DNA of 64,000 nucleotides from Pseudochelatococcus contaminans (GTDB lineage Bacteria > Pseudomonadota > Alphaproteobacteria > Rhizobiales > Beijerinckiaceae): the NCBI RefSeq assembly GCF_014195635.1, contig NZ_JACICC010000003.1, positions 124,001 to 188,000 on the forward strand. Direction: 5' to 3'. The first letter of the stretch is position 1, and each line of letters starts with the position of its first letter. A program made the position numbers and the translations under genes. Below, piece by piece: positions 1 to 64,000 of this stretch. The notes beneath the pieces are model-generated. The model searched no databases, had not been told where the DNA came from, and worked only from the letters and a program-made list of their open reading frames with translations.

Positions 1-1783
1 CGCTTCCGGGCTGTCGATCATCTTCGGCGTCACCCGCGTCGTGAACTTCGCCCATGGCTCGTTCTACATGGTGGGCGCTTATCTGGCCTATACGCTGACT
101 GAGCGTTTGGCTGGTCCGCTCGGTTTCTGGGGCGGTGTGCTGCTGGCGGCGCTGCTCGTCGGCGTGCTCGGCGCGCTGGTGGAACTGCTCCTTCTGCGCC
201 GGCTGGCGCGTGCGCCGGAACTGTTCCAGTTGCTGGCGACATTCGGCGTCACCCTCATCGTGCAGGATCTCGTCGTGGCCATCTGGGGCCCGGAGGATCT
301 CGTCGGTCGCCGCGCGCCGGGATTGACGGGGGCGGTGGAAATCCTGGGGCAGTTCGTGCCCGCCTACGATCTCTTTCTCATTGCGCTCGGCCCGCTTGTG
401 CTGCTGCTTCTGCATCTGCTTTTCCGCCGCACGCGCTTTGGTGTGCTGGTGCGGGCGGCGACGCAGGATCGCGATATGACGGCGGCGCTTGGGGTGGACC
501 AGAAATGGCTGTTCACCGGCGTCTTCGCGCTTGGCTCCTTCCTTGCCGGTCTGGGCGGGGCGCTGCAATTGCCGCGCGATGCGGTGAGCCATCTCATGGA
601 TATGCACATCATCGTCGAGGCGTTCGTCGTGGTGGTCATTGGTGGGCTGGGATCGGTGCCGGGCGCATTTGTCGCGGCGGCCATCGTGTCGCTGCTCAAC
701 GCTTTCGGCATTCTGGTGTTTCCCGGCATCGCCATGGTGAGCGTGTTTCTGGTCATGGCGCTTGTGCTGGTGGCCCGCCCGCACGGGCTGTTCGGCTCGC
801 CGCCGGAAAGTCAGCCGCAGCCGATGGCGGTGTCCGGCGCGCCGTGGCGGGCGTTCGACGGGCGGGAGCGGGCGCTGGTGGCGTTCGGGGTGCTGCTCGC
901 CGCCGGGTTGCCGTTCCTCGTCGGCGACTATGGCCTGACGGTGGCGAGTGAAATCCTCATCATGATGCTGTTTGCCGCCAGCATTCATCTGCTCATGTCG
1001 GCTGGCGGGCTGGCGCCGTTCGGGCATGCGGTGTTCTTCGGCCTTGGCGGTTACGGCGCAGCGCTCGCGGTGAAGCTGGCCGGCGCGTCGATGCCGCTGG
1101 CGCTCGTCGCCGGGCCTGTCGTCGCCATCATGGCCGCATGTGTGTTCGGCTGGTTCTGCGTGCGGCTGTCCGGCGTTTATTTCGCCATGCTGACGCTGGC
1201 CTTCGCGCAGATCGTCTGGGCGGTCGCGTTCCAGTGGGTTGCCGTCACCGGCGGCGACAACGGCATCATCGGCATCTGGCCCGAAGGATTTGCCGCTTCC
1301 GCCAGTGGCTTCTACTGGATGGCGCTGGTGCTCTGCCTGGGCGGAGCGTTCGCGCTGCGGACCATCGTGCTGTCGCCTTTCGGCTATGCGCTGCGGGCTG
1401 TACGTGATGCGCGGCAGCGGGCGGAGAGCATCGGCATTGGCCGTTTCGGCCAGCAATGGTTCGCCTTCGTCATTGCGGGAGGCTTCGCCGGGCTGGCGGG
1501 GGCGTTGTTCGCCTATCTCAAGGGCAGTGTGTTTCCGGCCAACATGGGGGTCGGCATGTCCGTCGACGGATTGGTGATGGTTCTGCTCGGCGGTGTCGAA
1601 ACCATCTCCGGCCCGCTGGTCGGTGCGATGGTCTACAAGGCGCTGTCCGTGTGGCTGCTCAGCACCACCGATATGTCGAAACTCATCCTCGGGCTGCTGA
1701 TTGTTCTGCTGGTGGCGGCATTTCCGATGGGCATTGTCGGCTGGCTTTCCTCCATGCGCGAGCGCATCAGGCACGTTTCATGA
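1..1783 (+). CDS. Fused LivH-LivM branched-chain amino acid ABC permease (5' partial)
   Basis: Both inner-membrane permeases of a LivHMGF-type importer are joined in one polypeptide. The frame is open from base 2, and the codons before the first internal GTG (41) read as typical LivH sequence (GLSIIFGVTRVVNFAHG), so the true start lies upstream of the window. The first half, to about base 790, is LivH-like (NFAHGSFYMVGAYLAY; GGLGSVPGAFVAAAIVSL). A short linker follows, and the second half is LivM-like (GVYFAMLTLAFAQI near 1168-1210; LLGGVETISGPLVGA near 1590). About 580 residues are visible with many hydrophobic segments. Matching ATPases and binding protein are presumably upstream. The substrate could be branched-chain amino acids, urea, amides or aromatic acids; it cannot be told from the permease. 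Confidence 0.9.
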   Translation, partial: ASGLSIIFGVTRVVNFAHGSFYMVGAYLAYTLTERLAGPLGFWGGVLLAALLVGVLGALVELLLLRRLARAPELFQLLATFGVTLIVQDLVVAIWGPEDLVGRRAPGLTGAVEILGQFVPAYDLFLIALGPLVLLLLHLLFRRTRFGVLVRAATQDRDMTAALGVDQKWLFTGVFALGSFLAGLGGALQLPRDAVSHLMDMHIIVEAFVVVVIGGLGSVPGAFVAAAIVSLLNAFGILVFPGIAMVSVFLVMALVLVARPHGLFGSPPESQPQPMAVSGAPWRAFDGRERALVAFGVLLAAGLPFLVGDYGLTVASEILIMMLFAASIHLLMSAGGLAPFGHAVFFGLGGYGAALAVKLAGASMPLALVAGPVVAIMAACVFGWFCVRLSGVYFAMLTLAFAQIVWAVAFQWVAVTGGDNGIIGIWPEGFAASASGFYWMALVLCLGGAFALRTIVLSPFGYALRAVRDARQRAESIGIGRFGQQWFAFVIAGGFAGLAGALFAYLKGSVFPANMGVGMSVDGLVMVLLGGVETISGPLVGAMVYKALSVWLLSTTDMSKLILGLLIVLLVAAFPMGIVGWLSSMRERIRHVS

Positions 1784-2084
1784 GAAGAGCTGCCGGAGGA
1801 TGGTTGGCGCAACAGGTTCTGCACGAAACTCTTTTGGCATAAGCCTTTTACCACTATGAGCTTCTTTGCCTGTTTTGTATGCAGGCTGCTCAATGTGTTT
1901 GAAAGAGCCCAATTTGTAAGTAATTCAAATTGGGGATGTAAATAAATTACATAACGAATGTATGGTTAATTCTGGTATTTCGCCTGTCTGTCGTCATTTT
2001 ATCGGATATTGTGAGTTGTCGGTTTCATGAAATTGTGGTCATAAGTCGGCACTGATCAATCGAAGTTTCATCTGCGGGGGCGTC
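1784..2084. other. Intergenic region upstream of the RND efflux operon
   Basis: This 301-base gap is clearly AT-richer than its surroundings from about 1840 to 2000. It separates the Liv permease from the efflux operon and should hold the operon promoter. One 9-bp inverted repeat (1908-1934) stands out. I see no small gene, tRNA or U-tailed terminator. Confidence 0.6.
1908..1934. promoter_or_regulatory. 9-bp inverted repeat, candidate operator of the efflux operon
   Basis: CCCAATTTG (1908-1916) and CAAATTGGG (1926-1934) are perfect reverse complements separated by nine bases. The repeat sits about 150-175 bases before the first gene of the RND operon in the AT-rich part of the gap. Size and symmetry fit a dimeric repressor site such as a TetR or MarR operator, but no such regulator is encoded nearby. 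A weak terminator of the preceding gene is less likely because no T-tract follows. Confidence 0.4.
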
Positions 2085-3227
2085 GTGTCGAGCAATTTCA
2101 CAATCCGGCGGTGCGGACGCGTGCGGGGCGCGCAACTGCGCCGGTCCATGCAGACCCTTTCCATGCGCGTCCTTGTTGTCGCGGCGCTGCCGCTGCTCGC
2201 AGCATGCAATTCGGAAACGGAGAGCGCCGAACAGCCGCCGCGCACCGTGCGCACGGTCACGGTCGAGACCCGCGAGGCCGGCGATGTCGTGACGCTTACG
2301 GGGCATGTCGAGGCTGCGGATGAAGCCGCCGCGGCTTTCCGTGTCGGTGGGCGGATGCTTGAGCGCCTTGTCAATGTCGGCGACCGGGTAACGGCGGGGC
2401 AGGTACTGGCGCGGCTGGATGCACAGAACGCGCGCAACAATCTGCGCTCGGCGGAATCGGCCGTTTCCGCCGCCAACGCCTTGCTGACGCAGACCCGCAA
2501 CACCTACGAGCGCCAGCGGCACCTGCTGGACCGGGGCTTCACCACCCGGGCGAATTACGATGCGGCCGAGCAGGCGTTCCTCTCCGCGCAATCGCAGGTC
2601 GATAACGCGCAGGCGCAACTCAAGATCGCCCGCGACAACCTCGATTACACCGAGATTCACGCCGATGCCGATGGTGTCGTCACCGTGCGCGGCGCGGAGC
2701 CGGGCGAGGTGGTGCAGGCGGGGCAGATGATCGTCCGCATCGCGCGTGAAAACGGTCGCGACGCGGTGTTCGATGTGCCGGCCAATGTTTTCCGCGTTGC
2801 GCCCTCCGACCCCCTCATCACCGTGGCGCTGAGCGACTCGCCGAATGTCACTGCCGAAGGGCGTGTGCGCGAGGTTGCGCCGCAGGCTGACCCGGTGACG
2901 CGCACGTTCCAGACGAAAGTCGGGCTGAACAATCCGCCGGACGCGTTCCGCCTTGGCGCGACGGTGGTCGGCACGCTGCGGCTCGACGCCGGGACGGCCA
3001 TCGAGCTGCCCGCCACGGCGCTGACCGAGTTCAACCGCCAGCCGGCGGTGTGGGTGGTCGATCCCGGCACATCCACAGTGGAGCTGCGCAACATCGAGGT
3101 GCAGCGCTTCAATCCTTCGACAATCGCCGTCGCCAGTGGCCTGAATGAGGGCGAGATCGTCGTCACGGCGGGTGTGCAGGTGCTGCATCCCGGCATGAAG
3201 GTGCGTTTCGCGGGTGCGCCGTCATGA
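2085..3227 (+). CDS. RND efflux system periplasmic adaptor (HlyD/AcrA family) lipoprotein
   Basis: This is the periplasmic adaptor that would link the downstream RND pump to an outer-membrane channel. With the GTG start it is 380 residues. A lipobox LLAAC puts the lipidated cysteine at residue 41. The real start may be ATG 2148 or 2163, because the signal core MRVLVVAALPLLAAC starts at 2163; ribosome-binding evidence is weak for all three. After the signal come a lipoyl-like half (GHVEAADEAAAAFRVGGRM), a coiled-coil hairpin rich in Ala/Gln/Asn (about 125-200), the second lipoyl half (HADADGVVTVRGAEPGEVV) and beta-barrel/membrane-proximal domains. Its stop overlaps the pump start (ATGA at 3224). 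No TolC-type channel gene is present. Confidence 0.9.
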   Translation: MSSNFTIRRCGRVRGAQLRRSMQTLSMRVLVVAALPLLAACNSETESAEQPPRTVRTVTVETREAGDVVTLTGHVEAADEAAAAFRVGGRMLERLVNVGDRVTAGQVLARLDAQNARNNLRSAESAVSAANALLTQTRNTYERQRHLLDRGFTTRANYDAAEQAFLSAQSQVDNAQAQLKIARDNLDYTEIHADADGVVTVRGAEPGEVVQAGQMIVRIARENGRDAVFDVPANVFRVAPSDPLITVALSDSPNVTAEGRVREVAPQADPVTRTFQTKVGLNNPPDAFRLGATVVGTLRLDAGTAIELPATALTEFNRQPAVWVVDPGTSTVELRNIEVQRFNPSTIAVASGLNEGEIVVTAGVQVLHPGMKVRFAGAPS

Positions 3228-6200
3228 GCGACCGCGACACCGCAAAGGGCGGATTCAATCTTTCCGAGTGGGCGCTGGCGCACCGCTCTCTCGTCATTTA
3301 TTTCATGATCGTGGCGGTGGCTGCGGGCATCCTGTCATTCCAGAAGTTGGGCCGCAACGAAGACCCGACCTTCGTCATCAAGACCATGGTCGTAAACGCC
3401 GCATGGCCGGGCGCGACCATCGAGGATACGCTGCTGCAGGTCACGGAGCGGATTGAGCGCACGTTGCAGGAAACGCCGCGCCTCGACAACCTGCGCAGCT
3501 TCACCCGCGCCGGCGTGACGACGATCTTCGTCGATCTGGAAGGCGCGACGCCTGCCAGCGAGGTGCCGGATATCTGGTATCACGTGCGCAAGAGCGTCGG
3601 CGACATGGCCCACACGCTGCCGCAGGGCGTGCGCGGGCCGTTCTTCAACGACGAGTTCGGCGATACCTTCGGCATCATCTACGGCTTCACGGCGGACGGC
3701 TTCACCCATCGCGAATTGCGCGATTACGTGGAAGCCGCGCGCTCGCGGCTGCTCAACGTGCCGGACGTGTCGAAGATCGAGGTCATCGGCGCGCAGGACG
3801 AGGTCATCTTCCTCGAATTCTCCATGGCGGAGATGGCGCGTCTGGGCATTGACCGGCAGGCCGTGCTGGCCGCGCTTCAGGCACAGAACGCCGTGCTGCC
3901 GGCCGGTATCATCGAGACGGGCGACGAGCGCATTTCACTGCGTGTCTCCGGCGCGTTCGAGAACGAGCAGGATATTCTCGGCGTCAACATCGTGGTGGGG
4001 CCGCGCATCGTCCGGCTGTCGGATATCGCCACGGTGCGGCGCGGTTTCGTCGATCCGCCGCAGCCGCTGTTCCGCGTCAACGGCGAGCCGGCCATCGGCC
4101 TTGGCATCGCCATGCGCGAGGGCGGCGACATTCTGGCCATGGGTGATGCGATCACCCGCACGATGCAGAATGAGATCATTCCGGAGCTGCCCATCGGCAT
4201 CGAGGCGACACTGGTGGCCGATCAGGCTGTGACCGTGGAAGGCGCGATTTCGGAGTTCATGGAATCGCTGTGGCAGGCGGTGGCGATCATCATGGCCATC
4301 TCGTTCATCAGCCTTGGCGTGCGGCCCGGTCTGGTGATCGCGCTGGCCATCCCGCTGACGCTCGCCATCGTGTTCGCGGTGATGCTGATCGTGGGCATCG
4401 ACATGCAGCGCATCTCGCTCGGCGCGCTGATCATCGCACTGGCGCTGCTCGTTGACGACGCCATGACCACAACCGATGCTATGATAACGCGATTGGGCAA
4501 GGGCGACAGCAAGGAGAAGGCTGCGACCTTCGCCTTCAAGACCTATGCCTTCTCCATGCTGGCGGGCACGCTGGTCACCATGGCCGGCTTCGTGCCGGTG
4601 GGTTTCGCCGCCAGCTCGGCGGGTGAATACACGTTCTCGCTGTTCGCGGTGGTGGCCATCGCGCTTGTGGTGTCATGGTTCGTGGCGGTGATCTTCACGC
4701 CGCTGATCGGCATCTATCTCATCAAGCCGCCCAAAACCGATAAACAGCCTAAACCCAGCCGCGTGGAAAACGCCTACAAGTCTTTCCTGGCGCTGGCGCT
4801 GCGGGGGCGCTACGTGACGATCGCGGTCACGCTTGGCCTGTTCGTTCTGTCCGTGCTGGCGCTGCCGCTTATTCCGAGCCAGTTCTTCCCGTCATCGGAT
4901 CGTCCTGAGCTGCTGGTGACGATGCGCCTGCCGCAGTCCGCGTCGATTCAGGGCACGGAGAACGTGGTGAAGGCGTTCGAGGAACTGATTGCCGACGACG
5001 AGGACATCGAACGCTGGAGCACCTATGTCGGGCAGGGCGCGATCCGCTTTTACCTGCCGCTCGACGTGCAGTTGCCGAACAGCTTCATGGCCGAGGCCGT
5101 GGTGGTGGCAAAGGACGTGCCCGCCCGCGAGCGGCTGCGGAAGAAGCTCAACGACATCTTCGAAGAGCACTTCCCGCAGGTGGTGGCGCGTATCTCGCCG
5201 CTGGAACTGGGCCCGCCCGTCGGCTGGCCGGTGCAGTACCGCGTGACCGGGCCGGATGTCGCCGAGGTGCGCGAGATCGCGCTGAAGCTGTCGGGTATCG
5301 TCTCGACCTATCCGGGTGTCGAGAAGGTCAACTTCGACTGGATCGAACCGGCGCGCGAGATCCGCCTGCGGGTGGATCAGGATCAGGCGCGGCTGCTTGG
5401 GCTGTCGTCGCAGTCCGTTGCGGCGATCCTGAATACCGTGATCACCGGCTCGACCGTGTCGCAGGTGCGTGACGACATCTATCTCGTCAACGTGGTTGCG
5501 CGCGCCGTCGATGAGGAACGCATGACGCCGGACACCCTGCGCTCGTTGCAGGTGGCCGTTCCGGGCGGGCGCACGGTGCCGCTGTCGCAGTTCGTGACCT
5601 TCGAATACGACCAGCACTTCCCGATGGTGTGGCGCCGCGACCGCGTGCCGACGCTGACGGTGCAGGCGGACATGGTGCAGGGCGAGCTGCCGGAAACGGC
5701 CGTGAACGCGCTGGCCGAAGGCATCGCCGAACTATCGGCGACGTTGCCGCCGGGTTATGTCATCGAGGTTGGCGGCACGGTGGAGGAAAGCGCCGCGTCA
5801 CAGGCCTCGGTGGTGGCCGTGGTGCCGCTGATGCTGTTGATCATGCTGACGGTGCTGATGTTCGAGCTGCAAAGCTTCCAGCGCTTGTTCATCGTGCTGT
5901 CGGTGGCGCCGCTGGGGCTGATCGGCATCGTGGCGGCGCTGCTGCTGTCGGGCCGGCCGCTGGGCTTCGTGGCGATCCTCGGCATCCTGGCCTTGCTGGG
6001 CATGATCATCAAGAACGCGGTGATCCTGATCGGCCAGATCGAGGCGGAGCGCAAGACCGGCAAGACCGTGCGCGAGGCCGTGACGGAGGCCAGCTCGCTG
6101 CGTTTTCGCCCGATCCTGCTGACCGCGATTTCGACCGTGCTCGGTATGATCCCGATCGCGCCGACCGTGTTCTGGGGGCCGATGGCCTTCGCCATCATGG

Positions 6201-6346
6201 GCGGCCTGTTCGTGGCCTCGCTGCTAACGCTGATCTTCCTGCCCGCGCTCTACGTGACGTGGTTCGGGCCGGATTCGCGGCTTGAGAACACGCCTGAGCA
6301 GAACCCTCCCGCGCATAACTCTCCAACGCAGGGGACGGTGGCATGA
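3224..6346 (+). CDS. RND family efflux transporter permease (AcrB-like)
   Basis: A proton-driven tripartite efflux pump of 1040 residues, the usual length for the family. An N-terminal membrane helix (LVIYFMIVAVAAGILSF) is followed by a large periplasmic porter domain, a helix bundle, a second porter domain and a C-terminal bundle. The paired aspartates of TM4 that carry protons in AcrB are present in LLVDDAM (D411-D412). The C-terminal part has the familiar LLGMIIKNAVILIGQIE stretch. It is translationally coupled to the adaptor upstream and to the AI-2E-type gene downstream by ATGA overlaps at 3224 and 6343. The substrate cannot be predicted; drugs, lipophilic compounds or fatty acids are all possible. 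Confidence 0.95.
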   Translation: MSDRDTAKGGFNLSEWALAHRSLVIYFMIVAVAAGILSFQKLGRNEDPTFVIKTMVVNAAWPGATIEDTLLQVTERIERTLQETPRLDNLRSFTRAGVTTIFVDLEGATPASEVPDIWYHVRKSVGDMAHTLPQGVRGPFFNDEFGDTFGIIYGFTADGFTHRELRDYVEAARSRLLNVPDVSKIEVIGAQDEVIFLEFSMAEMARLGIDRQAVLAALQAQNAVLPAGIIETGDERISLRVSGAFENEQDILGVNIVVGPRIVRLSDIATVRRGFVDPPQPLFRVNGEPAIGLGIAMREGGDILAMGDAITRTMQNEIIPELPIGIEATLVADQAVTVEGAISEFMESLWQAVAIIMAISFISLGVRPGLVIALAIPLTLAIVFAVMLIVGIDMQRISLGALIIALALLVDDAMTTTDAMITRLGKGDSKEKAATFAFKTYAFSMLAGTLVTMAGFVPVGFAASSAGEYTFSLFAVVAIALVVSWFVAVIFTPLIGIYLIKPPKTDKQPKPSRVENAYKSFLALALRGRYVTIAVTLGLFVLSVLALPLIPSQFFPSSDRPELLVTMRLPQSASIQGTENVVKAFEELIADDEDIERWSTYVGQGAIRFYLPLDVQLPNSFMAEAVVVAKDVPARERLRKKLNDIFEEHFPQVVARISPLELGPPVGWPVQYRVTGPDVAEVREIALKLSGIVSTYPGVEKVNFDWIEPAREIRLRVDQDQARLLGLSSQSVAAILNTVITGSTVSQVRDDIYLVNVVARAVDEERMTPDTLRSLQVAVPGGRTVPLSQFVTFEYDQHFPMVWRRDRVPTLTVQADMVQGELPETAVNALAEGIAELSATLPPGYVIEVGGTVEESAASQASVVAVVPLMLLIMLTVLMFELQSFQRLFIVLSVAPLGLIGIVAALLLSGRPLGFVAILGILALLGMIIKNAVILIGQIEAERKTGKTVREAVTEASSLRFRPILLTAISTVLGMIPIAPTVFWGPMAFAIMGGLFVASLLTLIFLPALYVTWFGPDSRLENTPEQNPPAHNSPTQGTVA

Positions 6347-7371
6347 GCGAGGCGACGGCCGGGCGCGGAACCGCCTTTCTCATCGGCGTGATCGCCACCA
6401 TTCTGGCGGTCGCGGCGCTGTCGGTGGCAAGTTCCATCATCGCGCCGATTTTCTTCGCGCTCTTCACCATCGCCATCGTGTGGCCGTTGCAGCGCGCGTT
6501 GCAGGATCGCGTGCCGCAATTGCTGGCTCTGGCCATAACGCTGGTGATTACCATCGTGGTCATCGGCGCGGTGCTCAGCCTCTCCGTGTGGGGCTTCACC
6601 CGCGCGGGACAGTGGATCATCGCCAACGCGGCGCGGTTTCAGGAGCTTTATATCCAGAAGACGCAATGGCTGGAGGATCAGGGCATCGTCGTGGCGGGCT
6701 TGCTGGCGGACAGTTTCAACGTCAACTGGCTGGTGCGGATATTCCAGAACTTCGTGCTGTGGGCGAACAACCTCGCAGGCTTTGCCGTGATCGCCTTCAT
6801 CTTCCTGCTGCTGGGGCTGCTGGAAGTCGACATCATCGAGCGCAAGCTGTCCAAATCCGGCGACTGGGGCATCCGGCTGCGCAACGCTTGCGGCGAGATC
6901 GCCGAGAAGTTCCGCCGTTACATGGGCGTGCGCACGCTGATGAGCGTGATGACGGGCCTCGTGTTGTGGGCGTTCGCCGCGGTCACGGGGCTGGAGCCGG
7001 CCATCGCGTGGGGCATGATCGGCTTCTCGCTGAACTACATCCCGTTCATCGGGCCGCTGATCGCCACCGTGCTGCCGACGCTGTTCGCGGTGGTGCAGTT
7101 CGAATCGTGGCAGAGCGCGGTGCTGGTGTTCGCGGGGATGAACCTGATCCAGTTTCTGATTGGCAGCTATCTGGAGCCGCGCGTGGCGGGCAGCGCGCTT
7201 GCCGTGTCGCCCTTCATGGTGCTGTTCGCGGTGTTTTTCTGGAGTTTTCTGTGGGGAATTCCGGGCGCTTTCATCGGCGTGCCGGTGTTGATCGCCATTG
7301 TCACGCTATGCGACGAATATCAGTCCAGCCGCTGGGTCGCGGAGCTTTTGTCGGGAAAGGATGAGGCATGA
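6343..7371 (+). CDS. AI-2E family transporter (PerM/TqsA-like permease)
   Basis: A 342-residue integral membrane protein of the AI-2E exporter superfamily. It opens with two close hydrophobic segments and has a soluble helical stretch (about 85-140) between membrane spans, as in PerM/TqsA proteins. The family hallmark is in the C-terminal half: GFSLNYIPFIGPLIATVLP near residues 226-245 and a final GIPGAFIGVPVLIA segment. Members export autoinducer-2 in E. coli, but others act in Na+(Li+)/H+ exchange or have unknown substrates, so the role is open. Both ends overlap neighbouring genes by ATGA, making it an internal member of the efflux operon. Confidence 0.9.
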   Translation: MSEATAGRGTAFLIGVIATILAVAALSVASSIIAPIFFALFTIAIVWPLQRALQDRVPQLLALAITLVITIVVIGAVLSLSVWGFTRAGQWIIANAARFQELYIQKTQWLEDQGIVVAGLLADSFNVNWLVRIFQNFVLWANNLAGFAVIAFIFLLLGLLEVDIIERKLSKSGDWGIRLRNACGEIAEKFRRYMGVRTLMSVMTGLVLWAFAAVTGLEPAIAWGMIGFSLNYIPFIGPLIATVLPTLFAVVQFESWQSAVLVFAGMNLIQFLIGSYLEPRVAGSALAVSPFMVLFAVFFWSFLWGIPGAFIGVPVLIAIVTLCDEYQSSRWVAELLSGKDEA

Positions 7372-8447
7372 CAACTATCGGATCTGACATTGTCCGGGGA
7401 ACTGTGGAAGATCCGTTGGGGGTCGATCTTGCGTTTCAGGGCGGAGGCTCGCACGGTGCGTTCACCTGGGGCGTGGCCGAGACCATTCTCGACGACCCGA
7501 CGCTGAAGATCGAGAGCATCAGCGGCACCTCGGCGGGCGCGATGAACGCGGCGGCGCTGGCTTATGGCTATGTTCTGAACGGCCGCGAGGGCGCCAAGGC
7601 TGCCATGGAAAACTTCTGGCGCAAGGTCAGCGAGGCAGCCCGGTTCAGCCCGTTGCAGCGTGCGCCGCTCGATGTGCTGCAGGGTAACTGGACGCTGGAT
7701 AACTCGCCCGGCTACGTCTTCTACGATCTGGCCAGCCGGCTGTTCTCGCCCTACGATCTCAACCCGTCGAACCTCAATCCGCTACGCGATATTCTTGAGG
7801 AAAGCATCGATTTCGAGAGGCTGCGTCAAGCGCCGATCAAGGTGTTCATCAACACTACGAACGTGCGCACCGGCCTGCCGCGGGTGTTCCGCAACCACGA
7901 GCTGACGGCTGACGTGCTGCTGGCTTCCGCCTGCCTGCCGCTGGTGCATCAGGCGGTGGAGATCGACGGCGACGCTTACTGGGACGGCGGCTTTTCCGGC
8001 AATCCGCTGCTGACACCCATCGTCCGCGAGAGCGACGCGCGCGACACCATCATCGTCCAGATCAACCCCATCGAGCGGCCCGGTGTGCCGAGGACGGCGC
8101 GCGACATCCTCAATCGCCTCAACGAAATCGCTTTCAACGCCAGCCTCAAGAAAGAGCTGCGGGCGATTGCCATGTTCACGCGCCTGCTCCGCGAGGAGGG
8201 CGAGCTTGAGCATGTCACCTGGGCTGAGGAATGGGCGGATATGCGCATCCACCGCATCACGACGCCGCTGCTGACCAAGCTGGGGGCATCGTCGAAGATG
8301 AATGCGGAATGGGAGTTTCTGACGCTGCTGCGGGAAGAGGGCAACGTCACGACCAGGGCCTTCCTGCGCGAGCACAGGGGAGATCTGGGCGTGCGGTCCA
8401 CGTATGACATCGACGAACTGCTCCACAACATCCTCGAGCAGGCCTGA
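7368..8447 (+). CDS. Patatin-like phospholipase family protein
   Basis: A 359-residue cytoplasmic or membrane-associated acyl hydrolase of the patatin family. The N-terminal oxyanion motif is GGGSHGAFTWG. The nucleophile elbow is GTSAG with Ser55, and the catalytic Asp206 lies in DGG (WDGGFSGNP), so the Ser-Asp dyad is intact. There is no signal peptide. The start overlaps the AI-2E-type gene by ATGA (7368). Bacterial patatins cleave membrane phospholipids or neutral acyl esters; linkage to a pump and a lipid-facing permease suggests membrane-lipid remodelling or export of a lipophilic product, which is inference from context. Confidence 0.9.
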   Translation: MTTIGSDIVRGTVEDPLGVDLAFQGGGSHGAFTWGVAETILDDPTLKIESISGTSAGAMNAAALAYGYVLNGREGAKAAMENFWRKVSEAARFSPLQRAPLDVLQGNWTLDNSPGYVFYDLASRLFSPYDLNPSNLNPLRDILEESIDFERLRQAPIKVFINTTNVRTGLPRVFRNHELTADVLLASACLPLVHQAVEIDGDAYWDGGFSGNPLLTPIVRESDARDTIIVQINPIERPGVPRTARDILNRLNEIAFNASLKKELRAIAMFTRLLREEGELEHVTWAEEWADMRIHRITTPLLTKLGASSKMNAEWEFLTLLREEGNVTTRAFLREHRGDLGVRSTYDIDELLHNILEQA

Positions 8448-8461
8448 CAAGGGATCGTACC

Positions 8462-9922
8462 ATGAGCATTCTGGGTATCCTGATAGCCCTTGGGCTACTG
8501 ATCTGGCTCGCCTATCGCGGCTGGAGCATTCTGTTGCTGGCGCCTTTGTGCGCCGTCCTTGCCGCACTGCTCGCCGGCCAGCCGCTGCTGGCCAACTGGA
8601 CGCAGGTGTTCATGCCGAGCGCTGCGGACTTCGTGGCGCAGTTCTTCCCCATCTTCCTGTTGGGCGCGGTGTTCGGCAAGCTGATGGAGGCCAGCGGCTC
8701 CGTCGAAGCCATCGCCGATTACATGACGAAGAAACTCGGCACCGGGCAGGCCATCCTCGCCATCGTGCTGGCGGGCGCGTTCGTCACTTATGGTGGCGTC
8801 AGCCTGTTCGTTGCCTTCTTCGTGCTCGCTCCCATGGGGCATGCGCTGTTCAAGGCGGCCAACATTCCCCACCGCCTGATGCCCGCCGCCATCATGCTGG
8901 GCGCGGCGAGTTTCACCATGACGGCGATGCCCGGCACTCCGGCCATCCAGAACGCCATTCCCATGCCGTTCTTCGGCACCAACGCTTTCGCGGCGCCGGG
9001 GCTTGGCATTCTGGCGTCGGCCATCATGCTGGCGTTCGGCCTGTGGTGGCTGAAGCTGCGCGAAAAGCAGGCGCGGGCGGCGGGTGAGGGCTATGCTTTC
9101 GTCGGCGGGGGCGAGGAAATCGCCGAATCCGCTGCCGAGGATGAGACCATCCGCGAGCGGGCGACCACCGCGCGTGAGTTCGACCCCGAGGAAATCGGCC
9201 GCGGCGGAATGGCGCGCACGGTTCCGCCGTTTGCCGTTGCGGCGTTGCCGCTGGTTGTGGTCGTCATCGTCAACCTGCTGATGTCGTTCGTGGTGTTGCC
9301 GAATTACGATGCCTCCTATCTCACCACGGATGCGTTCGGCAACGTGACGCTATCGGCTGTCGGCGGGGTTTGGTCGGTTATCGTGGCGCTGCTGGTTGCC
9401 ATTCTGGTGCTGGTGGTGACCAATTTCTCCCGCCTGCCGGATATCCGCGTCACGCTGGATTCGGGCGCGAATGCCTCCGTGCTGCCCATCCTCAATGTCG
9501 CCAGCCTTGTCGGCTTCGGCGCGGTGGTGGCCGGGCTGCCGGCCTTTGAAATGGTGAAGGAGTGGGTGCTGGGCATCGAAGGCGGCCCGCTGGTGTCGCT
9601 GGCTGTGTCCACCAACATCCTTGCCGCGCTGACCGGCTCCGCCTCGGGCGGTCTGACCATCGCGCTCGATGCCCTCGGCCCGACCTACATGCAGATCGCG
9701 ACCGAAACGGGTATCGATCCCGGCCTGATGCACCGTGTGGCCGTGATCGGCGCGGGCACGCTCGACAGCTTGCCCCACAACGGCGCGGTGGTGACGCTGC
9801 TGGCCGTCGTGGGCGCAACGCATAAGGACAGCTATCTGGACATCGTGATGGCGGCCATCGTCGGCGGTCTCATCGCGCTGGTCGCCGTGGTTGCGCTTGG
9901 CTCTCTGGTCGGATCGTTCTGA
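8462..9922 (+). CDS. GntP family permease (gluconate/carboxylate:H+ symporter type)
   Basis: A 486-residue membrane transporter with about twelve hydrophobic segments and GntP-family character: alternating glycine-rich helices, the motif GGVSLFVAFFVLAPMG, and TAMPGTPAIQNAIP in the middle. A charged cytoplasmic loop (about 205-245) separates the two halves. GntP members import gluconate, hydroxybutyrate, citrate or related acids with protons. It starts 14 bases after the patatin gene and is followed by a strong terminator, so it is probably the last gene of the efflux operon. No sugar-acid kinase is nearby, so gluconate is not favoured. Confidence 0.85.
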   Translation: MSILGILIALGLLIWLAYRGWSILLLAPLCAVLAALLAGQPLLANWTQVFMPSAADFVAQFFPIFLLGAVFGKLMEASGSVEAIADYMTKKLGTGQAILAIVLAGAFVTYGGVSLFVAFFVLAPMGHALFKAANIPHRLMPAAIMLGAASFTMTAMPGTPAIQNAIPMPFFGTNAFAAPGLGILASAIMLAFGLWWLKLREKQARAAGEGYAFVGGGEEIAESAAEDETIRERATTAREFDPEEIGRGGMARTVPPFAVAALPLVVVVIVNLLMSFVVLPNYDASYLTTDAFGNVTLSAVGGVWSVIVALLVAILVLVVTNFSRLPDIRVTLDSGANASVLPILNVASLVGFGAVVAGLPAFEMVKEWVLGIEGGPLVSLAVSTNILAALTGSASGGLTIALDALGPTYMQIATETGIDPGLMHRVAVIGAGTLDSLPHNGAVVTLLAVVGATHKDSYLDIVMAAIVGGLIALVAVVALGSLVGSF

Positions 9923-9968
9923 TCGGGCTGCAAGACCGTTCACGACGATCTCATCTCAAGGCGCTTTT

Positions 9969-10003
9969 CGACCCCGGCGGCAACCGGGGTCGATTTGTTT
10001 TTG
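9969..10003 (+). terminator. Intrinsic terminator of the RND-GntP operon
   Basis: CGACCCCGG (9969-9977) pairs perfectly with CCGGGGTCG (9984-9992) around a six-base loop and is followed by ATTTGTTTTTG. It lies 47 bases after the GntP stop and closes the operon that begins at 2085. Confidence 0.85.
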
Positions 10004-10022
10004 CCGCGCATGGAGATACATT

Positions 10023-10058
10023 GACGCTCGTGATAATTTGGACGCTCGTGATAATTTG
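10023..10058 (+). repeat. Perfect 18-bp tandem direct repeat upstream of the amidohydrolase gene
   Basis: GACGCTCGTGATAATTTG occurs twice with no gap (10023-10040 and 10041-10058), 56 bases before the amidohydrolase ATG. A possible -10 box TATGAT follows at 10065-10070. Tandem sites this close to a promoter often bind an activator or repressor; a recent slippage duplication is the alternative. Confidence 0.6.
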
Positions 10059-10113
10059 CGGGCGTATGATGAGGACGCGCAAGACGTCCGCCAGCGGGAG
10101 ACAGGGAGCAGCC

Positions 10114-11298
10114 ATGAACAAGCCGAGCCACGGCGACGATTATGCCAACGACATCACCCCGGCTGAAATCGAGGAGGCCGTGCGCTGGCGTCGTCATCTG
10201 CACGCCCGGCCCGAACTGGCGTTCGAGGAGCATGAAACGTCCGCCTTCGTCGCCCGCGAACTTGCCGGTTTCGGCTACGAGGTCCATACCGGCCTGGGGC
10301 GCACCGGCGTTGTGGGCACGCTGCGCAAGGGGTCCGGCAGCCGCACGATCGGCCTGCGCGCGGATATGGATGCGCTACCCATTCTCGAAGCGACCGGGGT
10401 TGACTATCAATCGCGCGTACCGGGCAAGATGCATGCCTGCGGCCATGATGGCCACACCGCCACGCTGCTGGCGGCGGCAAGGCTGATCGCCCGCACGCCG
10501 TTTGACGGCACGGTGCATCTCATCTTCCAGCCGGCCGAGGAAAATGAAGGCGGCGCGCGGGAAATGATTGCTGATGGCCTGCTGCGCCTGTTTCCGCTGG
10601 ATGCGGCTTACGGCATGCACAACTGGCCGGGCATGGATGTGGGGATTTGCGCCGTGCGCGAGGGGCCGATGATGGCCGCTTCCGGCACTTTCGAGATCAC
10701 GGTGGCGGGACGCGGTGCGCATGGGGCGATGCCGCATCAGGGCGCGGACCCGGTCGTCGCGGCCAGTGCCGTCGTCGGTGCGTTGCAGACCATCGCCAGC
10801 CGCAACGTGCCGCCCATCGAGGCGGGCGTCGTTTCGGTGACGCAGATCCACGGTGGCGATACGTGGAACGTCATTCCGGAGGCGGTGGTGCTGCGGGGCA
10901 CGACGCGCTGGTTCCGCGATGCGGTGGGCGAGGTGGTGCGCGAGAGGCTGCACACGCTGGCGGCCTCAGTGGCGGCGGGCTATGGCTGCCGGGCGGACGT
11001 GGTGCATAAGGATGGCTATCCGGCCACCGTCAACAATGATGCCAATGTCGCTGTGGTGCGGCAGGTGGCGGCGCGACCTGAGGTCGGGCTGCGGATTGCC
11101 GAGTTCGATCTCAACACGGCGTCCGAGGATTTCGCCTTCATCCTGCGCGAGGTTCCCGGCGCGTATTTCATGCTGGGCGGCAAGCGGGAAGGGGAGAATC
11201 CGAATCTTCACTCGCCGCGTTTCGATTTCAACGATGCCATCATTCCACATGGCGCGCGGTTCTGGCGGGAACTGGTGCGCGTGAGCCTACCGGCCTGA
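10114..11298 (+). CDS. M20 family amidohydrolase (hippurate/IAA-amino acid hydrolase type)
   Basis: A cytoplasmic metal-dependent amidase of 394 residues that removes an acyl group from an N-acyl amino acid or similar amide. The start at 10114 is chosen because GGGAG lies just upstream (10096-10107); the frame is open back to 10021, but that stretch covers the tandem repeat. Metal-site motifs are intact: HACGHDGHTA (H107, C109, H111, H114) and the catalytic pair E142-E143 in AEENEGGA. A dimerisation domain is inserted near residues 190-300. Its stop overlaps the end of the convergent ABC permease gene by 12 bases. A paralogue of the same subfamily lies at 59780-60955. Confidence 0.9.
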   Translation: MNKPSHGDDYANDITPAEIEEAVRWRRHLHARPELAFEEHETSAFVARELAGFGYEVHTGLGRTGVVGTLRKGSGSRTIGLRADMDALPILEATGVDYQSRVPGKMHACGHDGHTATLLAAARLIARTPFDGTVHLIFQPAEENEGGAREMIADGLLRLFPLDAAYGMHNWPGMDVGICAVREGPMMAASGTFEITVAGRGAHGAMPHQGADPVVAASAVVGALQTIASRNVPPIEAGVVSVTQIHGGDTWNVIPEAVVLRGTTRWFRDAVGEVVRERLHTLAASVAAGYGCRADVVHKDGYPATVNNDANVAVVRQVAARPEVGLRIAEFDLNTASEDFAFILREVPGAYFMLGGKREGENPNLHSPRFDFNDAIIPHGARFWRELVRVSLPA

Positions 11299-12117
11299 GC
11301 GGCGGCGAGAGCCGAACGCCTCGCCGACGGCGATCACCGCGACGCAGATTGCCACGAGCACCAGCGATGCGGCGGCAGCGGCCGGAAAGTCGCTGCCGGT
11401 CTCGGAAATCTTGCTGTAGAGAACCAGTGGCAGGATGTTGACCTGCGTACCCACGAGCGCCAGCGCCGTGCCATACGCGCCGATGGCCACCGCCGCCGTC
11501 AGGCAGAACGCAGCGACGAGGCTGGGCATGATCTGCGGCAGCATCACGTCGATGAAGGCGCCAAATCGCCCCGCGCCAAGCGACCGCGCCGCCGAGAGCT
11601 GTGCGCGGTCGAAATTGCCGATTGCCGGCAGAACGATCAGCACGACGCGCGGTATGAGATAATACGAATAAGCAAGACCGAGCCCCAGCGGCGAGTAGAT
11701 GAACGCCCCGACGACTGACGGATCGAACCCCGCTTTCGCCAACAGCAGCGTGACGAAACCGGCCCGGCCCAGCAGCAGGATGAACCCGTAGGCGACGATC
11801 AGACCAGAGAACGTCAGCGGCAGGGAGATGGCGATCAGTGTCGCCGTGCGCAGACCGGGCTTGAAGCGGGCGAGCGCCAGCGCGACACCGACACCGACCA
11901 CAAGGGAAAACAGCGGTGCGGCGGTGCCCAGAATGAGTGTGCCGCGCAAGCCGTTCCAGAACACTGGATCGGCCGCAAGGCGCGCGAACGCGCCGCCGTC
12001 TTCCGCAAATGCGCCTGATAGCACGGCGCCGACCGGCAGCAAAAAGAACAGGCCGATCAGCGCCGCGCCCGGCGTGGCGAAAGCGGCGAGCATGCGGTTT
12101 GAAACGCGGGAGTTCAT
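11287..12117 (-). CDS. ABC transporter permease (Fe3+/thiamine/spermidine-type importer), subunit 1
   Basis: An inner-membrane permease of 276 residues, the last gene of a four-gene importer operon. It has about six hydrophobic helices and the cytoplasmic EAA loop that contacts the ATPase (SAARSLGAGRFGAFIDVMLP, near residues 178-197). It starts 33 bases after the binding-protein stop. It resembles the CysT/ThiP/PotB class that pairs with a second permease, encoded at 14355. The substrate is uncertain. Confidence 0.85.
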   Translation of the reverse strand: MNSRVSNRMLAAFATPGAALIGLFFLLPVGAVLSGAFAEDGGAFARLAADPVFWNGLRGTLILGTAAPLFSLVVGVGVALALARFKPGLRTATLIAISLPLTFSGLIVAYGFILLLGRAGFVTLLLAKAGFDPSVVGAFIYSPLGLGLAYSYYLIPRVVLIVLPAIGNFDRAQLSAARSLGAGRFGAFIDVMLPQIMPSLVAAFCLTAAVAIGAYGTALALVGTQVNILPLVLYSKISETGSDFPAAAAASLVLVAICVAVIAVGEAFGSRRRSGR

Positions 12118-12150
12118 GGCCGGGTGCTCGCCGTCATCGTCCGGTCGTTC

Positions 12151-13233
12151 CTATTGCCCGAGGACGGCTTTTGCCCAGCCGGCATCGATCTCGGCCTTTT
12201 TGGCGGTCGCCTTGGCGATGTCGAGCGGGCGAACCTGCGGCGATGCCGGCAGCTTGTCGGCGATGGCCGGCGGCAGCTCGATGCCGGGCACGGACGGGCG
12301 CACATAGCCTTCGGCAAAGATCTTCTGGCCCGGATCGCTGAGCACGAAGTTGAGCCACAGCTTGCCCGCATTCGGGTTGGGGCCGTTCTTCACCAGCGAG
12401 ATGGCGTAGGGCGCGGCGGCCGATGCCTCGGCGGGAATGACCACGGCGATGTCGTCGCCCAGCCCGTCCGTGTACTTGGCGCGCAGGCCGTCGTTCTCAT
12501 AGCCGATCCAGATCGGGATCTCGCCCTTGATGAATTGGGCGTAGGGCGTTGTGCCCACCGTGCGCAGCACATTGCCGGCCTTGGTCAGGCGGCCCAGATA
12601 ATCGATGCCCGGCGTCACGTTGTCCATGTCGCCGCCGTTGCCGAACGCGGCGGCAAACACCACCACCTGCCCCTGCCCGGTGGAGCGGGGATCCTGATAA
12701 ACGATGGTGTTCTTGTAGTCCGGCTTCAGCAGGTCGGCCCAGTTTTGCGGAACCGCCTTGACCAGCTTGGTGTTGACGAGAAACGCCACGCTGAGTGTAT
12801 GCACGGCAAACCAGCGGGCCTCCGGATCACGCAATTCGCCGGGCAGGCGGTCGAAGTTCACCGGGCGGTAGCTTTCCACGACCCCAGCCTTCGCGGCGTC
12901 GAGCGCCGAACCGGCGAAGTAATAGGCCGTATCGGCCTGCGGGCGGTTGCGGGCCTTCGCCAGCGCCACCACCGTCGCCGCCGATCCGAGATCGTTGTAG
13001 ACGAGTTCGACGCCCGGATAACGCTCCTTGAACGCCTTGAACTCACCGGCCCAGTTGGCCCACGTCGGGCCTGTGTCGAAGGAAACGACGAGGCCCTCGC
13101 TGCGGGCGGCGTCGTAAAGCGCTCGCTCGCCCGCGTAATACTCTGCGCCGTCGAAGGCGAAGGCGGAAGTCGTCAGGCTCATTGCCATCGCGGCAGCGGT
13201 GGCGATGCCTGTCATCAGTTGCCGTCTGTTCAT
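12151..13233 (-). CDS. ABC transporter extracellular solute-binding protein, family 1
   Basis: The periplasmic binding protein (360 residues) of the same importer. A signal peptide ends near residue 26 (MTSLTTSAFA-type AxA site in SLTTSAFA). The mature sequence has the two-lobe character of the Fe3+/polyamine/thiamine-binding cluster, with motifs such as ARSEGLVVSFDTG, LVNTKLVKAVPQNWADLLKP and a Trp-rich hinge. It sits between the ATPase and one permease, an unusual but known order. Without a search the ligand remains open between ferric complexes, thiamine, polyamines and 2-aminoethylphosphonate. Confidence 0.8.
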   Translation of the reverse strand: MNRRQLMTGIATAAAMAMSLTTSAFAFDGAEYYAGERALYDAARSEGLVVSFDTGPTWANWAGEFKAFKERYPGVELVYNDLGSAATVVALAKARNRPQADTAYYFAGSALDAAKAGVVESYRPVNFDRLPGELRDPEARWFAVHTLSVAFLVNTKLVKAVPQNWADLLKPDYKNTIVYQDPRSTGQGQVVVFAAAFGNGGDMDNVTPGIDYLGRLTKAGNVLRTVGTTPYAQFIKGEIPIWIGYENDGLRAKYTDGLGDDIAVVIPAEASAAAPYAISLVKNGPNPNAGKLWLNFVLSDPGQKIFAEGYVRPSVPGIELPPAIADKLPASPQVRPLDIAKATAKKAEIDAGWAKAVLGQ

Positions 13234-13275
13234 ATCGATGGTTCCTGTCTGTCGAAATCATGATGATCCAGCGAG

Positions 13276-13301
13276 GCGGGGAGTGCTGGCGCAGCCCCCG
13301 C
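13276..13301 (-). repeat. Intercistronic hairpin between importer ATPase and binding-protein genes
   Basis: GCGGGG (13276-13281) pairs with CCCCGC (13296-13301), and the interior adds GCTG/CAGC. It lies immediately after the ATPase stop and 42 bases before the binding-protein start, with no T-tract. Such hairpins often stabilise one segment of a polycistronic mRNA so that the binding protein is made in excess. Confidence 0.45.
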
Positions 13302-13302
13302 T

Positions 13303-14358
13303 TTACGATCTCGTGCCGGCGGCATCCGCTCCAGGCAGCAGCCGCACGGCCTCGGCGGGGATGGATACCCGCCCGACCGCGCCGCGCGCGTGCGTTTCCA
13401 GCCGGATGAGCCCGCCGTCGACGCTGAGGTCGATGCGGCGGACAGGGCCGAGGTAGCGGTCGGCGACGACCGTTCCCCGGAAATCGTTGACCCGAGGCGG
13501 CTGCTCCGGCTCGGCAGGCAGGATGCGTTCGGGCCGCACCAGCACCGTCACTGCCGCGCCGGGGGCATATCCCTCCGTGGGGCAGGCGAGGGTGCCGATG
13601 GGTGTCCGCACGCGGCCGGTCTGTTCCACTGTGCCCGGCCAGAGGTTGGACTGGCCGACGAAAGCCGCCACCTGGGCATTGACGGGCGTTTCGTACAGCT
13701 CTTGCGGCGTGCCGGTCTGAATGATCCGTCCATCATGCATGACGACGATCCGGTCGGCGATGGACAGCGCCTCTTCCTGATCGTGCGTCACCAGCAGCGT
13801 GGCGATGCCGGCGGCGCGCTGAACGCGGCGGATCTCGTCGCGCATGCTGGTGCGCAGCCCGGCATCCAGCGCCGAGAGCGGTTCGTCCAGCAGCAGGCCG
13901 CGCGGTTCGAATATGAGCGCGCGCGCCAATGCCACGCGCTGCTGCTGTCCGCCGGAAATCGCCGTCGGCCAATCATCGCCGCGCCCTTCCATGCCGACCC
14001 GGGCGAGCATCTCCTGCGCCCGCGCGCGCCGTTCCGCACGGCGGATGCCGCGCACCTTGAGCGGATAGGTAATATTCTCCCACAGGCGCATGTGCGGAAA
14101 TAACGCGTAGTTCTGAAAGACGACGCCGAGGCGGCGGTCCTCCGGCGCAAGCGGGCCAACATCCTGCCCCTCGACCAGAATGCGCCCGGCATCCGGCTGC
14201 ATGAAACCGGCGAGCAGTTTCAGGATGGTCGATTTGCCGGAACCGGAAGCGCCGATGACCGCGACAAGCTCACCCCGCGCGATGTCCAGCGCGATGTCGA
14301 ACACCCCCGCCGTGCTGCCGGGATAGATGAAGGACACGTTGTCATAGGTCAGGCTCAT
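13303..14358 (-). CDS. ABC transporter ATP-binding protein with TOBE domain (PotA/FbpC/ThiQ-like)
   Basis: The ATPase of the importer, 351 residues. Walker A is GASGSGKST (36-44), the signature is [15 protein letters not shown], Walker B is [12 protein letters not shown] and the switch histidine lies in [11 protein letters not shown]. The C-terminal third carries a TOBE domain ([12 protein letters not shown]), typical of importers of polyamines, iron or sugars. Its start overlaps the upstream permease stop by ATGA (14355-14358). Confidence 0.9.
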
Positions 14359-15143
14359 GCCGCACCTCCGCTGCCGCGCGCGCCGCCAATTCTCGCCGCC
14401 GCGCCGCTGGCAAGGGAGGCGGCAACCGCGAGAACAAGAAGCACGACGGTCGCCGCGCAGGCAAAGCCGGTTGCGCCGTAGAAGGCTTGCAGCAACACAA
14501 CGGGGTATGTGCGCGATAGGAACCCCGCCACGAGGTTGGAAAGCTGAAACTCGCCGATGGACAGAGCCGCCACCGTCAGCAGCGCAGACAGCAGGCTGGG
14601 TTGCAGCAACGGCAAGGTTACGTCGCGCATCCGCGCGGCAAAAGACGCCCCGAGCGTCGCGGCTGCTTGCTCATACTCGTCAAGGCGGAGCTGATCCATA
14701 TCCGCCACCAGCGCCGTGACGGTATAGGGCAGGGTGAGCACAACGTGCCCGGCCGCCAGCAGCCAGAAACTGCCGAGCCACGGCAGCGTGTCGGACGAGA
14801 ACACGAGGATGAAACCGAAAGCCAGCACCAGTTCCGGCACCGCTACGGGCATCAGCGTCACCAGCCGTGCCGCGAGCCGCACGCCGCCGCGGGCCCCGGC
14901 ATGGATGGCGTAAGCCAGCGGCACGCCGATGAGCACGTTGAGCGCGCAGGTGAAGGCGACGACCTGAAGGCTGGTGATGAACGCGCGACGGAAGCTTGGA
15001 TCGCTGGCAACCTCGGCATACCACCGCCACGTAAAGCCAGATGGCAGCAGGGTATTGCTCCACGTTTCGCCAAATGAACCAACCCCCAGCAGCACGACAG
15101 GCGCGGCCAGGAAAAGCAGATAGGCGAACGCGATAAAAGGCAA
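14355..15143 (-). CDS. ABC transporter permease (Fe3+/thiamine/spermidine-type importer), subunit 2
   Basis: The first gene of the importer operon, 262 residues with about six hydrophobic helices and the EAA-type loop EYEQAAATLGASFAARMRDV. It pairs with the permease at 11287. The frame begins at a TTG (15143) with no good ribosome-binding site, and no ATG or GTG is in frame shortly upstream, so the N-terminus is uncertain by some residues. The 208 bases upstream to the next gene must hold the promoter; the AT-rich part is about 15220-15300. Confidence 0.8.
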   Translation of the reverse strand: MPFIAFAYLLFLAAPVVLLGVGSFGETWSNTLLPSGFTWRWYAEVASDPSFRRAFITSLQVVAFTCALNVLIGVPLAYAIHAGARGGVRLAARLVTLMPVAVPELVLAFGFILVFSSDTLPWLGSFWLLAAGHVVLTLPYTVTALVADMDQLRLDEYEQAAATLGASFAARMRDVTLPLLQPSLLSALLTVAALSIGEFQLSNLVAGFLSRTYPVVLLQAFYGATGFACAATVVLLVLAVAASLASGAAARIGGARGSGGAA

Positions 15144-15351
15144 CGTCGAAAACCCCGGTGCTTTCGATGGCGGATTGATGCCTGTATTGTGGCATTCTCC
15201 GAGCCGTACGCAAAGAGCCAGAGTGAATATTTTGACAGGTCTTTTTATTAAACAGCCGTAGCCCGTTAATAGATGAAACGGCTAAGTAATAGTATGCAAA
15301 GTAGTGGTCCGAAAGAACTGCGTCCGGGTTGCATCCATGCTTCGTGCCGGT

Positions 15352-15849
15352 TCAGGATTTGGAAAAGCGCGCCCCGGTGATCCGCAGCAAGCTGACGAAG
15401 CCTGTTTCCGGGTCGGTCCATGATCCCACTTCCAGCGTCCCGGTGACGTCGATGGGGGCGTTGTATTGCACGAATGTCTGCGCGCTCTTCAGATAAACCA
15501 CGACGATATCATCCGGCCAGTCGGCATCCGAGGAGCAGAAGGGGCAGATGGACATCGGCGTCGAGGACAGGACGAAGAACTTCGCTTCCGCCTTGAGAGG
15601 TGGCGCCATGAAGCCGCGCATGGATATGGTGTTGCCCTTCAGCTCCTTGACGCGCGGGGAGAACTCAAGCCCCAGCACGCTGATCTTGCCGTAAAGCTCG
15701 TCGAACCCAAGGCTGGGCGTGGCGGCGAAAGCGGGAAGCACACCGATGCTGGTCAATCCCGCAGCGCAGGCGAAAGTCATGAACGACCGCCGGTTGAGAT
15801 CGCGCATGGCGTCGGCAGCGACACCGTTTTTTCTGACATCGCGGGTCAT
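15352..15849 (-). CDS. Tat-type secreted DUF3299-like protein of unknown function
   Basis: A 165-residue exported protein. The N-terminus has a twin-arginine motif (NRRSFMT) then a hydrophobic stretch ending in LPAFAA, fitting Tat export. The mature part is small and beta-rich: ISMRGFMAPPL, then a CPFC-type pair in SICPFCSSDADWPDDIVVVYL, and a C-terminal GTLEVGSWTDPETGFVSLLRI. From memory this resembles DUF3299-like proteins found next to LolD/MacB-type ABC pairs linked to zinc, as here (18293-20328). The two cysteines could bind metal or form a disulfide; that is inference. GGAG lies about ten bases before the chosen ATG. Confidence 0.65.
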   Translation of the reverse strand: MTRDVRKNGVAADAMRDLNRRSFMTFACAAGLTSIGVLPAFAATPSLGFDELYGKISVLGLEFSPRVKELKGNTISMRGFMAPPLKAEAKFFVLSSTPMSICPFCSSDADWPDDIVVVYLKSAQTFVQYNAPIDVTGTLEVGSWTDPETGFVSLLRITGARFSKS

Positions 15850-15866
15850 GGTCTCGTTCTCCGTGG

Positions 15867-15901
15867 ATCATTTCCGCGTCTCGGTAAGACGCGGAAATGA
15901 T
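15867..15901. repeat. Perfect 15-bp inverted repeat before the Tat-type gene
   Basis: ATCATTTCCGCGTCT (15867-15881) and AGACGCGGAAATGAT (15887-15901) form a perfect 15-bp stem with a five-base loop, ending 18 bases upstream of the Tat-protein start. No T-tract follows on either strand, so a simple terminator is not supported. It could be an operator, an mRNA-end hairpin for the upstream phosphatase transcript, or part of the adjacent mosaic repeat. Confidence 0.6.
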
Positions 15902-15921
15902 GTCGTCATGCAAATTCAGGC

Positions 15922-16019
15922 CAGAGCATTTCGGTATTTCGTTGAAACGCAGAGATGCTCTGTCTTGTTGGTTTTACGCGTTGTCTTCACGCAGAGGGGT
16001 ATCCGCTTTGCGTGAAGAC
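15922..16019. repeat. RIME-like palindromic mosaic repeat
   Basis: CAGAGCAT (15922-15929) pairs with ATGCTCTG (15955-15962), and GTCTTCACGCA (15983-15993) pairs with TGCGTGAAGAC (16009-16019), with a few more pairs inside. Two adjacent palindromes in an intergenic position, with sequence such as AGAGCATTTC and GGTATCCGCTTTGCGTGAAGACGC, resemble the short RIME/BIME-type elements scattered through Rhizobiales genomes. It follows the alkaline phosphatase stop and may act as its 3' hairpin. Confidence 0.5.
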
Positions 16020-16047
16020 GCTTGAGTGCCTCAAGTCGGCACGTGCT

Positions 16048-17961
16048 TTATTCGTCGGTCTTTGCTTCGCCGAGGGAGAAGACATCGGCGAGAACGAAGA
16101 AGACGTCCGAGTTTTCCATGTAGCCGTGCAGCTTCTCGGAACCCGGACCCTGCGCCTGAAGGACGACGTCGTCAACGGCATGGACGCCGGTGTCCTCGGA
16201 GGTGGGGATGTTACCGATGCGAAGCACGGCGCCGGGCACGTTCTTGTAGGCTTCGTTGGCGACGTACTCGCCCTTTTCGTTCTTGAGGGCAGGCACGAAA
16301 GTCCCGTCCATCTTCGGCCCGAACGTTTCGTAGTAGTCGGGATAGTTATTGGCGAAGACGGCCAGCGGACGCTTCACGTCGATGGTGTCGGGATAGCCGT
16401 CGCCGTCGGTGTCCTTGTAGTCGGGGAAGCCGCCGTTCTGGTAAGTGCCGACGCGCTGGCGCATCGGGGAAGCGCGCTCGATGGAGCCTGCACCCTCGAC
16501 CTGGGCGTTTTCGTTCAGCTCAAGCACTTTCTGCTCTTCCGGCGTAAAGTTCCGGTCGATGGTGCCGATGATGGAAACGCCGTGGGTGTGGTCGGCGGTG
16601 GTGATGATCAGCGTGTCGGGATGCTTCTTCGCGAATTCCTGCGCGATGCCGACAGCCTTGTCGAGCGTGATGGTCTCGACGATGGCGCGGTCGAAGTCCA
16701 GCGGGTGCTCGTACTTGTCGATCAGGGCGCCTTCGACCATCAGGAAGAAGCCGTCTTCGTTCTTTTCCAGCACGCTGAGGGCCGATTCCATCATTTCCGG
16801 CACGCTGGGCTGGTTCGGGAACTTCTTGGCATCGCCAAGGCCCAGCTGCATGTTGACGGTGCCTTCCATGTTGCCGGTGGAGAACAGGCCCAGCACCTTG
16901 CCGGAGTTGGTTTCGGCGGCAACCTTGGTCAGCTCGTCGCGGTCGGTCGCGACTGCGTAGCCCGCTTCGCGGAACTTTTCGATGTAATCGATGTCGTCCT
17001 TGCGCTTCGAGCCGGGCGTGCTCTTGGGCAGGAAGTAGGCCGATCCGCCGCCCAGAATGATCTCGGGCTGCACATCATAGAACATGCCGACGATTTCAGG
17101 CTTGTCGGCGCGGCGGCGGGTGTGCGAGACGACGGCGGCCGGCGTAGCGTCCTGCAGCTCGGCGTTCGAAACGATGCCGATGGCCTTCTTCGGCGCCATG
17201 CGGCGAATGGCTTCGGCGATGGTTTCCTGCCGGGGCTGGTCGAGCGAATTCTCGTTGCGGGTGGCGTAGACGCCAAGCGCGTTCACCGCGGACTTCTGGC
17301 CCGTCATGTAGGCGGACATCGTGTTGGCGCTGTCGGCGGCGATGGAGTCGGTGGACGACGTGCCGATGAAGGCCATGGCCGGCAGCGTATCCATGTTGAG
17401 CTTGCCGTTGGCCTTGCCCTCGGTGTTGCCCTTGGACATGATGCGTGCGCCGGTGCGCATGGAAACGGTCATGCCGTCGCCGAGGATGAAGATGATGTTC
17501 TTGGCGCGGGCTTCCTTCGGCGTGCCCGATACATCCCACTTCACGCTGCTGCGGAACGTCTTGCCTGCTGCGTCCTTGCCCTCGGCGACGACGGTGTAGG
17601 CGCCCGGCTCGACCAGCGAAACCTGCTTGATGACCAGCGAGGAGCCATCCTTGCCGTTCTCGTTTTCGATGTACTCGGCCTTTTCATCGAAGACTTCGGC
17701 GAAGGGCTTGTCGTTGAGGGTGAGCGTGATGTCGCTTTCCTTGACGACAGTCGGGAACTCGACCTTCAGGTCGAACTTGCCGCCCGAGAGCAGCCGTGCG
17801 CGATCGATGGGATAGATCTTGGTGCCAGCGCCTTCGGCAGCGATCAGAACTTCGTTTTCGAGTTTCTGCACTTCGCCGGTCTGTGCCAGTGCAACGCCCG
17901 GCACAAGAGCCGTGGTGGAAATAATGGCCAGCGTGAATGCTGCCAGTGTGGAGTGACGCAT
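16048..17961 (-). CDS. PhoA-type alkaline phosphatase with N-terminal beta domain
   Basis: A secreted phosphomonoesterase of 637 residues. The start at 17961 is preferred because GGGGA lies seven bases upstream; an in-frame ATG eight codons earlier has no such site. Signal peptide to about residue 26 (PGVALA). Residues 30-150 form a beta-rich domain with an immunoglobulin-like look. The catalytic domain follows: ILGDGM (D162), nucleophile Ser211 in ADSANT, metal ligands in VEGALIDKYEH (E410, D415, H419), TADHTH (D457, H458) and GVH (H594). An insertion at 517-525 reads DTDGDGYPD, a calcium-loop pattern. It lies between the Tat-type protein and the divergent His-rich ABC pair. The family needs zinc and magnesium. 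Confidence 0.9.
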   Translation of the reverse strand: MRHSTLAAFTLAIISTTALVPGVALAQTGEVQKLENEVLIAAEGAGTKIYPIDRARLLSGGKFDLKVEFPTVVKESDITLTLNDKPFAEVFDEKAEYIENENGKDGSSLVIKQVSLVEPGAYTVVAEGKDAAGKTFRSSVKWDVSGTPKEARAKNIIFILGDGMTVSMRTGARIMSKGNTEGKANGKLNMDTLPAMAFIGTSSTDSIAADSANTMSAYMTGQKSAVNALGVYATRNENSLDQPRQETIAEAIRRMAPKKAIGIVSNAELQDATPAAVVSHTRRRADKPEIVGMFYDVQPEIILGGGSAYFLPKSTPGSKRKDDIDYIEKFREAGYAVATDRDELTKVAAETNSGKVLGLFSTGNMEGTVNMQLGLGDAKKFPNQPSVPEMMESALSVLEKNEDGFFLMVEGALIDKYEHPLDFDRAIVETITLDKAVGIAQEFAKKHPDTLIITTADHTHGVSIIGTIDRNFTPEEQKVLELNENAQVEGAGSIERASPMRQRVGTYQNGGFPDYKDTDGDGYPDTIDVKRPLAVFANNYPDYYETFGPKMDGTFVPALKNEKGEYVANEAYKNVPGAVLRIGNIPTSEDTGVHAVDDVVLQAQGPGSEKLHGYMENSDVFFVLADVFSLGEAKTDE

Positions 17962-18292
17962 GATGTCCCCGCTTGCGTTATGCAACGTTGTTACATAGCA
18001 AAGGTCGTTATCGACTCTCTTTGCTCAAGAGTTGCGCGCGAAAACTATAAATTCTAAATGTCACTTGAATGAATACGCGGCAAATGAACATAGTTGCATT
18101 AATTGGATAGTATTATTATTTATTTTGGATGGATCCATATCTTGTTTGTCATAAACGACTGCTATCCCGTAGCTCCATCAGATGCTTCCGCCGAACGCTT
18201 AGGTTTCCGGAAGCGTCAAGGGCGCGACATCGCCGAATTGCCGCATCGTCTTCAATTGGCGGCCGCGTCGTTCCATACTTCGGGAGCAAGTG
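17962..18292. other. AT-rich divergent promoter region, phosphatase / ABC pair
   Basis: This 331-base gap lies between the divergent phosphatase and ABC genes and is AT-rich at 18040-18160. Near the phosphatase start is an imperfect palindrome, CAACGTTG at its centre (17983-17990), flanked by ATGTAAC and GTTGCAT on the minus strand. GTTGCATTA recurs at 18091-18099 on the plus strand. I could not match either to a known Zur or PhoB box with confidence. No small gene is evident. Confidence 0.5.
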
Positions 18293-19042
18293 ATGGCAGG
18301 GCTTTCGCTATCCGGTGTCAGGGTGGAGTTTCCGGGTCTGGCCGCCCCGGTGCTCGATATCGCGGCGCTCGCGGTGGCGCGGGGCGAGGACGTTGCCGTG
18401 ACCGGGCCTTCGGGATCCGGCAAGACAACGCTCATCAACGTCATGACCGGGCTGGAAAAGCCCGCCGCCGGCTCGGTCCGCTGGGACGATACGGATCTCG
18501 TCCGGCTCGGTGAATCGCAGCGCGATGCGTGGCGTGCCGGCCACGTGGGGCTGGTCATGCAGGAATTTCACCTGTTTCCGGGCCTCAGCGCCATTGAAAA
18601 TGTGCTGCTGCCGGTTCGGTTTCGCCTCTTTTCGGTTCCCGCCGCCACGCGCGAGCGTGCGCTGGCGCTGCTGAAGCGGGTTGGCCTTTCGCGGCCGGAT
18701 CAGGATATCGCCACCATGTCGCGCGGCGAGATGCAGCGCGTGGCGGTGGCGCGGGCGCTGCTGGGGCGCCCGGCGGTGTTGATCGCCGACGAACCCACGG
18801 CCAGCCTTGACGCTGCAAGCGGCGCGGTGGTCGCGGATCTGCTGATCGAACTGGCGCGCGAGGAAAACGCCACGCTGATCGCCGTTACCCATGATCCGCG
18901 CCTCTCCGGCCGTCTCGGGCGGCGGTTGTCGCTGGTCGCGGGCCGTATCGCCGAAGATGTGGCGCAGGGCGAGGGCGCGGCCCCATCCTCCGCCACCCCC
19001 TATACGCCTCCGGCTGCCTCGCAGGGACAGGTGACGCCATGA
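18293..19042 (+). CDS. LolD/MacB-like ABC transporter ATP-binding protein
   Basis: A 249-residue ATPase. ATG 18293 is preferred over GTG 18290 because GGGAG (18282-18286) is then at proper spacing. Walker A is GPSGSGKTT (38-46), Walker B is VLIADEPTASLD, and the H-loop is VTHD. The ABC signature is altered to MSRGEMQRVAVARAL instead of LSGGQ. This class works with FtsX-fold permeases in lipoprotein release, mechanotransmission or export rather than import. Its last codons overlap the permease start (ATGA at 19039). Pairing with a His-rich permease suggests a metal role. Confidence 0.85.
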   Translation: MAGLSLSGVRVEFPGLAAPVLDIAALAVARGEDVAVTGPSGSGKTTLINVMTGLEKPAAGSVRWDDTDLVRLGESQRDAWRAGHVGLVMQEFHLFPGLSAIENVLLPVRFRLFSVPAATRERALALLKRVGLSRPDQDIATMSRGEMQRVAVARALLGRPAVLIADEPTASLDAASGAVVADLLIELAREENATLIAVTHDPRLSGRLGRRLSLVAGRIAEDVAQGEGAAPSSATPYTPPAASQGQVTP

Positions 19043-20328
19043 TTCCGGTTCGCTTCATCGCTGCCGATCTTCGCCGTTTGTGGGCGGGATCGCTGGTCAT
19101 CGTGCTGTTGATCGGCCTTGCGACGGCCCTTGGCATCGCGGTCGGTATTCAGGAACGCGCCTTGCGGCTCGGCAGCGCCCGCGCCGCAGACAGGTTCGAC
19201 CTCGTGGTCGGTGCGGCGGGGGCGGAAACGCAACTGGTGCTCAGTTCCGTCTTCCTTCAGGCCGCGCCGCTCACACTGCTGCCAGGCAGCGTGCTCAAGG
19301 ATCTGGCTGAAGATCCGCGTGTCGATTGGGCGGCTCCGGTGGGCTTCGGCGATTCGTTCAACGATCTGCCGATCGTGGGCACCACCGGCGAATTCCTCAC
19401 CGACAAGGGCCGCCGCCCGCTGGCCGAGGGCGAGGCTTTCCAAAAGCCCACTGACGCGGTTGTCGGCGCACTCGTCGATCTTCGGTTGGGCGACACCGTG
19501 AAGCCGGTGCACGGGTTGCCGGGAGAAGCCGGCCATACCCATGATGAACTGGCCTATACCGTCACGGGACGTCTCGCCGCCACGGGCACACCGTGGGACC
19601 GCGCCATCCTCGTGCCCATCGAGACGGTCTGGAGCATTCACGGACTCGATGGGCACACCGCCGACGCGCATGACCATGATCATGATCATGGGCACGACCA
19701 TGCGCATGAAGACCACGATCATGATCACGATCACGACGGCGTTCAGGATCATGCGGCGGAGGATCACCTTGGCCCGCCATGGGCTGCGGGGATTCCCGGC
19801 GTTCCCGCCGTCATCGTCAAGCCGAAATCCATCGCCAACGCCTATCAACTGCGCCAGCAATATCGCACCGACACCACGCTCGGCGTTTTTCCGGCGGAGG
19901 TGCTGACGCGCCTTTATGCGACGCTGGGCGATGCGCGCGTAATACTGACGGCCATCGCGATCGGCACGCAGGCGCTGGTCGGTGCGGCGGTGGTGCTGGT
20001 CTGCGTTGTCCACCTGTCCCAACGCCGGCGGCAGATCGGTGCACTGCGGGCATTGGGCGCGCCGCGTCTTTCCATTTTCGGCGTCGTCTGGGTGGAGCTT
20101 CTGCTGCTGATCGGCCTCGGGGTTCTGCTCGGTCTCGGTCTCGGCCTGCTGGGCGCGAAGGTGGCGGCCTCCTTCTTCACGCAGCAGAGCGGCATCGCGC
20201 TGCCCGTATCGCTGGAATGGTCGGATGTCGGCTTTGCCGGGATGCTGATGCTGGTGGCGGCCGTCATCGCACTCGTGCCGGCATGGCTCGCCTATCGCCA
20301 GCCGGCTGCCGCCGCGCTGCGGGGATGA
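19039..20328 (+). CDS. FtsX/MacB-like ABC permease with His/Asp-rich periplasmic loop
   Basis: A 429-residue permease with one N-terminal membrane helix (about 15-40), a long periplasmic domain and three C-terminal helices (about 313-335, 353-382, 396-418), the FtsX/MacB layout. Residues 211-243 are almost entirely His-Asp alternation with 13 histidines, and isolated His residues flank it (HTHDE near 175). This is a plausible Zn2+/Ni2+/Co2+-binding tract facing the periplasm. MacB-like pairs with such loops occur in zinc-regulated gene sets of other proteobacteria (general recollection), so a role in periplasmic zinc handling or loading of zinc proteins is the leading idea. It ends ten bases before the convergent DUF1576 gene. 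Confidence 0.85.
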   Translation: MIPVRFIAADLRRLWAGSLVIVLLIGLATALGIAVGIQERALRLGSARAADRFDLVVGAAGAETQLVLSSVFLQAAPLTLLPGSVLKDLAEDPRVDWAAPVGFGDSFNDLPIVGTTGEFLTDKGRRPLAEGEAFQKPTDAVVGALVDLRLGDTVKPVHGLPGEAGHTHDELAYTVTGRLAATGTPWDRAILVPIETVWSIHGLDGHTADAHDHDHDHGHDHAHEDHDHDHDHDGVQDHAAEDHLGPPWAAGIPGVPAVIVKPKSIANAYQLRQQYRTDTTLGVFPAEVLTRLYATLGDARVILTAIAIGTQALVGAAVVLVCVVHLSQRRRQIGALRALGAPRLSIFGVVWVELLLLIGLGVLLGLGLGLLGAKVAASFFTQQSGIALPVSLEWSDVGFAGMLMLVAAVIALVPAWLAYRQPAAAALRG

Positions 20329-20338
20329 AACGGGACGG

Positions 20339-21691
20339 TCAGGGAGCAGGGCCGCTCTGGGGCGGCGCTTGACGCTCCCTGATCGCCAGAATGATCGGCA
20401 CCAGAACGGCTGCCACGATGCCGGCTGCAAAACCGTTGTTGTAGAGGTTCAGGCCGCCGTGCAGGGCACCCACGGCCAGCGCCGCCGATGAGTGCAGGAA
20501 CCCTGCGGCCAAGCCCCAGTGCCAGCCAAAGCGCCCGGCGATGGGGGCAAGGGTGGTGCCGAACAGCGCCGCGAGCACGATGGCCGGGTCGTTGGCATTC
20601 CACGGCTTGGCCAGCGAACCGAGGAACACCCCGATGATGATGGGCGTGAAATTGCCCGGATGCTTGCCCATGGCGGCAAAGCCGACGATGGCGAAGATGC
20701 CGCCGATCACCGGGCCGTTGAGATCCGCGCCGATCAGCAGGATATAGCCAAGCCCGACAAGGCCGCTGAGGCCCATGTTGACCAGCGTGGCGCCAAGCCC
20801 CGCGAGGGCGATGAAATCCGTCGGCGCTTGCCCGGACGAAGCGAGGATCGTCTTGAAACCGACGAGCCAGCGGCGGTCGAGCAGGATGCCGCCCATGATG
20901 AGCGCCCCGAACCCCACGACCAGAAAACTGCCCAGCACCAGCGTATTGCCGGATGTCCAGATCATCACCGGGGCGGGCACGAACCCATAAGATTTGTAGA
21001 TGGCGACGATGAGCGTGCCGACGATGCCGGCGACGAACCCCATGTTGTAGAGGTTGTAACCCATGTGGGTGCGGAAGAGATGCGCGGCGACCGGCGGCAG
21101 CACGAAACCCGACACGAGGCTGGTAGCAACGGCGAGCGGCAGGCTGACGGGCAGCGACAGGGCGGTGCTGAACAGGATTTCCGAAAACATCGGCGCCAGC
21201 GCCGCGCCGAAGAACGCGGTGTTGATATGGACGCTGAACGGATCGCCGCGAAAGCGCGCATAGAGATAAACGCCCGCGACGGTGCACCATATGTTGAGGA
21301 CGTTCTTGCCGAAAAGCGAAAACCCCAGCATGAGAAACAGGCACGCCACCGTTGCCGCGCTCAGCCGCGCCCCGCACAGGTAGTAGCAGGCAATCGACAG
21401 CAGCGTCGTGAGCCCGGCGTTGAAGAACGCACCCCCGATGCCACCGACGCCGATATAGTCCGTGATCAGCGTATCCCTGACCAGCAGGATGCGGACGAAT
21501 CCGGCCAGCACATCGCCGGCCGGGTCGACCATGAAAGCGAAGGCCATGAACGCCGCCGCGCCAAGCGCCGCGACGAGCAATGCCCGCCCATCTGTTGTTG
21601 GAGCCGATGGCGCGGTGGCGGGAGAGGAGGGTGGTGAGCCCGAAAAGCGCTGCGCCGCTGCCTGCCGCATGCGGCGCAGGATTGCACTCAT
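20339..21691 (-). CDS. DUF1576 family polytopic membrane protein
   Basis: A 450-residue membrane protein with about 12 hydrophobic segments and an N-terminal Pro/Ser/Ala-rich cytosolic tail (residues 1-35). The motifs GYNLYNMGFVAGIVGT (about 222-237) and GGLNLYNNGFAAGIVAA near the C-terminus are two versions of one pattern, suggesting an internal duplication of a NLYN-containing pore or re-entrant element. I assign DUF1576 from memory of this pattern; no function is known for that family. The start overlaps the flavin reductase stop by ATGA (21688-21691), so the two are co-translated. Confidence 0.7.
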   Translation of the reverse strand: MSAILRRMRQAAAQRFSGSPPSSPATAPSAPTTDGRALLVAALGAAAFMAFAFMVDPAGDVLAGFVRILLVRDTLITDYIGVGGIGGAFFNAGLTTLLSIACYYLCGARLSAATVACLFLMLGFSLFGKNVLNIWCTVAGVYLYARFRGDPFSVHINTAFFGAALAPMFSEILFSTALSLPVSLPLAVATSLVSGFVLPPVAAHLFRTHMGYNLYNMGFVAGIVGTLIVAIYKSYGFVPAPVMIWTSGNTLVLGSFLVVGFGALIMGGILLDRRWLVGFKTILASSGQAPTDFIALAGLGATLVNMGLSGLVGLGYILLIGADLNGPVIGGIFAIVGFAAMGKHPGNFTPIIIGVFLGSLAKPWNANDPAIVLAALFGTTLAPIAGRFGWHWGLAAGFLHSSAALAVGALHGGLNLYNNGFAAGIVAAVLVPIILAIRERQAPPQSGPAP

Positions 21692-22329
21692 GGGGATGCC
21701 GGCGGGGATGCCGGTCTGGGACGCGACATGTCGAAGCGTGTCTGCGGGCTGATCTCGAAATAATCTCCGCGCCCGCCCCCGCGCGCCACCGGCAACGCCG
21801 CCGTGGTGTCATAAACGCCATCGCGCAGGCACGCCCGGTCTATATGCACCGCTACAACCTCGCCCAGCACAAGCCAGGTGTCTGTTTCGGCTCCATGCCG
21901 ATCCAGCAGGCGAATGGTCTGCGTATGTCGGCATTCGAAAGCGACGGGGCTTTCCAGAACGCGCGGGGCGGCAACGATTCGGCCCGCGACCGGCGTCAGG
22001 CCCGAGAGCGCGAACTCATCGGCGCCGCGCGCCACGGGTGCTGAAGTGGCGTTCATCGCTGTCGCCAGTTCTCTGGTCACGAGATTCCAGCAGAATTCGC
22101 CGGTTTCCCGCACGTTCAGCAGCGTGTCCTTCTCGCCGCTGCTGGCGAAACCGATGATCGGCGGTTCGCCGCTGAACAGATTGAAGAAGCTGTAAGGCGC
22201 GAGATTGAACCCGCTCGCGGCGCGGGTCGAAATCCAGCCGATGGGGCGCGGAGCCACGATGGCGTTGAGCGGGTTATGCTTCAACCCATGCCCGTGCTCG
22301 GGCTCGTAAAAGTGGAACCTGTCGGACAT
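21688..22329 (-). CDS. Flavin reductase family protein (FMN-binding split barrel)
   Basis: A 213-residue flavin reductase-like protein. The N-terminal IVAPRPIGWISTRA and NLAPYSFFNLFSGEPPIIGFAS are hallmarks of the FMN-binding split barrel (DIM6/NTAB type), and SGEKDTLLNVRETGEF continues the family pattern. Members bind FMN and either reduce it for a partner monooxygenase or act as stand-alone oxidoreductases; no monooxygenase is adjacent. It starts 18 bases after the MaoC-PTA stop and overlaps DUF1576 downstream. Confidence 0.85.
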   Translation of the reverse strand: MSDRFHFYEPEHGHGLKHNPLNAIVAPRPIGWISTRAASGFNLAPYSFFNLFSGEPPIIGFASSGEKDTLLNVRETGEFCWNLVTRELATAMNATSAPVARGADEFALSGLTPVAGRIVAAPRVLESPVAFECRHTQTIRLLDRHGAETDTWLVLGEVVAVHIDRACLRDGVYDTTAALPVARGGGRGDYFEISPQTRFDMSRPRPASPPASP

Positions 22330-22347
22330 GATGTTGCTCGCCGCCGC

Positions 22348-23811
22348 TCAGGAGCGTCTGAGTTGATGCCCTGCGGTGAAGAGCTTCGCCAACGCTGCCG
22401 AGGCGATGCGTGTGCGCAGCGAATCCGCCCGGCTGGTGAGGATGATCGGCACCCGCGCGCCGAGCACCAGCCCGGCGGCATCAGCATCCGCGAAATACAG
22501 CAGCTGCTTGGCGAGGATGTTGCCGGCTTCGAGGTCCGGCACCAGCAGGATATCCGCCTGCCCGGCGACCGGGGAGGCGATCTCCTTGGAGCGCGCGGCC
22601 TCCATATCGATGGCGTTATCGAAGGCGAGCGGCCCGTCCACTTTCGCGCCGGTAATCTGCCGGCGCGCGGCCATGACGGTGAGCGCCGCGGCATCCAGCG
22701 TGGCCGGCATCTTCTCGTTGACGGTCTCGACCGCTGCCAGCGCCGCGACCAGCGGCTCCTCAACGCCGAGGGCATGCAGAAAGTCGATGGCATTCTGCAC
22801 GATGTCGCGTTTCTGCAGCAACGTCGGCTGGATGTTGATGGCCGCGTCCGTGACGATCAACGGCTTGCTGTAAGCCGGAACATCCATGACATAGACATGG
22901 CTGATGCGCCGTTCCGTCCGCAGGCCCGCGCCCTGCGCCAGCACCGCCGAGAGTAACTCATCGGTGTGCAGGCTGCCCTTCATCAGGCTGGCGACTTCCA
23001 GCGTTGCGGCAAGCTCCACCGCCCTTGCCGCCGCCGCATGGCTGTGCGGGACGGATTCGATCTTGATGCCCGCCAGATCGACGCCCGCTTCGTCAGCCGC
23101 CTGCCGGATCCGGTGCTCTGGGCCGATGAGAATGGGCTCAACGAAGCCCTCGCGGAATAATTCCACGGCAGCCAGAATAGAGTTCGTGGAGCACGGATGC
23201 ACCACCGCCACGCGCAATGCTTCACCCTGCCGGGCTTCGTCCACGAAGGATTCGTAAAGGTCGTGCCGTCGCAGCGAGACTTTCGGCAACGTGGCACGCG
23301 GCCACTCCACCCGCTTTGTGGGCGCGATCACGGTGGCTGCGCCTGTCAGCACCACCTCGCCAAGCTGATTGACGCATTCGGTGTCGATGATGACGATGTT
23401 CTTGCCCGGCTTTTTCTCGCGCACGGTGACGGTGGCGGTGATGGTGTCACCGAGCGCCACTGCCTTCACGAAGCGCAGATCCTGGCCGAGATAGATGGTG
23501 CCGGGGCCGGGCAGCTTGGTGCCGAGCACGGCCGATATCAGCGCCGCCGTCCACATGCCATGCGCCACCACGTGGCCGAAGACGCCGCCGGCGGCGAACT
23601 CGCTGTCGAGATGCGCCGGATTGACGTCGCCGGAGACGGTGGCGAACAGATCGATGTCGTCCCGCCCGACAACACGTGTCAGCGACGCGGTTTCGCCGAT
23701 CTGCAACTCGTCGAACGTGCGGTTGTGCAACAGACCGTCGTCATCGGCTGCGTCATTGCCGCCGTTGGCGGTATATCCGTTGGAGGCGTTTCCGCTGGTG
23801 GCGTTGCTCAT
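22348..23811 (-). CDS. Bifunctional MaoC enoyl-CoA hydratase / phosphate acetyltransferase
   Basis: A two-domain enzyme of 487 residues. An Asn/Gly-rich head (1-30) precedes a hot-dog MaoC hydratase domain (about 31-165) with the hydratase-2 motif GDVNPAH (D62, H67). The rest (about 180-487) is a phosphate acetyl/butyryltransferase domain (VVHPCSTNSILAAVELFREG, GADILL-like VAGQADILLVPDLEAGN, LVLGARVPIILTSRADS). Start 23811 is chosen for GAGGTGA upstream; the longer frame to 23901 would include a tandem repeat. Such fusions usually sit beside acetate kinase, absent here. It would interconvert acyl-CoA and acyl-phosphate and hydrate an enoyl-CoA. Confidence 0.88.
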   Translation of the reverse strand: MSNATSGNASNGYTANGGNDAADDDGLLHNRTFDELQIGETASLTRVVGRDDIDLFATVSGDVNPAHLDSEFAAGGVFGHVVAHGMWTAALISAVLGTKLPGPGTIYLGQDLRFVKAVALGDTITATVTVREKKPGKNIVIIDTECVNQLGEVVLTGAATVIAPTKRVEWPRATLPKVSLRRHDLYESFVDEARQGEALRVAVVHPCSTNSILAAVELFREGFVEPILIGPEHRIRQAADEAGVDLAGIKIESVPHSHAAAARAVELAATLEVASLMKGSLHTDELLSAVLAQGAGLRTERRISHVYVMDVPAYSKPLIVTDAAINIQPTLLQKRDIVQNAIDFLHALGVEEPLVAALAAVETVNEKMPATLDAAALTVMAARRQITGAKVDGPLAFDNAIDMEAARSKEIASPVAGQADILLVPDLEAGNILAKQLLYFADADAAGLVLGARVPIILTSRADSLRTRIASAALAKLFTAGHQLRRS

Positions 23812-23852
23812 CGTTGCGTCACCTCGTCGATACAGCGCAATGTTTGCAGCAC

Positions 23853-23880
23853 GGGACTTGCAGCTTGGGACTTGCAGCTT
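23853..23880. repeat. Perfect 14-bp tandem direct repeat upstream of the MaoC-PTA gene
   Basis: GGGACTTGCAGCTT occurs twice head to tail (23853-23866, 23867-23880), 42-69 bases upstream of the chosen start, with a degenerate partial TTTGCAGC just before it. Position fits a leader or operator; slippage is also possible. Confidence 0.5.
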
Positions 23881-24002
23881 GAGAACCGCGCCATCCTGCA
23901 TCGACGCGCCTGCAATGTCGACACGAAAACATCGCCGGGCCGCTTGAGCGCAGCTATTTCTAGCAAGCGTGTGCGCCAGCGCGCGTGATGACAGGCCGAG
24001 AA

Positions 24003-24260
24003 TCAGGAAGACATGCCGAGAGCTTGCAGATACAACTCCAGAATAGCATCTTCCTCGACCCGTTCCTCGACGGGCTTCTTGCGAATCTGGACGATCTTGC
24101 GAATCGCCTTGGCATCGAAGCCGCGCCCTTTCAATTCGGCGTACACTTCCTTGATGTCGCCGGCGATGGCGGCCTTTTCCTCTTCGAGCCGCTCGATACG
24201 CTCGATGAACTGCCTCAACTCATCTGCGGCAACGCCGCTGTCGGCTACGTCTGTGACCAT
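24003..24260 (-). CDS. gapR: GapR (DUF2312) chromosome-structuring protein
   Basis: A small coiled-coil DNA-binding protein of 85 residues. The alphaproteobacterial DUF2312 pattern is clear: [45 protein letters not shown] and [14 protein letters not shown]. In Caulobacter GapR encircles overtwisted DNA ahead of replication and transcription forks and supports gyrase/topo IV. A GTG ten codons upstream (24290) is also in frame; ATG 24260 is preferred because its AGCAGG-like site and length match known homologues. It is divergent from the DUF1036 gene. Confidence 0.9.
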
Positions 24261-24575
24261 TGAACCTGCTCTGGAATAGTCTGCGCTCACGCTGTTTTAT
24301 CGCAGTGAACGCACGTTACGGTGAATATAGGACAGATCGGATCGCACCCTCGTCCCCAATCTGCGCCGCCGCACAATAGGCGCGGCGTTTCCGTGTGGCA
24401 AAAGCTTTCATGCCAGGCCAAGGTGCGACATGGGCATCATTGTGGATGGATGCCCTGCATTTCGCCTCCTGACACACATTCTCCCCGATCAGGCGATTCC
24501 ATCGGATTGCAAAGCACTCTAAAAGTGGCGGGTGTCACGGCGCGTCCGCGCAGCCTACAGGAGAAGTTCGACCTC
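24261..24575. other. Divergent promoter region between gapR and the DUF1036 gene
   Basis: A 315-base gap between two divergent starts. It should hold both promoters. An open frame on the plus strand runs through it, but its codons look non-coding and it lacks a ribosome-binding site. I see no strong palindrome, repeat or RNA gene. Confidence 0.5.
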
Positions 24576-25070
24576 ATGCATCGTTCAATGTGGCCATTTT
24601 CGATGTTGCCCCGCCTGCGGCGGGTCGCCGTGGGTCGTTGCGCGTCCATGATCGCGGTGGGCGCGCTGGCAACCGCCGCGACGATGTTGTCGACAGGTGC
24701 GGCGTTCGCTGACCTGCGCATCTGCAACATGACGACGAGCCGGGTCGGCGTCGCGCTCGGATATCGCGACAGTCGCGGCTGGCTGGTGGAAGGCTGGTGG
24801 AATCTCGGGGTGCGCAGTTGCGAAACGCTGCTCAGCGGCCCGCTCGCCGCGCGATACTATTATATCCACGCCGTGGATTACGACCGGGGCGGGGAGTGGG
24901 CTGGCCAGTCTCTAATGTGCACGAAAGAGACGGAGTTCTCGATTCGCGGCACCGAGAACTGCCTTGCACGCGGCTTCGACCGGACCGGGTTTTTCGAAGT
25001 CGATACCGGCCAGCAGAAAAGCTGGACCATCCAGCTGACCGAGCAGAACCAGCAAACTCCGGTGCCCTGA
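24576..25070 (+). CDS. Secreted DUF1036 protein
   Basis: A 164-residue exported protein typical of Alphaproteobacteria. The start at 24576 (AGGAG about 12 bases upstream) gives a signal peptide ending ATMLSTGAAFA. The mature part begins DLRICNMTTSRVGVALGYRD, the usual DUF1036 opening, and contains four cysteines (in RICN, RSCE, LMCTKE and ENCLARG) likely to form disulfides, plus WLVEGWWNL and a YYYIHAVD segment. Function is unknown; periplasmic stress roles have been guessed for relatives. The frame is open upstream to 24321, but that part has no coding look. Confidence 0.85.
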   Translation: MHRSMWPFSMLPRLRRVAVGRCASMIAVGALATAATMLSTGAAFADLRICNMTTSRVGVALGYRDSRGWLVEGWWNLGVRSCETLLSGPLAARYYYIHAVDYDRGGEWAGQSLMCTKETEFSIRGTENCLARGFDRTGFFEVDTGQQKSWTIQLTEQNQQTPVP

Positions 25071-25078
25071 ACAAATAA

Positions 25079-25184
25079 AGCGCCTGTGCTGACGAAATCA
25101 GACCAGGCGCTCTCAATTCTATGTTTGACGGCAAACGGTTCTCACCTTCCGATCAAATGGTCCCATCTGATCGGAAGGTTTTTA
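25079..25184 (+). terminator. Twin hairpins with intrinsic terminator after the DUF1036 gene
   Basis: AGCGCCTG (25079-25086) pairs with CAGGCGCT (25104-25111), a weak hairpin. A stronger one follows: ACCTTCCGATCA (25144-25155) with TGATCGGAAGGT (25168-25179), a 12-bp stem then TTTTT. The T-run is on the plus strand, so it terminates the DUF1036 gene; it directly abuts the end of the convergent trcR gene. Confidence 0.75.
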
Positions 25185-25988
25185 ACGCTCGCCCTGATCG
25201 TCGCTTTCGTCTTCATCGTCGCCGGTGTGCGGGGCGAACACGCCGCGCAGATCGACGTTGTCCGCTGCATCACGCTCGCTGGCGGGTTCGCTGTCCTCGT
25301 CCTGCTGAAGCGTCTTGAGGCGGGCGAACACGTTCTCGACGTCAAGGTCAGCCTCGCCGCCGCGACGCGGGTCGGCCTCGTCGCTGTCGCCAAAGCGCGG
25401 TGCGGTCGAGATTTCCGCGGGCAGCAGGCTTCCGCCACTATCGACTTCCGTGCGCGGGGGAGCGTCCTTGATGGCGCGCGATACCTCGAAGTCCAGATCG
25501 ATCTGCGAGCACAGGCCGAGCGTCACCGGATCGGCGGGAGACAGGTTGGCCGAGTTCCAGTGGGTGCGCTCGCGAATCTGCTCGATCGTCGACTTGGTGG
25601 TGCCGACGAGGCGCATGATCTGCGCATCCTTGAGTTCCGGATGGTTGCGCAACAGCCAGAGAATGGCATTGGGCCGGTCCTGACGCCGGGACACAGGCGT
25701 ATAGCGGGGGCCGCGCCGACGCTTGGCCTCCGGCAGCTTCACTTTTGGCGGCGCGATCCGCAGCACATGCGCGGCGTTGCGCTCGCCGAGTGCGATCTCG
25801 TCACGGGTGAGCTGGCCGGAAACGGTCGGGTCGAGGCCCTTGATGCCGGATGCGACCTCGCCATCCGCGATCCCCTTGACCTCAAGGGGGTGCAGCTTGC
25901 AGAACTCGGCGATCTGCGTGAAGGTCAGCGCCGTGTTGTCCACAAGCCAGACGGCGGTGGCCTTGGGCATCAGCGGTCCGGTGCTCAT
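25182..25988 (-). CDS. trcR: TrcR (DUF1013) cell-cycle transcriptional regulator
   Basis: A 268-residue DUF1013 protein, annotated in Caulobacter relatives as cell-cycle regulator TrcR, reported to associate with RNA polymerase. The start at 25988 (GGAG upstream) gives MSTGPLMPKATAVWLVDNTALTFTQIAEF. Two helix-turn-helix-like modules follow: LTFTQIAEFCKLHPLEVKGIADG (about 20-45) and ILWLLRNHPELKDAQIMRLVGTTKSTIEQIR (about 110-140). The C-terminal quarter is acidic and low-complexity (DDEDESDD). An in-frame extension to 26207 lacks coding character. Confidence 0.85.
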   Translation of the reverse strand: MSTGPLMPKATAVWLVDNTALTFTQIAEFCKLHPLEVKGIADGEVASGIKGLDPTVSGQLTRDEIALGERNAAHVLRIAPPKVKLPEAKRRRGPRYTPVSRRQDRPNAILWLLRNHPELKDAQIMRLVGTTKSTIEQIRERTHWNSANLSPADPVTLGLCSQIDLDFEVSRAIKDAPPRTEVDSGGSLLPAEISTAPRFGDSDEADPRRGGEADLDVENVFARLKTLQQDEDSEPASERDAADNVDLRGVFAPHTGDDEDESDDQGER

Positions 25989-26197
25989 AAGGTGCGGCTC
26001 CTTGTGCCATGGTCCGCCGCATCGTGCCGGGCGGCAGGTTGCGGCTTGGGTTGCGGGGGCGGTCGGCAGCAGGCAAAAGATCCCGTTCTCCGGCCCGGCT
26101 TGAAATGCCGGGGCGGTCGACAGCCACCAGATTGATGGGAAGACATCGCCCAATATAGGCCCTGTCGGCAGCATTGGCAATTGATGGTTGATGCAAA

Positions 26198-26246
26198 AAT
26201 TGCCCATCCGAATTGCCCATGCGCCCGGATGCGCCCAGATGCGCCA
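26198..26246. repeat. Nested short direct repeats upstream of trcR
   Basis: AATTGCCCAT appears at 26198-26207 and 26211-26220. It runs directly into three 10-base units of ATGCGCCC(G/A)G (26219-26228, 26229-26238, and a partial copy 26239-26246). The cluster is about 210-260 bases upstream of the trcR start. Confidence 0.55.
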
Positions 26247-26259
26247 TTCCGCCCCTTTG

Positions 26260-26295
26260 TTCTGGCGGCGCGGTGTTGCGGAAACGCCGCCAGAA
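26260..26295 (-). terminator. Strong hairpin downstream of yebC (terminator-like, no U-tract)
   Basis: TTCTGGCGGCG (26260-26270) pairs perfectly with CGCCGCCAGAA (26285-26295) around a 14-base loop, with CCCC/GGGG pairing further out. It begins about 25 bases after the yebC stop in the minus direction. There is no T-run, so it may protect the mRNA end or work with Rho. Confidence 0.5.
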
Positions 26296-26319
26296 GCAGG
26301 GGGTTATCGCGCCTGACGA

Positions 26320-27069
26320 TTACTGTTCGGACAGTTTCGCCAGCAACGTGTCGGAGAACTGCGCATTGGAATAAACGTTCTGAACGTCGTCGCTGTCTTC
26401 CAGCACATCGATGAGGCGCAGCACCTTTTCGGCGGCCTCGTCGTCAACGGCGACGTCGGTCTGCGCCTTCCAGATCAGTTTTGACGCGCGCGGCTCGCCG
26501 AACGTCGCCTCAAGCGCCTTGGACACGGCTGCAAGTTCGCCCTGTTCGCAATAGATTTCATGCGTTTCGTCGGTGGAGACGACATCGTCCGCGCCGGCTT
26601 CGATGGCGGCTTCCAGCACCGTGTCGGCGCTGCCAACGGCGGCGGCGAACTCGACGAGGCCGACGCGGTCGAACATGAACGACACCGCCCCGGTTTCAGC
26701 GAGGTTTCCGCCTGCCTTGGTGAAGGCCGAGCGCACTTCGCCGGCGGTGCGGTTGCGATTGTCGGTCATCGCCTCGACGATCACCGCCGTTCCGCCGGGG
26801 CCATAGCCCTCGTAGCGAATTTCTTCGTAGTTCTCGGAATCGTTGCCGGCGGCCTTCTTGATGGCGCGCTCGATGTTATCCTTGGGCATGTTTTCCGCCC
26901 GTGCCGCGAGAATGGCGGCGCGCAGACGCGGATTGAGGTTGGGATCGGGCATGCCGAGTTTGGCCGATACGGTAATTTCACGCCCCAGCTTGGCGAACAG
27001 CTTGGAACGCACCGCGTCCTGCTTGCCCTTGCGGTGCATGATGTTCTTAAACTGTGAATGTCCTGCCAC
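26320..27069 (-). CDS. yebC: YebC/PmpR family regulator (TACO1-like)
   Basis: A 249-residue protein of the YebC family with full-length hallmarks: [19 protein letters not shown] at the start, [38 protein letters not shown], and [23 protein letters not shown]. Members were described as DNA-binding regulators and more recently as translation factors relieving ribosome stalls. In many proteobacteria yebC lies beside ruvC; here no ruv gene is adjacent. The gap upstream (27070-27353, 284 bases) shows no further gene. Confidence 0.95.
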
Positions 27070-27353
27070 AAGTGCCTCCGGGATGCGGGCGGCGCGCTGG
27101 ACCCCGGACGAGCCCGGGCGGCCGGCCCGGATATGGTAATGATGCCCTGCGACTCACGACGCACAGCGAATCCCGGCCGGAATACGCTCTGACGACGGGT
27201 GCAGCAGCGATGGACGTTGTGTCATTGCGCATAAACGCAAACGCCCGCGCGCGCAACCCGGTGGCACGCGCGAAGCGGGGCGGAGAAAGGCCCGGAATGC
27301 GTTTTTGGTCTCCGCGCGTGCGTTTTGTTGCGTTTGCGACAGCCGGAGAAGGA

Positions 27354-28067
27354 TCAGTCCCTGCGTTCGCCGATGGCAAGCGTCAGCGGCTCAAGGCCGT
27401 CCACACCAGCGACGAGGGTGTCTCCCGGCACCAGCGGGCCAACGCCGTGCGGCGTGCCGGTGAGGATGACGTCGCCCGGCGCCAGCGTGAAGAATGCCGA
27501 CAGGCGGGCGATGATTTCCGGGATCGTCCAGATGAGCTGGTCGAGGTCGGATTCCTGCACCACCTTGTCGTTGACAGTGAGCCAGATGCGTCCCTTGTCG
27601 AGGTGGCCGGCTTCCGAAACCGGGCTGAGCGGACCGACCGGAAATGAACGGTCGAACGCCTTGGCGATTTCCCACGGCTTGCCGTCACGGCTCTGGATGT
27701 CGCGGCGGGTCAGGTCGAGGCCCACGCCGTAACCCCAGATGTGATCGAGGGCGCTGGCCTCGTCGATGTCGCTGCCGCCCTTGCCTATGGCTACCACGAG
27801 TTCGACTTCATGGTGCAGGTTGTTCGTCTGCGACGGGTAGGGAATGGTCGTGCCCGAATCCACAACGGCATCTGCGGGTTTCTGGAAGAAGATCGGCGGG
27901 TCGCGTTCGGCATCGCCGCCCATCTCGGCAACGTGGGCGGCATAGTTGCGGCCGATGCAGTAAACCCGGCGCACGGGGAAGCGCGCGTCCGTGCCATGCA
28001 CCGCGATGCTCGCTTGCGGGGGCGGCGGAATGACGTAGGTTTTTGCGTCGGGCGTTGTCGCTGACAT
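27354..28067 (-). CDS. Fumarylacetoacetate hydrolase family protein
   Basis: A 237-residue FAH-fold enzyme. RVYCIGRNYAAHVAEMG opens the catalytic domain; metal-site motifs PIFFQKPADAV, LHHEVELVVAIGKGG (E-x-E) and GVGLDLTRRDIQ follow, and VILTGTPHGVGPLVPGD is the classic C-terminal stretch. Family members hydrolyse or decarboxylate 2,4-dioxo acids or acylpyruvates in aromatic breakdown. ATG 28067 is chosen because GGAGG precedes it. It is followed on the same strand by yebC after 284 bases and preceded by a terminator, so it is probably monocistronic. Confidence 0.9.
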   Translation of the reverse strand: MSATTPDAKTYVIPPPPQASIAVHGTDARFPVRRVYCIGRNYAAHVAEMGGDAERDPPIFFQKPADAVVDSGTTIPYPSQTNNLHHEVELVVAIGKGGSDIDEASALDHIWGYGVGLDLTRRDIQSRDGKPWEIAKAFDRSFPVGPLSPVSEAGHLDKGRIWLTVNDKVVQESDLDQLIWTIPEIIARLSAFFTLAPGDVILTGTPHGVGPLVPGDTLVAGVDGLEPLTLAIGERRD

Positions 28068-28163
28068 AACTGTGGCCTCCACTATGGACTTCAAGGCGAT
28101 GGGCTTGAGCCGCGACTGTGCCGCGAACTGCCGGCCGGGGCAATGTATGCGGACGGGGTCGGC

Positions 28164-28200
28164 GCAAAATAAAACCGGCCGTCACGGGCATGACGGCCGG
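28164..28200 (-). terminator. Intrinsic terminator of the mmsA-mmsB-enoyl-CoA hydratase operon
   Basis: CCGGCCGTCA (28175-28184) pairs with TGACGGCCGG (28191-28200) around six bases. On the minus strand the stem is followed by TTTTATTTTG. It lies 20 bases after the hydratase stop. Confidence 0.85.
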
Positions 28201-28220
28201 AAAACAGGCTGCAACCGCGA

Positions 28221-29009
28221 TCAGCGGTCGTGGAAGTCGGGAGTGCGCTTCTCGATGAAGGCGGTCATGCCTTCCTTCTGGTCTTCGAGCGAGAACAGCG
28301 AGTGGAAGACGCGGCGCTCGAAGCGCACGCCTTCCTGAAGCGTGAGTTCATCGGCGCGGTTGACGACTTCCTTCGCCAGCAGCACGACCGGCAGCGAGTA
28401 GGAGGCAATGGTCAGCGCCGTCTTGATCGCGTCTTCGAGCAGTTCCGCGGCAGGTACGATGCGCGCCACAAGGCCGATGCGCTCGGCTTCCACGGCGTCG
28501 ATGAAGCGGCCCGTGAGCACCAGTTCCATTGCCTTGGCGCGGCCGACGAGCTTGGTCAGGCGTTGGCTGCCGCCCATGCCGGGGATGACGCCGAGCTTGA
28601 TTTCCGGCTGGCCGAACTTGGCGTTGTCACCGGCGATAATGAAATCTGCCATCATGGCCAGCTCGCAGCCGCCGCCGAGCGCGAAGCCCGAAACCGCCGC
28701 GATCACCGGCTTGCGCGTGCGGGAAAACTGCTCCCACGCGCCGAACCAGTCGGCCAGATACATGTCGGTGTAGCTCTGCGGCTGCATCTCCTTGATGTCC
28801 GCGCCGGCGGCGAAGGCTTTTTCCGAGCCGGTGATGACGATGGCGCCGATGGCGGGATCGGCATCGAAGGCCGCTGCCGCTGCCAGCACATCCTCGGTGA
28901 GCTGCCGATTGATGGCGTTGAGCGCCTTGGGGCGGTTCAGCGTGATGAGGCCAACGCGTCCGCGTGCGCCTTCGCCCTTCACTTCTGTCAGGATGGTTTC
29001 ATAGCTCAT
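28221..29009 (-). CDS. Enoyl-CoA hydratase/isomerase (crotonase family)
   Basis: A 262-residue crotonase. The oxyanion-hole segments are [12 protein letters not shown] and [20 protein letters not shown], and the catalytic glutamate stretch is [15 protein letters not shown]. In the valine pathway it would hydrate methacrylyl-CoA to 3-hydroxyisobutyryl-CoA; general short-chain beta-oxidation is equally possible. Its start overlaps the mmsB stop (ATGA at 29006), so translation is coupled to 3-hydroxyisobutyrate dehydrogenase. It is not the longer 3-hydroxyisobutyryl-CoA hydrolase. Confidence 0.92.
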
Positions 29010-29908
29010 CGTGCGTGCTCTCCTTCGTTCCCGCCCCGCAAAAACTGGATGATGGCGGAGAAATCTTCGTTGCCATGACCGAGTTTATCGAAGAGGTCAA
29101 ACAGTTGTGTGGCATGTGCGCCAAGCGGTGTCGATGCGCCTGATGTCAGAGCAGCCGCCTGTGACAACTTCATGTCCTTGAGCATCAGCGCCGCGGCAAA
29201 ACCGGGTTTGTAGTCGCGATTGGCCGGCGAGGTCGGCACCGGGCCGGGTACGGGGCAGTTGGTGGTCAGCGCCCAGCACTGGCCGGAGGATGTCGAGGCG
29301 ACGTTATACAGCGCCTCGTGCGTCAGGCCTAGCTTTTCGCCCAGAACGAAGGCTTCCGCCACCCCGATGGCGGAAATGCCGAGGATCATGTTGTTGCAGA
29401 TCTTCGCCGCCTGCCCAGCGCCCGCGCCGCCGCAATGGACCGTGCGTTTGCCCATGGCCGCCAGAACTGGTTCGCCGCGCGCGAAGGCTGTTTCGTCACC
29501 GCCGACCATGAAGGTCAGCGTTGCCGCCTGCGCGCCTACCGTGCCGCCGGACACCGGCGCGTCGAGAGTGAGCACGTCCCTGCCTGCGAACAGGGCATGG
29601 GCCTTGCGCGCGCTGTCCACGTCGATGGTGGAACTGTCGATGACGATGGCGCCCGGTTTGACATGCGCGGCGATGGCGTTCCAGACATCGAGCACCAGCT
29701 TGCCGTTGGGCAGCATGGTGATGACGACATCGGCGCCCGCCGCCGCTTCGGTTGCCGTGGCGACCACGGACACGCCTGCCGCCCGCGCAGCCTCCAGCGC
29801 CGCCGGTACGAGGTCGAAGCCCGTGACCCGGTGCCCCGCCTTGACCAGATTGGCCGCCATCGGCCCGCCCATATTGCCGAGGCCGATAAAGCCGATTGAT
29901 GTGCTCAT
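29006..29908 (-). CDS. mmsB: 3-hydroxyisobutyrate dehydrogenase
   Basis: A 300-residue NAD(P)-dependent beta-hydroxyacid dehydrogenase that oxidises 3-hydroxyisobutyrate to methylmalonate semialdehyde in valine breakdown. [16 protein letters not shown] is the Rossmann dinucleotide site, [11 protein letters not shown] the substrate-binding stretch, and [15 protein letters not shown] carries the catalytic lysine. GGGGAG precedes the chosen ATG (29908). It is downstream of mmsA, the next enzyme of the pathway, and overlaps the hydratase gene. Confidence 0.93.
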
Positions 29909-29951
29909 GCGTTCGCTCCCCTGATTATTGTTGTGTCGTGTCAGCCGGGGA

Positions 29952-29991
29952 GCGGCCGGCGGCAGAACCGTTCGGCTGCCCTCCCGGCCGC
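29952..29991 (-). repeat. Intercistronic hairpin between mmsA and mmsB
   Basis: GCGGCCGG (29952-29959) pairs with CCGGCCGC (29984-29991), and inside it GGCAG (29961-29965) pairs with CTGCC (29976-29980). It fills most of the 93-base gap between the mmsA stop and the mmsB start. No T-run follows, so it is more likely an mRNA-stability element than a full terminator. Confidence 0.5.
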
Positions 29992-30001
29992 CCACGCGGT
30001 T

Positions 30002-31498
30002 TCAGCGCATGGTCGGAATGACGAACTCGGCGCCGTCCTTGATGCCCGAGGGCCAGCGCGAGGTCACGGTCTTTGTCTTGGTGTAGAAACGGATCGAATC
30101 CGGGCCATGCTGGTTGAGGTCGCCGAAGCCCGAGCGCTTCCAGCCGCCGAAGGTGTGGTAGGCAATCGGCACCGGGATCGGCACGTTGACACCCACCATG
30201 CCGACATTGACGCGCGCCGCGAAATTGCGTGCCGCATCGCCGTCACGGGTGAAGATGGCGACGCCGTTGCCGTATTCATGGTCTGAGGGCAGCGCCAGTG
30301 CGTCCTCGTAGCTGTCGGCGCGCACCACGGTCAGGACCGGGCCGAAAATCTCCTCCTTGTAGATTTTCATATCGGTGGTGACGTTGTCGAACAGCGAGCC
30401 GCCGATGTAGAAGCCGTTCTCATAGCCCTGCAATTTGAAGCCGCGCCCGTCGACCAGAAGCGACGCGCCTTCCTCCACGCCCGAGGCGATGTAGCTCTCC
30501 ACGCGTTGCAGCGCGTCGCGCGTCACCAGCGGGCCGTAGTCGGCGGCGGCATCCGTTGCGGGGCCGATGCGCAGGCTCTCGACGCGCGGCACGAGCTTTT
30601 CGATCAGCCTGTCCGCCGTTTCCTTGCCTACCGGCACGGCGACCGAGATCGCCATGCAGCGTTCGCCCGCCGAGCCGTAGCCCGCGCCGATCAGCGCATC
30701 GACGGTCTGGTCGAGGTCGGCGTCGGGCAGGATGACGGCATGGTTCTTGGCCCCGCCGAAGCACTGGGCGCGCTTGCCGGTTTCAGCCGAGCGCGTGTAG
30801 ATGTATTGCGCGATGGACGATGAGCCGACGAAGCCGACAGCCTTGATGTCATGATCGTCGAGAATGGCGTCGACGGCCTCCTTGTCGCCGTTGACGACGT
30901 TGAGCACGCCGGGCGGCAGGCCGGCTTCGAGGAAGAGTTCCGCGATGCGCAGCGGCACGGACGGATCGCGCTCGGACGGCTTCAGGATCATCGCGTTGCC
31001 GCACGCCAGCGCTGGAGCGGCTTTCCAGAGCGGGATCATGGCCGGGAAGTTGAACGGCGTGATGCCCGCAACCACACCGAGCGGCTGGCGCATGGAATAG
31101 ACATCGATGCCGGTGCCGGCCGAATCCGTGAATTCGCCCTTGAGCAGATGCGGAATGCCGATGGCAAATTCCACCACCTCAAGCCCGCGCTGAATGTCGC
31201 CCTTTGCATCCGGCACTGTCTTGCCATGCTCGCTGGCGAGCAGCTCCGCCAGTGCGGTGTATTCCTTGTTGGCAAGTTCGAGAAACTTGATCAGCACGCG
31301 GGCGCGCTTTTGCGGGTTCTGGGCGGCCCAGCCGATCTGGGCTTCCTTGGCGTTCTCAACCGCCGCGCGCAGTTCCTCGCGGGAGGCGAGCGCCACGCGC
31401 GCCTGCACCTCGCCGGTGGAGGGGTTGAAGACGTCGGCGTAGCGCCCGCTGCGACCCGCGACGCGCTTGCCGCCGATGAAATGTCCGATTTCGTTCAT
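30002..31498 (-). CDS. mmsA: CoA-acylating methylmalonate-semialdehyde dehydrogenase
   Basis: A 498-residue aldehyde dehydrogenase converting methylmalonate semialdehyde plus CoA and NAD+ to propionyl-CoA. The MmsA-type N-terminus is HFIGGKRVAGRSGRYADVFNPSTGE. PFNFPAMIPLWK and FVGSSSIAQYIY are the cofactor regions, and the catalytic Cys281 is in GSAGERCMAIS. ATG 31498 follows GGGAG; the longer in-frame extension to 31636 runs through the promoter region. It heads the mmsA-mmsB-hydratase operon and is divergent from a LysR gene. Confidence 0.95.
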   Translation of the reverse strand: MNEIGHFIGGKRVAGRSGRYADVFNPSTGEVQARVALASREELRAAVENAKEAQIGWAAQNPQKRARVLIKFLELANKEYTALAELLASEHGKTVPDAKGDIQRGLEVVEFAIGIPHLLKGEFTDSAGTGIDVYSMRQPLGVVAGITPFNFPAMIPLWKAAPALACGNAMILKPSERDPSVPLRIAELFLEAGLPPGVLNVVNGDKEAVDAILDDHDIKAVGFVGSSSIAQYIYTRSAETGKRAQCFGGAKNHAVILPDADLDQTVDALIGAGYGSAGERCMAISVAVPVGKETADRLIEKLVPRVESLRIGPATDAAADYGPLVTRDALQRVESYIASGVEEGASLLVDGRGFKLQGYENGFYIGGSLFDNVTTDMKIYKEEIFGPVLTVVRADSYEDALALPSDHEYGNGVAIFTRDGDAARNFAARVNVGMVGVNVPIPVPIAYHTFGGWKRSGFGDLNQHGPDSIRFYTKTKTVTSRWPSGIKDGAEFVIPTMR

Positions 31499-31663
31499 GT
31501 GTTTCGCTCCCGACCCGGCTGGGGATGCCGCCGGTTTTTGTGGTTGTGTTCCCGATTGGGCAGCAATTTTGTGTAGCGTGGAAATATGCGGCATGGTACC
31601 GGCAAAATTCCTGTGTCGCTGTGCATCAATCCACATAGGGGCGCGCTAACGGAGAAACCCGAG
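31499..31663. promoter_or_regulatory. Divergent promoter region mmsA / LysR gene with palindromic site
   Basis: A 165-base gap separates the two starts. It contains ATTG-GGCAG-CAAT (31556-31568), a 13-bp dyad of the size and spacing expected of a LysR-type operator, placed nearly midway. The neighbouring LysR protein is the natural candidate to bind it and control both directions. Confidence 0.5.
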
Positions 31664-32569
31664 ATGGTTCAGCCCTTCAATTGGGATTTGCTGCAATCCT
31701 TCCTCGCCGTGGCGCGTGCTGGCCGATTGACGCTGGCGGCGCGGCGGCTGGGAATAGACCATTCCACTCTCAGCCGGCGTCTGGTGACGCTGGAAACGGC
31801 GCTGGGCGCTGCGCTGTTCGAGCGCACCATGACCGGCTACAAGCTCACCACTCACGGCGAAAACCTGCTGCGCCACGCCGAAAACATCGAAAGCTCAGTG
31901 CTGGCGCTGCAATCCGACATGGCGGACAGCAGTTCCACGGTATCGGGGGCGGTGCGCATCGGCGCGCCAGACGGCTTCGGCGCGGCCTTTCTTGCGCCGG
32001 TGATCGGCAAGCTCGCGGCTGCCCATCCGGGGCTGGATATCCAGATTGTGGCGACACCGCGCAACTTCAGCCTGTCGCAGCGCGAGGCCGATATCGCCAT
32101 CACCCTGTCGCGCCCCTCGCATGGGCGGCTGCATGCCCGCCTGCTGACGGACTACGAACTTGGCGTCTTCGCCGCGCGCGACCGCGAAGATTTGCGACAC
32201 GGCCTTGTCAGCGCCGAAGATTGCGCCAGCCGCCCGTTCATCAGCTACATCGACGATATGATTTTCACGCCCGAGCTGGACTACCTGTCGTCGATCGCAC
32301 GGGACATTACGCCGCGCATCAAAAGCTCCAACCTGATCGCGCAATATCAGGCGACCGTCGCCGGGGCGGGGCTGTGTGTGCTGCCGTGCTTTCTCGTGGC
32401 GGGCGACACGCGGCTCGTGCGGGTGCTGCCTGAGGTCGGCATCACGCGCACGTTCTGGTTGCTGGTGCATAGCGACATGCGCGATCTGGCACGCATCCGC
32501 GTCACAGCCGATTTCATCGCCGACGAGGTGCGCAAGGCGCGCGGGCTGTTCCTGCCCGCTTCAGGCTGA
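31664..32569 (+). CDS. LysR family transcriptional regulator
   Basis: A 301-residue LTTR. The N-terminal winged helix-turn-helix spans about residues 5-65 (WDLLQSFLAVARAGRLTLAARRLGIDHSTLSRRLVTLE), followed by the linker helix and a substrate-binding domain (GAVRIGAPDGFG onwards). ATG 31664 has GGAG upstream. It is divergent from mmsA and probably controls the valine operon, with a CoA-pathway intermediate as possible effector (inference). Its final nine bases overlap the convergent AraC gene. Confidence 0.92.
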   Translation: MVQPFNWDLLQSFLAVARAGRLTLAARRLGIDHSTLSRRLVTLETALGAALFERTMTGYKLTTHGENLLRHAENIESSVLALQSDMADSSSTVSGAVRIGAPDGFGAAFLAPVIGKLAAAHPGLDIQIVATPRNFSLSQREADIAITLSRPSHGRLHARLLTDYELGVFAARDREDLRHGLVSAEDCASRPFISYIDDMIFTPELDYLSSIARDITPRIKSSNLIAQYQATVAGAGLCVLPCFLVAGDTRLVRVLPEVGITRTFWLLVHSDMRDLARIRVTADFIADEVRKARGLFLPASG

Positions 32570-33619
32570 TGCTGTGGCCTGCTTCTGGCGTCGATACGCG
32601 CCGGGTGTCAGGCCGCTCCATTTGCGGAAGGCGCGGTGGAAGGCGCTGGGTTCCGCAAAGCCCAGCTCGGCGGCGATGTCGCCCACCTGCCTGTCCGTTT
32701 CCGCCAGAGCGGCGAAGGCGCGTTCGCGGCGGATCTCATCCTTGATCTCGGCGTATGTCTCGCCCTCGCGGCGCAACTGCCGCCGCAGCGTCGAGGCAGG
32801 TATGCGCAGCACCTTCGCCATGGCGTCGAAATCCGGCCATGCCTGTGGCGGTGTGTTGTTGAGACGGGCGCGCACCTGCGCGTTGATGCCGGAATCGTAG
32901 CGGTAGCGGATGAGGATATTGGCCGGCGCGCGGCGCAGGAACTCCTTCAGCGCGGCTTCCGAACGATTGATGGGCAGGCGCAGGAAGCGCGCATCGAATG
33001 TGAGCGTGCTGGCCGGCCTGTCAAAGGTGACGGGCGCGCCGAAGAACAGGCGATAGTCGCCGCCGCTGGTCGGCTCCGGCCCGCGAAAGTCCACCCCGCG
33101 CAGCGGCAGCCGGCGGCCGGCCAGCCAGCACGCCAGCCCATGCACCATGATCCAGTAAGCCCGATAGGCGAAGGCCGAACGGGGCGGCGTGTTTTCGTGC
33201 AGGGTAATGGTGCCCAGCCCGTTCTCGACGGTCAGCTCGCCGCGCGGCTCGTCGATGATCAGCGTGAGGAAGCGCAGCGTCCGGCGCAGCGCCCGCCCAA
33301 GATCGGGACTGTCCAGAACCGCCCGGCAGATCATGGTGAAGCTGCCAGGCCGCATCGCCCGCGCGCCGTGGCCAAAATACTCGTCCTGCAGCGCCTCCGC
33401 GATGCCGAGCCACATCAGGCCATATTGATCCGCCGTGATGTAGCTGTCCGGTAGCGCAAGCGTCTGCGGGTCGATCCTGGCTTTTTCCAGCACCGGCAGC
33501 ACATCCAGCCCGCGCAGGCGCATGGGTTCCAGTGCCTCCCGGGCGAAGCCGGAGGTTATCATCCGCCGGGGCGGTTGGCTCGCGGGTCGCAATGGCGCGG
33601 CGGATGATTTTTCCAACAT
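32561..33619 (-). CDS. AraC family regulator with arabinose-binding-like N-terminal domain
   Basis: A 352-residue regulator. The N-terminal two thirds resemble the AraC-type arabinose-binding (PF12625-like) domain of OruR/ArgR-type regulators (YGLMWLGIAEALQDEYFGHGARAM). The C-terminal double helix-turn-helix covers about residues 250-345 (LRIPASTLRRQLRREGETYAEIKDEIRRERA; VGDIAAELGFAEPSAFHRAFRKWSG). A GTG five codons upstream (33634) is an alternative start. It is divergent from the acyl-CoA synthetase operon and is the likely regulator of it. A paralogue sits at 55828-56889. Confidence 0.9.
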   Translation of the reverse strand: MLEKSSAAPLRPASQPPRRMITSGFAREALEPMRLRGLDVLPVLEKARIDPQTLALPDSYITADQYGLMWLGIAEALQDEYFGHGARAMRPGSFTMICRAVLDSPDLGRALRRTLRFLTLIIDEPRGELTVENGLGTITLHENTPPRSAFAYRAYWIMVHGLACWLAGRRLPLRGVDFRGPEPTSGGDYRLFFGAPVTFDRPASTLTFDARFLRLPINRSEAALKEFLRRAPANILIRYRYDSGINAQVRARLNNTPPQAWPDFDAMAKVLRIPASTLRRQLRREGETYAEIKDEIRRERAFAALAETDRQVGDIAAELGFAEPSAFHRAFRKWSGLTPGAYRRQKQATASA

Positions 33620-33802
33620 GGCAAAACCGATCACTTAATTCCGGCAATATCGGTCATTGAATGCCACATCGAGCCACGCTAGCACAAGAGGAACAAAAAG
33701 TTTCGCATGCTACCGTTTCGGGCGGCGCGCCGTGCAGGGCGCCAAAGCATGCAGAAGCAAAAGACATGCTTGATGAAAAGACATGTTTGGGAGGACAGGA
33801 TC

Positions 33803-35476
33803 TTGGTTAACTCAGCCGGCGATTTCGAGCGCGATTACGCACAGACCTATGCTGCTTTCGATCTGGACACGGAAGCCGCGGAGCTTGTGGGCAGCCTCTC
33901 TGACGGCATCAACGCCTGTGTCGAAACCATCGACAGATACGCGGACACGGGACGTGTCGCCCTCTACTGGGAAAGTCAGGATGGTCGCTCGGCTCAATAT
34001 ACGTTTGCCGAGCTGCAAAAACTGTCGGCGCGTTTCGCCAACCTGCTGGTCGCGCAGGGCATCGGCGCCGGGGATGTCGTGGCGGGCCTGCTGCCGCGCA
34101 CGCCTGAACTGCTCGTGACCATCCTCGGGACATGGCGCGCCGGCGCCGTCTATCAGCCCCTGTTCACGGCTTTCGGCCCCAAGGCCATCGAGCACCGCCT
34201 GCGCACCAGCGGCGCGAAGCTCGTCGTCACCGATGCCGCCAACCGCGCCAAGCTGGACGAGGTGGAGGGGCTGACGTTCAAAATCGCGCAGGTGCCATCC
34301 GGCAAGCCGTTGCCTGACGGCGACATCGATTTCAGCGCCGAACTCGACCGGCAATCCGAAACCTTCGAGCCGGTATTGCGGCGTGGCAGCGACCTCTTCC
34401 TGCTGATGTCCACCTCCGGCACCACCGGCTTGCCAAAGGGCGTGCCGGTGCCGCTCAGCGCGTTGCTGAGCTTTTCCGCTTACATGCGCGAGTCGGTGGA
34501 TCTGCGGCCAGATGACATATTCTGGAACATCGCCGATCCCGGCTGGGCCTATGGTCTCTATTATGCCGTCACAGGCCCGCTGCTGCTCGGCCACGCGACC
34601 CTGTTCTACGATGGCGGCTTCACGGTGAAGGACACTTACCGCATCATCGACAAGCACGGCGTCACCAATCTGGCCGGGTCGCCCACCGCCTACCGGCTGC
34701 TGATCGCCGCCGGTCCCGAGGAAGCGGCTGGCGTCAAGGGAAAGCTGCGGCGCGTCAGCAGTGCCGGCGAACCGCTTAATCCCGAGGTCATCCGCTGGTT
34801 CGCCGAGCATCTTGCGGCGCCGATTTACGATCACTACGGCCAGACGGAAACCGGCATGGTGGTGTGCAACCATCATCGCCTCAAGCACACGGTGCATCAG
34901 GGTTCCGCCGGGTTGCCGCTGCCGGGATACAGGGTCGCCGTTCTCGACGATAACCTCAACGAGCTACCGCCGCACACGCCCGGCGTGCTTGCCATCGATA
35001 TCGCCCGCTCGCCGCTGCTGTGGTTCTCCGGCTATCTCAACCAGCCGACGCCCGCCATCACCAACGGCTATTACCTCACCGGCGATGTGATGGAGCAGGC
35101 CGAAGACGGCAGCGTGGCGTTCGTGGGCCGTTCGGACGATGTCATCACCTCATCGGGCTATCGCATCGGTCCGTTCGATGTTGAGAGCGCGCTCATCGAG
35201 CATCCGGCCGTGGTGGAAACCGCTGTCGTCGGCAAGCCCGACATTGAGCGCACGGAGATCGTCAAGGCGTTCGTCGTGCTCTCTGACAAGGCCGAGCCGT
35301 CCGACGAACTGGCGGAGGAGCTGAGGCAGTATGTGCGCAAGCGCCTGTCCGCCCACGCCTATCCGCGTGAGATCGAGTTCGTGGCCGAACTGCCCAAGAC
35401 GCCGAGCGGCAAGCTGCAACGCTTCATCCTGCGCAATCAGGAAATCGCCAAGGCCCGCGAGCAGGCGGTCCAATAA
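33803..35476 (+). CDS. AMP-binding acyl-CoA synthetase (acetyl-CoA synthetase-like)
   Basis: A 557-residue adenylate-forming ligase converting a short or branched carboxylate to its CoA thioester. The P-loop is STSGTTGLPKG, the adenine-binding stretch YDHYGQTETGM, and the C-terminal hinge and lysine region GRSDDVITSSGYRIGP and KTPSGKLQRF. A TTG start at 33803 is preferred: GGGAGGA sits seven bases before it, whereas the in-frame ATGs at 33707 and 33773 have no ribosome-binding site. The upstream segment contains a 10-bp direct repeat (AAAAGACATG at 33759 and 33776). It is first of a five-gene operon with SDR, thiolase, acyl-CoA dehydrogenase and CaiB. Confidence 0.9.
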   Translation: MVNSAGDFERDYAQTYAAFDLDTEAAELVGSLSDGINACVETIDRYADTGRVALYWESQDGRSAQYTFAELQKLSARFANLLVAQGIGAGDVVAGLLPRTPELLVTILGTWRAGAVYQPLFTAFGPKAIEHRLRTSGAKLVVTDAANRAKLDEVEGLTFKIAQVPSGKPLPDGDIDFSAELDRQSETFEPVLRRGSDLFLLMSTSGTTGLPKGVPVPLSALLSFSAYMRESVDLRPDDIFWNIADPGWAYGLYYAVTGPLLLGHATLFYDGGFTVKDTYRIIDKHGVTNLAGSPTAYRLLIAAGPEEAAGVKGKLRRVSSAGEPLNPEVIRWFAEHLAAPIYDHYGQTETGMVVCNHHRLKHTVHQGSAGLPLPGYRVAVLDDNLNELPPHTPGVLAIDIARSPLLWFSGYLNQPTPAITNGYYLTGDVMEQAEDGSVAFVGRSDDVITSSGYRIGPFDVESALIEHPAVVETAVVGKPDIERTEIVKAFVVLSDKAEPSDELAEELRQYVRKRLSAHAYPREIEFVAELPKTPSGKLQRFILRNQEIAKAREQAVQ

Positions 35477-35491
35477 CAACAGGAGGGGAGC

Positions 35492-36259
35492 ATGCAGGTT
35501 GCGGACAGGGTTTTCCTGATCACCGGCGGCGCGTCGGGGCTTGGCGCGACGGTTGCGGAGCATCTGGTCGAGCAGGGGGCGAAGGTCGTTCTCGCCGACA
35601 TCGGCCGCGAGGCCGGCGAGGCGAAAGCGGCGGAACTGGGCGAGGCCGCCCGTTTCGTCGCCACCGATGTCACCAATGCCGAGCAGGCGCAGGCCGCCGT
35701 GCAGCGCGCGGTTGGCGATTTTGGCCGTCTCGACGGATTGGTGAGTTGCGCCGGCGTTGCGCCGGGCGAACGGGTCGTCGGGCGGCAGGGGCCGCATTCG
35801 CTGGAGCTGTTCAACCGCGTCATCAACATCAACCTCGTCGGCACGTTCAATGTGCTGCGGCTGGCGGCGGATGTCATATCCCGCAACGAGCCGGGCGAGG
35901 ATGGGGAGCGCGGCGTCATCGTCAACACAGCCTCTGTGGCGGCATTCGATGGCCAGATCGGCCAGGCGGCTTATGCGGCGTCGAAGGCTGGCGTCGCGGG
36001 CCTGACGCTGCCGGTGGCGCGCGAGCTGGCGCGCTTTGGCATCCGTGTCGTCACCATCGCACCCGGCATCTTCGAAACGCCGATGATGGCCGCCATGACG
36101 GAGGAAGTGCGTGCCTCGCTGGGCGCGACGGTGCCTTTCCCGGCCCGTCTCGGCAAGCCGGTCGAGTTCGCGGGTTTGGTGCAGCACATCATCGAAAATC
36201 GTTATCTCAACGGCGAGGTCATTCGCCTCGACGGCGCCCTGCGTATGGCGGCCAAATAA
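35492..36259 (+). CDS. SDR family 3-hydroxyacyl-CoA dehydrogenase (HSD10-like)
   Basis: A 255-residue short-chain dehydrogenase. TGGASGLG is the NAD-binding loop, ADIGREAG supplies the acidic residue favouring NAD+, [21 protein letters not shown] holds the Ser-Tyr-Lys catalytic set, and the C-terminus ([21 protein letters not shown]) matches 3-hydroxy-2-methylbutyryl-CoA dehydrogenase/HSD17B10. It would oxidise a 3-hydroxyacyl-CoA in isoleucine breakdown or short-chain beta-oxidation. An AGGAGGGG-type site precedes the ATG. Confidence 0.92.
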
Positions 36260-36298
36260 CACCGTTGCAGGCAATTCGGGCATTGGGAGGAAACCAAC

Positions 36299-37489
36299 AT
36301 GACCACGCATGATCCGATCGTGATCGCAGGCTATGCCCGCACGCCCATGGGCGGTTTTCAGGGCGATTTCAAAGACGTGACCGCATCGCAGCTTGGCGCG
36401 GACGCCATTCGCGCGGCACTGGCGCGCTCCGGCGTCGATGCGCAGACTGTCGAGGAAGTGGTGTTCGGCTGCGTGTTGCCGGCAGGGCAGGGGCAGGCGC
36501 CCGCCCGTCAGGCGACGCTCGGCGCGGGGCTGCCGCTGTCCACGGGCGCGACGACCATCAACAAGATGTGCGGCTCCGGCATGAAGGCTGCCATGTTCGC
36601 CCACGATCTGCTGCTCGCCGGCAGCGCCACCGTTGCCGTGGCGGGCGGCATGGAGAGCATGACCAACGCGCCCTACCTGCTGGACCGCGCCCGCGGCGGT
36701 TATCGCATGGGGCATGGCAAGGTCTCCGACCACATGTTCCTCGATGGGCTCGAAGACGCCTACGACAAGGGCCGGCTGATGGGCACCTTCGCCGAGGATT
36801 GCGCCGAGGCTTACCAGTTCACCCGCGAGGCGCAGGACGAATTCGCCATCGGCTCGCTCACCAAGGCGCAGAAGGCCATCACGGATGGTCTGTTCCGCGA
36901 CGAGATCGCGCCGGTAACGGTGAAGGCCGGCAAGGCCGAGCGGGTCGTGTCGGACGACGAGCAGCCGCCAAAAGCCAGGCTGGACAAGATTCCGACCCTG
37001 CGGCCCGCCTTCCGCGAGGGCGGCACGGTGACGGCGGCCAATTCGTCCTCGATCTCGGACGGTGCGGCGGCATTGGTGCTGTTGCGGCAGTCGGAGGCGG
37101 AGAAGCGCGGCCTGACGCCAATCGCCGCCATTCGCGGCCACAGCACTCACGCCCATGCGCCCAACCTGTTCGCGACAGCTCCCATCGGCGCCATCAACAA
37201 GCTGTTCGAGCGCACCGGCTGGACGAAAAACGATGTCGATCTGTTCGAGATCAATGAGGCATTCGCCGTCGTCGCCATGGCGGCGATCCATGATCTGGGC
37301 CTCGATCCGGCGACGGTGAACATTCACGGCGGGGCATGCGCGCTTGGCCATCCCATTGGCGCGTCGGGCGCGCGGGTTATCGTCACGCTGCTGGGGGCGC
37401 TGAAAGCGCGTGACCTGAAGCGCGGTGTCGCCTCGCTGTGCATCGGCGGCGGCGAGGCGACGGCCATCGCCATCGAGCGGCTGAACTGA
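36299..37489 (+). CDS. Acetyl-CoA acyltransferase (thiolase)
   Basis: A 396-residue thiolase that cleaves 3-ketoacyl-CoA to acetyl-CoA and a shortened acyl-CoA. Active-site residues are in place: nucleophile Cys91 in NKMCGSGMKA, His351 in GGACALGHPIGASG, and Cys381 in SLCIGGG. In isoleucine catabolism it would release acetyl-CoA and propionyl-CoA from 2-methylacetoacetyl-CoA. GGGAGG precedes the ATG. It lies 39 bases after the SDR gene in the same operon. Confidence 0.94.
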   Translation: MTTHDPIVIAGYARTPMGGFQGDFKDVTASQLGADAIRAALARSGVDAQTVEEVVFGCVLPAGQGQAPARQATLGAGLPLSTGATTINKMCGSGMKAAMFAHDLLLAGSATVAVAGGMESMTNAPYLLDRARGGYRMGHGKVSDHMFLDGLEDAYDKGRLMGTFAEDCAEAYQFTREAQDEFAIGSLTKAQKAITDGLFRDEIAPVTVKAGKAERVVSDDEQPPKARLDKIPTLRPAFREGGTVTAANSSSISDGAAALVLLRQSEAEKRGLTPIAAIRGHSTHAHAPNLFATAPIGAINKLFERTGWTKNDVDLFEINEAFAVVAMAAIHDLGLDPATVNIHGGACALGHPIGASGARVIVTLLGALKARDLKRGVASLCIGGGEATAIAIERLN

Positions 37490-37515
37490 CACAACAATAA
37501 AAGAGGGAGGAAACA

Positions 37516-38643
37516 ATGATCCTGACAGAAGATCAGGTCGCCATTCAGGAAGCCGCCCGCGCATTTGCGCAGGAGCGGCTCCGGCCCTTCGCCGAGGAAT
37601 GGGATCGCAAACACGAGTTTCCCCACGACGCCGTTCGCGAGCTGGGGGAACTGGGCTTCCTCGGCATGCTGCTGCCGGAGGAATACGGCGGCTCCGACAC
37701 CGGGCAGGTGGCCTATGCGCTGGCGGTGGAAGAAATTGCTGCCGGCTGCGGGCCGATCTCCACCATCATGAGCGTGCACTCATCGGTGGGTTGCATGCCG
37801 ATCTACCGCTATGGCACGGAGGAGCAGAAGCGCCGCTTCCTGCCGGCGCTCGCCACTGGCGAGGCCATCGGCGGCTTCGCGCTGACGGAACCGCAGGCAG
37901 GCTCCGACGCCAGCGGGCTCAAGACGCGCGCGGTGAAGGACGGCGATCATTATGTGCTCAATGGCTCCAAGCAGTTCATCACCTCCGGCAAGAACGGCAA
38001 GACCATCATCGTCTTCGCGGTGACGAACCCGGAGGCCGGCAAGAAAGGCATCAGCGCCTTCATCGTGCCCACTGACACCCCCGGCTATGAGGTGGTGCGC
38101 GTGGAGCTGAAACTCGGTCAACACCCCTCCGACACCTGCCAGCTTGCCTTCAACGACATGCGCATCCACGAGAGTCTGTTGCTGGGGCAGGAAGGGCAGG
38201 GTCTCGCCATCGCGCTGTCGAACCTTGAAGGCGGGCGCATCGGCATCGCTGCGCAGGCAGTTGGCATGGCGCGCGCGGCCTTCGAGGCGGCGCGGGATTA
38301 TGCGCGCGAACGCAGCCAGTTTGGCAAGCCGATCATCGAGCATCAGGCGGTGGCGTTCCGCCTGTCCGATATGGCAACGCGGATCGAGGCGGCGCGGCAG
38401 CTCGTGCTGCACGCTGCATCGCTGAAGGAAGCCGGGCAGCCGTGCCTGCGGCAGGCTAGCCAGGCTAAGCTGTTCGCATCCGAAATCGCGGAAAAGGTCT
38501 GCTCCGACGCCATCCAGATCCACGGTGGCTACGGCTATCTGGCGGATTTTCCGGTGGAGCGTATTTATCGTGACGTACGCGTCTGCCAGATTTATGAAGG
38601 CACCAGCGACGTGCAACGTCTCGTTATTGCCCGGGATCTTTAG
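37516..38643 (+). CDS. Acyl-CoA dehydrogenase (short/branched-chain type)
   Basis: A 375-residue FAD enzyme oxidising an acyl-CoA to the trans-2-enoyl-CoA and passing electrons to [22 protein letters not shown] is the FAD/substrate loop, [14 protein letters not shown] the second signature, and [40 protein letters not shown] the classic C-terminus, with the catalytic glutamate in YEGTS. Likely substrates are isobutyryl-, 2-methylbutyryl- or butyryl-CoA given the operon. AGAGGGAGGA precedes the start. Confidence 0.94.
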
Positions 38644-38654
38644 GAGGATACAGG

Positions 38655-39797
38655 ATGAGCGGACCTTTAGCCGGGGTAAAGATCGTGGAAATGGTCGGCC
38701 TCGGGCCGGGGCCGTTCGCCGCGATGATGCTCGCCGATCTGGGTGCGGACATCGTCCGCATCCATCCGAAAAATGCCAGGCAGCTGCTGGCGTTTCTTAA
38801 CGGGCCGCATGACCTGCTGGCGCGCGGACGTCCTTCCATCGCTATCGACGCCAAGTCCGAGGCGGGGAAGGCCGCGTTGCTGGATATCATCGGCGCGGCG
38901 GATGTGCTGATCGAAGGTTTCCGCCCCGGCGTGATGGAGCGCCTTGGGCTGGGGCCGGATGTTGCGCTGGCAAAAAATCCGCGCCTCGTCTATGGCCGCA
39001 TGACCGGCTGGGGGCAGACCGGCCGTCTGGCGAAGACGGCGGGGCATGACATCAATTATCTGTCCGTCACAGGGGCGCTCAACGCCATCGGCACGAGAGG
39101 CGGAGCGCCGGCCATCCCGCTCAATCTCATTGCGGATCTGGGCGGCGGTGGCATGCTGCTGGCGCTTGGTATCGTCAGCGCATTGCTGGAAGCGCGTCAG
39201 TCCGGCAAAGGGCAGGTCGTGGATGCGGCCATGGTGGATGGCGTCGCGTCCTTGTCGGCGATGATCCTCGGCATGCGTCAGGCCGGGCTTTGGAATGGCG
39301 GGCGCGGCGAAAACCAGCTCGACGGCGGCGCGCATTATTATGGCGTCTACGAATGCTCTGACGGCAAATGGCTCGCCGTGGGGGCCATCGAGCCGCATTT
39401 CTACAAGGCGTTTCTGGAGCGGGCGGAGCTGCCGTTCGAGGAATTTGCCGAGCAGGAGAATGAGGCGCTGTGGCCCGTGTATCGCGAAAAGATCGCTGCT
39501 CGCATCCGCCAGAAGACGCGTGACGAATGGGCGGCCATCTATGAAGGCACCGATTGCTGCGTGACGCCTGTTCTGGATTGGGAAGAGGCGGCGGATTATC
39601 CGCATTACCGCGACAGGGCGACGTTCGTCGAGGTGGAGGGCGTCACACAGCCCGCCCCCGCGCCGCGTTTCAGCCGCACGCCGGGCGAGATCGGCGGCCC
39701 GCCCCGGCCGCCGGGTGAGGATGCGTCCACCGTTCTTGCCGGCTGGGGGCTGGATGCGGCGACGATTGCCAGATTGAGCGAATCCGGCGGAATCTAA
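38655..39797 (+). CDS. CaiB/BaiF family protein, alpha-methylacyl-CoA racemase type
   Basis: A 380-residue family III CoA-transferase fold. The pattern AGHDINYLSVTGAL is that of alpha-methylacyl-CoA racemases, with His131 and Asp161 spaced exactly as the catalytic His/Asp pair of those enzymes. ADIVRIHPK and FEGFRPGVMERLGLGP-like stretches confirm the fold. It would epimerise the 2-methyl centre of a branched acyl-CoA, letting both stereoisomers enter the pathway; CoA transfer is the alternative. It is last in the operon, 11 bases after the acyl-CoA dehydrogenase. Confidence 0.9.
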   Translation: MSGPLAGVKIVEMVGLGPGPFAAMMLADLGADIVRIHPKNARQLLAFLNGPHDLLARGRPSIAIDAKSEAGKAALLDIIGAADVLIEGFRPGVMERLGLGPDVALAKNPRLVYGRMTGWGQTGRLAKTAGHDINYLSVTGALNAIGTRGGAPAIPLNLIADLGGGGMLLALGIVSALLEARQSGKGQVVDAAMVDGVASLSAMILGMRQAGLWNGGRGENQLDGGAHYYGVYECSDGKWLAVGAIEPHFYKAFLERAELPFEEFAEQENEALWPVYREKIAARIRQKTRDEWAAIYEGTDCCVTPVLDWEEAADYPHYRDRATFVEVEGVTQPAPAPRFSRTPGEIGGPPRPPGEDASTVLAGWGLDAATIARLSESGGI

Positions 39798-39805
39798 AAT
39801 ACTAT

Positions 39806-39850
39806 GCCGGCGAATCTTTCGGCTTTCCGAGAGATTCGCCGGCTTGTTAT
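39806..39850 (+). terminator. Long hairpin terminator between convergent operons
   Basis: GCCGGCGAATCT (39806-39817) pairs with AGATTCGCCGGC (39832-39843). The stem continues inward (TTCGG/CCGAG with one G-U pair) to a four-base loop, giving about 17 bp. TTGTTAT follows on the plus strand. It lies between the CaiB stop and the end of the convergent PaaK-like gene and may serve both. Confidence 0.75.
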
Positions 39851-41094
39851 CACGTATAGATGCGTTCGTCGGCGATGACCTTGCCGTCGTTGGGCAGTTC
39901 ACCGACACCGACGATTTCGGCGGTTCCGCGAACCTTGGTGATTTCGTGCAGCGTGGCAGCGAGCGCGGTTATCAGCGCTTTGGCATCGGCTGAGTTTGAG
40001 ATGGGCGATTCTGCCAGCAGCATCATCTGGTCCGCTTCCCCATCGCGCGTAACGACAAGGCGCAGTTTGCCGAGGCCGGGATGGGCGCGGCCGATTTCCG
40101 CGATTTGTTCCGGGCGCACGAACATGCCCTTGATCTTGGTCGTCTGGTCGGCGCGGCCAAGCCAGCCTCGGATACGCTGATTGGTGCGTCCGCAGGGACT
40201 GGCGCCCGGCAGGATGGCGGAAAGGTCGCCGAGCGCAAGCCGGATGATCGGATGCAGCGGATCGAGCGCCGTTACCAGCACCTCGCCGATTTCGCCATCG
40301 GGCACGGGATCGCCGGTGCCGGGGCGGACGATTTCCACGATCAGCCCTTCGTTAACCACCAGCCCTTCGCGGGCCGGCGTCTCAAAAGCGACGACGCCGA
40401 GTTCCGCCGTGGCGTAAGCCTGATATGCCTCGACGCCGCGTTCGGCGATTTCCTTCTGCAACGAAGGCGGAAAGGCCGCGCCGGAGACGACTGCCTTCTT
40501 GATAGAGGATATGTCAGCGCCCTTATCGCGCGCGGTGTCGAGCAGGATCTTGAGAAAGTCCGGCGTGCCCGTGTACCCAGCGGGCCTATAGGCTTCGATG
40601 AGCTGCAGTTGCGCATCGGTATTGCCCGGCCCGGCGGGGATGACCGGGCAGTCGAGAGCGTTCGCGCCTGAATCGAAAATGAAGCCGCCGGGCGTCAGGT
40701 GATAGGAAAAGGTGTTGAGCACGATCTCACCGGCGCGAAAGCCTGCCGCATGCAGCGCCCGGGCCGAGCGCCATGCATCACGCCCGTTGACCTCGGGCTC
40801 GAAGATCGGTCCGGGCGAGGCGAACAGCCGGCTATAGATCGGCGAAGGCGGGGCCAGAAGGCCGCCGAAAGGCAGGCTCGCGGCGTGCAGGGCGGGCAGG
40901 TCGGATTTGCGTAACACCGGCAAGCGGGCAAGGGCGGCCCTGTCGCGAACGGCTTCGGAATCGATATCCTTCAGTCGCTCCGCCCAGGCGGGCAATTCCC
41001 GCGCGGCGTCCAGCACTGCCGGGAGAGCGGCGAAAAGCTCGGCCTCCCGCGCAGCAGGATCGCGTGTCTCGATCTGATGATTAAAGGCGGTCAT
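39850..41094 (-). CDS. PaaK-like phenylacetate-CoA ligase family protein
   Basis: A 414-residue adenylating enzyme of the PaaK group, which forms CoA thioesters of aromatic acids. LPVLRKSDLPALHA is the N-terminal family stretch; FNTFSYHLTPGGFIFDSG-like and VIPAGPGNTDAQLQL replace the usual Thr/Ser-Gly P-loop; AYATAELGVVAFE is the adenylate motif; and GWLGRADQTTKIKGMFVRPEQI the hinge. The start 41094 follows GGAG. It is the last gene of the minus-strand block containing the Liv importer, after a 195-base gap. The substrate is probably an aromatic or branched carboxylate taken up by that importer (inference). Confidence 0.88.
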   Translation of the reverse strand: MTAFNHQIETRDPAAREAELFAALPAVLDAARELPAWAERLKDIDSEAVRDRAALARLPVLRKSDLPALHAASLPFGGLLAPPSPIYSRLFASPGPIFEPEVNGRDAWRSARALHAAGFRAGEIVLNTFSYHLTPGGFIFDSGANALDCPVIPAGPGNTDAQLQLIEAYRPAGYTGTPDFLKILLDTARDKGADISSIKKAVVSGAAFPPSLQKEIAERGVEAYQAYATAELGVVAFETPAREGLVVNEGLIVEIVRPGTGDPVPDGEIGEVLVTALDPLHPIIRLALGDLSAILPGASPCGRTNQRIRGWLGRADQTTKIKGMFVRPEQIAEIGRAHPGLGKLRLVVTRDGEADQMMLLAESPISNSADAKALITALAATLHEITKVRGTAEIVGVGELPNDGKVIADERIYT

Positions 41095-41162
41095 GCCGTT
41101 TCTCCGGTTTCTTGAAACTGTTTCCAGCAATCGGGTCGACAGGGTTATAAAGCGTCCGGCAG

Positions 41163-41210
41163 TGCGCTCCGGTGAGGCAGGTAGTGCGGTATCCCGAGAA
41201 CCGGAGCGCA
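41163..41210 (-). repeat. 11-bp inverted repeat downstream of livF
   Basis: TGCGCTCCGGT (41163-41173) and ACCGGAGCGCA (41200-41210) are perfect reverse complements 26 bases apart, about 80 bases after the livF stop and before the PaaK-like gene. With no T-run it may be a mRNA-end hairpin or a regulatory site. Confidence 0.4.
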
Positions 41211-41289
41211 GTGGACTTCTGTCCATGAGCACCGGAAGCGCAGAACGTCCCGCCAAATGACCGCCGGAGTAGCGCCAGCGATCGACCCA

Positions 41290-42135
41290 TCAGGAGAGCC
41301 ACCGTTTGCGGCGCTTATAACTCTTCACCTCGCGGAAGGACTTCCGCTCCGCACCGCCGACGCCGAGATAAAACTCCTTCACGTCCTCGTTTTCGCGCAA
41401 GGAAGAGGCCTCGCCATCCATCACGATGCGGCCCGTCTCCATGATGTAGCCATAGGTGGCGTAGCGCAGGGCGATGTTGGTGTTCTGCTCCGCGAGCAGG
41501 AAGGACACGCCCTCCTTGGTGTTGAGATCGCGCACGATTTCGAAGATTTCCTCCACCACCTGCGGCGCCAGCCCCATGGATGGCTCATCGAGCAGGATCA
41601 TGGACGGCTTCGACATCATGGCGCGGCCGATGGCGCACATCTGCTGCTCACCGCCGGACGTGTAGCCGGCTTGCGAGCTTTTGCGCTGGCGTAGACGCGG
41701 GAAATAGTTGTAGACCTTCTCCAGATCGCGCTTCACCGCGCCCCAGCCGTCACGACGGGTGAATGCGCCGGTGAGCAGATTTTCCTCGATGGACAGGTGG
41801 CCGAAACAGTGCCGCCCTTCCATCACCTGAATGCAGCCGCGCCGGACAAGTTCGTTGGGCGACAGCCGGTCGATCCGCTCGCCATTGAACTCGATGCTGC
41901 CCTTCGTCACCTCGCCGCGCTCCGCGTGCAGCAGGTTGGAAATGGCCTTGAGCGTGGTGGTTTTGCCGGCGCCGTTGGCCCCGAGCACGGCCACGATGCC
42001 GCCCTTCGGCACGGTGAGGGACACGCCCTTGAGCACGAGGATGACGTGGTCGTAAATGACCTCGATATTGTTCACCGACAGGATGACGTCGGCGGCCTGC
42101 TCCGGCGCGGGAGTGCTGACGGGATTGAGGCTCAT
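41290..42135 (-). CDS. livF: Liv-type ABC importer ATP-binding protein LivF
   Basis: The second ATPase of the Liv-type importer, 281 residues. Walker A is GANGAGKTT, the signature TSGGEQQMCAIGRAM, Walker B SMILLDEPSMGLAP, and the H-loop LLAEQN as usual in LivF. MEGRHCFGHLSIEENLLTGAF is another family stretch. Compared with E. coli LivF (about 237 residues) it has a 25-residue N-terminal and a basic C-terminal extension (YKRRKRW). GGAGG precedes the chosen ATG. Confidence 0.93.
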   Translation of the reverse strand: MSLNPVSTPAPEQAADVILSVNNIEVIYDHVILVLKGVSLTVPKGGIVAVLGANGAGKTTTLKAISNLLHAERGEVTKGSIEFNGERIDRLSPNELVRRGCIQVMEGRHCFGHLSIEENLLTGAFTRRDGWGAVKRDLEKVYNYFPRLRQRKSSQAGYTSGGEQQMCAIGRAMMSKPSMILLDEPSMGLAPQVVEEIFEIVRDLNTKEGVSFLLAEQNTNIALRYATYGYIMETGRIVMDGEASSLRENEDVKEFYLGVGGAERKSFREVKSYKRRKRWLS

Positions 42136-42194
42136 TGAAAATCCTCCGTGAGCCCTCTCCCGTGCGGAGGGAGAGGGCGCTGTCGATGCGATTG

Positions 42195-43523
42195 TCAGGC
42201 GGGGGAGTCGCAGGCTTCCGTGCGCTTCGGCCAGCCGGAGTTTTTCTCGGCGTACTCTTTCGCCGCGGATTCCAGCAAGGGCTTGACACGGTCGCGCAGC
42301 GGGTCGATCGGATCCGTGATGCGCACCCACTTGTCGCCGTCCCACTCCTGCACGAAGGTTGCCTTGTGGCCATTATGGTCTTTGCAGGTGAGCTTCAGCG
42401 GCTCGGCGAAGCCTTCGAGGCCGAGTTCCTTCAGGCGCTCGGGGGTAAGGTCGATGCTTTCCAGCCCGCGGCGCACATCCTCGCCGTCCACCACCTTCTT
42501 GCCGGTGATCTTCTGGGCGTTGGCGATGGCCTCCGCGATCAGCAGCGAGTTATAGAGGCCGCGATTGTAAAGCACCTCGCCGACCTTGGCCTTGTCCGTC
42601 TTGCTCTTGCCGGCGTCGACGACATGCTTGCGGATGTCTTCGATGGCTGGGAAGTCCGCGCCCACCGCATGCCAGTTGAGGGCCTTGATGCCCTTGGCTT
42701 GCGGGCCGGCGGAGCGAACGTCATCCTCGCCCGGCCACCAGATGGAGATGAGCTTGTCGCGCGGATAGTTGATCTTGACGGCTTCCTTGATGGCCGTGGG
42801 GTTGAGCGCGCCCCAGCCGAACAACACCACGTAATCCGGCTTGTCGCGGCGGATGCTGAGCCACTGCGACGACTGGTTCTGCATGTTGTCGGCGGGCACC
42901 GGATAGAGCTTCAGGTCGAAGCCGATTTCCTTCGACAGTGATTCCAGCAGTGGAATGGGCTCCTTGCCGAAGCCGGCATCCAGATAGACGTAGCCGATCT
43001 TCTTGTCCTTGAGGTTCTCAAGGCCGCCTTCCTGCTCGCCGATGTAGTTGAGAATGCTGGACATGCCGTCCCAGTAGGTATTCGGCGGGTTGAAGATCCA
43101 CGGGAAGGTCTCGCCATCGGCCGAGGCGGAGAGGCCGTAGGCCATGGAGAGCACCGGCACCTTGTCCACGCTGGCGCGGGGAATCAGCGACAGCGTGGTG
43201 CCGGTGGACCACGGATTGACGATGACCGGCTTCTTGGCTTTCACGGCCTCGTAGCACTCGACACCTTTCTTGGCGTCATAGCTGGTTTCGCATTCCTCGA
43301 TGCGCAGCCGCACGCCGCCGATGCCGCCGTCGCGCTCGTTGAGCATGGCGAGATAATCGTGCAGCCCGTTGGCGATCGGAATGCCGGAGCCGGAGAACGG
43401 CCCGGTGCGGTAGGTGAACAGCGGCACGTAGATCTCGTCCTGGGCCTGCGCGCGTTCGATGGCGAAAATCGATGCCGAGGCGATCACGGCCGAAAGGGCA
43501 ATGGCCTGATATGTCTTGAACAT
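42195..43523 (-). CDS. Liv-type ABC importer periplasmic binding protein
   Basis: A 442-residue binding protein with a signal peptide ending IERAQA (about residue 27). The mature part begins with IYVPLFTYRTGPFSGSGIPIANGLHDYLAMLNERDGGIGG, the Peripla_BP_6 (LivK-like) opening. It is about 60 residues longer than LivK of E. coli, which fits the group linked to aromatic/aliphatic acid CoA-ligase clusters. GGGAGAGAG lies before ATG 43523. The upstream frame to 43637 is not supported. Confidence 0.9.
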   Translation of the reverse strand: MFKTYQAIALSAVIASASIFAIERAQAQDEIYVPLFTYRTGPFSGSGIPIANGLHDYLAMLNERDGGIGGVRLRIEECETSYDAKKGVECYEAVKAKKPVIVNPWSTGTTLSLIPRASVDKVPVLSMAYGLSASADGETFPWIFNPPNTYWDGMSSILNYIGEQEGGLENLKDKKIGYVYLDAGFGKEPIPLLESLSKEIGFDLKLYPVPADNMQNQSSQWLSIRRDKPDYVVLFGWGALNPTAIKEAVKINYPRDKLISIWWPGEDDVRSAGPQAKGIKALNWHAVGADFPAIEDIRKHVVDAGKSKTDKAKVGEVLYNRGLYNSLLIAEAIANAQKITGKKVVDGEDVRRGLESIDLTPERLKELGLEGFAEPLKLTCKDHNGHKATFVQEWDGDKWVRITDPIDPLRDRVKPLLESAAKEYAEKNSGWPKRTEACDSPA

Positions 43524-43578
43524 GTCTCTCTCCCGGTGAGTGGGGCCTTTCCGGCTCCCGTTCTTGGCTTCGGTCCCG

Positions 43579-44655
43579 TCAGTAGGGGAACGGCCATGTC
43601 CTGAGCTTCTGCTTCGCCGTCTGCCACAGGCGGGCAAGGCCGTGGGGTTCGACGATCAGGAAGAAGATGATGAGCGCGCCGATGACCATGTGGTTGACGT
43701 GCTCCACGGTGGCGGGGCTGACGGAAAAGCCGAGGCTTTCCGGCAGGTAGCGCAGCACGATGGGCAGGATGTAGATGAACGCTGCTCCCATGAACGAGCC
43801 GATCAGGCTGCCAAGGCCACCGATGATGACCATGAACAGGATCAGGAACGATATGTGGATGGAGAACACGTCCGGCTCCGCCGATCCCAGATAGAGGAAC
43901 ACCATCAACGCGCCTGCGACGCCGGCGTAGAACGACGAGACGGCGAAGGACAGCAGCTTCGTTTGCAGCAGCTTGATGCCCATGAGTTCGGCGGCGATGT
44001 CCATGTCGCGCACGGCCATCCACATGCGGCCGATGCGGCCATGCACGAGGTGGGCGGCGGCCAGCGTCATCACTGTCACGATGGAGAGCACCACGAGGTA
44101 GCGCACTTCCGGCAGGGCGTTGGGGCCGGTGATGGCGAAGCCGAACAGCGTGCGGGTGGGCACCTCGATGGCGCCGGAGACGTTGTTGTTCGTCAGCCAC
44201 GGAATGCGCACGAAGCACCATTGCAGGAAGAACTGCGCCGCCAACGTGGTCACGGCCAGATAAAAGCCCTTGATGCGCAGGCTGGGCAGGCCGAAGAAAA
44301 CGCCTACCGCCGCCGAGAAAAACCCGGAAATGAGGATCCAGACGATGATGTTGACACCCGGAAACGCGGTGGTGAGCTTGTAACAGGCGAAAGCGCCCAC
44401 ACCCATGAAGCCGGCGGTGCCGAGCGACAGCAGCCCGGTGTAGCCGGTGAGCAGGTTAAGCCCGACGGTGGCCAGCGCATAGACGAGGAACGGGATCATC
44501 ACCGCGCTGATGAAGAAGCTGTTGCCGAAGAGCGGCACGGCAATGAAGGCGATGGCGATGATGACGGCGACGCCGATCTTGTCCTGAAGGATCGGGAAGA
44601 TCGCCATGTCATCGGCGTAGTTGGTCTTGAACTGACCGGCCTCACGGTAAAACAT
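43579..44655 (-). CDS. livM: Liv-type ABC importer permease LivM
   Basis: A 358-residue inner-membrane permease with about ten hydrophobic segments. LNLLTGYTGLLSLGTAGFMGVGAF, GFYLAVTTLAAQF and MVIIGGLGSLIGSFMGAAFI are the standard LivM stretches. It follows livH by 13 bases and precedes the binding-protein gene by 55. Confidence 0.93.
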   Translation of the reverse strand: MFYREAGQFKTNYADDMAIFPILQDKIGVAVIIAIAFIAVPLFGNSFFISAVMIPFLVYALATVGLNLLTGYTGLLSLGTAGFMGVGAFACYKLTTAFPGVNIIVWILISGFFSAAVGVFFGLPSLRIKGFYLAVTTLAAQFFLQWCFVRIPWLTNNNVSGAIEVPTRTLFGFAITGPNALPEVRYLVVLSIVTVMTLAAAHLVHGRIGRMWMAVRDMDIAAELMGIKLLQTKLLSFAVSSFYAGVAGALMVFLYLGSAEPDVFSIHISFLILFMVIIGGLGSLIGSFMGAAFIYILPIVLRYLPESLGFSVSPATVEHVNHMVIGALIIFFLIVEPHGLARLWQTAKQKLRTWPFPY

Positions 44656-44668
44656 GGATCGGTTTCCT

Positions 44669-45625
44669 TCAGATACGTTCGATGATCTTGTCGCCGAACA
44701 GGCCCTGCGGCCGGAACAGCAGGAAGACGAGCGCGATGAAATAGGCCAGCCAGCTTTCGATGCCGCCGCCGACCAGCGGTCCCCAGTAGAACTCGCCCAG
44801 CTTCTCGCCTACGCCGATGATGAGGCCACCGACGATAGCGCCCGGCACCGACGTAAAACCGCCGAGGATAAGCACCGGCAGCGCTTTCAGGCCGACGATC
44901 TGGAGCGCGAACGACACGTCCGAGCGCGCGCCCCACATGATGCCCGTGGTCAGCGCCACGACGCCGGCCGTGAACCACACGATCACCCAGATCTGGTTGA
45001 GCGAGATCCCGACGGACAGCGCGGCCTTGTGGCTGTCCGCCACCGCGCGCAACGCCCGGCCGATGCGCGTCTTCTGGAAGAACACGGCAAGCCCGGCCAC
45101 CATGATCGAGGCGATCAGCGCTGCGGCGATGTCGAGCTTCTGCAACGAGACGAAGCCGCCGAGAAGCTCGAAATCCACCGAGCCGGTGGGCAGGTACAGC
45201 TCCTGCGTGATCATGGATTTGGGGTTGCCGCCGAACACCAGTTCGCCAAGCCCGATCAGGAAATACGTCAGGCCGAAGGTGGCCATGAACAGGATGATGT
45301 CCGGCTGGTTCACCAGCGGGCGCAGCATCACCCGTTCCACGCCCACGGCCAGGACGTACATGACGCCCACCGTCAGCACGAGGGCAAGCAGGGCGGGCAC
45401 GCCGATCTCGAACAGGCCCACCAGCGTCAGCGCCGCGAACACCACCATGATGCCCTGCGCGAAGTTGAACACGCCGGACGCCTTGAAGATCAGCACGAAG
45501 CCAAGCGCGATCAGCGCATAGAGCACGCCGGACACCAGTCCTTCCCACAAGGTCTGGATGAGGAGGTCCGGCGCGTCGACCATCTGCACGAAGGGGTCGA
45601 TGAAGATGCTGTACAGGATGTCCAT
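44669..45625 (-). CDS. livH: Liv-type ABC importer permease LivH
   Basis: A 318-residue permease with about eight hydrophobic segments. GLVSGVLYALIALGFVLIFKASGVFNFAQGIMVVF is the LivH opening and ILGGFTSVPGAIVGGLIIGV the C-terminal motif. It lies 10 bases downstream of livG and forms the translocation path with LivM. Confidence 0.93.
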   Translation of the reverse strand: MDILYSIFIDPFVQMVDAPDLLIQTLWEGLVSGVLYALIALGFVLIFKASGVFNFAQGIMVVFAALTLVGLFEIGVPALLALVLTVGVMYVLAVGVERVMLRPLVNQPDIILFMATFGLTYFLIGLGELVFGGNPKSMITQELYLPTGSVDFELLGGFVSLQKLDIAAALIASIMVAGLAVFFQKTRIGRALRAVADSHKAALSVGISLNQIWVIVWFTAGVVALTTGIMWGARSDVSFALQIVGLKALPVLILGGFTSVPGAIVGGLIIGVGEKLGEFYWGPLVGGGIESWLAYFIALVFLLFRPQGLFGDKIIERI

Positions 45626-45635
45626 GGGGGCTTCC

Positions 45636-46490
45636 TCAGTGCGCCACGCCGAGATAGGCGTCGATGACCTTCTGGTTGTTCTTGACCTCGTCGGGCGAGC
45701 CGTCCGCGATCTTGCGGCCGTATTCCAGCACGACGATGCGGTCGGACAGGTCCATGACGACGCCGATGTCGTGCTCGATCAGCGCGATGGTGGTGCCGAA
45801 CTGGTTGTTGACGTCGAGGATGAAGCGGCACATATCCTCTTTCTCCTCAAGGTTCATGCCGGCCATGGGCTCATCGAGCAGCAGCAGTTCCGGCTCCATG
45901 GCCAGCGCACGGCCAAGCTCGACGCGTTTTTGCAGGCCATAGGGCAGGCGGCCGACCGGCGTCTTGCGGATGGCCTCGATTTCGAGGAAGTCGATGATCT
46001 CCTCGACGAACCTGCGGTGCTCGATTTCCTCGCGCAGGGCGGGGCCGTGGCGCAGCAGCTGCCAGAAGAAGCCGGAATGCATCTTCAGCGTGCGCCCGGT
46101 CATGATGTTGTCGAGCGTGGACATGCCCTTGAACAGCGCCACATTCTGAAAAGTGCGGGCGATGCCCTGCGCCGCCGCTACCGAAGGGCGCATGCGGGCG
46201 CGCGTCTTGCCGCGAAACGTGATGCGTCCTTCCTGAGGGTTGTAGAACCCGTTGATGACGTTGAGCATCGATGTCTTGCCCGCGCCGTTCGGCCCGATGA
46301 TGGCGCGGATCTCGCCCTTGCGGATGTCGAACGACACGTCCGTAATGGCCTTGACGCCGCCGAACCGCAGCGAGACGTTTTCGACGCCGAGCAGGACATC
46401 GCCTTTATGCTGGTTGCTGCCGCGCGCGATGCCTGGCGCGCCTCCCGTGCTGCCCATGTGCGGCGCTCCCGTGATATGCGTTATTCTCAT
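45636..46490 (-). CDS. livG: Liv-type ABC importer ATP-binding protein LivG
   Basis: The first ATPase of the importer, 284 residues. Walker A is GPNGAGKTS, the signature LPYGLQKRVELGRAL, Walker B LLLLDEPMAGMN, and the H-loop LIEHD, all typical for LivG. Residues 1-30 are a Gly/His-containing extension before the domain proper (VLLGVENVSLRFGGVKAI). The start at 46490 is inferred because the frame continues upstream only through the ligase gene in another frame. Its ribosome-binding site is a run of ten G (46495-46504). Confidence 0.92.
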   Translation of the reverse strand: MRITHITGAPHMGSTGGAPGIARGSNQHKGDVLLGVENVSLRFGGVKAITDVSFDIRKGEIRAIIGPNGAGKTSMLNVINGFYNPQEGRITFRGKTRARMRPSVAAAQGIARTFQNVALFKGMSTLDNIMTGRTLKMHSGFFWQLLRHGPALREEIEHRRFVEEIIDFLEIEAIRKTPVGRLPYGLQKRVELGRALAMEPELLLLDEPMAGMNLEEKEDMCRFILDVNNQFGTTIALIEHDIGVVMDLSDRIVVLEYGRKIADGSPDEVKNNQKVIDAYLGVAH

Positions 46491-46494
46491 GATG

Positions 46495-46504
46495 CCCCCC
46501 CCCC
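46495..46504 (-). promoter_or_regulatory. Ten-G homopolymer serving as livG ribosome-binding site
   Basis: On the coding (minus) strand the ligase stop TGA is followed directly by G10, then CATC and the livG ATG. The G-run fills the Shine-Dalgarno position. A mononucleotide run this long is prone to slippage, which would change spacing to the start codon but no reading frame. Confidence 0.7.
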
Positions 46505-48472
46505 TCACGCGGCTTGTTGCACGGCCGCCACCGGGGCCACGGCTGCGTCGCGGATCTGGACGCGGGCGGAGATGGAGCCCTTGCGCCCGTCCTCGAAGGT
46601 CACTTCGGTCGTGATGTCTTCTTCCGTCTTGCCGGAATAGAGCGCATCGATCAGCGGCTGGTAGCGCTCGGCAATGAAGGAACGCCGCACTTTCTGCGTG
46701 CGGGTCAGCTCGCCGTCGTCGGCGTCCAGTTCCTTGTGCAGGATCAGGAAGCGATGCACCTGCGCGCCGGCCATCAGCGGCTCCTGCGCCAGTGAGCGGT
46801 TCACGTCCTCGACGTTTTTCTGCAACATCTGGTAGACGCGCGGATGCCCGGCCAGTTCCTGATAGGACGCATAGGAAACGTTGTTGCGCTCCGCCCAGTT
46901 GCCGACCGCCGTCAGGTCGATATTGAGGAAGCAGGTGACGAAATCGCGCCCGTCGCCGAACACCACCGCTTCCTTGATATTGTGGAAGAACTTGAGCTTG
47001 TTCTCCACATACTTGGGCGGAAACAGCGAACCGTCCGCCAGCTTGCCGACATCCTTGGCGCGGTCGATGATCTTCAGATGGCCGTCCGGCTCGAAGAACC
47101 CGGCGTCGCCCGTTTTGACGAAACCGTCCTCGGTCAGCGTTTCGGCGGTCTTGTCGGCATCCCTGTAGTACTCGCGGAACTGGCCGGGCGAGCGGAACTG
47201 CACCTCGCCGTTGTCCGCGATGCGGATTTCGACATTGGGCGTCGGCGGGCCGACCGTGTCGGCGCGGATCTGCCCGTCCGGCTGGGCGGTGACATAGAGG
47301 AAAGCTTCTGTCTGGCCGTAGAGTTGCTTGAGGTTGAGGCCCAGCGAGCGATAGAATGAAAACAGATCCGGCCCAATGGCCTCGCCCGCCGTGTAGGCGG
47401 TGCGGATGCGGGTGAAGCCGAGCACGTTCTTGAGCGGCCCGTAGATCAGCACCTCGCCAAGCCCATAAAGCAGCCGCCCGCCAATCGGCACGGACTGGCC
47501 GTTGAGCAGCTTTTCGCCATATCGTTTGGCCACGCCGATGAAATGGTGGAACAGCTTGCGCTTCAGCGGCCCGGCATCCTCCATGCGGATCATCACCCGC
47601 GTCAGCAGCGCCTCGAACACACGCGGCGGGGCGAAGTAGAAGGTGGGGCCGATCTCGCGCAGATCCTGCTCTGCCGTTTCGGGCGATTCCGGGCAAGCCA
47701 TGCAAAAGCCCGCCACCAGCCCTTGTGCATAGTTGAGGTAATGATCGCCCACCCACGCTAACGGCAGATAGGCCAGCACCTCGTCGCGCTCGGTCAGCTT
47801 GTCGAATGTCACGGTGTCGGTGGCGGCGTCGATGCAACCCTTGGCGGTGAGCACGACGCCCTTGGAGCGCCCCGTCGTGCCGGAGGTGTAGAGGATGATC
47901 GATACATCCGCCCCCGTGCCCTGTTCGATGCTCTCATCGATGCGGTCGCGCATGGCGTTTTCGGTGAGCGCGTCGCGGCCGATGGCGATGATTTCGTCGA
48001 TGGCATGCAGCCGCTCGTGATCGTAATCACGCAACCCGCGCGGCTCGTCGTAGAAGAGGTGAGCGAGGTGAGGCAGCCGGTCCGACACCGACAGCAGCTT
48101 GTCGACCTGCTCCTGATCCTGCACGGCGGCGTATTTCACCTCCGCGTTGGCGAGCACATAAGCCAGTTCGTCCGCGACCGCATCGGCATAGACCGGCACC
48201 GGAACCGCGCCCAGCACCTGCGCCGCCATCACCGACCAATAGAGCTTGGGCCGGTTGGTGCCGACGATGGCGATGGCATCGCCGCGCCGCACGCCGATTC
48301 CCGATAGTCCCGCCGCATAGGCGCGCACGATCTCGTAGCTTTCGGCCCAGGTCCATGTTTGCCAGATGCCGTAGTCCTTGTGGCGGATCGCGGGCCGCGT
48401 TCCACGCACGGCTGCATTGTGAGCAAGGAGCTTCGGAAAGGTGTCAGGACGTGCGGAAGCACTCGTCGTCAT
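46505..48472 (-). CDS. Long-chain/aryl acyl-CoA synthetase (FadD15-like AMP-binding)
   Basis: A 655-residue AMP-forming ligase, the first gene of the Liv importer operon. The P-loop is ILYTSGTTGRSKGVV; further motifs are LAYLPLAWVGDHYLNYAQG, LKQLYGQTEAF, VKTGDAGFFEPDGHLKIIDRAKD and the C-terminal KVRRSF. Its size and motifs place it with the large FadD15-like synthetases. Genes of this type preceding livGHMKF are common in proteobacterial clusters for uptake-coupled activation of aromatic or branched acids (general knowledge). ATG 48472 follows AGGAGGG; its leader has interleaved inverted repeats (48511-48549). Confidence 0.92.
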   Translation of the reverse strand: MTTSASARPDTFPKLLAHNAAVRGTRPAIRHKDYGIWQTWTWAESYEIVRAYAAGLSGIGVRRGDAIAIVGTNRPKLYWSVMAAQVLGAVPVPVYADAVADELAYVLANAEVKYAAVQDQEQVDKLLSVSDRLPHLAHLFYDEPRGLRDYDHERLHAIDEIIAIGRDALTENAMRDRIDESIEQGTGADVSIILYTSGTTGRSKGVVLTAKGCIDAATDTVTFDKLTERDEVLAYLPLAWVGDHYLNYAQGLVAGFCMACPESPETAEQDLREIGPTFYFAPPRVFEALLTRVMIRMEDAGPLKRKLFHHFIGVAKRYGEKLLNGQSVPIGGRLLYGLGEVLIYGPLKNVLGFTRIRTAYTAGEAIGPDLFSFYRSLGLNLKQLYGQTEAFLYVTAQPDGQIRADTVGPPTPNVEIRIADNGEVQFRSPGQFREYYRDADKTAETLTEDGFVKTGDAGFFEPDGHLKIIDRAKDVGKLADGSLFPPKYVENKLKFFHNIKEAVVFGDGRDFVTCFLNIDLTAVGNWAERNNVSYASYQELAGHPRVYQMLQKNVEDVNRSLAQEPLMAGAQVHRFLILHKELDADDGELTRTQKVRRSFIAERYQPLIDALYSGKTEEDITTEVTFEDGRKGSISARVQIRDAAVAPVAAVQQAA

Positions 48473-48510
48473 GACGATAACCCTCCTGTAAAGCCTTGAA
48501 AAGGCTGAAT

Positions 48511-48549
48511 GACGTTTCCCCGGAGCCCGTGACGGAAACGTCCGGGCTC
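48511..48549 (-). promoter_or_regulatory. Interleaved inverted repeats in the leader of the FadD15-like ligase gene
   Basis: GACGTTTCC (48511-48519) is the reverse complement of GGAAACGTC (48534-48542), and GAGCCCG (48523-48529) of CGGGCTC (48543-48549). The arms alternate, so the two stems either exclude each other or form a pseudoknot-like fold. The element ends 24 bases before the Shine-Dalgarno site of the ligase gene. Confidence 0.55.
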
Positions 48550-48671
48550 TCTTGTGATGATGCAGAATTGCGCGAATTAGTTTTTTCTGCAACCGTCTGC
48601 TTGACAGACAGAACAAGGTCTTTCAATATATGTTTGCAGCGCTGTCGGCTTTGCTCATTCAGGCGATTGTC

Positions 48672-49346
48672 TTACGCGCCATAGGATGCCAGACCGGGAA
48701 GATCACGCACCCCGATTCCGGTGCGGTCCACCTGCACAAGCCCTTCTTCCTCCAGTTCTTTCAGTGCCTTGCCGGCGATCTGCCGGGAGAGGCCGCACAG
48801 CAGCGCCAGTTCCTCCTGACTGATATCGAGGAAGCGTCCGACGCCGGGATACAGCACCGGATTGAACAACCAGCCCAATGCGCGCGCCACCCGTGGACGT
48901 GCCTCGAACATACGGTCGCTGCCAACAGTGGCAATGAATTGCCCCAATCGTTCGTTGAGTTGATGCACGAGAAAGCGATTGAAGCCCACGGAGTTCTCGA
49001 AAAGCCAATGGAACGTTGCTTTCTGCATCAGTACGACACGCGAATCGCGCAGGGCGACGATGTCGTACTGGCGGATTTCATCTTTCAGCACCGATCCTTC
49101 CCCCACCCAGCCGGATTGCGGGACGCCGGTGAATGTCACGGCCTTGCCATGGGTCGAAACGGTGCCGACCTTGATGATGCCGCGCGCCACGCCGCACCAG
49201 TAATTCATCCGGTCGCCTTGATGGCAGATGTAATCGCCTCTGGAAAAATGCTTTTCCACGATACCCCGCGCCGCGCGCTCCCGCTCGGCGGCCGTCAGCT
49301 CATGCGACCACGGCGCGATCTGGGATAGATAATCTGCTGTTATCAA
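48672..49346 (-). CDS. Crp/Fnr family transcriptional regulator
   Basis: A 224-residue regulator with an N-terminal cyclic-nucleotide-binding-like beta barrel (about 20-130; HFSRGDYICHQGD) and a C-terminal winged helix (about 150-215; LDISQEELALLCGLSRQIAGKALKELEEEGLVQV). The cysteine pattern for an FNR iron-sulfur cluster is absent. It is encoded 199 bases upstream of the ligase-Liv operon on the same strand and is the likely local activator. Confidence 0.92.
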   Translation of the reverse strand: MITADYLSQIAPWSHELTAAERERAARGIVEKHFSRGDYICHQGDRMNYWCGVARGIIKVGTVSTHGKAVTFTGVPQSGWVGEGSVLKDEIRQYDIVALRDSRVVLMQKATFHWLFENSVGFNRFLVHQLNERLGQFIATVGSDRMFEARPRVARALGWLFNPVLYPGVGRFLDISQEELALLCGLSRQIAGKALKELEEEGLVQVDRTGIGVRDLPGLASYGA

Positions 49347-49405
49347 AGACTGTCCTGCCCCGTTGCCTGTTCACGGCGTTTCCATCCCGCATCGGCCGAT
49401 CATCT

Positions 49406-49417
49406 TTGATGTATCAA
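49406..49417. promoter_or_regulatory. Palindrome in the gap between Crp/Fnr and isochorismatase genes
   Basis: TTGATGTATCAA is a 12-base dyad (TTGAT-GT-ATCAA) in the AT-rich 201-base gap between the divergent genes. The half-sites match FNR/FixK half-sites, but the canonical spacing is four bases, not two, so binding by the adjacent Crp/Fnr protein is only a possibility. Confidence 0.35.
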
Positions 49418-49547
49418 CCAATTGCCATTTTTATTGATATTCTTGTGGCGGCATTATTCTATGACGTCTATTTTTGCTCAAGTCATTCATTGGTTCAATG
49501 GACTGACGCTTTATATTTGAGAAGTATCAAGTACGGGAGGAAACGAC

Positions 49548-50078
49548 ATGCTCGATGCGAACCGCTCTACCTTGCTGCTGGTCGACTTCCAGCATCGCCT
49601 TGCCCCGGTTATCGACGGCGCCCAGCGCTCTGTCGAGCGGGCGGTTCTACTGGCCAAGGTGGCGGGGCTTGTGGGTGTGCCCGTGATCGCCACCGAGCAA
49701 ATCCCCGAAAAGCTCGGGCCGACCGCGCCGGAGCTGCAACCCTTTGCCGGGGATGCCATCTCCAAGCACACCTTCAATGCCGCCGGGGAGTCTGATCTGC
49801 CGCAGGCGCTGGACCGTGCGCGCGGGCAGGTGGTTGTCACTGGTTGGGAGGCGCATGTCTGCGTGTTGCAAACCGTGCTCGGGCTTGCCGGGCTTGGCTT
49901 CAAACCCATTGTCGTTGCCGACGCCATTGGCTCACGCGATCCCTTCAACAAGGACATCGCACTGCGGCGGCTGGCCCATCACGATATCGAGATCGTGACC
50001 AGCGAGATGGTGGCTTTCGAGTGGATGCGCGACGCCAACCACCCGGCTTTTCGCGAGGTGATCCGGCTGATCAAGTGA
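49548..50078 (+). CDS. Isochorismatase family cysteine hydrolase
   Basis: A 176-residue cysteine hydrolase. The catalytic triad is readable: Asp13 (LLVDFQH), Lys73 (ISKHTFNA) and Cys105 (AHVCVLQT). The compact form resembles YcaC/nicotinamidase-like hydrolases; the substrate (an amide or enol ether) is unknown. GGGAGG precedes the ATG. It ends directly against the convergent carboxylase gene, stop to stop with no gap. Confidence 0.9.
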   Translation: MLDANRSTLLLVDFQHRLAPVIDGAQRSVERAVLLAKVAGLVGVPVIATEQIPEKLGPTAPELQPFAGDAISKHTFNAAGESDLPQALDRARGQVVVTGWEAHVCVLQTVLGLAGLGFKPIVVADAIGSRDPFNKDIALRRLAHHDIEIVTSEMVAFEWMRDANHPAFREVIRLIK

Positions 50079-52094
50079 TCAGCCGGCTTCCGGCAATGGT
50101 TCGAGGCGCAGCAGTTCTGCACCCTCGCCGAGCTGGTCTCCGATGGCGTAGAGCAGTTCCGCCACCGTGCCGTCGACGGGGGCTTTGATGGTGTGCTCCA
50201 TCTTCATGGCTTCCATCACCGCCAGCGGCTGCCCCTTCGCCACCGTGTCGCCGGCATCGACGAGGAAGGCGACCACCTTGCCCGGCATGGGCGCGGTGAG
50301 ACGTCCGGCCTCGGCCTCGCTGTCACCCGCATGCGCCAGCGGGTCGATCAGCCGAACCGCGGCGCTGCCGTCGGCGGTGAACACCGAAAACACCTCGCCT
50401 GTGCGGTAGGTGCATGCGTGCAGCCGCCGCCCGTCCACCGTGATGTCGCCGGGGCCGGCAAGGGTCAGGTCATGTGCGCTGCTAGCAACGTTCAGCCGCA
50501 CCTGCCGGTCATCGACGGCGGTGAAGGCCACCGTCTCGCGTGTGTCCCCGTGCTCGAGCACGATCCGCCGCGTCACCGGCCCGCCGATGCGCCAGCCGTT
50601 GCGCCGGGACCATGGATCGGCATCGGCTAGAGCGCGTTCCGCCTGCAGAATGTTGGCGACGACAGCCGCCGCCGTCAGCACGAACGGCAGCCCTTCGGTG
50701 TGGAACAGCGCGCCGTGCTCGCGTTGGATCAGCGCCGTGTCGAGATCTGCCGTCGCAAACGAGCGGCTGGTGGTGACGTGCCGCAGGAAGGCGACATTCG
50801 TGGCCACACCGACGATATGCGTTTGCGCCAGAGCGGCGTCGAGACGCGCCAATGCTTCCTCGCGGGTCGCGCCGTGGACAATCAGCTTGGCGATCATCGG
50901 GTCATAGAAGGGCGAAATCTCGTCGCCCTCGCGCACGCCCGAATCAATGCGCACGCCATCGCTCGCCGGGGTGAAGGCCGCGTGCCCCGGCAGACGGAAC
51001 ACGTCGAGATGGCCGGTGGCGGGCAGGAAATCATTGTCCGGGTTCTCGGCGCAGATGCGGGCTTCGATGGCGTGGCCGCGCATCGACAATTCATGCTGGG
51101 CCAGCGGTAGCGGCTCGCCGGCGGCGATGCGGATCTGCCATTCCACCAGATCGAGCCCGGTGATGGCCTCCGTCACCGGATGCTCAACCTGCAAACGGGT
51201 GTTCATCTCCATGAAATAGAAGGCGAGATCGCCATCAGGCCTCGGCTCGGCGATGAACTCCACCGTTCCCGCGCCGACATAGCCCACCGCCCGCGCCGCC
51301 GCGATGGCAGCTTCGCCCATTTCCTGCCGGCGTGCTTCACTGAGGCCGGGTGCGGGCGCTTCTTCCAGCACCTTCTGATGGCGGCGCTGCACCGAGCAGT
51401 CGCGTTCGAACAGGTAGACGTAATTTCCAAGGCTGTCGCCGAACACCTGGATTTCGATGTGGCGCGGCCGCTGCACATAACGCTCTATCAGCACGGCGGC
51501 GCTGCCGAAGCTGTTGATGGCCTCGCGCTGGCAGGAAGCGAGGTTGTCGGCGAACCCCCCCGGCTGTTCGACGATGCGCATGCCCTTGCCGCCGCCCCCG
51601 GCGCTGGCCTTGATCATCAGCGGATAGCCGATGCGCTCTGCTTCTGCGGCAAGCAGGGCTGAATCCTGATCCGCGCCATGATAGCCCGGCACCAGCGGCA
51701 CTCCCGCCGCTTCCATGAGACGCTTCGATTCCGCCTTCAGGCCCATCGCCTCGATGGCCTCGGCAGGCGGGCCGATGAAGATCAGTCCGGCGTCAGTGCA
51801 GGCGCGGGCAAAGTCGGCGTTTTCACTGAGAAAGCCATAGCCGGGATGCACGGCGTCCGCGCCGGTGGCTTTGGCGGCGGCGATGATCTTGTCCCATCGC
51901 AGATAGCTGTCGCGCGGAGCTGCGCCGCCGAGGGACACGGCCTCGTCGCAGGCCGCGACGAATTGCGCCCCGGCGTCGACATCCGAATGCACGGCGACGG
52001 TGCGGATCGCCAGTTTCCTGGCGGTTGCGGCCACGCGGCAGGCGATTTCGCCCCGGTTGGCGATGAGGATTTTTCGGATTCTCCTTTGGGTCAT
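50079..52094 (-). CDS. liuD: 3-methylcrotonyl-CoA carboxylase alpha (biotin-containing) subunit
   Basis: A 671-residue acyl-CoA carboxylase alpha chain. Biotin carboxylase domain: IANRGEIACRV, GYGFLSENADFA, ATP-grasp loop KASAGGGGKGMRIV, FMEMNTRLQVEHPVTE. The BT region follows, and the biotin site is Lys631 in AVMEAMKMEH. With the beta subunit at 52908 and isovaleryl-CoA dehydrogenase it makes 3-methylglutaconyl-CoA from 3-methylcrotonyl-CoA in leucine breakdown. It is last in the four-gene operon. Propionyl-CoA carboxylase is the alternative but the neighbours argue for leucine. Confidence 0.92.
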   Translation of the reverse strand: MTQRRIRKILIANRGEIACRVAATARKLAIRTVAVHSDVDAGAQFVAACDEAVSLGGAAPRDSYLRWDKIIAAAKATGADAVHPGYGFLSENADFARACTDAGLIFIGPPAEAIEAMGLKAESKRLMEAAGVPLVPGYHGADQDSALLAAEAERIGYPLMIKASAGGGGKGMRIVEQPGGFADNLASCQREAINSFGSAAVLIERYVQRPRHIEIQVFGDSLGNYVYLFERDCSVQRRHQKVLEEAPAPGLSEARRQEMGEAAIAAARAVGYVGAGTVEFIAEPRPDGDLAFYFMEMNTRLQVEHPVTEAITGLDLVEWQIRIAAGEPLPLAQHELSMRGHAIEARICAENPDNDFLPATGHLDVFRLPGHAAFTPASDGVRIDSGVREGDEISPFYDPMIAKLIVHGATREEALARLDAALAQTHIVGVATNVAFLRHVTTSRSFATADLDTALIQREHGALFHTEGLPFVLTAAAVVANILQAERALADADPWSRRNGWRIGGPVTRRIVLEHGDTRETVAFTAVDDRQVRLNVASSAHDLTLAGPGDITVDGRRLHACTYRTGEVFSVFTADGSAAVRLIDPLAHAGDSEAEAGRLTAPMPGKVVAFLVDAGDTVAKGQPLAVMEAMKMEHTIKAPVDGTVAELLYAIGDQLGEGAELLRLEPLPEAG

Positions 52095-52104
52095 TGTTCC
52101 CCCA

Positions 52105-52896
52105 TTAGCCGTTTCTTGCGATCAACCATGACGGCTTCGTCTTGTTGAGGAAGGATTGCACGCCCTCGCGGCCTTCGTCCGAAGCGCGGATATCGGCGAT
52201 GCGGCGCGCCGTATCCGCCACCAGCGCGTCGTCGATGGCGCGTCCGCCCACATCCCGGAGCAGGCGTTTGCCTTCAGCCAGCGCAGCGGGCGATGCATCG
52301 AGGAACGCGCTGATGTAGCGCGCCACCGCGGCGTCGAGCGCATCGCCGTCCACGGCCTCGTGGACAAAGCCCGTTTGCACGGCGGTTTCGGCGGAAAACA
52401 CTTCCGCCGTCAGGAAGAAGCGCTGTGCCGCCCGCGCGCCGAGCGCGGCTATGACGTAGGGCGCGATGGTGGCGGGTATCAGGCCCAGCTTGACCTCGCT
52501 CAGGCAGAATCGGGCCGTGGCCGCCGCCACGGCGATGTCGCAGGCCGCCACCAGCCCCATGCCGCCAGCGAACACATCGCCCTGCACGCGGGCGATGACG
52601 GGCTTCGGCGTTTCGTGAATGGTGCGCAGCATGGTGGCGAGCGCTGTGGCATCCGCGAGGTTTTCGTCATGGGTGTAGTCGGCCATGCGCCGCATCCACG
52701 CCAGATCGGCCCCGGCGCAGAACGCCTTGCCCTCCGCCGCCAACACGATGACGCGTGTGTTGCGATCGTGGCCGAGCGTCCTGAATGTGTCGGTCAGCGT
52801 GCCGATCAGTGCGTCATCGAAGGCGTTGCGGACATCCGGGCGGTTCAGCGTGACGGTGGCGACGGGGCCGTTGTGTGCGATCAGCAGGTTGCTCAT
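52105..52896 (-). CDS. liuC: Methylglutaconyl-CoA hydratase (crotonase family)
   Basis: A 263-residue crotonase between the two carboxylase subunits, the place of LiuC in leucine operons. KAFCAGADLAWMRRM and QGDVFAGGMGLVAACDIAVA form the oxyanion hole; CLSEVKLGLIPATIAPYV carries the catalytic glutamate. ATG 52896 follows GAGAG; an in-frame GTG five codons earlier overlaps the carboxylase stop. It would hydrate 3-methylglutaconyl-CoA to HMG-CoA. Confidence 0.9.
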   Translation of the reverse strand: MSNLLIAHNGPVATVTLNRPDVRNAFDDALIGTLTDTFRTLGHDRNTRVIVLAAEGKAFCAGADLAWMRRMADYTHDENLADATALATMLRTIHETPKPVIARVQGDVFAGGMGLVAACDIAVAAATARFCLSEVKLGLIPATIAPYVIAALGARAAQRFFLTAEVFSAETAVQTGFVHEAVDGDALDAAVARYISAFLDASPAALAEGKRLLRDVGGRAIDDALVADTARRIADIRASDEGREGVQSFLNKTKPSWLIARNG

Positions 52897-52907
52897 GTCG
52901 GTGTCTC

Positions 52908-54530
52908 TCACATGCGGAACACGCCGAACCGCGGTTCGGGGATGGGCGCGTTAAGGCTGGCTGAAAGGCCCAGCGCCAGCACGCGGCGGGTGTCGGCGGG
53001 GTCGATGATGCCGTCGTCCCACAGCCGCGCGGTGGCGTAATAGGGATGGCCCTGATGCTCGTATTGCTCGCGGATCGGCGCGCGAAACGCGGCTTCCTCC
53101 TCGGCGCTCCAGGTGCTGCCCCGTGCCTCGATGCCGTCACGGCGAACGGTTGCGAGCACGGACGCCGCCTGTTCCCCGCCCATCACGGAGATGCGCGCGT
53201 TGGGCCACATCCACAGAAAGCGCGGCGAATAGGCCCGCCCGCACATGCCGTAATTACCCGCGCCGAATGAGCCGCCGATGATGACGGTGAACTTCGGCAC
53301 GTTGGCGCAGGCAACCGCCGTGACCATCTTGGCCCCATGGCGGGCGATGCCCTCGTTCTCGTATTTCTGGCCGACCATGAAGCCGGTGATATTCTGCAAA
53401 AACACCAGCGGAATGCGCCGCTGGCAACACAGCTCGATGAAATGCGCGCCTTTGGCCGCGCTCTCCGAAAACAAAATGCCGTTGTTGGCGACGATGCCCA
53501 CGGGCAGCCCTTCGATGTGCGCAAAACCCGTTACCAGCGTGGGGCCGAACCGGGCCTTGAACTCATCGAACTCGGAAGCGTCCACGATGCGGGCGATGAT
53601 TTCGCGCACGTCGAACGGCTTGCGCGTGTCGGTGGGGATGATGCCGCCGATCTCGCGAGGGTCGTATTTCGGCGGGCGCGGCGCAATGATGTCGAGCGGG
53701 CTTTCCTTTTGCCGGTTGAGGTTCGCCACCGCCCGCCGCGCCAGCGCCAGCGCGTGGGTGTCGTCGTTGGCCAGATGATCCGCAACACCGGAAAGCCGTG
53801 TGTGGACATCGCCGCCGCCCAGCGCCTCGGCGCTCACCACCTCGCCGGTGGCGGCCTTCACCAGCGGCGGCCCGGCGAGGAAGATCGTGCCCTGATTTTT
53901 CACGATGATGGTTTCGTCGCTCATGGCCGGCACATAGGCCCCGCCCGCCGTGCACGACCCCATGACCACGGCGATCTGCGCGATGCCTTCAGCGCTCATG
54001 TTGGCCTGATTGTAGAAGATGCGGCCGAAGTGGTCGCGGTCGGGAAACACCTCATCCTGATTGGGCAGGTTCGCGCCGCCCGAATCGACCAGATAGACGC
54101 ACGGCAGTTTGTTCTGCTGGGCGATTTCCTGCGCCCGCAGGTGTTTCTTCACCGTCAGCGGAAAGTAGGTGCCGCCCTTCACCGTGGCGTCGTTGCAGAC
54201 GATGACGCATTCGCGGCCTGCGATGCGGCCGATACCGGCAATGACGCCTGCCGCCGGTGCGGAGTCGCTGCCATCCTTCTCCTTGTAGACCTCAAAGGCC
54301 GCCATGGGTGCGATTTCGAGAAACGGCGTGCCGGGGTCGAGCAGCAGCTCCACCCGCTCGCGCGGCAACAGCTTGCCGCGCGCCACATGCCTCTCTCGCG
54401 CTGCCTCGCCGCCGCCCTGCGCCACCTGCGCCAGCCGCTGGCGCAGGTCGTGGACAAGCGCCCGCATGGCATCCGCATTGGCCTGAAAATCCGCGCTGCG
54501 CGGGCTGATCCTGCTGTCGATCGTCGCCAT
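52908..54530 (-). CDS. liuB: 3-methylcrotonyl-CoA carboxylase beta (carboxyltransferase) subunit
   Basis: A 540-residue carboxyltransferase with the two crotonase-like halves of the family. [36 protein letters not shown] is characteristic of methylcrotonyl-CoA carboxylase, and [38 protein letters not shown] of the C-terminal half. It works with the biotin subunit at 50079. It begins 8 bases after the isovaleryl-CoA dehydrogenase stop. Confidence 0.95.
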
Positions 54531-54538
54531 GGCCAGCC

Positions 54539-55717
54539 TCAGGCGGTTTCGTTGAAGAGTTCGCGGCCGATCAGCATGCGCCGGATTTCCGACGTGCCGG
54601 CCCCGATCTCGTAGAGCTTGGCGTCACGCCACAGCCGCTCGACCGGGAAGTCCTTCGTATAGCCGACGCCGCCCAGCGTCTGGATGGCCTCACCGGCGAT
54701 CCATGTCGCCTTTTCCGCCGCGTAGAGGATGACCCCGGCGGCGTCCTTGCGCAGTTGGCGCGCATGGCCGCCCCGGTCGCATGCCTTGCCGACGGCATAG
54801 ACATAAGCGCGCGTCGCCTGCCAGGTGGTGTAGATGTCCGCCACCTTGCCCTGCATAAGCTGAAATTCGCCGATGCTCTGGCCGAACTGCCTGCGCTCGT
54901 GGATGTAGGGCACCACCGCATCCACGCTTGCGGCCATCAGGCCAAGGGGGCCGCCGGAGAGGACGGCGCGTTCGTAATCCAGCCCGGACATCAGCACCCG
55001 CACGCCGTTGCCGACGCCGCCGAGCACGTTGTCCTCCGGCACCTCGACATTATCGAAGAACAGCGGATAGGTGTTGGAGCCGCGCATGCCGAGCTTGTCG
55101 AGCTTCGCCCCGGCGGAAAAGCCTGCGAACCCCTTCTCCACGATGAAGGCCGTGATGCCTTTGGCCCCGGCGTCGGAATCTGTGCGGGCGTAGATTACCA
55201 GCGTATCGGCATCGCCGCCGTTGGTGATCCACATCTTGGAGCCGTTGAGGATGAAGCGGTCGCCCTTTTTCTCCGCGCGCAGTTTCAGGCTGACGACGTC
55301 CGAACCTGCGCCTGGCTCGCTCATGGCGAGGGCGCCGACATGCTCGCCCGAGATCAGTTTCGGCAGGTATTTGCGCTTCTGCGTCTCGGTGCCGTTGCGG
55401 TGGATCTGGTTCACGCACAGGTTGGAGTGCGCCCCGTAGGACAGCCCCACCGAACCCGATGCGCGCGACACCTCTTCCATGGCGACGATATGGGCGAGGT
55501 AGCCGAGGTTCGCGCCGCCGTATTCTTCGCTGACGGTGAGACCGTGCAGCCCAAGCTCCCCCAGCTTGCGCCACAGATGCGCGGGGAACAGGTTGTCCCG
55601 GTCCACCTCTGCGGCGACGGGCGCGATTTCCTTCGTCGCGAAAGCCTGAACCGCCTCGCGCAGGGACTCGACGTCCTCGCCGAGATCGAAATCGAGTCCC
55701 AGCCCGTGAAAAGCCAT
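54539..55717 (-). CDS. liuA: Isovaleryl-CoA dehydrogenase
   Basis: A 392-residue acyl-CoA dehydrogenase, first gene of the leucine operon. [52 protein letters not shown] is the strongly conserved isovaleryl-CoA dehydrogenase stretch; [26 protein letters not shown] and [39 protein letters not shown] complete the signature. It oxidises isovaleryl-CoA to 3-methylcrotonyl-CoA. GGGAGG precedes the start. It is divergent from an AraC gene. Confidence 0.95.
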
Positions 55718-55827
55718 TGTTTCCCTCCCGTTTATTATCGTTGGCGCCGGATTGTCCGATCTTTGAGGATCAGACTAAACCGTCGCGGGCGCGGATTGGT
55801 GCCACAATAGTTGCAAATGTTGCCATC

Positions 55828-56889
55828 ATGGCGCAGTCTCGGTGCATGATGCACGGCCATGGAAATGCCCCGGCGGCGGTCACGCCGATTGCTTTTGCGA
55901 TAGCTATAACAGAGGCTTACGCGTTGCGTGGGCGCTCGCCGGAACAGGCGTTGCGCGAGGCACGGATTGCGCCGCGCCTGCTGGACGATCCGCAGGCGCG
56001 CATCACCGCCCAGCAGTTCGAGACGCTGTCGGGCTTTGCCATGCGCGAGCTGGATGATGAGGCGCTCGGGTGGTTTTCGCGGCGCTTGCCATGGGGCAGC
56101 CACGGCCTGCTATGCCGCGCGGCGGTGACGGCGCCGGATCTTGGCATCGCCCTGCGCCGCTGGTGCCGCTGCCACGGGCTGCTCACGGATGACGTGCGCC
56201 TCAGCCTGACGACGAAAGCCGGGCAGGCGTGCCTGACCATTCACGCGATGCGCATCCCCGACACCCTGCGCGAGTTCTGTATGGTATCGGTTCTGCGCAT
56301 GGTGCACGGCTTTGCGTGCTGGCTGGTCGATTCGCGCATCCCGCTGGATGATCTGTGGTTTCCCTTCGCCCGCCCGGCGCATGCGGCATCATATCGGGCG
56401 ATGTTTCCGGGGGAGGCGCGGTTCGAAGCCGAGACGGCGGGTTTCAGCTTCGACGCCGATTATCTGGCGCTGGCGCTCGTGCGCGATGAAGCCGCAACGC
56501 GCGCCATGTTGCAGAACGCGCTGATGCTGACCGTGCTGCAATACAAGCGCGACCGCCTGCTGGTGGACAGGGTCAGAAGCCTGCTGAAAGAGCATCTGCG
56601 TATAGATCACCTACGTTTGGCAACGGCTGGCTTGCCGACTGCCGAAACGATTGCGGCGGCGCTGGCCATATCGAGCCGGTCGCTGCATCGCCAGTTGCGG
56701 GAGGAGGGGGCTTCCCTGCAGCAGATCAAGGATGAGGTGCGGCGCGACAAGGCGATGGATCTGATACAGCGCAGCAACCGGCCCTTGAAGCAGGTGGCGC
56801 ATCTGGCCGGTTTCCGCAACGAAAAGAGCTTTTCCCGCGCCTTCCGCGATTGGACAGGCCAGTCGCCGGGGGCGTTGCGGCGCGGTTGA
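55828..56889 (+). CDS. AraC family regulator with arabinose-binding-like N-terminal domain
   Basis: A 353-residue regulator with the same layout as the one at 32561: an N-terminal sensor domain (FAIAITEAYALRGRSPEQALREARI onwards) and a C-terminal AraC DNA-binding domain (LAISSRSLHRQLREEGASLQQIKDEVRRDKA; QVAHLAGFRNEKSFSRAFRDWTGQSPGALRR). The start is uncertain: ATGs at 55828, 55846 and 55849 are possible and none has a strong ribosome-binding site. It is divergent from the leucine operon and is its likely regulator, taking the place of the MerR-type LiuR seen elsewhere. Confidence 0.9.
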   Translation: MAQSRCMMHGHGNAPAAVTPIAFAIAITEAYALRGRSPEQALREARIAPRLLDDPQARITAQQFETLSGFAMRELDDEALGWFSRRLPWGSHGLLCRAAVTAPDLGIALRRWCRCHGLLTDDVRLSLTTKAGQACLTIHAMRIPDTLREFCMVSVLRMVHGFACWLVDSRIPLDDLWFPFARPAHAASYRAMFPGEARFEAETAGFSFDADYLALALVRDEAATRAMLQNALMLTVLQYKRDRLLVDRVRSLLKEHLRIDHLRLATAGLPTAETIAAALAISSRSLHRQLREEGASLQQIKDEVRRDKAMDLIQRSNRPLKQVAHLAGFRNEKSFSRAFRDWTGQSPGALRRG

Positions 56890-56906
56890 AGCGAAGCCGC
56901 AAAGGC

Positions 56907-56944
56907 GAAGCCCGCCGACGATCGCGAGATCGCCGCCGGGCTTC
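56907..56944. terminator. Hairpin between the convergent AraC and metQ genes
   Basis: GAAGCCCG (56907-56914) pairs with CGGGCTTC (56937-56944), enclosing a second small stem CGATC/GATCG. It lies 17 bases after the AraC stop. A weak T-content (CTTCCTGTCGTT) follows, so it is terminator-like only. Confidence 0.5.
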
Positions 56945-57051
56945 CTGTCGTTCGGGAGGAGTTACACTTGCTCACAAACACGCATGCGGGAGAACACATG
57001 CGAGGGGGGAGCATCGGGCCGTCATGCCCGATGCGAATGGGTGAATGGCCG

Positions 57052-57849
57052 TCAGAACGCGGGAAGCTGGCCCGGGAACTTGTCCTTGATGAGCTGGCGG
57101 ATGGTGTCGTTCTGATAGGCGGCGACCAGCTTCTTGAACACCGGCTTGTCCTTGTCCTCGGTGCGCACGGCGATGAAGTTGGCGTAAGGGTTGTCCTTGT
57201 CCGACTCGATGGCGATGGAATCCTTGCCCGGCGTCAGACCTGCCTGCACGGCGTAGTTGGTGTTGATCGTCGAGGCATCGGTGTCATCCAGACTGCGGGC
57301 GAGCTGCGCGGCATCGATCTCGCGGATTTTCAGGTTCTTCGGGTTCTCGGTGATGTCGAGAACGGTCGGCAGCAGGCCGACGCCATCCTTCAGCTTGACG
57401 AGGCCCAGCGCCTGCAGAAGCAGCAGCGAGCGGCCGCCGTTGGACGGATCGTTTTGAATGCCGATGGTCGCACCGTCCTTCAGTTCATCGAGAGACTTCA
57501 CCTTTTTTGAATACAGGCCGATGGGGGCGATGATGGTGTCGCCGATCGGTGTGATCTTGTAGCCCTTGGCCTTGATCTGATTGTCGAGGAAAGGCTTGTG
57601 CTGGAAGGCGTTGGCATCGAGATCGCCAGCGGACAGCGCCTCGTTGGGCAGCAGGTAATCGCTGAACACGATCACTTCTACATCGAGACCGTCATTGGCG
57701 GCGATCTTCTTCACCTCTTGCCAGATGATCTCGGCATCGCCCGCTGAAATGCCGACCTTCACCTTCTCATGCGCCTGCGCGCCGGCGTGGATCGCCGGGC
57801 TCACCGCAAGAGCCAGGCCGGCAAGGGCCGAAAGAAACCAACGCTTCAT
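57052..57849 (-). CDS. metQ: Methionine ABC importer substrate-binding protein (MetQ/NlpA family)
   Basis: A 265-residue D/L-methionine-binding protein. KVKVGISAGDAEIIWQEVKKIA, LDANAFQHKPFLDNQIKAKGYKI, and the SNGGRSLLLLQALGLVKLKDG stretch are typical of NlpA lipoproteins. The signal peptide is classic (MKRWFLSALAGLALAVSPAIHAGAQA) with no cysteine, so unlike most MetQ it would be a soluble periplasmic protein. It is divergent from metNI, which encodes the ATPase and permease. Confidence 0.92.
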   Translation of the reverse strand: MKRWFLSALAGLALAVSPAIHAGAQAHEKVKVGISAGDAEIIWQEVKKIAANDGLDVEVIVFSDYLLPNEALSAGDLDANAFQHKPFLDNQIKAKGYKITPIGDTIIAPIGLYSKKVKSLDELKDGATIGIQNDPSNGGRSLLLLQALGLVKLKDGVGLLPTVLDITENPKNLKIREIDAAQLARSLDDTDASTINTNYAVQAGLTPGKDSIAIESDKDNPYANFIAVRTEDKDKPVFKKLVAAYQNDTIRQLIKDKFPGQLPAF

Positions 57850-57913
57850 GTCCGAAACTCCTGAGCAGTATGCCGCCTGTCGTCACATGCAGAGGCCGGC
57901 AGGGCTATTATGC

Positions 57914-57946
57914 TTGATGCTATAAAATCTATAGAATATATGTCAA
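57914..57946. promoter_or_regulatory. Overlapping divergent promoters of metQ and metNI
   Basis: On the minus strand TTGACA (57946-57941), a 16-base spacer and TATAGC (57924-57919) form a good sigma70-type promoter for metQ. On the plus strand TTGATG (57914-57919), 17 bases and TATATG (57937-57942) could serve metNI. The dyad CTATA-AAATC-TATAG (57920-57934) lies inside, a possible operator. Assignments are by eye. Confidence 0.5.
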
Positions 57947-57976
57947 TCGAATTCATGCGAGGGAGACGCGCGGCAC

Positions 57977-59116
57977 ATGACAAATTCTGCGGCAACGTCG
58001 CTGCCGGCGGGCGACGCAGGGGAAGCGGCGCGAACGGCCCCCGCGCAGCGCGGCGGACGGGTGACGTTCGATGACGTGGGCAGGACGTTCGAGACCCCGG
58101 ACGGGCAGGTCTGCGCCTTGCGCGAAGTCGGCTTCACGGTGGAGCCGGGCGAGATCTTCGGCATCATCGGCCGCTCGGGCGCGGGTAAATCGACACTGAT
58201 TCGCACCGTCAACGGGCTGGAGCGCCCAACATCCGGCAAGGTGCTGGTCGAGGATGCGCGCGGCGGGGTTTTCGATGTCGGCAGTCTGACGGTGAACGAG
58301 CTGACGCTGCTGCGCCGCGACATCGGCATGATCTTCCAGCACTTCAATCTGCTGTCGTCCAAGACGGTGGAGCGCAACGTCGGCCTGCCCCTGCGCCTTG
58401 CCGGTGCGTCGCGGGCGGATGAGGCCCGGCGGGTGACGGAACTGCTCGCCCTCGTTGGCCTCTCGGACAAGCGTGGGCGTTATCCGCGCGAATTGTCCGG
58501 CGGGCAGAAACAGCGCGTCGGCATCGCACGGGCATTGGCGCGCGATCCGGGCATCCTGCTGTGCGACGAGGCGACATCGGCGCTGGACCCGGAAACGACG
58601 TTGTCGATCCTCGCCCTGCTCAAGGACATCAACCGCCGCCTTGGCCTCACCATCATCCTCATCACCCATGAAATGGAGGCGATTCGCCAGATCAGCGATC
58701 GTGTCGCGGTGATCGAGAAGGGGCGCATCGTCGAGATCGGCCCGGTGTGGAAGGTGTTCGGCGATCCGCAGCAGCCGGCAACGCGGGCGTTGCTGACCCC
58801 GCATGCGAACGAACTGCCCGACGACCTCGCAGGCCGCATCGCGCCGCTGCCGTCGAGCGATTCCGCACCGGTGTTCGACATCATCTACACAGGCGCGGAA
58901 ACGGGTGAGCCCAATCTTGGTGCTGTGTTCGATGTGCTTGGCCATGACGCGCGCCTGCTGCACGGCACGCTGGACCGCATTCAGGGGCATGCGCAGGGCC
59001 GGCTGCTTGTCGCCGCTCCCGCTGTGCCGGCGCATGAGGCCACCCACGTTCTCGCCCTTTTGAAGAAACTGCCCCCGCGCGCGGAGATCATCGGTTATGT
59101 CAGCGGCTCTCTTTAA
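57977..59116 (+). CDS. metN: Methionine ABC importer ATP-binding protein MetN
   Basis: A 379-residue ATPase. Walker A is GRSGAGKST, the signature LSGGQKQRVGIARAL, Walker B ILLCDEATSALDP, and the H-loop LITHEMEAI. A C-terminal NIL regulatory domain (about 295-375) is present, which in E. coli MetN binds methionine for transinhibition. A hydrophilic 25-residue N-terminal tail precedes the fold. The last 20 bases overlap metI. Confidence 0.94.
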   Translation: MTNSAATSLPAGDAGEAARTAPAQRGGRVTFDDVGRTFETPDGQVCALREVGFTVEPGEIFGIIGRSGAGKSTLIRTVNGLERPTSGKVLVEDARGGVFDVGSLTVNELTLLRRDIGMIFQHFNLLSSKTVERNVGLPLRLAGASRADEARRVTELLALVGLSDKRGRYPRELSGGQKQRVGIARALARDPGILLCDEATSALDPETTLSILALLKDINRRLGLTIILITHEMEAIRQISDRVAVIEKGRIVEIGPVWKVFGDPQQPATRALLTPHANELPDDLAGRIAPLPSSDSAPVFDIIYTGAETGEPNLGAVFDVLGHDARLLHGTLDRIQGHAQGRLLVAAPAVPAHEATHVLALLKKLPPRAEIIGYVSGSL

Positions 59117-59750
59117 CCTGTTTCTCGACGCCATCTGGGAAACGCTGCTGATGGTCGGCGTCTCCGGGCTGGTGACGCTGGCTCTCGGCGGCCCGCTGGC
59201 CGTGGTGCTCGTAACGACTGCTCCTGGCGGTGTGTTCGAGGCGAAGGGTTTCAACCGCGCGCTGGGGGCGGTGGTCAACGCTTTCCGCTCCACGCCGTTC
59301 ATCATCCTGCTGGTGGCGCTGATCCCTTTCACGCGGCTGATCGTCGGTACGACCATCGGCATCTGGGCGGCCATCGTGCCGCTGAGCATCGCCGCCATCC
59401 CGTTCTTCGCCCGCATTGCTGAAGTCAGCTTCCGCGAGGTTGATCGCGGGCTGATCGAGGCGGCGCAGGCCATGGGCGCCAGCCGGTTGCAGATCATCTG
59501 GAACGTGCTGGTGCCGGAGGCGCTGCCCGGCATCGTCGCCGGTTTCACCATCACGCTGGTATCGCTCATCTCCTCGTCGGCCATGGCCGGGGCGGTGGGG
59601 GCCGGCGGACTGGGCGACCTAGCCATTCGCTACGGCTATCAACGCTTCGAGACCACGGTGATGGTGGCGGTCATCGTGGTGCTGATCGCCATCGTCATGG
59701 CGGTGCAAATGACCGGCGATTATTTCGCATACCGGCTCAACAAGCGGTAA
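59097..59750 (+). CDS. metI: Methionine ABC importer permease MetI
   Basis: A 217-residue permease with five hydrophobic helices. NAFRSTPFIILLVALIPFTRLIVGTTIG is the MetI signature and EAAQAMGASRLQIIWNVLVPEALPGI the EAA loop that couples to MetN. Its start lies inside the metN end (20-base overlap). Confidence 0.94.
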   Translation: MSAALFNLFLDAIWETLLMVGVSGLVTLALGGPLAVVLVTTAPGGVFEAKGFNRALGAVVNAFRSTPFIILLVALIPFTRLIVGTTIGIWAAIVPLSIAAIPFFARIAEVSFREVDRGLIEAAQAMGASRLQIIWNVLVPEALPGIVAGFTITLVSLISSSAMAGAVGAGGLGDLAIRYGYQRFETTVMVAVIVVLIAIVMAVQMTGDYFAYRLNKR

Positions 59751-59779
59751 GGTGCCCTTTCCCTTTTCAGGAGTCAGTC

Positions 59780-60955
59780 ATGCCGCAAGCCATTTCGATC
59801 CCTGACGAGATCGCCGCTTTCAACGACGAGATCGTCGCCATCCGCCGCGATATTCACCAGCATCCTGAACTTGGCTTCGAGGAAGTGCGCACGTCCGCTC
59901 TTGTGGCCGAAAAGCTGGAATCGTGGGGCATCGAGGTGCATCGCAACGTCGGGCGCACCGGCGTCGTGGGGGTCTTGCGCGCGGGCGGCGGCAACCGCAG
60001 CATCGGCCTGCGCGCCGATATGGATGCCTTGCCGCTGACCGAGGAAACCGGGCTGCCGTTCGCCTCCACCAGCCCTGGCCGGTTCCACGGTTGCGGACAC
60101 GACGCGCATACGGCCATCCTGCTTGGCGCGGCCCGCTATCTGGCGCAGACGCGCAATTTCGAAGGCACCGTGGTATTCGTCTTCCAGCCGGCCGAGGAAG
60201 GGTTGGGCGGTGCGCGGGCGATGATCGCCGATGGCCTGTTCGAGCGCTTCCCGGTGGATGAGATCTATGGCCTGCACAATTCCACCATCACGCCGCACGG
60301 GCATGTGCATGTTTCGCCGGGGCCGGTGCAGGCGGGTGCTGACTTTTTCGACATCGTCGTCACCGGCACCGGCGGCCATGCGGCGCATCCCCATGCCGCG
60401 CGCGATCCAGTGGTGGCAGCCGCAGCGCTGATCACCGCCCTGCAAAGCATCATCAGCCGCCATGCGCCGCCACGCGAGTCGGCGGTGCTGTCGGTGACAT
60501 CCGTCAATTCCAACGTGTCCTACAACATCATTCCCGAGACGGTGCATTTGCGCGGCACCGTGCGCACGCTCGATGGCCCGCTGAAGGCACGCATCGCAGA
60601 ACGCATCCGCGCGGTGGCGGCTGGCGTGGCCGTGGGGCATGATGTGCGGGTGGAGGCTGACGTGCGCGACGCGGTATCACCGCTCGTCAATTCCGCGGAA
60701 CACGCGCAGGCCATCGCAGACGCCGCCCGCGCGGTTGTGGGGGACGAGAGCGTCACCACCGATTGGCGGCCCAGCATGGGCAGTGAGGATTTCTCGGAGT
60801 TTCTCGCCCACGTGCCCGGCGCCTTCTTCTCCCTGGGCCATCATGGCGACATTCCGTTGCACAGCCCGCGTTTCTTCCTCGATGAAGGAATCCTGCCGGT
60901 CGGATCGGCGCTGTTCTCCCGTCTCGTCGAGGAACGGCTGAAACCTGCGGGCTAA
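59780..60955 (+). CDS. M20 family amidohydrolase downstream of metNI
   Basis: A 391-residue metallo-amidohydrolase of the same subfamily as the enzyme at 10114. The metal motifs are HGCGHDAHTA (H103, C105, H107, H110) and E139-E140 in AEEGLGGA, with EDFSEFLAHVPGAFFSLGHHG near the C-terminus. GGAG precedes the ATG, 29 bases after metI, suggesting one transcript. The context suggests release of methionine or a related amino acid from an N-acyl derivative after uptake; that is inference. Confidence 0.9.
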   Translation: MPQAISIPDEIAAFNDEIVAIRRDIHQHPELGFEEVRTSALVAEKLESWGIEVHRNVGRTGVVGVLRAGGGNRSIGLRADMDALPLTEETGLPFASTSPGRFHGCGHDAHTAILLGAARYLAQTRNFEGTVVFVFQPAEEGLGGARAMIADGLFERFPVDEIYGLHNSTITPHGHVHVSPGPVQAGADFFDIVVTGTGGHAAHPHAARDPVVAAAALITALQSIISRHAPPRESAVLSVTSVNSNVSYNIIPETVHLRGTVRTLDGPLKARIAERIRAVAAGVAVGHDVRVEADVRDAVSPLVNSAEHAQAIADAARAVVGDESVTTDWRPSMGSEDFSEFLAHVPGAFFSLGHHGDIPLHSPRFFLDEGILPVGSALFSRLVEERLKPAG

Positions 60956-60984
60956 ACCGGCGAGGGGCCATCTGTAGAGTCATC

Positions 60985-61019
60985 AAATAAAAACGGCGCG
61001 GATGGTGCCATCCGCGCCG
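60985..61019 (-). terminator. Intrinsic terminator of the terC gene
   Basis: CGGCGCGGATGG (60994-61005) pairs perfectly with CCATCCGCGCCG (61008-61019). On the minus strand a T-rich tail (GTTTTTATTTG) follows. It lies about 25 bases after the terC stop and also 38 bases after the convergent amidohydrolase. Confidence 0.85.
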
Positions 61020-61043
61020 CTGTTCATGTGATCGTATGGGGCA

Positions 61044-61724
61044 TCAGCCGCCGTTGATTGCGCCGTTGACCAGCGGGAGCACTTCCACCAGGCCGCGGTA
61101 GACCATGTCCAGCGCAACATAGAGGATGACGGCCAGACCGATGTAGGCGATCCAGCGGTGCTTGTGCAGCACCTTGGCGATGAAGTTCGCCGCCACGCCC
61201 ATCAGCGCCACCGAGAGCACGAGACCGAAAATAAGAATTTCTGGATGGTCGCGCGCTGCGCCGGCAACTGCGAGCACGTTGTCGAGCGACATGGACAGGT
61301 CGGCAATGAGGATCTGCGTCGCGGCCTGCATGAAGGTTTTCTTCTGCGTTGCGCCGGCGACCTTGCCGTCCTTGTTGATGTCTTCCTCGTGCAGCGCCTC
61401 AACGGCGTCGACTTCTTCGTGGTGCTGCACGCGCAGCTCGCGCCACATCTTCCAGCACACCCACAGCAGCAGCACACCGCCCGCGAAGAGCAGGCCGACG
61501 ATTTGCAGCAACTGGGTCGTGATGGCCGCGAAGAAGATACGCAGGACCGTTGCGGCGATAATACCGATGAGAATGGCCTTGCCGCGCTGCTCCTTGGGGA
61601 GACCGGCGGCCGCAAGACCGATAACGATCGCGTTGTCGCTCGCCAGCACCAGGTCGATCATGATGACCTGAAGCAGCGTATAGAACGCGTCCGCTGTCAT
61701 AAGATAATTTAGAGTTTCTGCCAT
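61044..61724 (-). CDS. TerC family integral membrane protein (YjbE/YkoY-like)
   Basis: A 226-residue membrane protein with about seven hydrophobic segments. The two TerC metal-site motifs are present: IDLVLASDNAIVIGLAA (about 21-37) and IADLSMSLDNVLAVAGAA (about 139-156), each with the conserved DN pair. A charged cytosolic loop (about 95-130) lies between. Related proteins export manganese or load metals onto secreted enzymes. It is monocistronic with a long, structured leader upstream. Confidence 0.9.
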   Translation of the reverse strand: MAETLNYLMTADAFYTLLQVIMIDLVLASDNAIVIGLAAAGLPKEQRGKAILIGIIAATVLRIFFAAITTQLLQIVGLLFAGGVLLLWVCWKMWRELRVQHHEEVDAVEALHEEDINKDGKVAGATQKKTFMQAATQILIADLSMSLDNVLAVAGAARDHPEILIFGLVLSVALMGVAANFIAKVLHKHRWIAYIGLAVILYVALDMVYRGLVEVLPLVNGAINGG

Positions 61725-62006
61725 TTGGCACCCGCCATGAAGGCGGCCGTCGTAAGAGAAACGGCGTCGCGCACCGGCGATCCCCTTGCCTGTGGCCCGC
61801 TCAGGGTTTCACAGGATGACTGGATCTAACGATGTCGGACGAGGTTCCTTGCGCTCCAGGCCGCCGGTTTCAGACATCCAGTCCGACATCGCAGTCCATC
61901 TGACTGCCAGAGGGGCCCGGGCTGGCGGAATGTCTATATCCCTGCGCGCATCCGGTTGCAAGCCCGGCCGGCAAAAACGACCTGAAGTTGCAAATGGAAC
62001 GGATCG
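61725..62006 (-). ncRNA. Structured leader upstream of terC (candidate cis-regulatory RNA)
   Basis: The 282-base gap before terC holds several perfect inverted repeats. CGATGTCGGAC (61830-61840) pairs with GTCCGACATCG (61881-61891), 40 bases apart. GACTGGAT (61818-61825) pairs with ATCCAGTC (61876-61883), sharing three bases with the first pair so the two exclude each other. GCAGTC (61891-61896) pairs with GACTGC (61902-61907). A conserved RNA motif upstream of terC genes in Alphaproteobacteria has been described, and manganese riboswitches control other terC relatives; I could not see the manganese riboswitch core, so the class is open. Confidence 0.5.
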
Positions 62007-62333
62007 TCAGCGGCCGCTGGGTGAGCCCAGGAACACGATCACATCGTTCTCATGCACGAGGCCAAGCGTCTTGCGGGCTTCTTCTTCCAGAATGTCCGCA
62101 TCGATCCTTTCCGCGCGCACCAGTTCGGTGCGGCGATCCCACTCGGCGTGCTCGGCCTTGAGTTTCTCAAGCTCGATCGTCTTCTCGTAGATCTGACGCT
62201 TGAACTCGCGCTTGGCCTCAAGTCCGCGCGCGCCATTCTGTGCATGGAAGAGGAAATACCCCACCACGCTCGCCGAGACGGCGTACAGAAAAACTGGTAT
62301 CAGGATGGCGCGAAGGCGCTTGCGTTTGACCAT
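62007..62333 (-). CDS. Septum formation initiator family protein (FtsB/DivIC-like)
   Basis: A 108-residue single-pass membrane protein of the divisome. Basic N-terminus (MVKRKRLRA), one transmembrane helix (about 10-29), then a coiled coil (about 35-75, EKTIELEKLKAEHAEWDRR) and the C-terminal ILEEEARKTLGLVHENDVIV stretch typical of the family. It would join FtsL/FtsQ in activating septal wall synthesis. It is often near pyruvate dehydrogenase genes in Alphaproteobacteria; here it stands alone after terC's leader. Confidence 0.88.
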   Translation of the reverse strand: MVKRKRLRAILIPVFLYAVSASVVGYFLFHAQNGARGLEAKREFKRQIYEKTIELEKLKAEHAEWDRRTELVRAERIDADILEEEARKTLGLVHENDVIVFLGSPSGR

Positions 62334-62503
62334 GGCGGGATGCTAATCCCGTTTCGGTTAATGATGAATTAACGAAGTATTGTCATAGCATATGAGTGGA
62401 TATATCTGCGCAGACATATGCACGTCTCTGCATTAGTTGTTTATTTTATATAGAAATGTGCCTTTGTCTTGAATTTTTTGAAATAGAGATTTTGAGGTAG
62501 ATT
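62334..62503. promoter_or_regulatory. AT-rich divergent promoter region, FtsB-like / methyltransferase
   Basis: A 170-base gap with strikingly low GC (62360-62503), in contrast to the GC-rich genes on both sides. It should carry both promoters. The GAGG at 62494-62497 serves the methyltransferase start. No clear palindrome was found. Confidence 0.5.
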
Positions 62504-64000
62504 ATGAAAAATTGGTCCGGTAATCAGCTCGAAGGTGTCGAATATACTGTTGAGTTCTTTCATGAACTGACACCCGGGAATCTGCGTTTCGCGCTATTGC
62601 AGCACGGCCTCGCCGCACCGCAGGGGCAGGCTTCCTACCTGGAGCTGGGATCCGGCCATGGCCTGACGGCGAATATCATCGCCGCGCTCAATCCGGCTCT
62701 CGATGTCGTGGGTGTCGAGCCCGATCCGGCGCGTGTCCGGTATGCGCGGACGCTGGCAGAGGAAGCCGACATCGGCAACGTCAAGTTTCTGGAGCGCAAT
62801 CTCGAAGAGCTGATTGCCGACTCAAGCCTCGGCAATTTCGATTTCATCGTGCTGCATGGCGTCTATAGCTGGGTCAATGAAGCCGGGCGTGGCCTGATTC
62901 GCGATCTCATCCGCCGCAATCTCAAGCCCGGCGGCGTGGTCTTCGTGTCGTACAATGCCTATCCGGGCTGGTCGGCGGGCGCCGTTCTGCAGCGCGTGCT
63001 GCACGATGGCGGCGTGCTGGCTGGCGGTGATGCCGCGCGTCAGTTGTCTCAGGGCGTGTGGGCGCTCAATCGCCTCAAGGAGTTGAACGCCGCGTTCTTC
63101 GGTGCCAATCCGATTGCCGCGAACCAGCTTGATGATCTGCAAAAGCGTTCGCTGTCTTATCTCGCGGGTGAATATCTGAGCGACGACTGGGGCGCGTTTT
63201 TCTTCACCGATATTGTGAAGGCGCTCGGTGAGGCCAAGGTTTCCTACGGCGGGCAGGCCGATCTTGCTGCCCATGCCGACCTGATCAACTTCACGCCGGA
63301 CCAGCGGCAGTTTCTCGAATCGATTCCGGATCGGAATTTCCGCGAAACCGCGCGCGACGTGCTACTGAATACCTCGTTCCGGCGCGATCTCTACCTGCGC
63401 GGCGCGACGACCTTGCCGCGTCAGGCGCAGAAGGATTTGTGGAACAACCAGCGTTTCGTCCTGCTCAACGATCCGGCGGACGTGCCGCGCAAGATCATGG
63501 CGCGCGTTGGCGAGGTATCGCTCAATGCCGAAATCTACGACCCGGTGCTGGCTGCCCTGGCTCACGGACCTCAGACCCTCGCGGAACTGCTGGCCGATGC
63601 TGGCGTCGCCAAGCTGCCGTGGGAGCAGGTGACCGAAGCCGTGCATCTGCTGGTGCTGCTCAACATCGTGCAACTGGCGCTGCCTGCCGAGGGCGAGGCG
63701 GAACGGACGCAGCGCGCCCGCGCGCTCAACACGGCAATCGTTGCGCGCCTTCGCGCCGGCGATGCCGTTCCGGTACTGGCCTCCCCGGTCACCGGCTCGG
63801 GTATCGGCCTCGACAGTCTGTCGCAGTCGTTGTTCGCGGCTCATACGGAAGGTGTGGCGGACAAAGCGCCATACGTGCGTCAGCGGCTGGATGAAAAGGG
63901 CCACAACCTGATCAAGGACGGTCAGCCCGTTACGGACGAGGCAGCCATCGCGGAACATCTGGACAATGCGGTGGCTTCGTTCGAAACGATAACGCTCAAA
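62504..64000 (+). CDS. SAM-dependent methyltransferase with methyltransferase regulatory domain (3' partial)
   Basis: An open frame of 499 codons from ATG 62504 runs off the window end with no stop. The start has GAGG six bases upstream. A class I methyltransferase domain occupies about residues 30-160: the SAM-binding motif is YLELGSGHGLTANII, an acidic residue follows in VGVEPDP, and FDFIVLHGVYSWV and LKPGGVVFVSYNAYPGW are next. The remainder resembles the methyltransferase regulatory domain (PF10119-like), with ETARDVLLNTSFRRDLYLRG near residues 285-305. The substrate is unknown; such proteins are seen with surface polysaccharide or stress genes. Probably only a few tens of residues are missing. 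Confidence 0.88.
   Translation, partial: MKNWSGNQLEGVEYTVEFFHELTPGNLRFALLQHGLAAPQGQASYLELGSGHGLTANIIAALNPALDVVGVEPDPARVRYARTLAEEADIGNVKFLERNLEELIADSSLGNFDFIVLHGVYSWVNEAGRGLIRDLIRRNLKPGGVVFVSYNAYPGWSAGAVLQRVLHDGGVLAGGDAARQLSQGVWALNRLKELNAAFFGANPIAANQLDDLQKRSLSYLAGEYLSDDWGAFFFTDIVKALGEAKVSYGGQADLAAHADLINFTPDQRQFLESIPDRNFRETARDVLLNTSFRRDLYLRGATTLPRQAQKDLWNNQRFVLLNDPADVPRKIMARVGEVSLNAEIYDPVLAALAHGPQTLAELLADAGVAKLPWEQVTEAVHLLVLLNIVQLALPAEGEAERTQRARALNTAIVARLRAGDAVPVLASPVTGSGIGLDSLSQSLFAAHTEGVADKAPYVRQRLDEKGHNLIKDGQPVTDEAAIAEHLDNAVASFETITLK

What the first reader, a model, noticed from the sequence alone, without database searches (positions are those of the whole stretch)
15352..20328. Candidate zinc-handling island around an alkaline phosphatase
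A Tat-type protein with a CPFC pair, a PhoA-type phosphatase (a zinc enzyme), and a divergent LolD/MacB-like ABC pair with a His-rich loop lie together. The ABC pair is of the mechanotransmission/export class, not an importer. Together they suggest a module delivering or guarding metal in the periplasm, possibly metalating the phosphatase. ABC pairs plus DUF3299-like proteins are seen in zinc-regulated sets elsewhere, but the phosphatase link would be new to me.
Basis: partly seen in the sequence, partly recalled or inferred. Interest (0 to 1): 0.6.

Follow-up and report, generated by a model that had tools for sequence, protein, structure and literature searches.

The report
Phosphatase operon with zinc-handling ABC machine
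A phosphate-scavenging zinc enzyme travels, in bacteria from rhizobia to Deinococcus, in one four-gene unit with relatives of a zinc-starvation ABC system, which suggests that the cell makes the enzyme and its own metal supply together.

Summary
The four genes (Tat-type CPFC protein D, PhoA, LolD-like ATPase, FtsX/MacB-like permease) form one unit, phoA-D-A-M, in 80 of 80 database loci, 16 of 16 same-family loci, 4 of 6 further loci and 4 of 4 plasmid loci opened, one from Deinococcus. In the window the phoA-D block is inverted, hence the divergent look.

The ABC pair is Zrg-like: three periplasmic histidines are invariant in 93 of 93 phoA-linked permeases and 9 of 9 beside DUF3299 genes, and absent from 4 of 4 paralogues. 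D misses the DUF3299 cut-off, but its model matches PA4066, the ZrgE homologue, first (Z 10.6). ZrgA is missing in 29 of 30 genomes with D.

Control is mainly by phosphate: a Pho-box matrix built without the window ranks 18052-18075 first of 127,954 sites. A znu-derived Zur matrix ranks 17980-17996 first of 63,984; such sites are a minority elsewhere (7 of 91).

Best reading: a PhoB-induced, ZrgA-less Zrg variant that supplies periplasmic zinc to PhoA. Metal, delivery and direction are inferred.

The parts
15352..15849 (-). D: Tat-type CPFC protein, distant structural relative of DUF3299/ZrgE
15850..16047 (.). phoA-D gap with three inverted repeats (15867-15901, 15917-15967, 15983-16019); no Pho-box or Zur-like site stands out
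16048..17961 (-). PhoA-type alkaline phosphatase, Sec-type signal peptide by eye, no cysteines; the ORF extends to a TTG at 17985 but the ATG at 17961 is the likely start
17980..17996 (.). Zur-box-like imperfect palindrome ATGCAACGTTGTTACAT between the Pho box and the phoA start
18052..18075 (-). Pho-box-like site TATTCATTCAAGTGACATTTAGAA upstream of phoA
18290..19042 (+). A: ABC ATPase, LolD/YbbA class, with Walker A, signature and Walker B motifs; related to the ATPases beside DUF3299 genes
19039..20328 (+). M: FtsX/MacB-like permease, ZrgB-related, overlapping the ATPase gene by 4 bases
19510..19641 (+). codons of the three invariant periplasmic histidines H158 (19510-19512), H168 (19540-19542), H201 (19639-19641) shared with permeases beside DUF3299 genes
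19639..19773 (+). His/Asp-rich loop, low model confidence, variable in relatives

Best explanation
The four genes are one functional cassette. Phosphate starvation, through PhoB at the Pho box, induces a periplasmic zinc alkaline phosphatase together with a Zrg-like metal machine: an ATPase (ZrgC-like), a mechanotransmission permease with a three-histidine set in its periplasmic domain (ZrgB-like), and a Tat-exported CPFC protein with the ZrgE fold. ZrgA is absent. The most likely role of the machine is to hand zinc to newly exported PhoA when zinc is scarce: the CPFC protein or the permease's histidines hold zinc and ATP-driven movement releases it to the enzyme. In the window's genus a Zur-like site adds a low-zinc condition. 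Shown here: gene association, conserved histidines, fold kinship, Pho and Zur-like sites in DNA. Inferred: that the metal is zinc, that PhoB and Zur bind there, that PhoA receives the metal, and the direction of transfer.
For: phoA-D-A-M in the same order and strand in 80 of 80 loci (the best 80 of 580 confirmed), 16 of 16 family loci with D (4 of these genomes are also among the 80), 4 of 6 further loci (L173-L176) and 4 of 4 plasmid loci opened, including Deinococcus. In 149 family genomes all 20 with D have a PhoA and an M match; of 129 without D, 3 have a PhoA match and 1 an M match. In 80 loci the D-A and A-M gaps, previous stop to match start, have medians 5 and 0. Three His invariant in 93 of 93 phoA-linked permeases (window included) and 9 of 9 beside DUF3299 genes, 0 of 4 paralogues. 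D fold: 4hsp (PA4066) first, Foldseek E 4.6e-4, Z 10.6 against 8.7 for the next. Pho box: GTCAY-N6-GTCAY in 35 of 63 promoters, 0-1 at the other spacings 2-12, 0 on the other strand, shuffles 0.075; the held-out window site ranks first. Zur-like site. PhoA metal-site residues conserved.
Against: No experiment links these proteins to metal transfer. The Zrg relatives are described as zinc uptake systems, which would move zinc the other way. ZrgA, reported as essential in V. cholerae (PMC9820375), is missing. Most relatives have no recognisable Zur-like site (84 of 91 below 14 bits). E. coli PhoA needs no such machine (recalled). The window's ABC pair has no good Pho box of its own (best 4.8 bits on the + strand). 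10 of 96 D proteins lack the RR pair, 7 of them from outside the Alphaproteobacteria. In two genomes of another class (L171, L172) a weak D relative lies beside phoA with no ABC pair found. The Pho matrix finds no good site before the Deinococcus (-5.9 bits), P. pantotrophus (5.8) or Roseomonas (6.3) genes. D's match to DUF3299 by profile is weak (57%), and many unrelated proteins of like fold follow at Z 8.7 and below.
Confidence: 0.5

Rival explanations
1. Compensating zinc import: the A-M-D machine brings zinc into the cell, as proposed for Zrg. It is induced with phoA because a large pool of zinc phosphatase in the periplasm drains the supply; it does not touch PhoA itself.
For: Kinship with Zrg, which is reported to serve zinc uptake (PMC9820375, PMC9817125, passages read); Zur-like site in the window's genus.
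Against: No ZrgA in 29 of 30 genomes with D; the permease fold is of the MacB/LolCDE/FtsX class, for which transport into the cytoplasm is not established (recalled); linkage to one phosphatase, while the own genome's ZnuA-type genes lie on other contigs.
Confidence: 0.2
2. Zinc salvage: PhoA stands in for ZrgA as a periplasmic zinc store, and the ABC machine with D strips zinc from PhoA when zinc falls.
For: PhoA is the first gene of its unit as ZrgA is in two zrg clusters read in full; Zur-like site before phoA in the window's genus.
Against: The Pho box is the main signal (57 of 62 promoters at 14 bits or more, in sample), so the unit is made when PhoA activity is wanted.
Confidence: 0.1
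3. Export or release of PhoA: the MacB/Lol-like pair moves PhoA from the periplasm to the surface or medium, with D as a chaperone.
For: Fold class of MacAB-TolC and LolCDE. In Roseomonas an outer-membrane efflux gene lies about 2.3 kb from phoA on the other strand.
Against: The window's PhoA has no cysteine, so no lipobox; no MacA- or TolC-type gene among the nine window proteins scanned or annotated in the other three plasmid stretches; the chromosomal neighbourhoods were not searched for such genes; the histidine set shared with ZrgB-type permeases has no role in it.
Confidence: 0.1
4. Same device, other metal: the machine delivers cobalt, manganese, iron or magnesium rather than zinc.
For: No ligand or metal was observed in any model; histidine and cysteine sites are not specific.
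Against: Zrg kinship, the Zur-like site and the conserved PhoA metal residues point to zinc.
Confidence: 0.1

Closest known systems
ZrgABCDE of Vibrio / PA4063-PA4066 of Pseudomonas (Zur-regulated zinc system)
   Same: LolD-like ATPase, FtsX/MacB-like permease with the same three invariant histidines, and a small secreted protein of the DUF3299 fold
   Different: No ZrgA; PhoA is the first gene; the small protein has CPFC where DUF3299 rows have C-x-H and a proline run, and usually an RR pair (86 of 96; ZrgE not tested for Tat); Pho box is the main signal; permeases only 22-29% identical
PhoA alkaline phosphatases of Pho regulons
   Same: PF00245 fold, conserved catalytic and metal positions, Pho-box promoter
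   Different: Extra N-terminal region of about 155 residues, no cysteines in the window's protein, constant company of D-A-M
MacB, LolCDE, FtsEX, HrtBA, YbbAP (mechanotransmission ABC class)
   Same: Permease fold, Z 15.4 to 20.8 for these and 22.2 for 5xu1
   Different: Histidine set in the periplasmic domain; the genes kept beside it are D and PhoA

Membership tests
Zrg zinc system | ZrgA (PF10986) encoded with the transporter | tested here: not met
   No PF10986 match in the window genome; 1 of 30 genomes with D has ZrgA, G005 (P. lubricantis), on another contig beside another M-like match; 3 of 3 zrg-bearing genomes rang
Zrg zinc system | ATPase and FtsX/MacB-like permease related to ZrgC/ZrgB | tested here: met
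   In 9 of 14 DUF3299 stretches opened, an ABC pair matches M at 22-29% and A at 37-43%; three His shared 9 of 9
Zrg zinc system | DUF3299 protein (ZrgE) | tested here: inconclusive
   Pfam cut-off not reached; profile comparison 57% probability; fold match to PA4066 first
Zrg zinc system | repression by Zur | tested here: inconclusive
   Zur-like site ranks first in the window, 16.6 bits against 18.5-24.9 for znu sites left out in turn; binding not testable
DUF3299 (PF11736) | score over the curated cut-off of 22 bits | tested here: not met
   No match in the own genome, for P0001 or in 17 members of A1; the same model rang in 46 of 249 other genomes
PhoA alkaline phosphatase (PF00245) | family score and conserved catalytic and metal positions | tested here: met
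   236 bits against 24.4; D170, S219, D279, T281, R292, E418, D423, H427, D465, H466, H602 in 95-96 of 96; matching to E. coli numbers is recalled plus the alignment; K424 is not among the near-invariant residues
Pho regulon | Pho box in the promoter | tested here: met
Pho regulon | PhoB-dependent induction | not testable with these tools
   Needs expression data for this species
MacB/LolCDE/FtsX class | FtsX domain and the permease fold of this class | tested here: met
   PF02687 55.7 bits; Z 22.2 to 5xu1, 20.8 to LolCDE, 18.1 to MacB
LolCDE lipoprotein release | lipoprotein client with a lipobox cysteine | tested here: not met
   The linked PhoA of the window has no cysteine; other possible clients were not looked for
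ZnuABC | ZnuA-type binding protein in the cluster | tested here: not met
   The genome's three PF01297 genes are on contigs C1, C2 and C5, none in the window on C3

The most novel reading that the evidence does not exclude
A dedicated, ATP-driven metalation machine for a secreted enzyme. The CPFC protein folds in the cytoplasm, is loaded with zinc there, is exported folded by Tat and so carries zinc out without a zinc-conducting channel; the three-histidine permease uses ATP-driven movement to take the metal from it and place it in PhoA. Under joint phosphate and zinc shortage (Pho box plus Zur-like site) the cell thus builds the zinc enzyme and its metal supply as one unit.
Probability: 0.2. 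Interest if true: 0.85.

Novelty: new variant of a known kind. Interest (0 to 1): 0.66.

Why it matters
How zinc enzymes outside the cytoplasm get their metal under scarcity is, as far as I know, largely open, and zinc limitation of phosphatases links two nutrient cycles (general knowledge). A conserved operon tying a phosphatase to relatives of a zinc-starvation ABC system, with a Pho box and in this genus a Zur-like box, makes this testable with simple deletions. It may also help to explain the ZrgB, ZrgC and ZrgE type of protein, because here such proteins come without ZrgA.

Tried and rejected
Zur control as the main signal: the first consensus (recalled 15-base palindrome) gave the window 10 of 15, the free middle base counted, which shuffles often reach. 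Only a matrix built from znu promoters raised the window site to first rank. One search read all znuA loci as if on the + strand; loci are not re-oriented, so one search repeated it with correct strands and replaces it. The 13-base pattern was partly drawn from the phoA promoters themselves and is not used as proof.

Pho boxes by strict pattern in the whole own genome: the window site is not among the matches at one mismatch; it departs from the strict pattern and was found by the matrix.

A disulphide role for CPFC in PhoA: rejected, as 68 of 96 PhoA sequences, the window's included, have no cysteine. A Lol-type role for PhoA: rejected for the same reason. DUF3299 membership by sequence: not met. 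PF11736 rang in none of the 14 control genomes, so its absence in the own genome rests on the same model ringing in 46 of 249 other genomes.

Rows dropped: 39 of 105 loci (N-terminal motif not found) and 3 duplicates, leaving 63 with the window. Searches kept 4 duplicate genomes; searches dropped them; all five dropped L047, which has no DNA upstream. In one search, 4 duplicates and 4 short permeases. In one search one training site (L256) was judged a chance match and left out; one of the 30 znuA segments (L243) lies inside a gene. L068 and L047 are cut by contig ends. Of 13 phylum-sample genomes with D, neighbourhoods were read for 7, the window's own included. Of 14 DUF3299 stretches, 5 showed no ABC pair. 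Four of 55 plasmid records were opened, from the 30 listed.

The paralogous ABC pair in L040, L041, L042 and L049 has no D or PhoA match beside it and no histidine set.

Papers: none of the titles and abstract openings listed in searches names this operon (106 listed 15 of 22 papers, 107 15 of 68). Only open-licence PMC texts are held. Passages were read in PMC9817125, PMC9820375, PMC8829014 and PMC7029138 only. One search (a locus tag from memory) found nothing.
Full report
What is there. The window lies in a 4.1 Mb genome. Four genes are as described: D (15352-15849, -), phoA (16048-17961, -), ATPase A (18290-19042, +), permease M (19039-20328, +).

Gene association. A 17-row alignment of D (A1) found 580 confirmed relatives in genome contigs, of which the best 80 were returned. 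In 80 of 80, phoA, D, A and M follow in this order on one strand. In 20 neighbourhoods taken around M matches in the family, the 16 with D have the same order; the other 4 are a paralogous ABC pair without D or phoA (4 of the 16 genomes are also among the 80). Of six further loci from other families, four (L173-L176) have the full unit; two (L171, L172), with weak D relatives, have a PhoA relative but no ABC pair found. Plasmids of Deinococcus radiodurans, Paracoccus pantotrophus, Roseomonas and Qingshengfaniella have the unit (4 of 4 opened, of 55 plasmid records with a match). Among 149 family genomes, D occurs in 20; all 20 have an M and a PhoA match; of the 129 others 1 has M and 3 a PhoA match. 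These counts are not corrected for kinship. Members in Testudinibacter, Pasteurella testudinis and Deinococcus suggest transfer as a unit.

The window's layout. In G047 the phoA operon follows the same phosphonate-type ABC genes as in the window (SBP6 and ABC2), but phoA-D-A-M is co-directional. In the window phoA and D are turned round. The simplest account is one inversion of the promoter-phoA-D block, which put the phoA promoter between phoA and A. The four genes stayed together.

The ABC pair is Zrg-like. DUF3299 genes were found in 46 of 249 sampled genomes; 14 stretches around them were opened, and 9 have an ABC pair matching A and M. Two read in full have ZrgA (PF10986) first, then ATPase, permease and DUF3299. 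In an alignment of 93 phoA-linked permeases (window included), 9 beside DUF3299 genes and 4 paralogues, the positions of H158, H168 and H201 of M are His in 93 of 93 and 9 of 9 and in 0 of 4. By eye, the Deinococcus permease has them too. The model of M (mean pLDDT 88.5) aligns with 5xu1, LolCDE, HrtB and MacB (Z 22.2, 20.8, 19.2 and 18.1).

D is a ZrgE-like protein by fold. It has no Pfam hit. Profile comparison with 16 DUF3299 rows gives 57% probability over 70 columns. The model (pLDDT 79.7) has 4hsp, the DUF3299 protein PA4066, as its only Foldseek match under 0.001 and first by VIA-align (Z 10.6, 3.0 A, 112 residues; next 8.7). CPFC is present in 96 of 96 relatives; DUF3299 rows have C-x-H before a proline run in about the same place. 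An RR pair was found in 86 of 96 D proteins; 7 of the 10 without it are from outside the Alphaproteobacteria. Whether ZrgE proteins use Tat was not tested: of two seen, one has MRR at the start of its hydrophobic run and the other no RR.

ZrgA is missing. PF10986 rings in 1 of 30 genomes with D, G005, where it lies on another contig about 750 bases from another M-like match. Three zrg-bearing genomes rang as positive controls. In 6 of the 30 only D was found and the neighbourhood was not read.

PhoA. Eleven residues at catalytic and metal positions are conserved in 95-96 of 96; their roles follow from E. coli PhoA (numbering recalled, alignment). It should therefore need zinc.

Phosphate control. 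In 63 promoters GTCAY-N6-GTCAY occurs in 35, at the other spacings from 2 to 12 in 0-1 each, on the reverse strand in 0, in shuffles 0.075 on average. A matrix built from the 62 promoters other than the window's puts 57 of 62 at 14 bits or more (in sample). On the held-out window it ranks 18052-18075 (-) first of 127,954 positions, 15.9 bits, next 13.7; 3 of 400 random 250-base segments reach 14 bits. Because such motifs favour non-coding DNA, I estimate the chance that the first rank falls in this interval at perhaps a few per cent rather than 1 in 128,000; position and strand agree with the relatives. The matrix gives weak scores for three of the four plasmid members. In S. meliloti a putative alkaline phosphatase, SMc03243, is among the most phosphate-induced genes (PMC8829014, passages read); whether it is this phoA was not checked.

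Zinc control. Of 30 znuA upstream segments, 10 reach 11 of 15 to the recalled Zur palindrome, against 0.5 in shuffles. A matrix from 9 of these plus one site beside a znuB-like gene of the own genome (recognised by eye) scores its own members at 18.5-24.9 bits when each is left out, and the window's 17980-17996 at 16.6, first of 63,984, next 12.5. In 89,421 bases of other own-genome loci nothing reaches 14 bits; 0 of 478 random segments and 0 of the 102 AT-rich ones among them do; 7 of 91 phoA promoters do, among them both same-genus kin. A 15-base 7-1-7 palindrome is the EMSA-tested Zur box of S. fredii; the main text of that paper does not contain the word phosphatase (PMC7029138, passages read). 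So Zur control is likely only in some lineages, the window's genus included.

Mechanism. A zinc enzyme and a Zrg-like machine made together under phosphate starvation most simply means metal supply for that enzyme. The reverse flow (zinc import or salvage) is not excluded, because Zrg is described as an uptake system in which ZrgA is essential (PMC9820375, passages read). What is shown is linkage, kinship, conserved residues and sites; what is inferred is metal identity, binding and direction.

Noticed in passing
11287-15143: A phosphonate-type ABC transporter (PhnT2-like ATPase, SBP_bac_6 binding protein, one permease scanned and a second seen by eye) lies beside the module; its ATPase and binding protein are there in G047 too; substrate unknown.
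   Followed up: partly
15867-16019: Three inverted repeats fill the phoA-D gap (arms 15, 24 and 17 bases), possibly attenuators or repeat elements.
   Followed up: no
20339-21691: A DUF1576 membrane protein of unknown function, transcribed towards M.
   Followed up: no
L171 and L172: In two genomes of another class of the phylum a weak D relative (34-36%) lies beside a PhoA relative (33%) with no ABC pair found.
   Followed up: partly
L045 and L222: In two genomes of one genus (G052, G131) the best match in the whole genome to a Zur-type palindrome lies just before phoA; in G131 another lies before znuA.
   Followed up: partly
L040, L041, L042, L049: A paralogous ABC pair (38-39% identical permease) lacks the three histidines; in L040 it lies beside what look by eye like molybdenum-cofactor genes.
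   Followed up: partly
L267: Deinococcus radiodurans carries the module on a 177 kb plasmid, with an annotated permease shorter than the others (328 aa) and no Pho-box match.
   Followed up: partly
G031 and G075: These two genomes have a second D-like copy on another contig.
   Followed up: no
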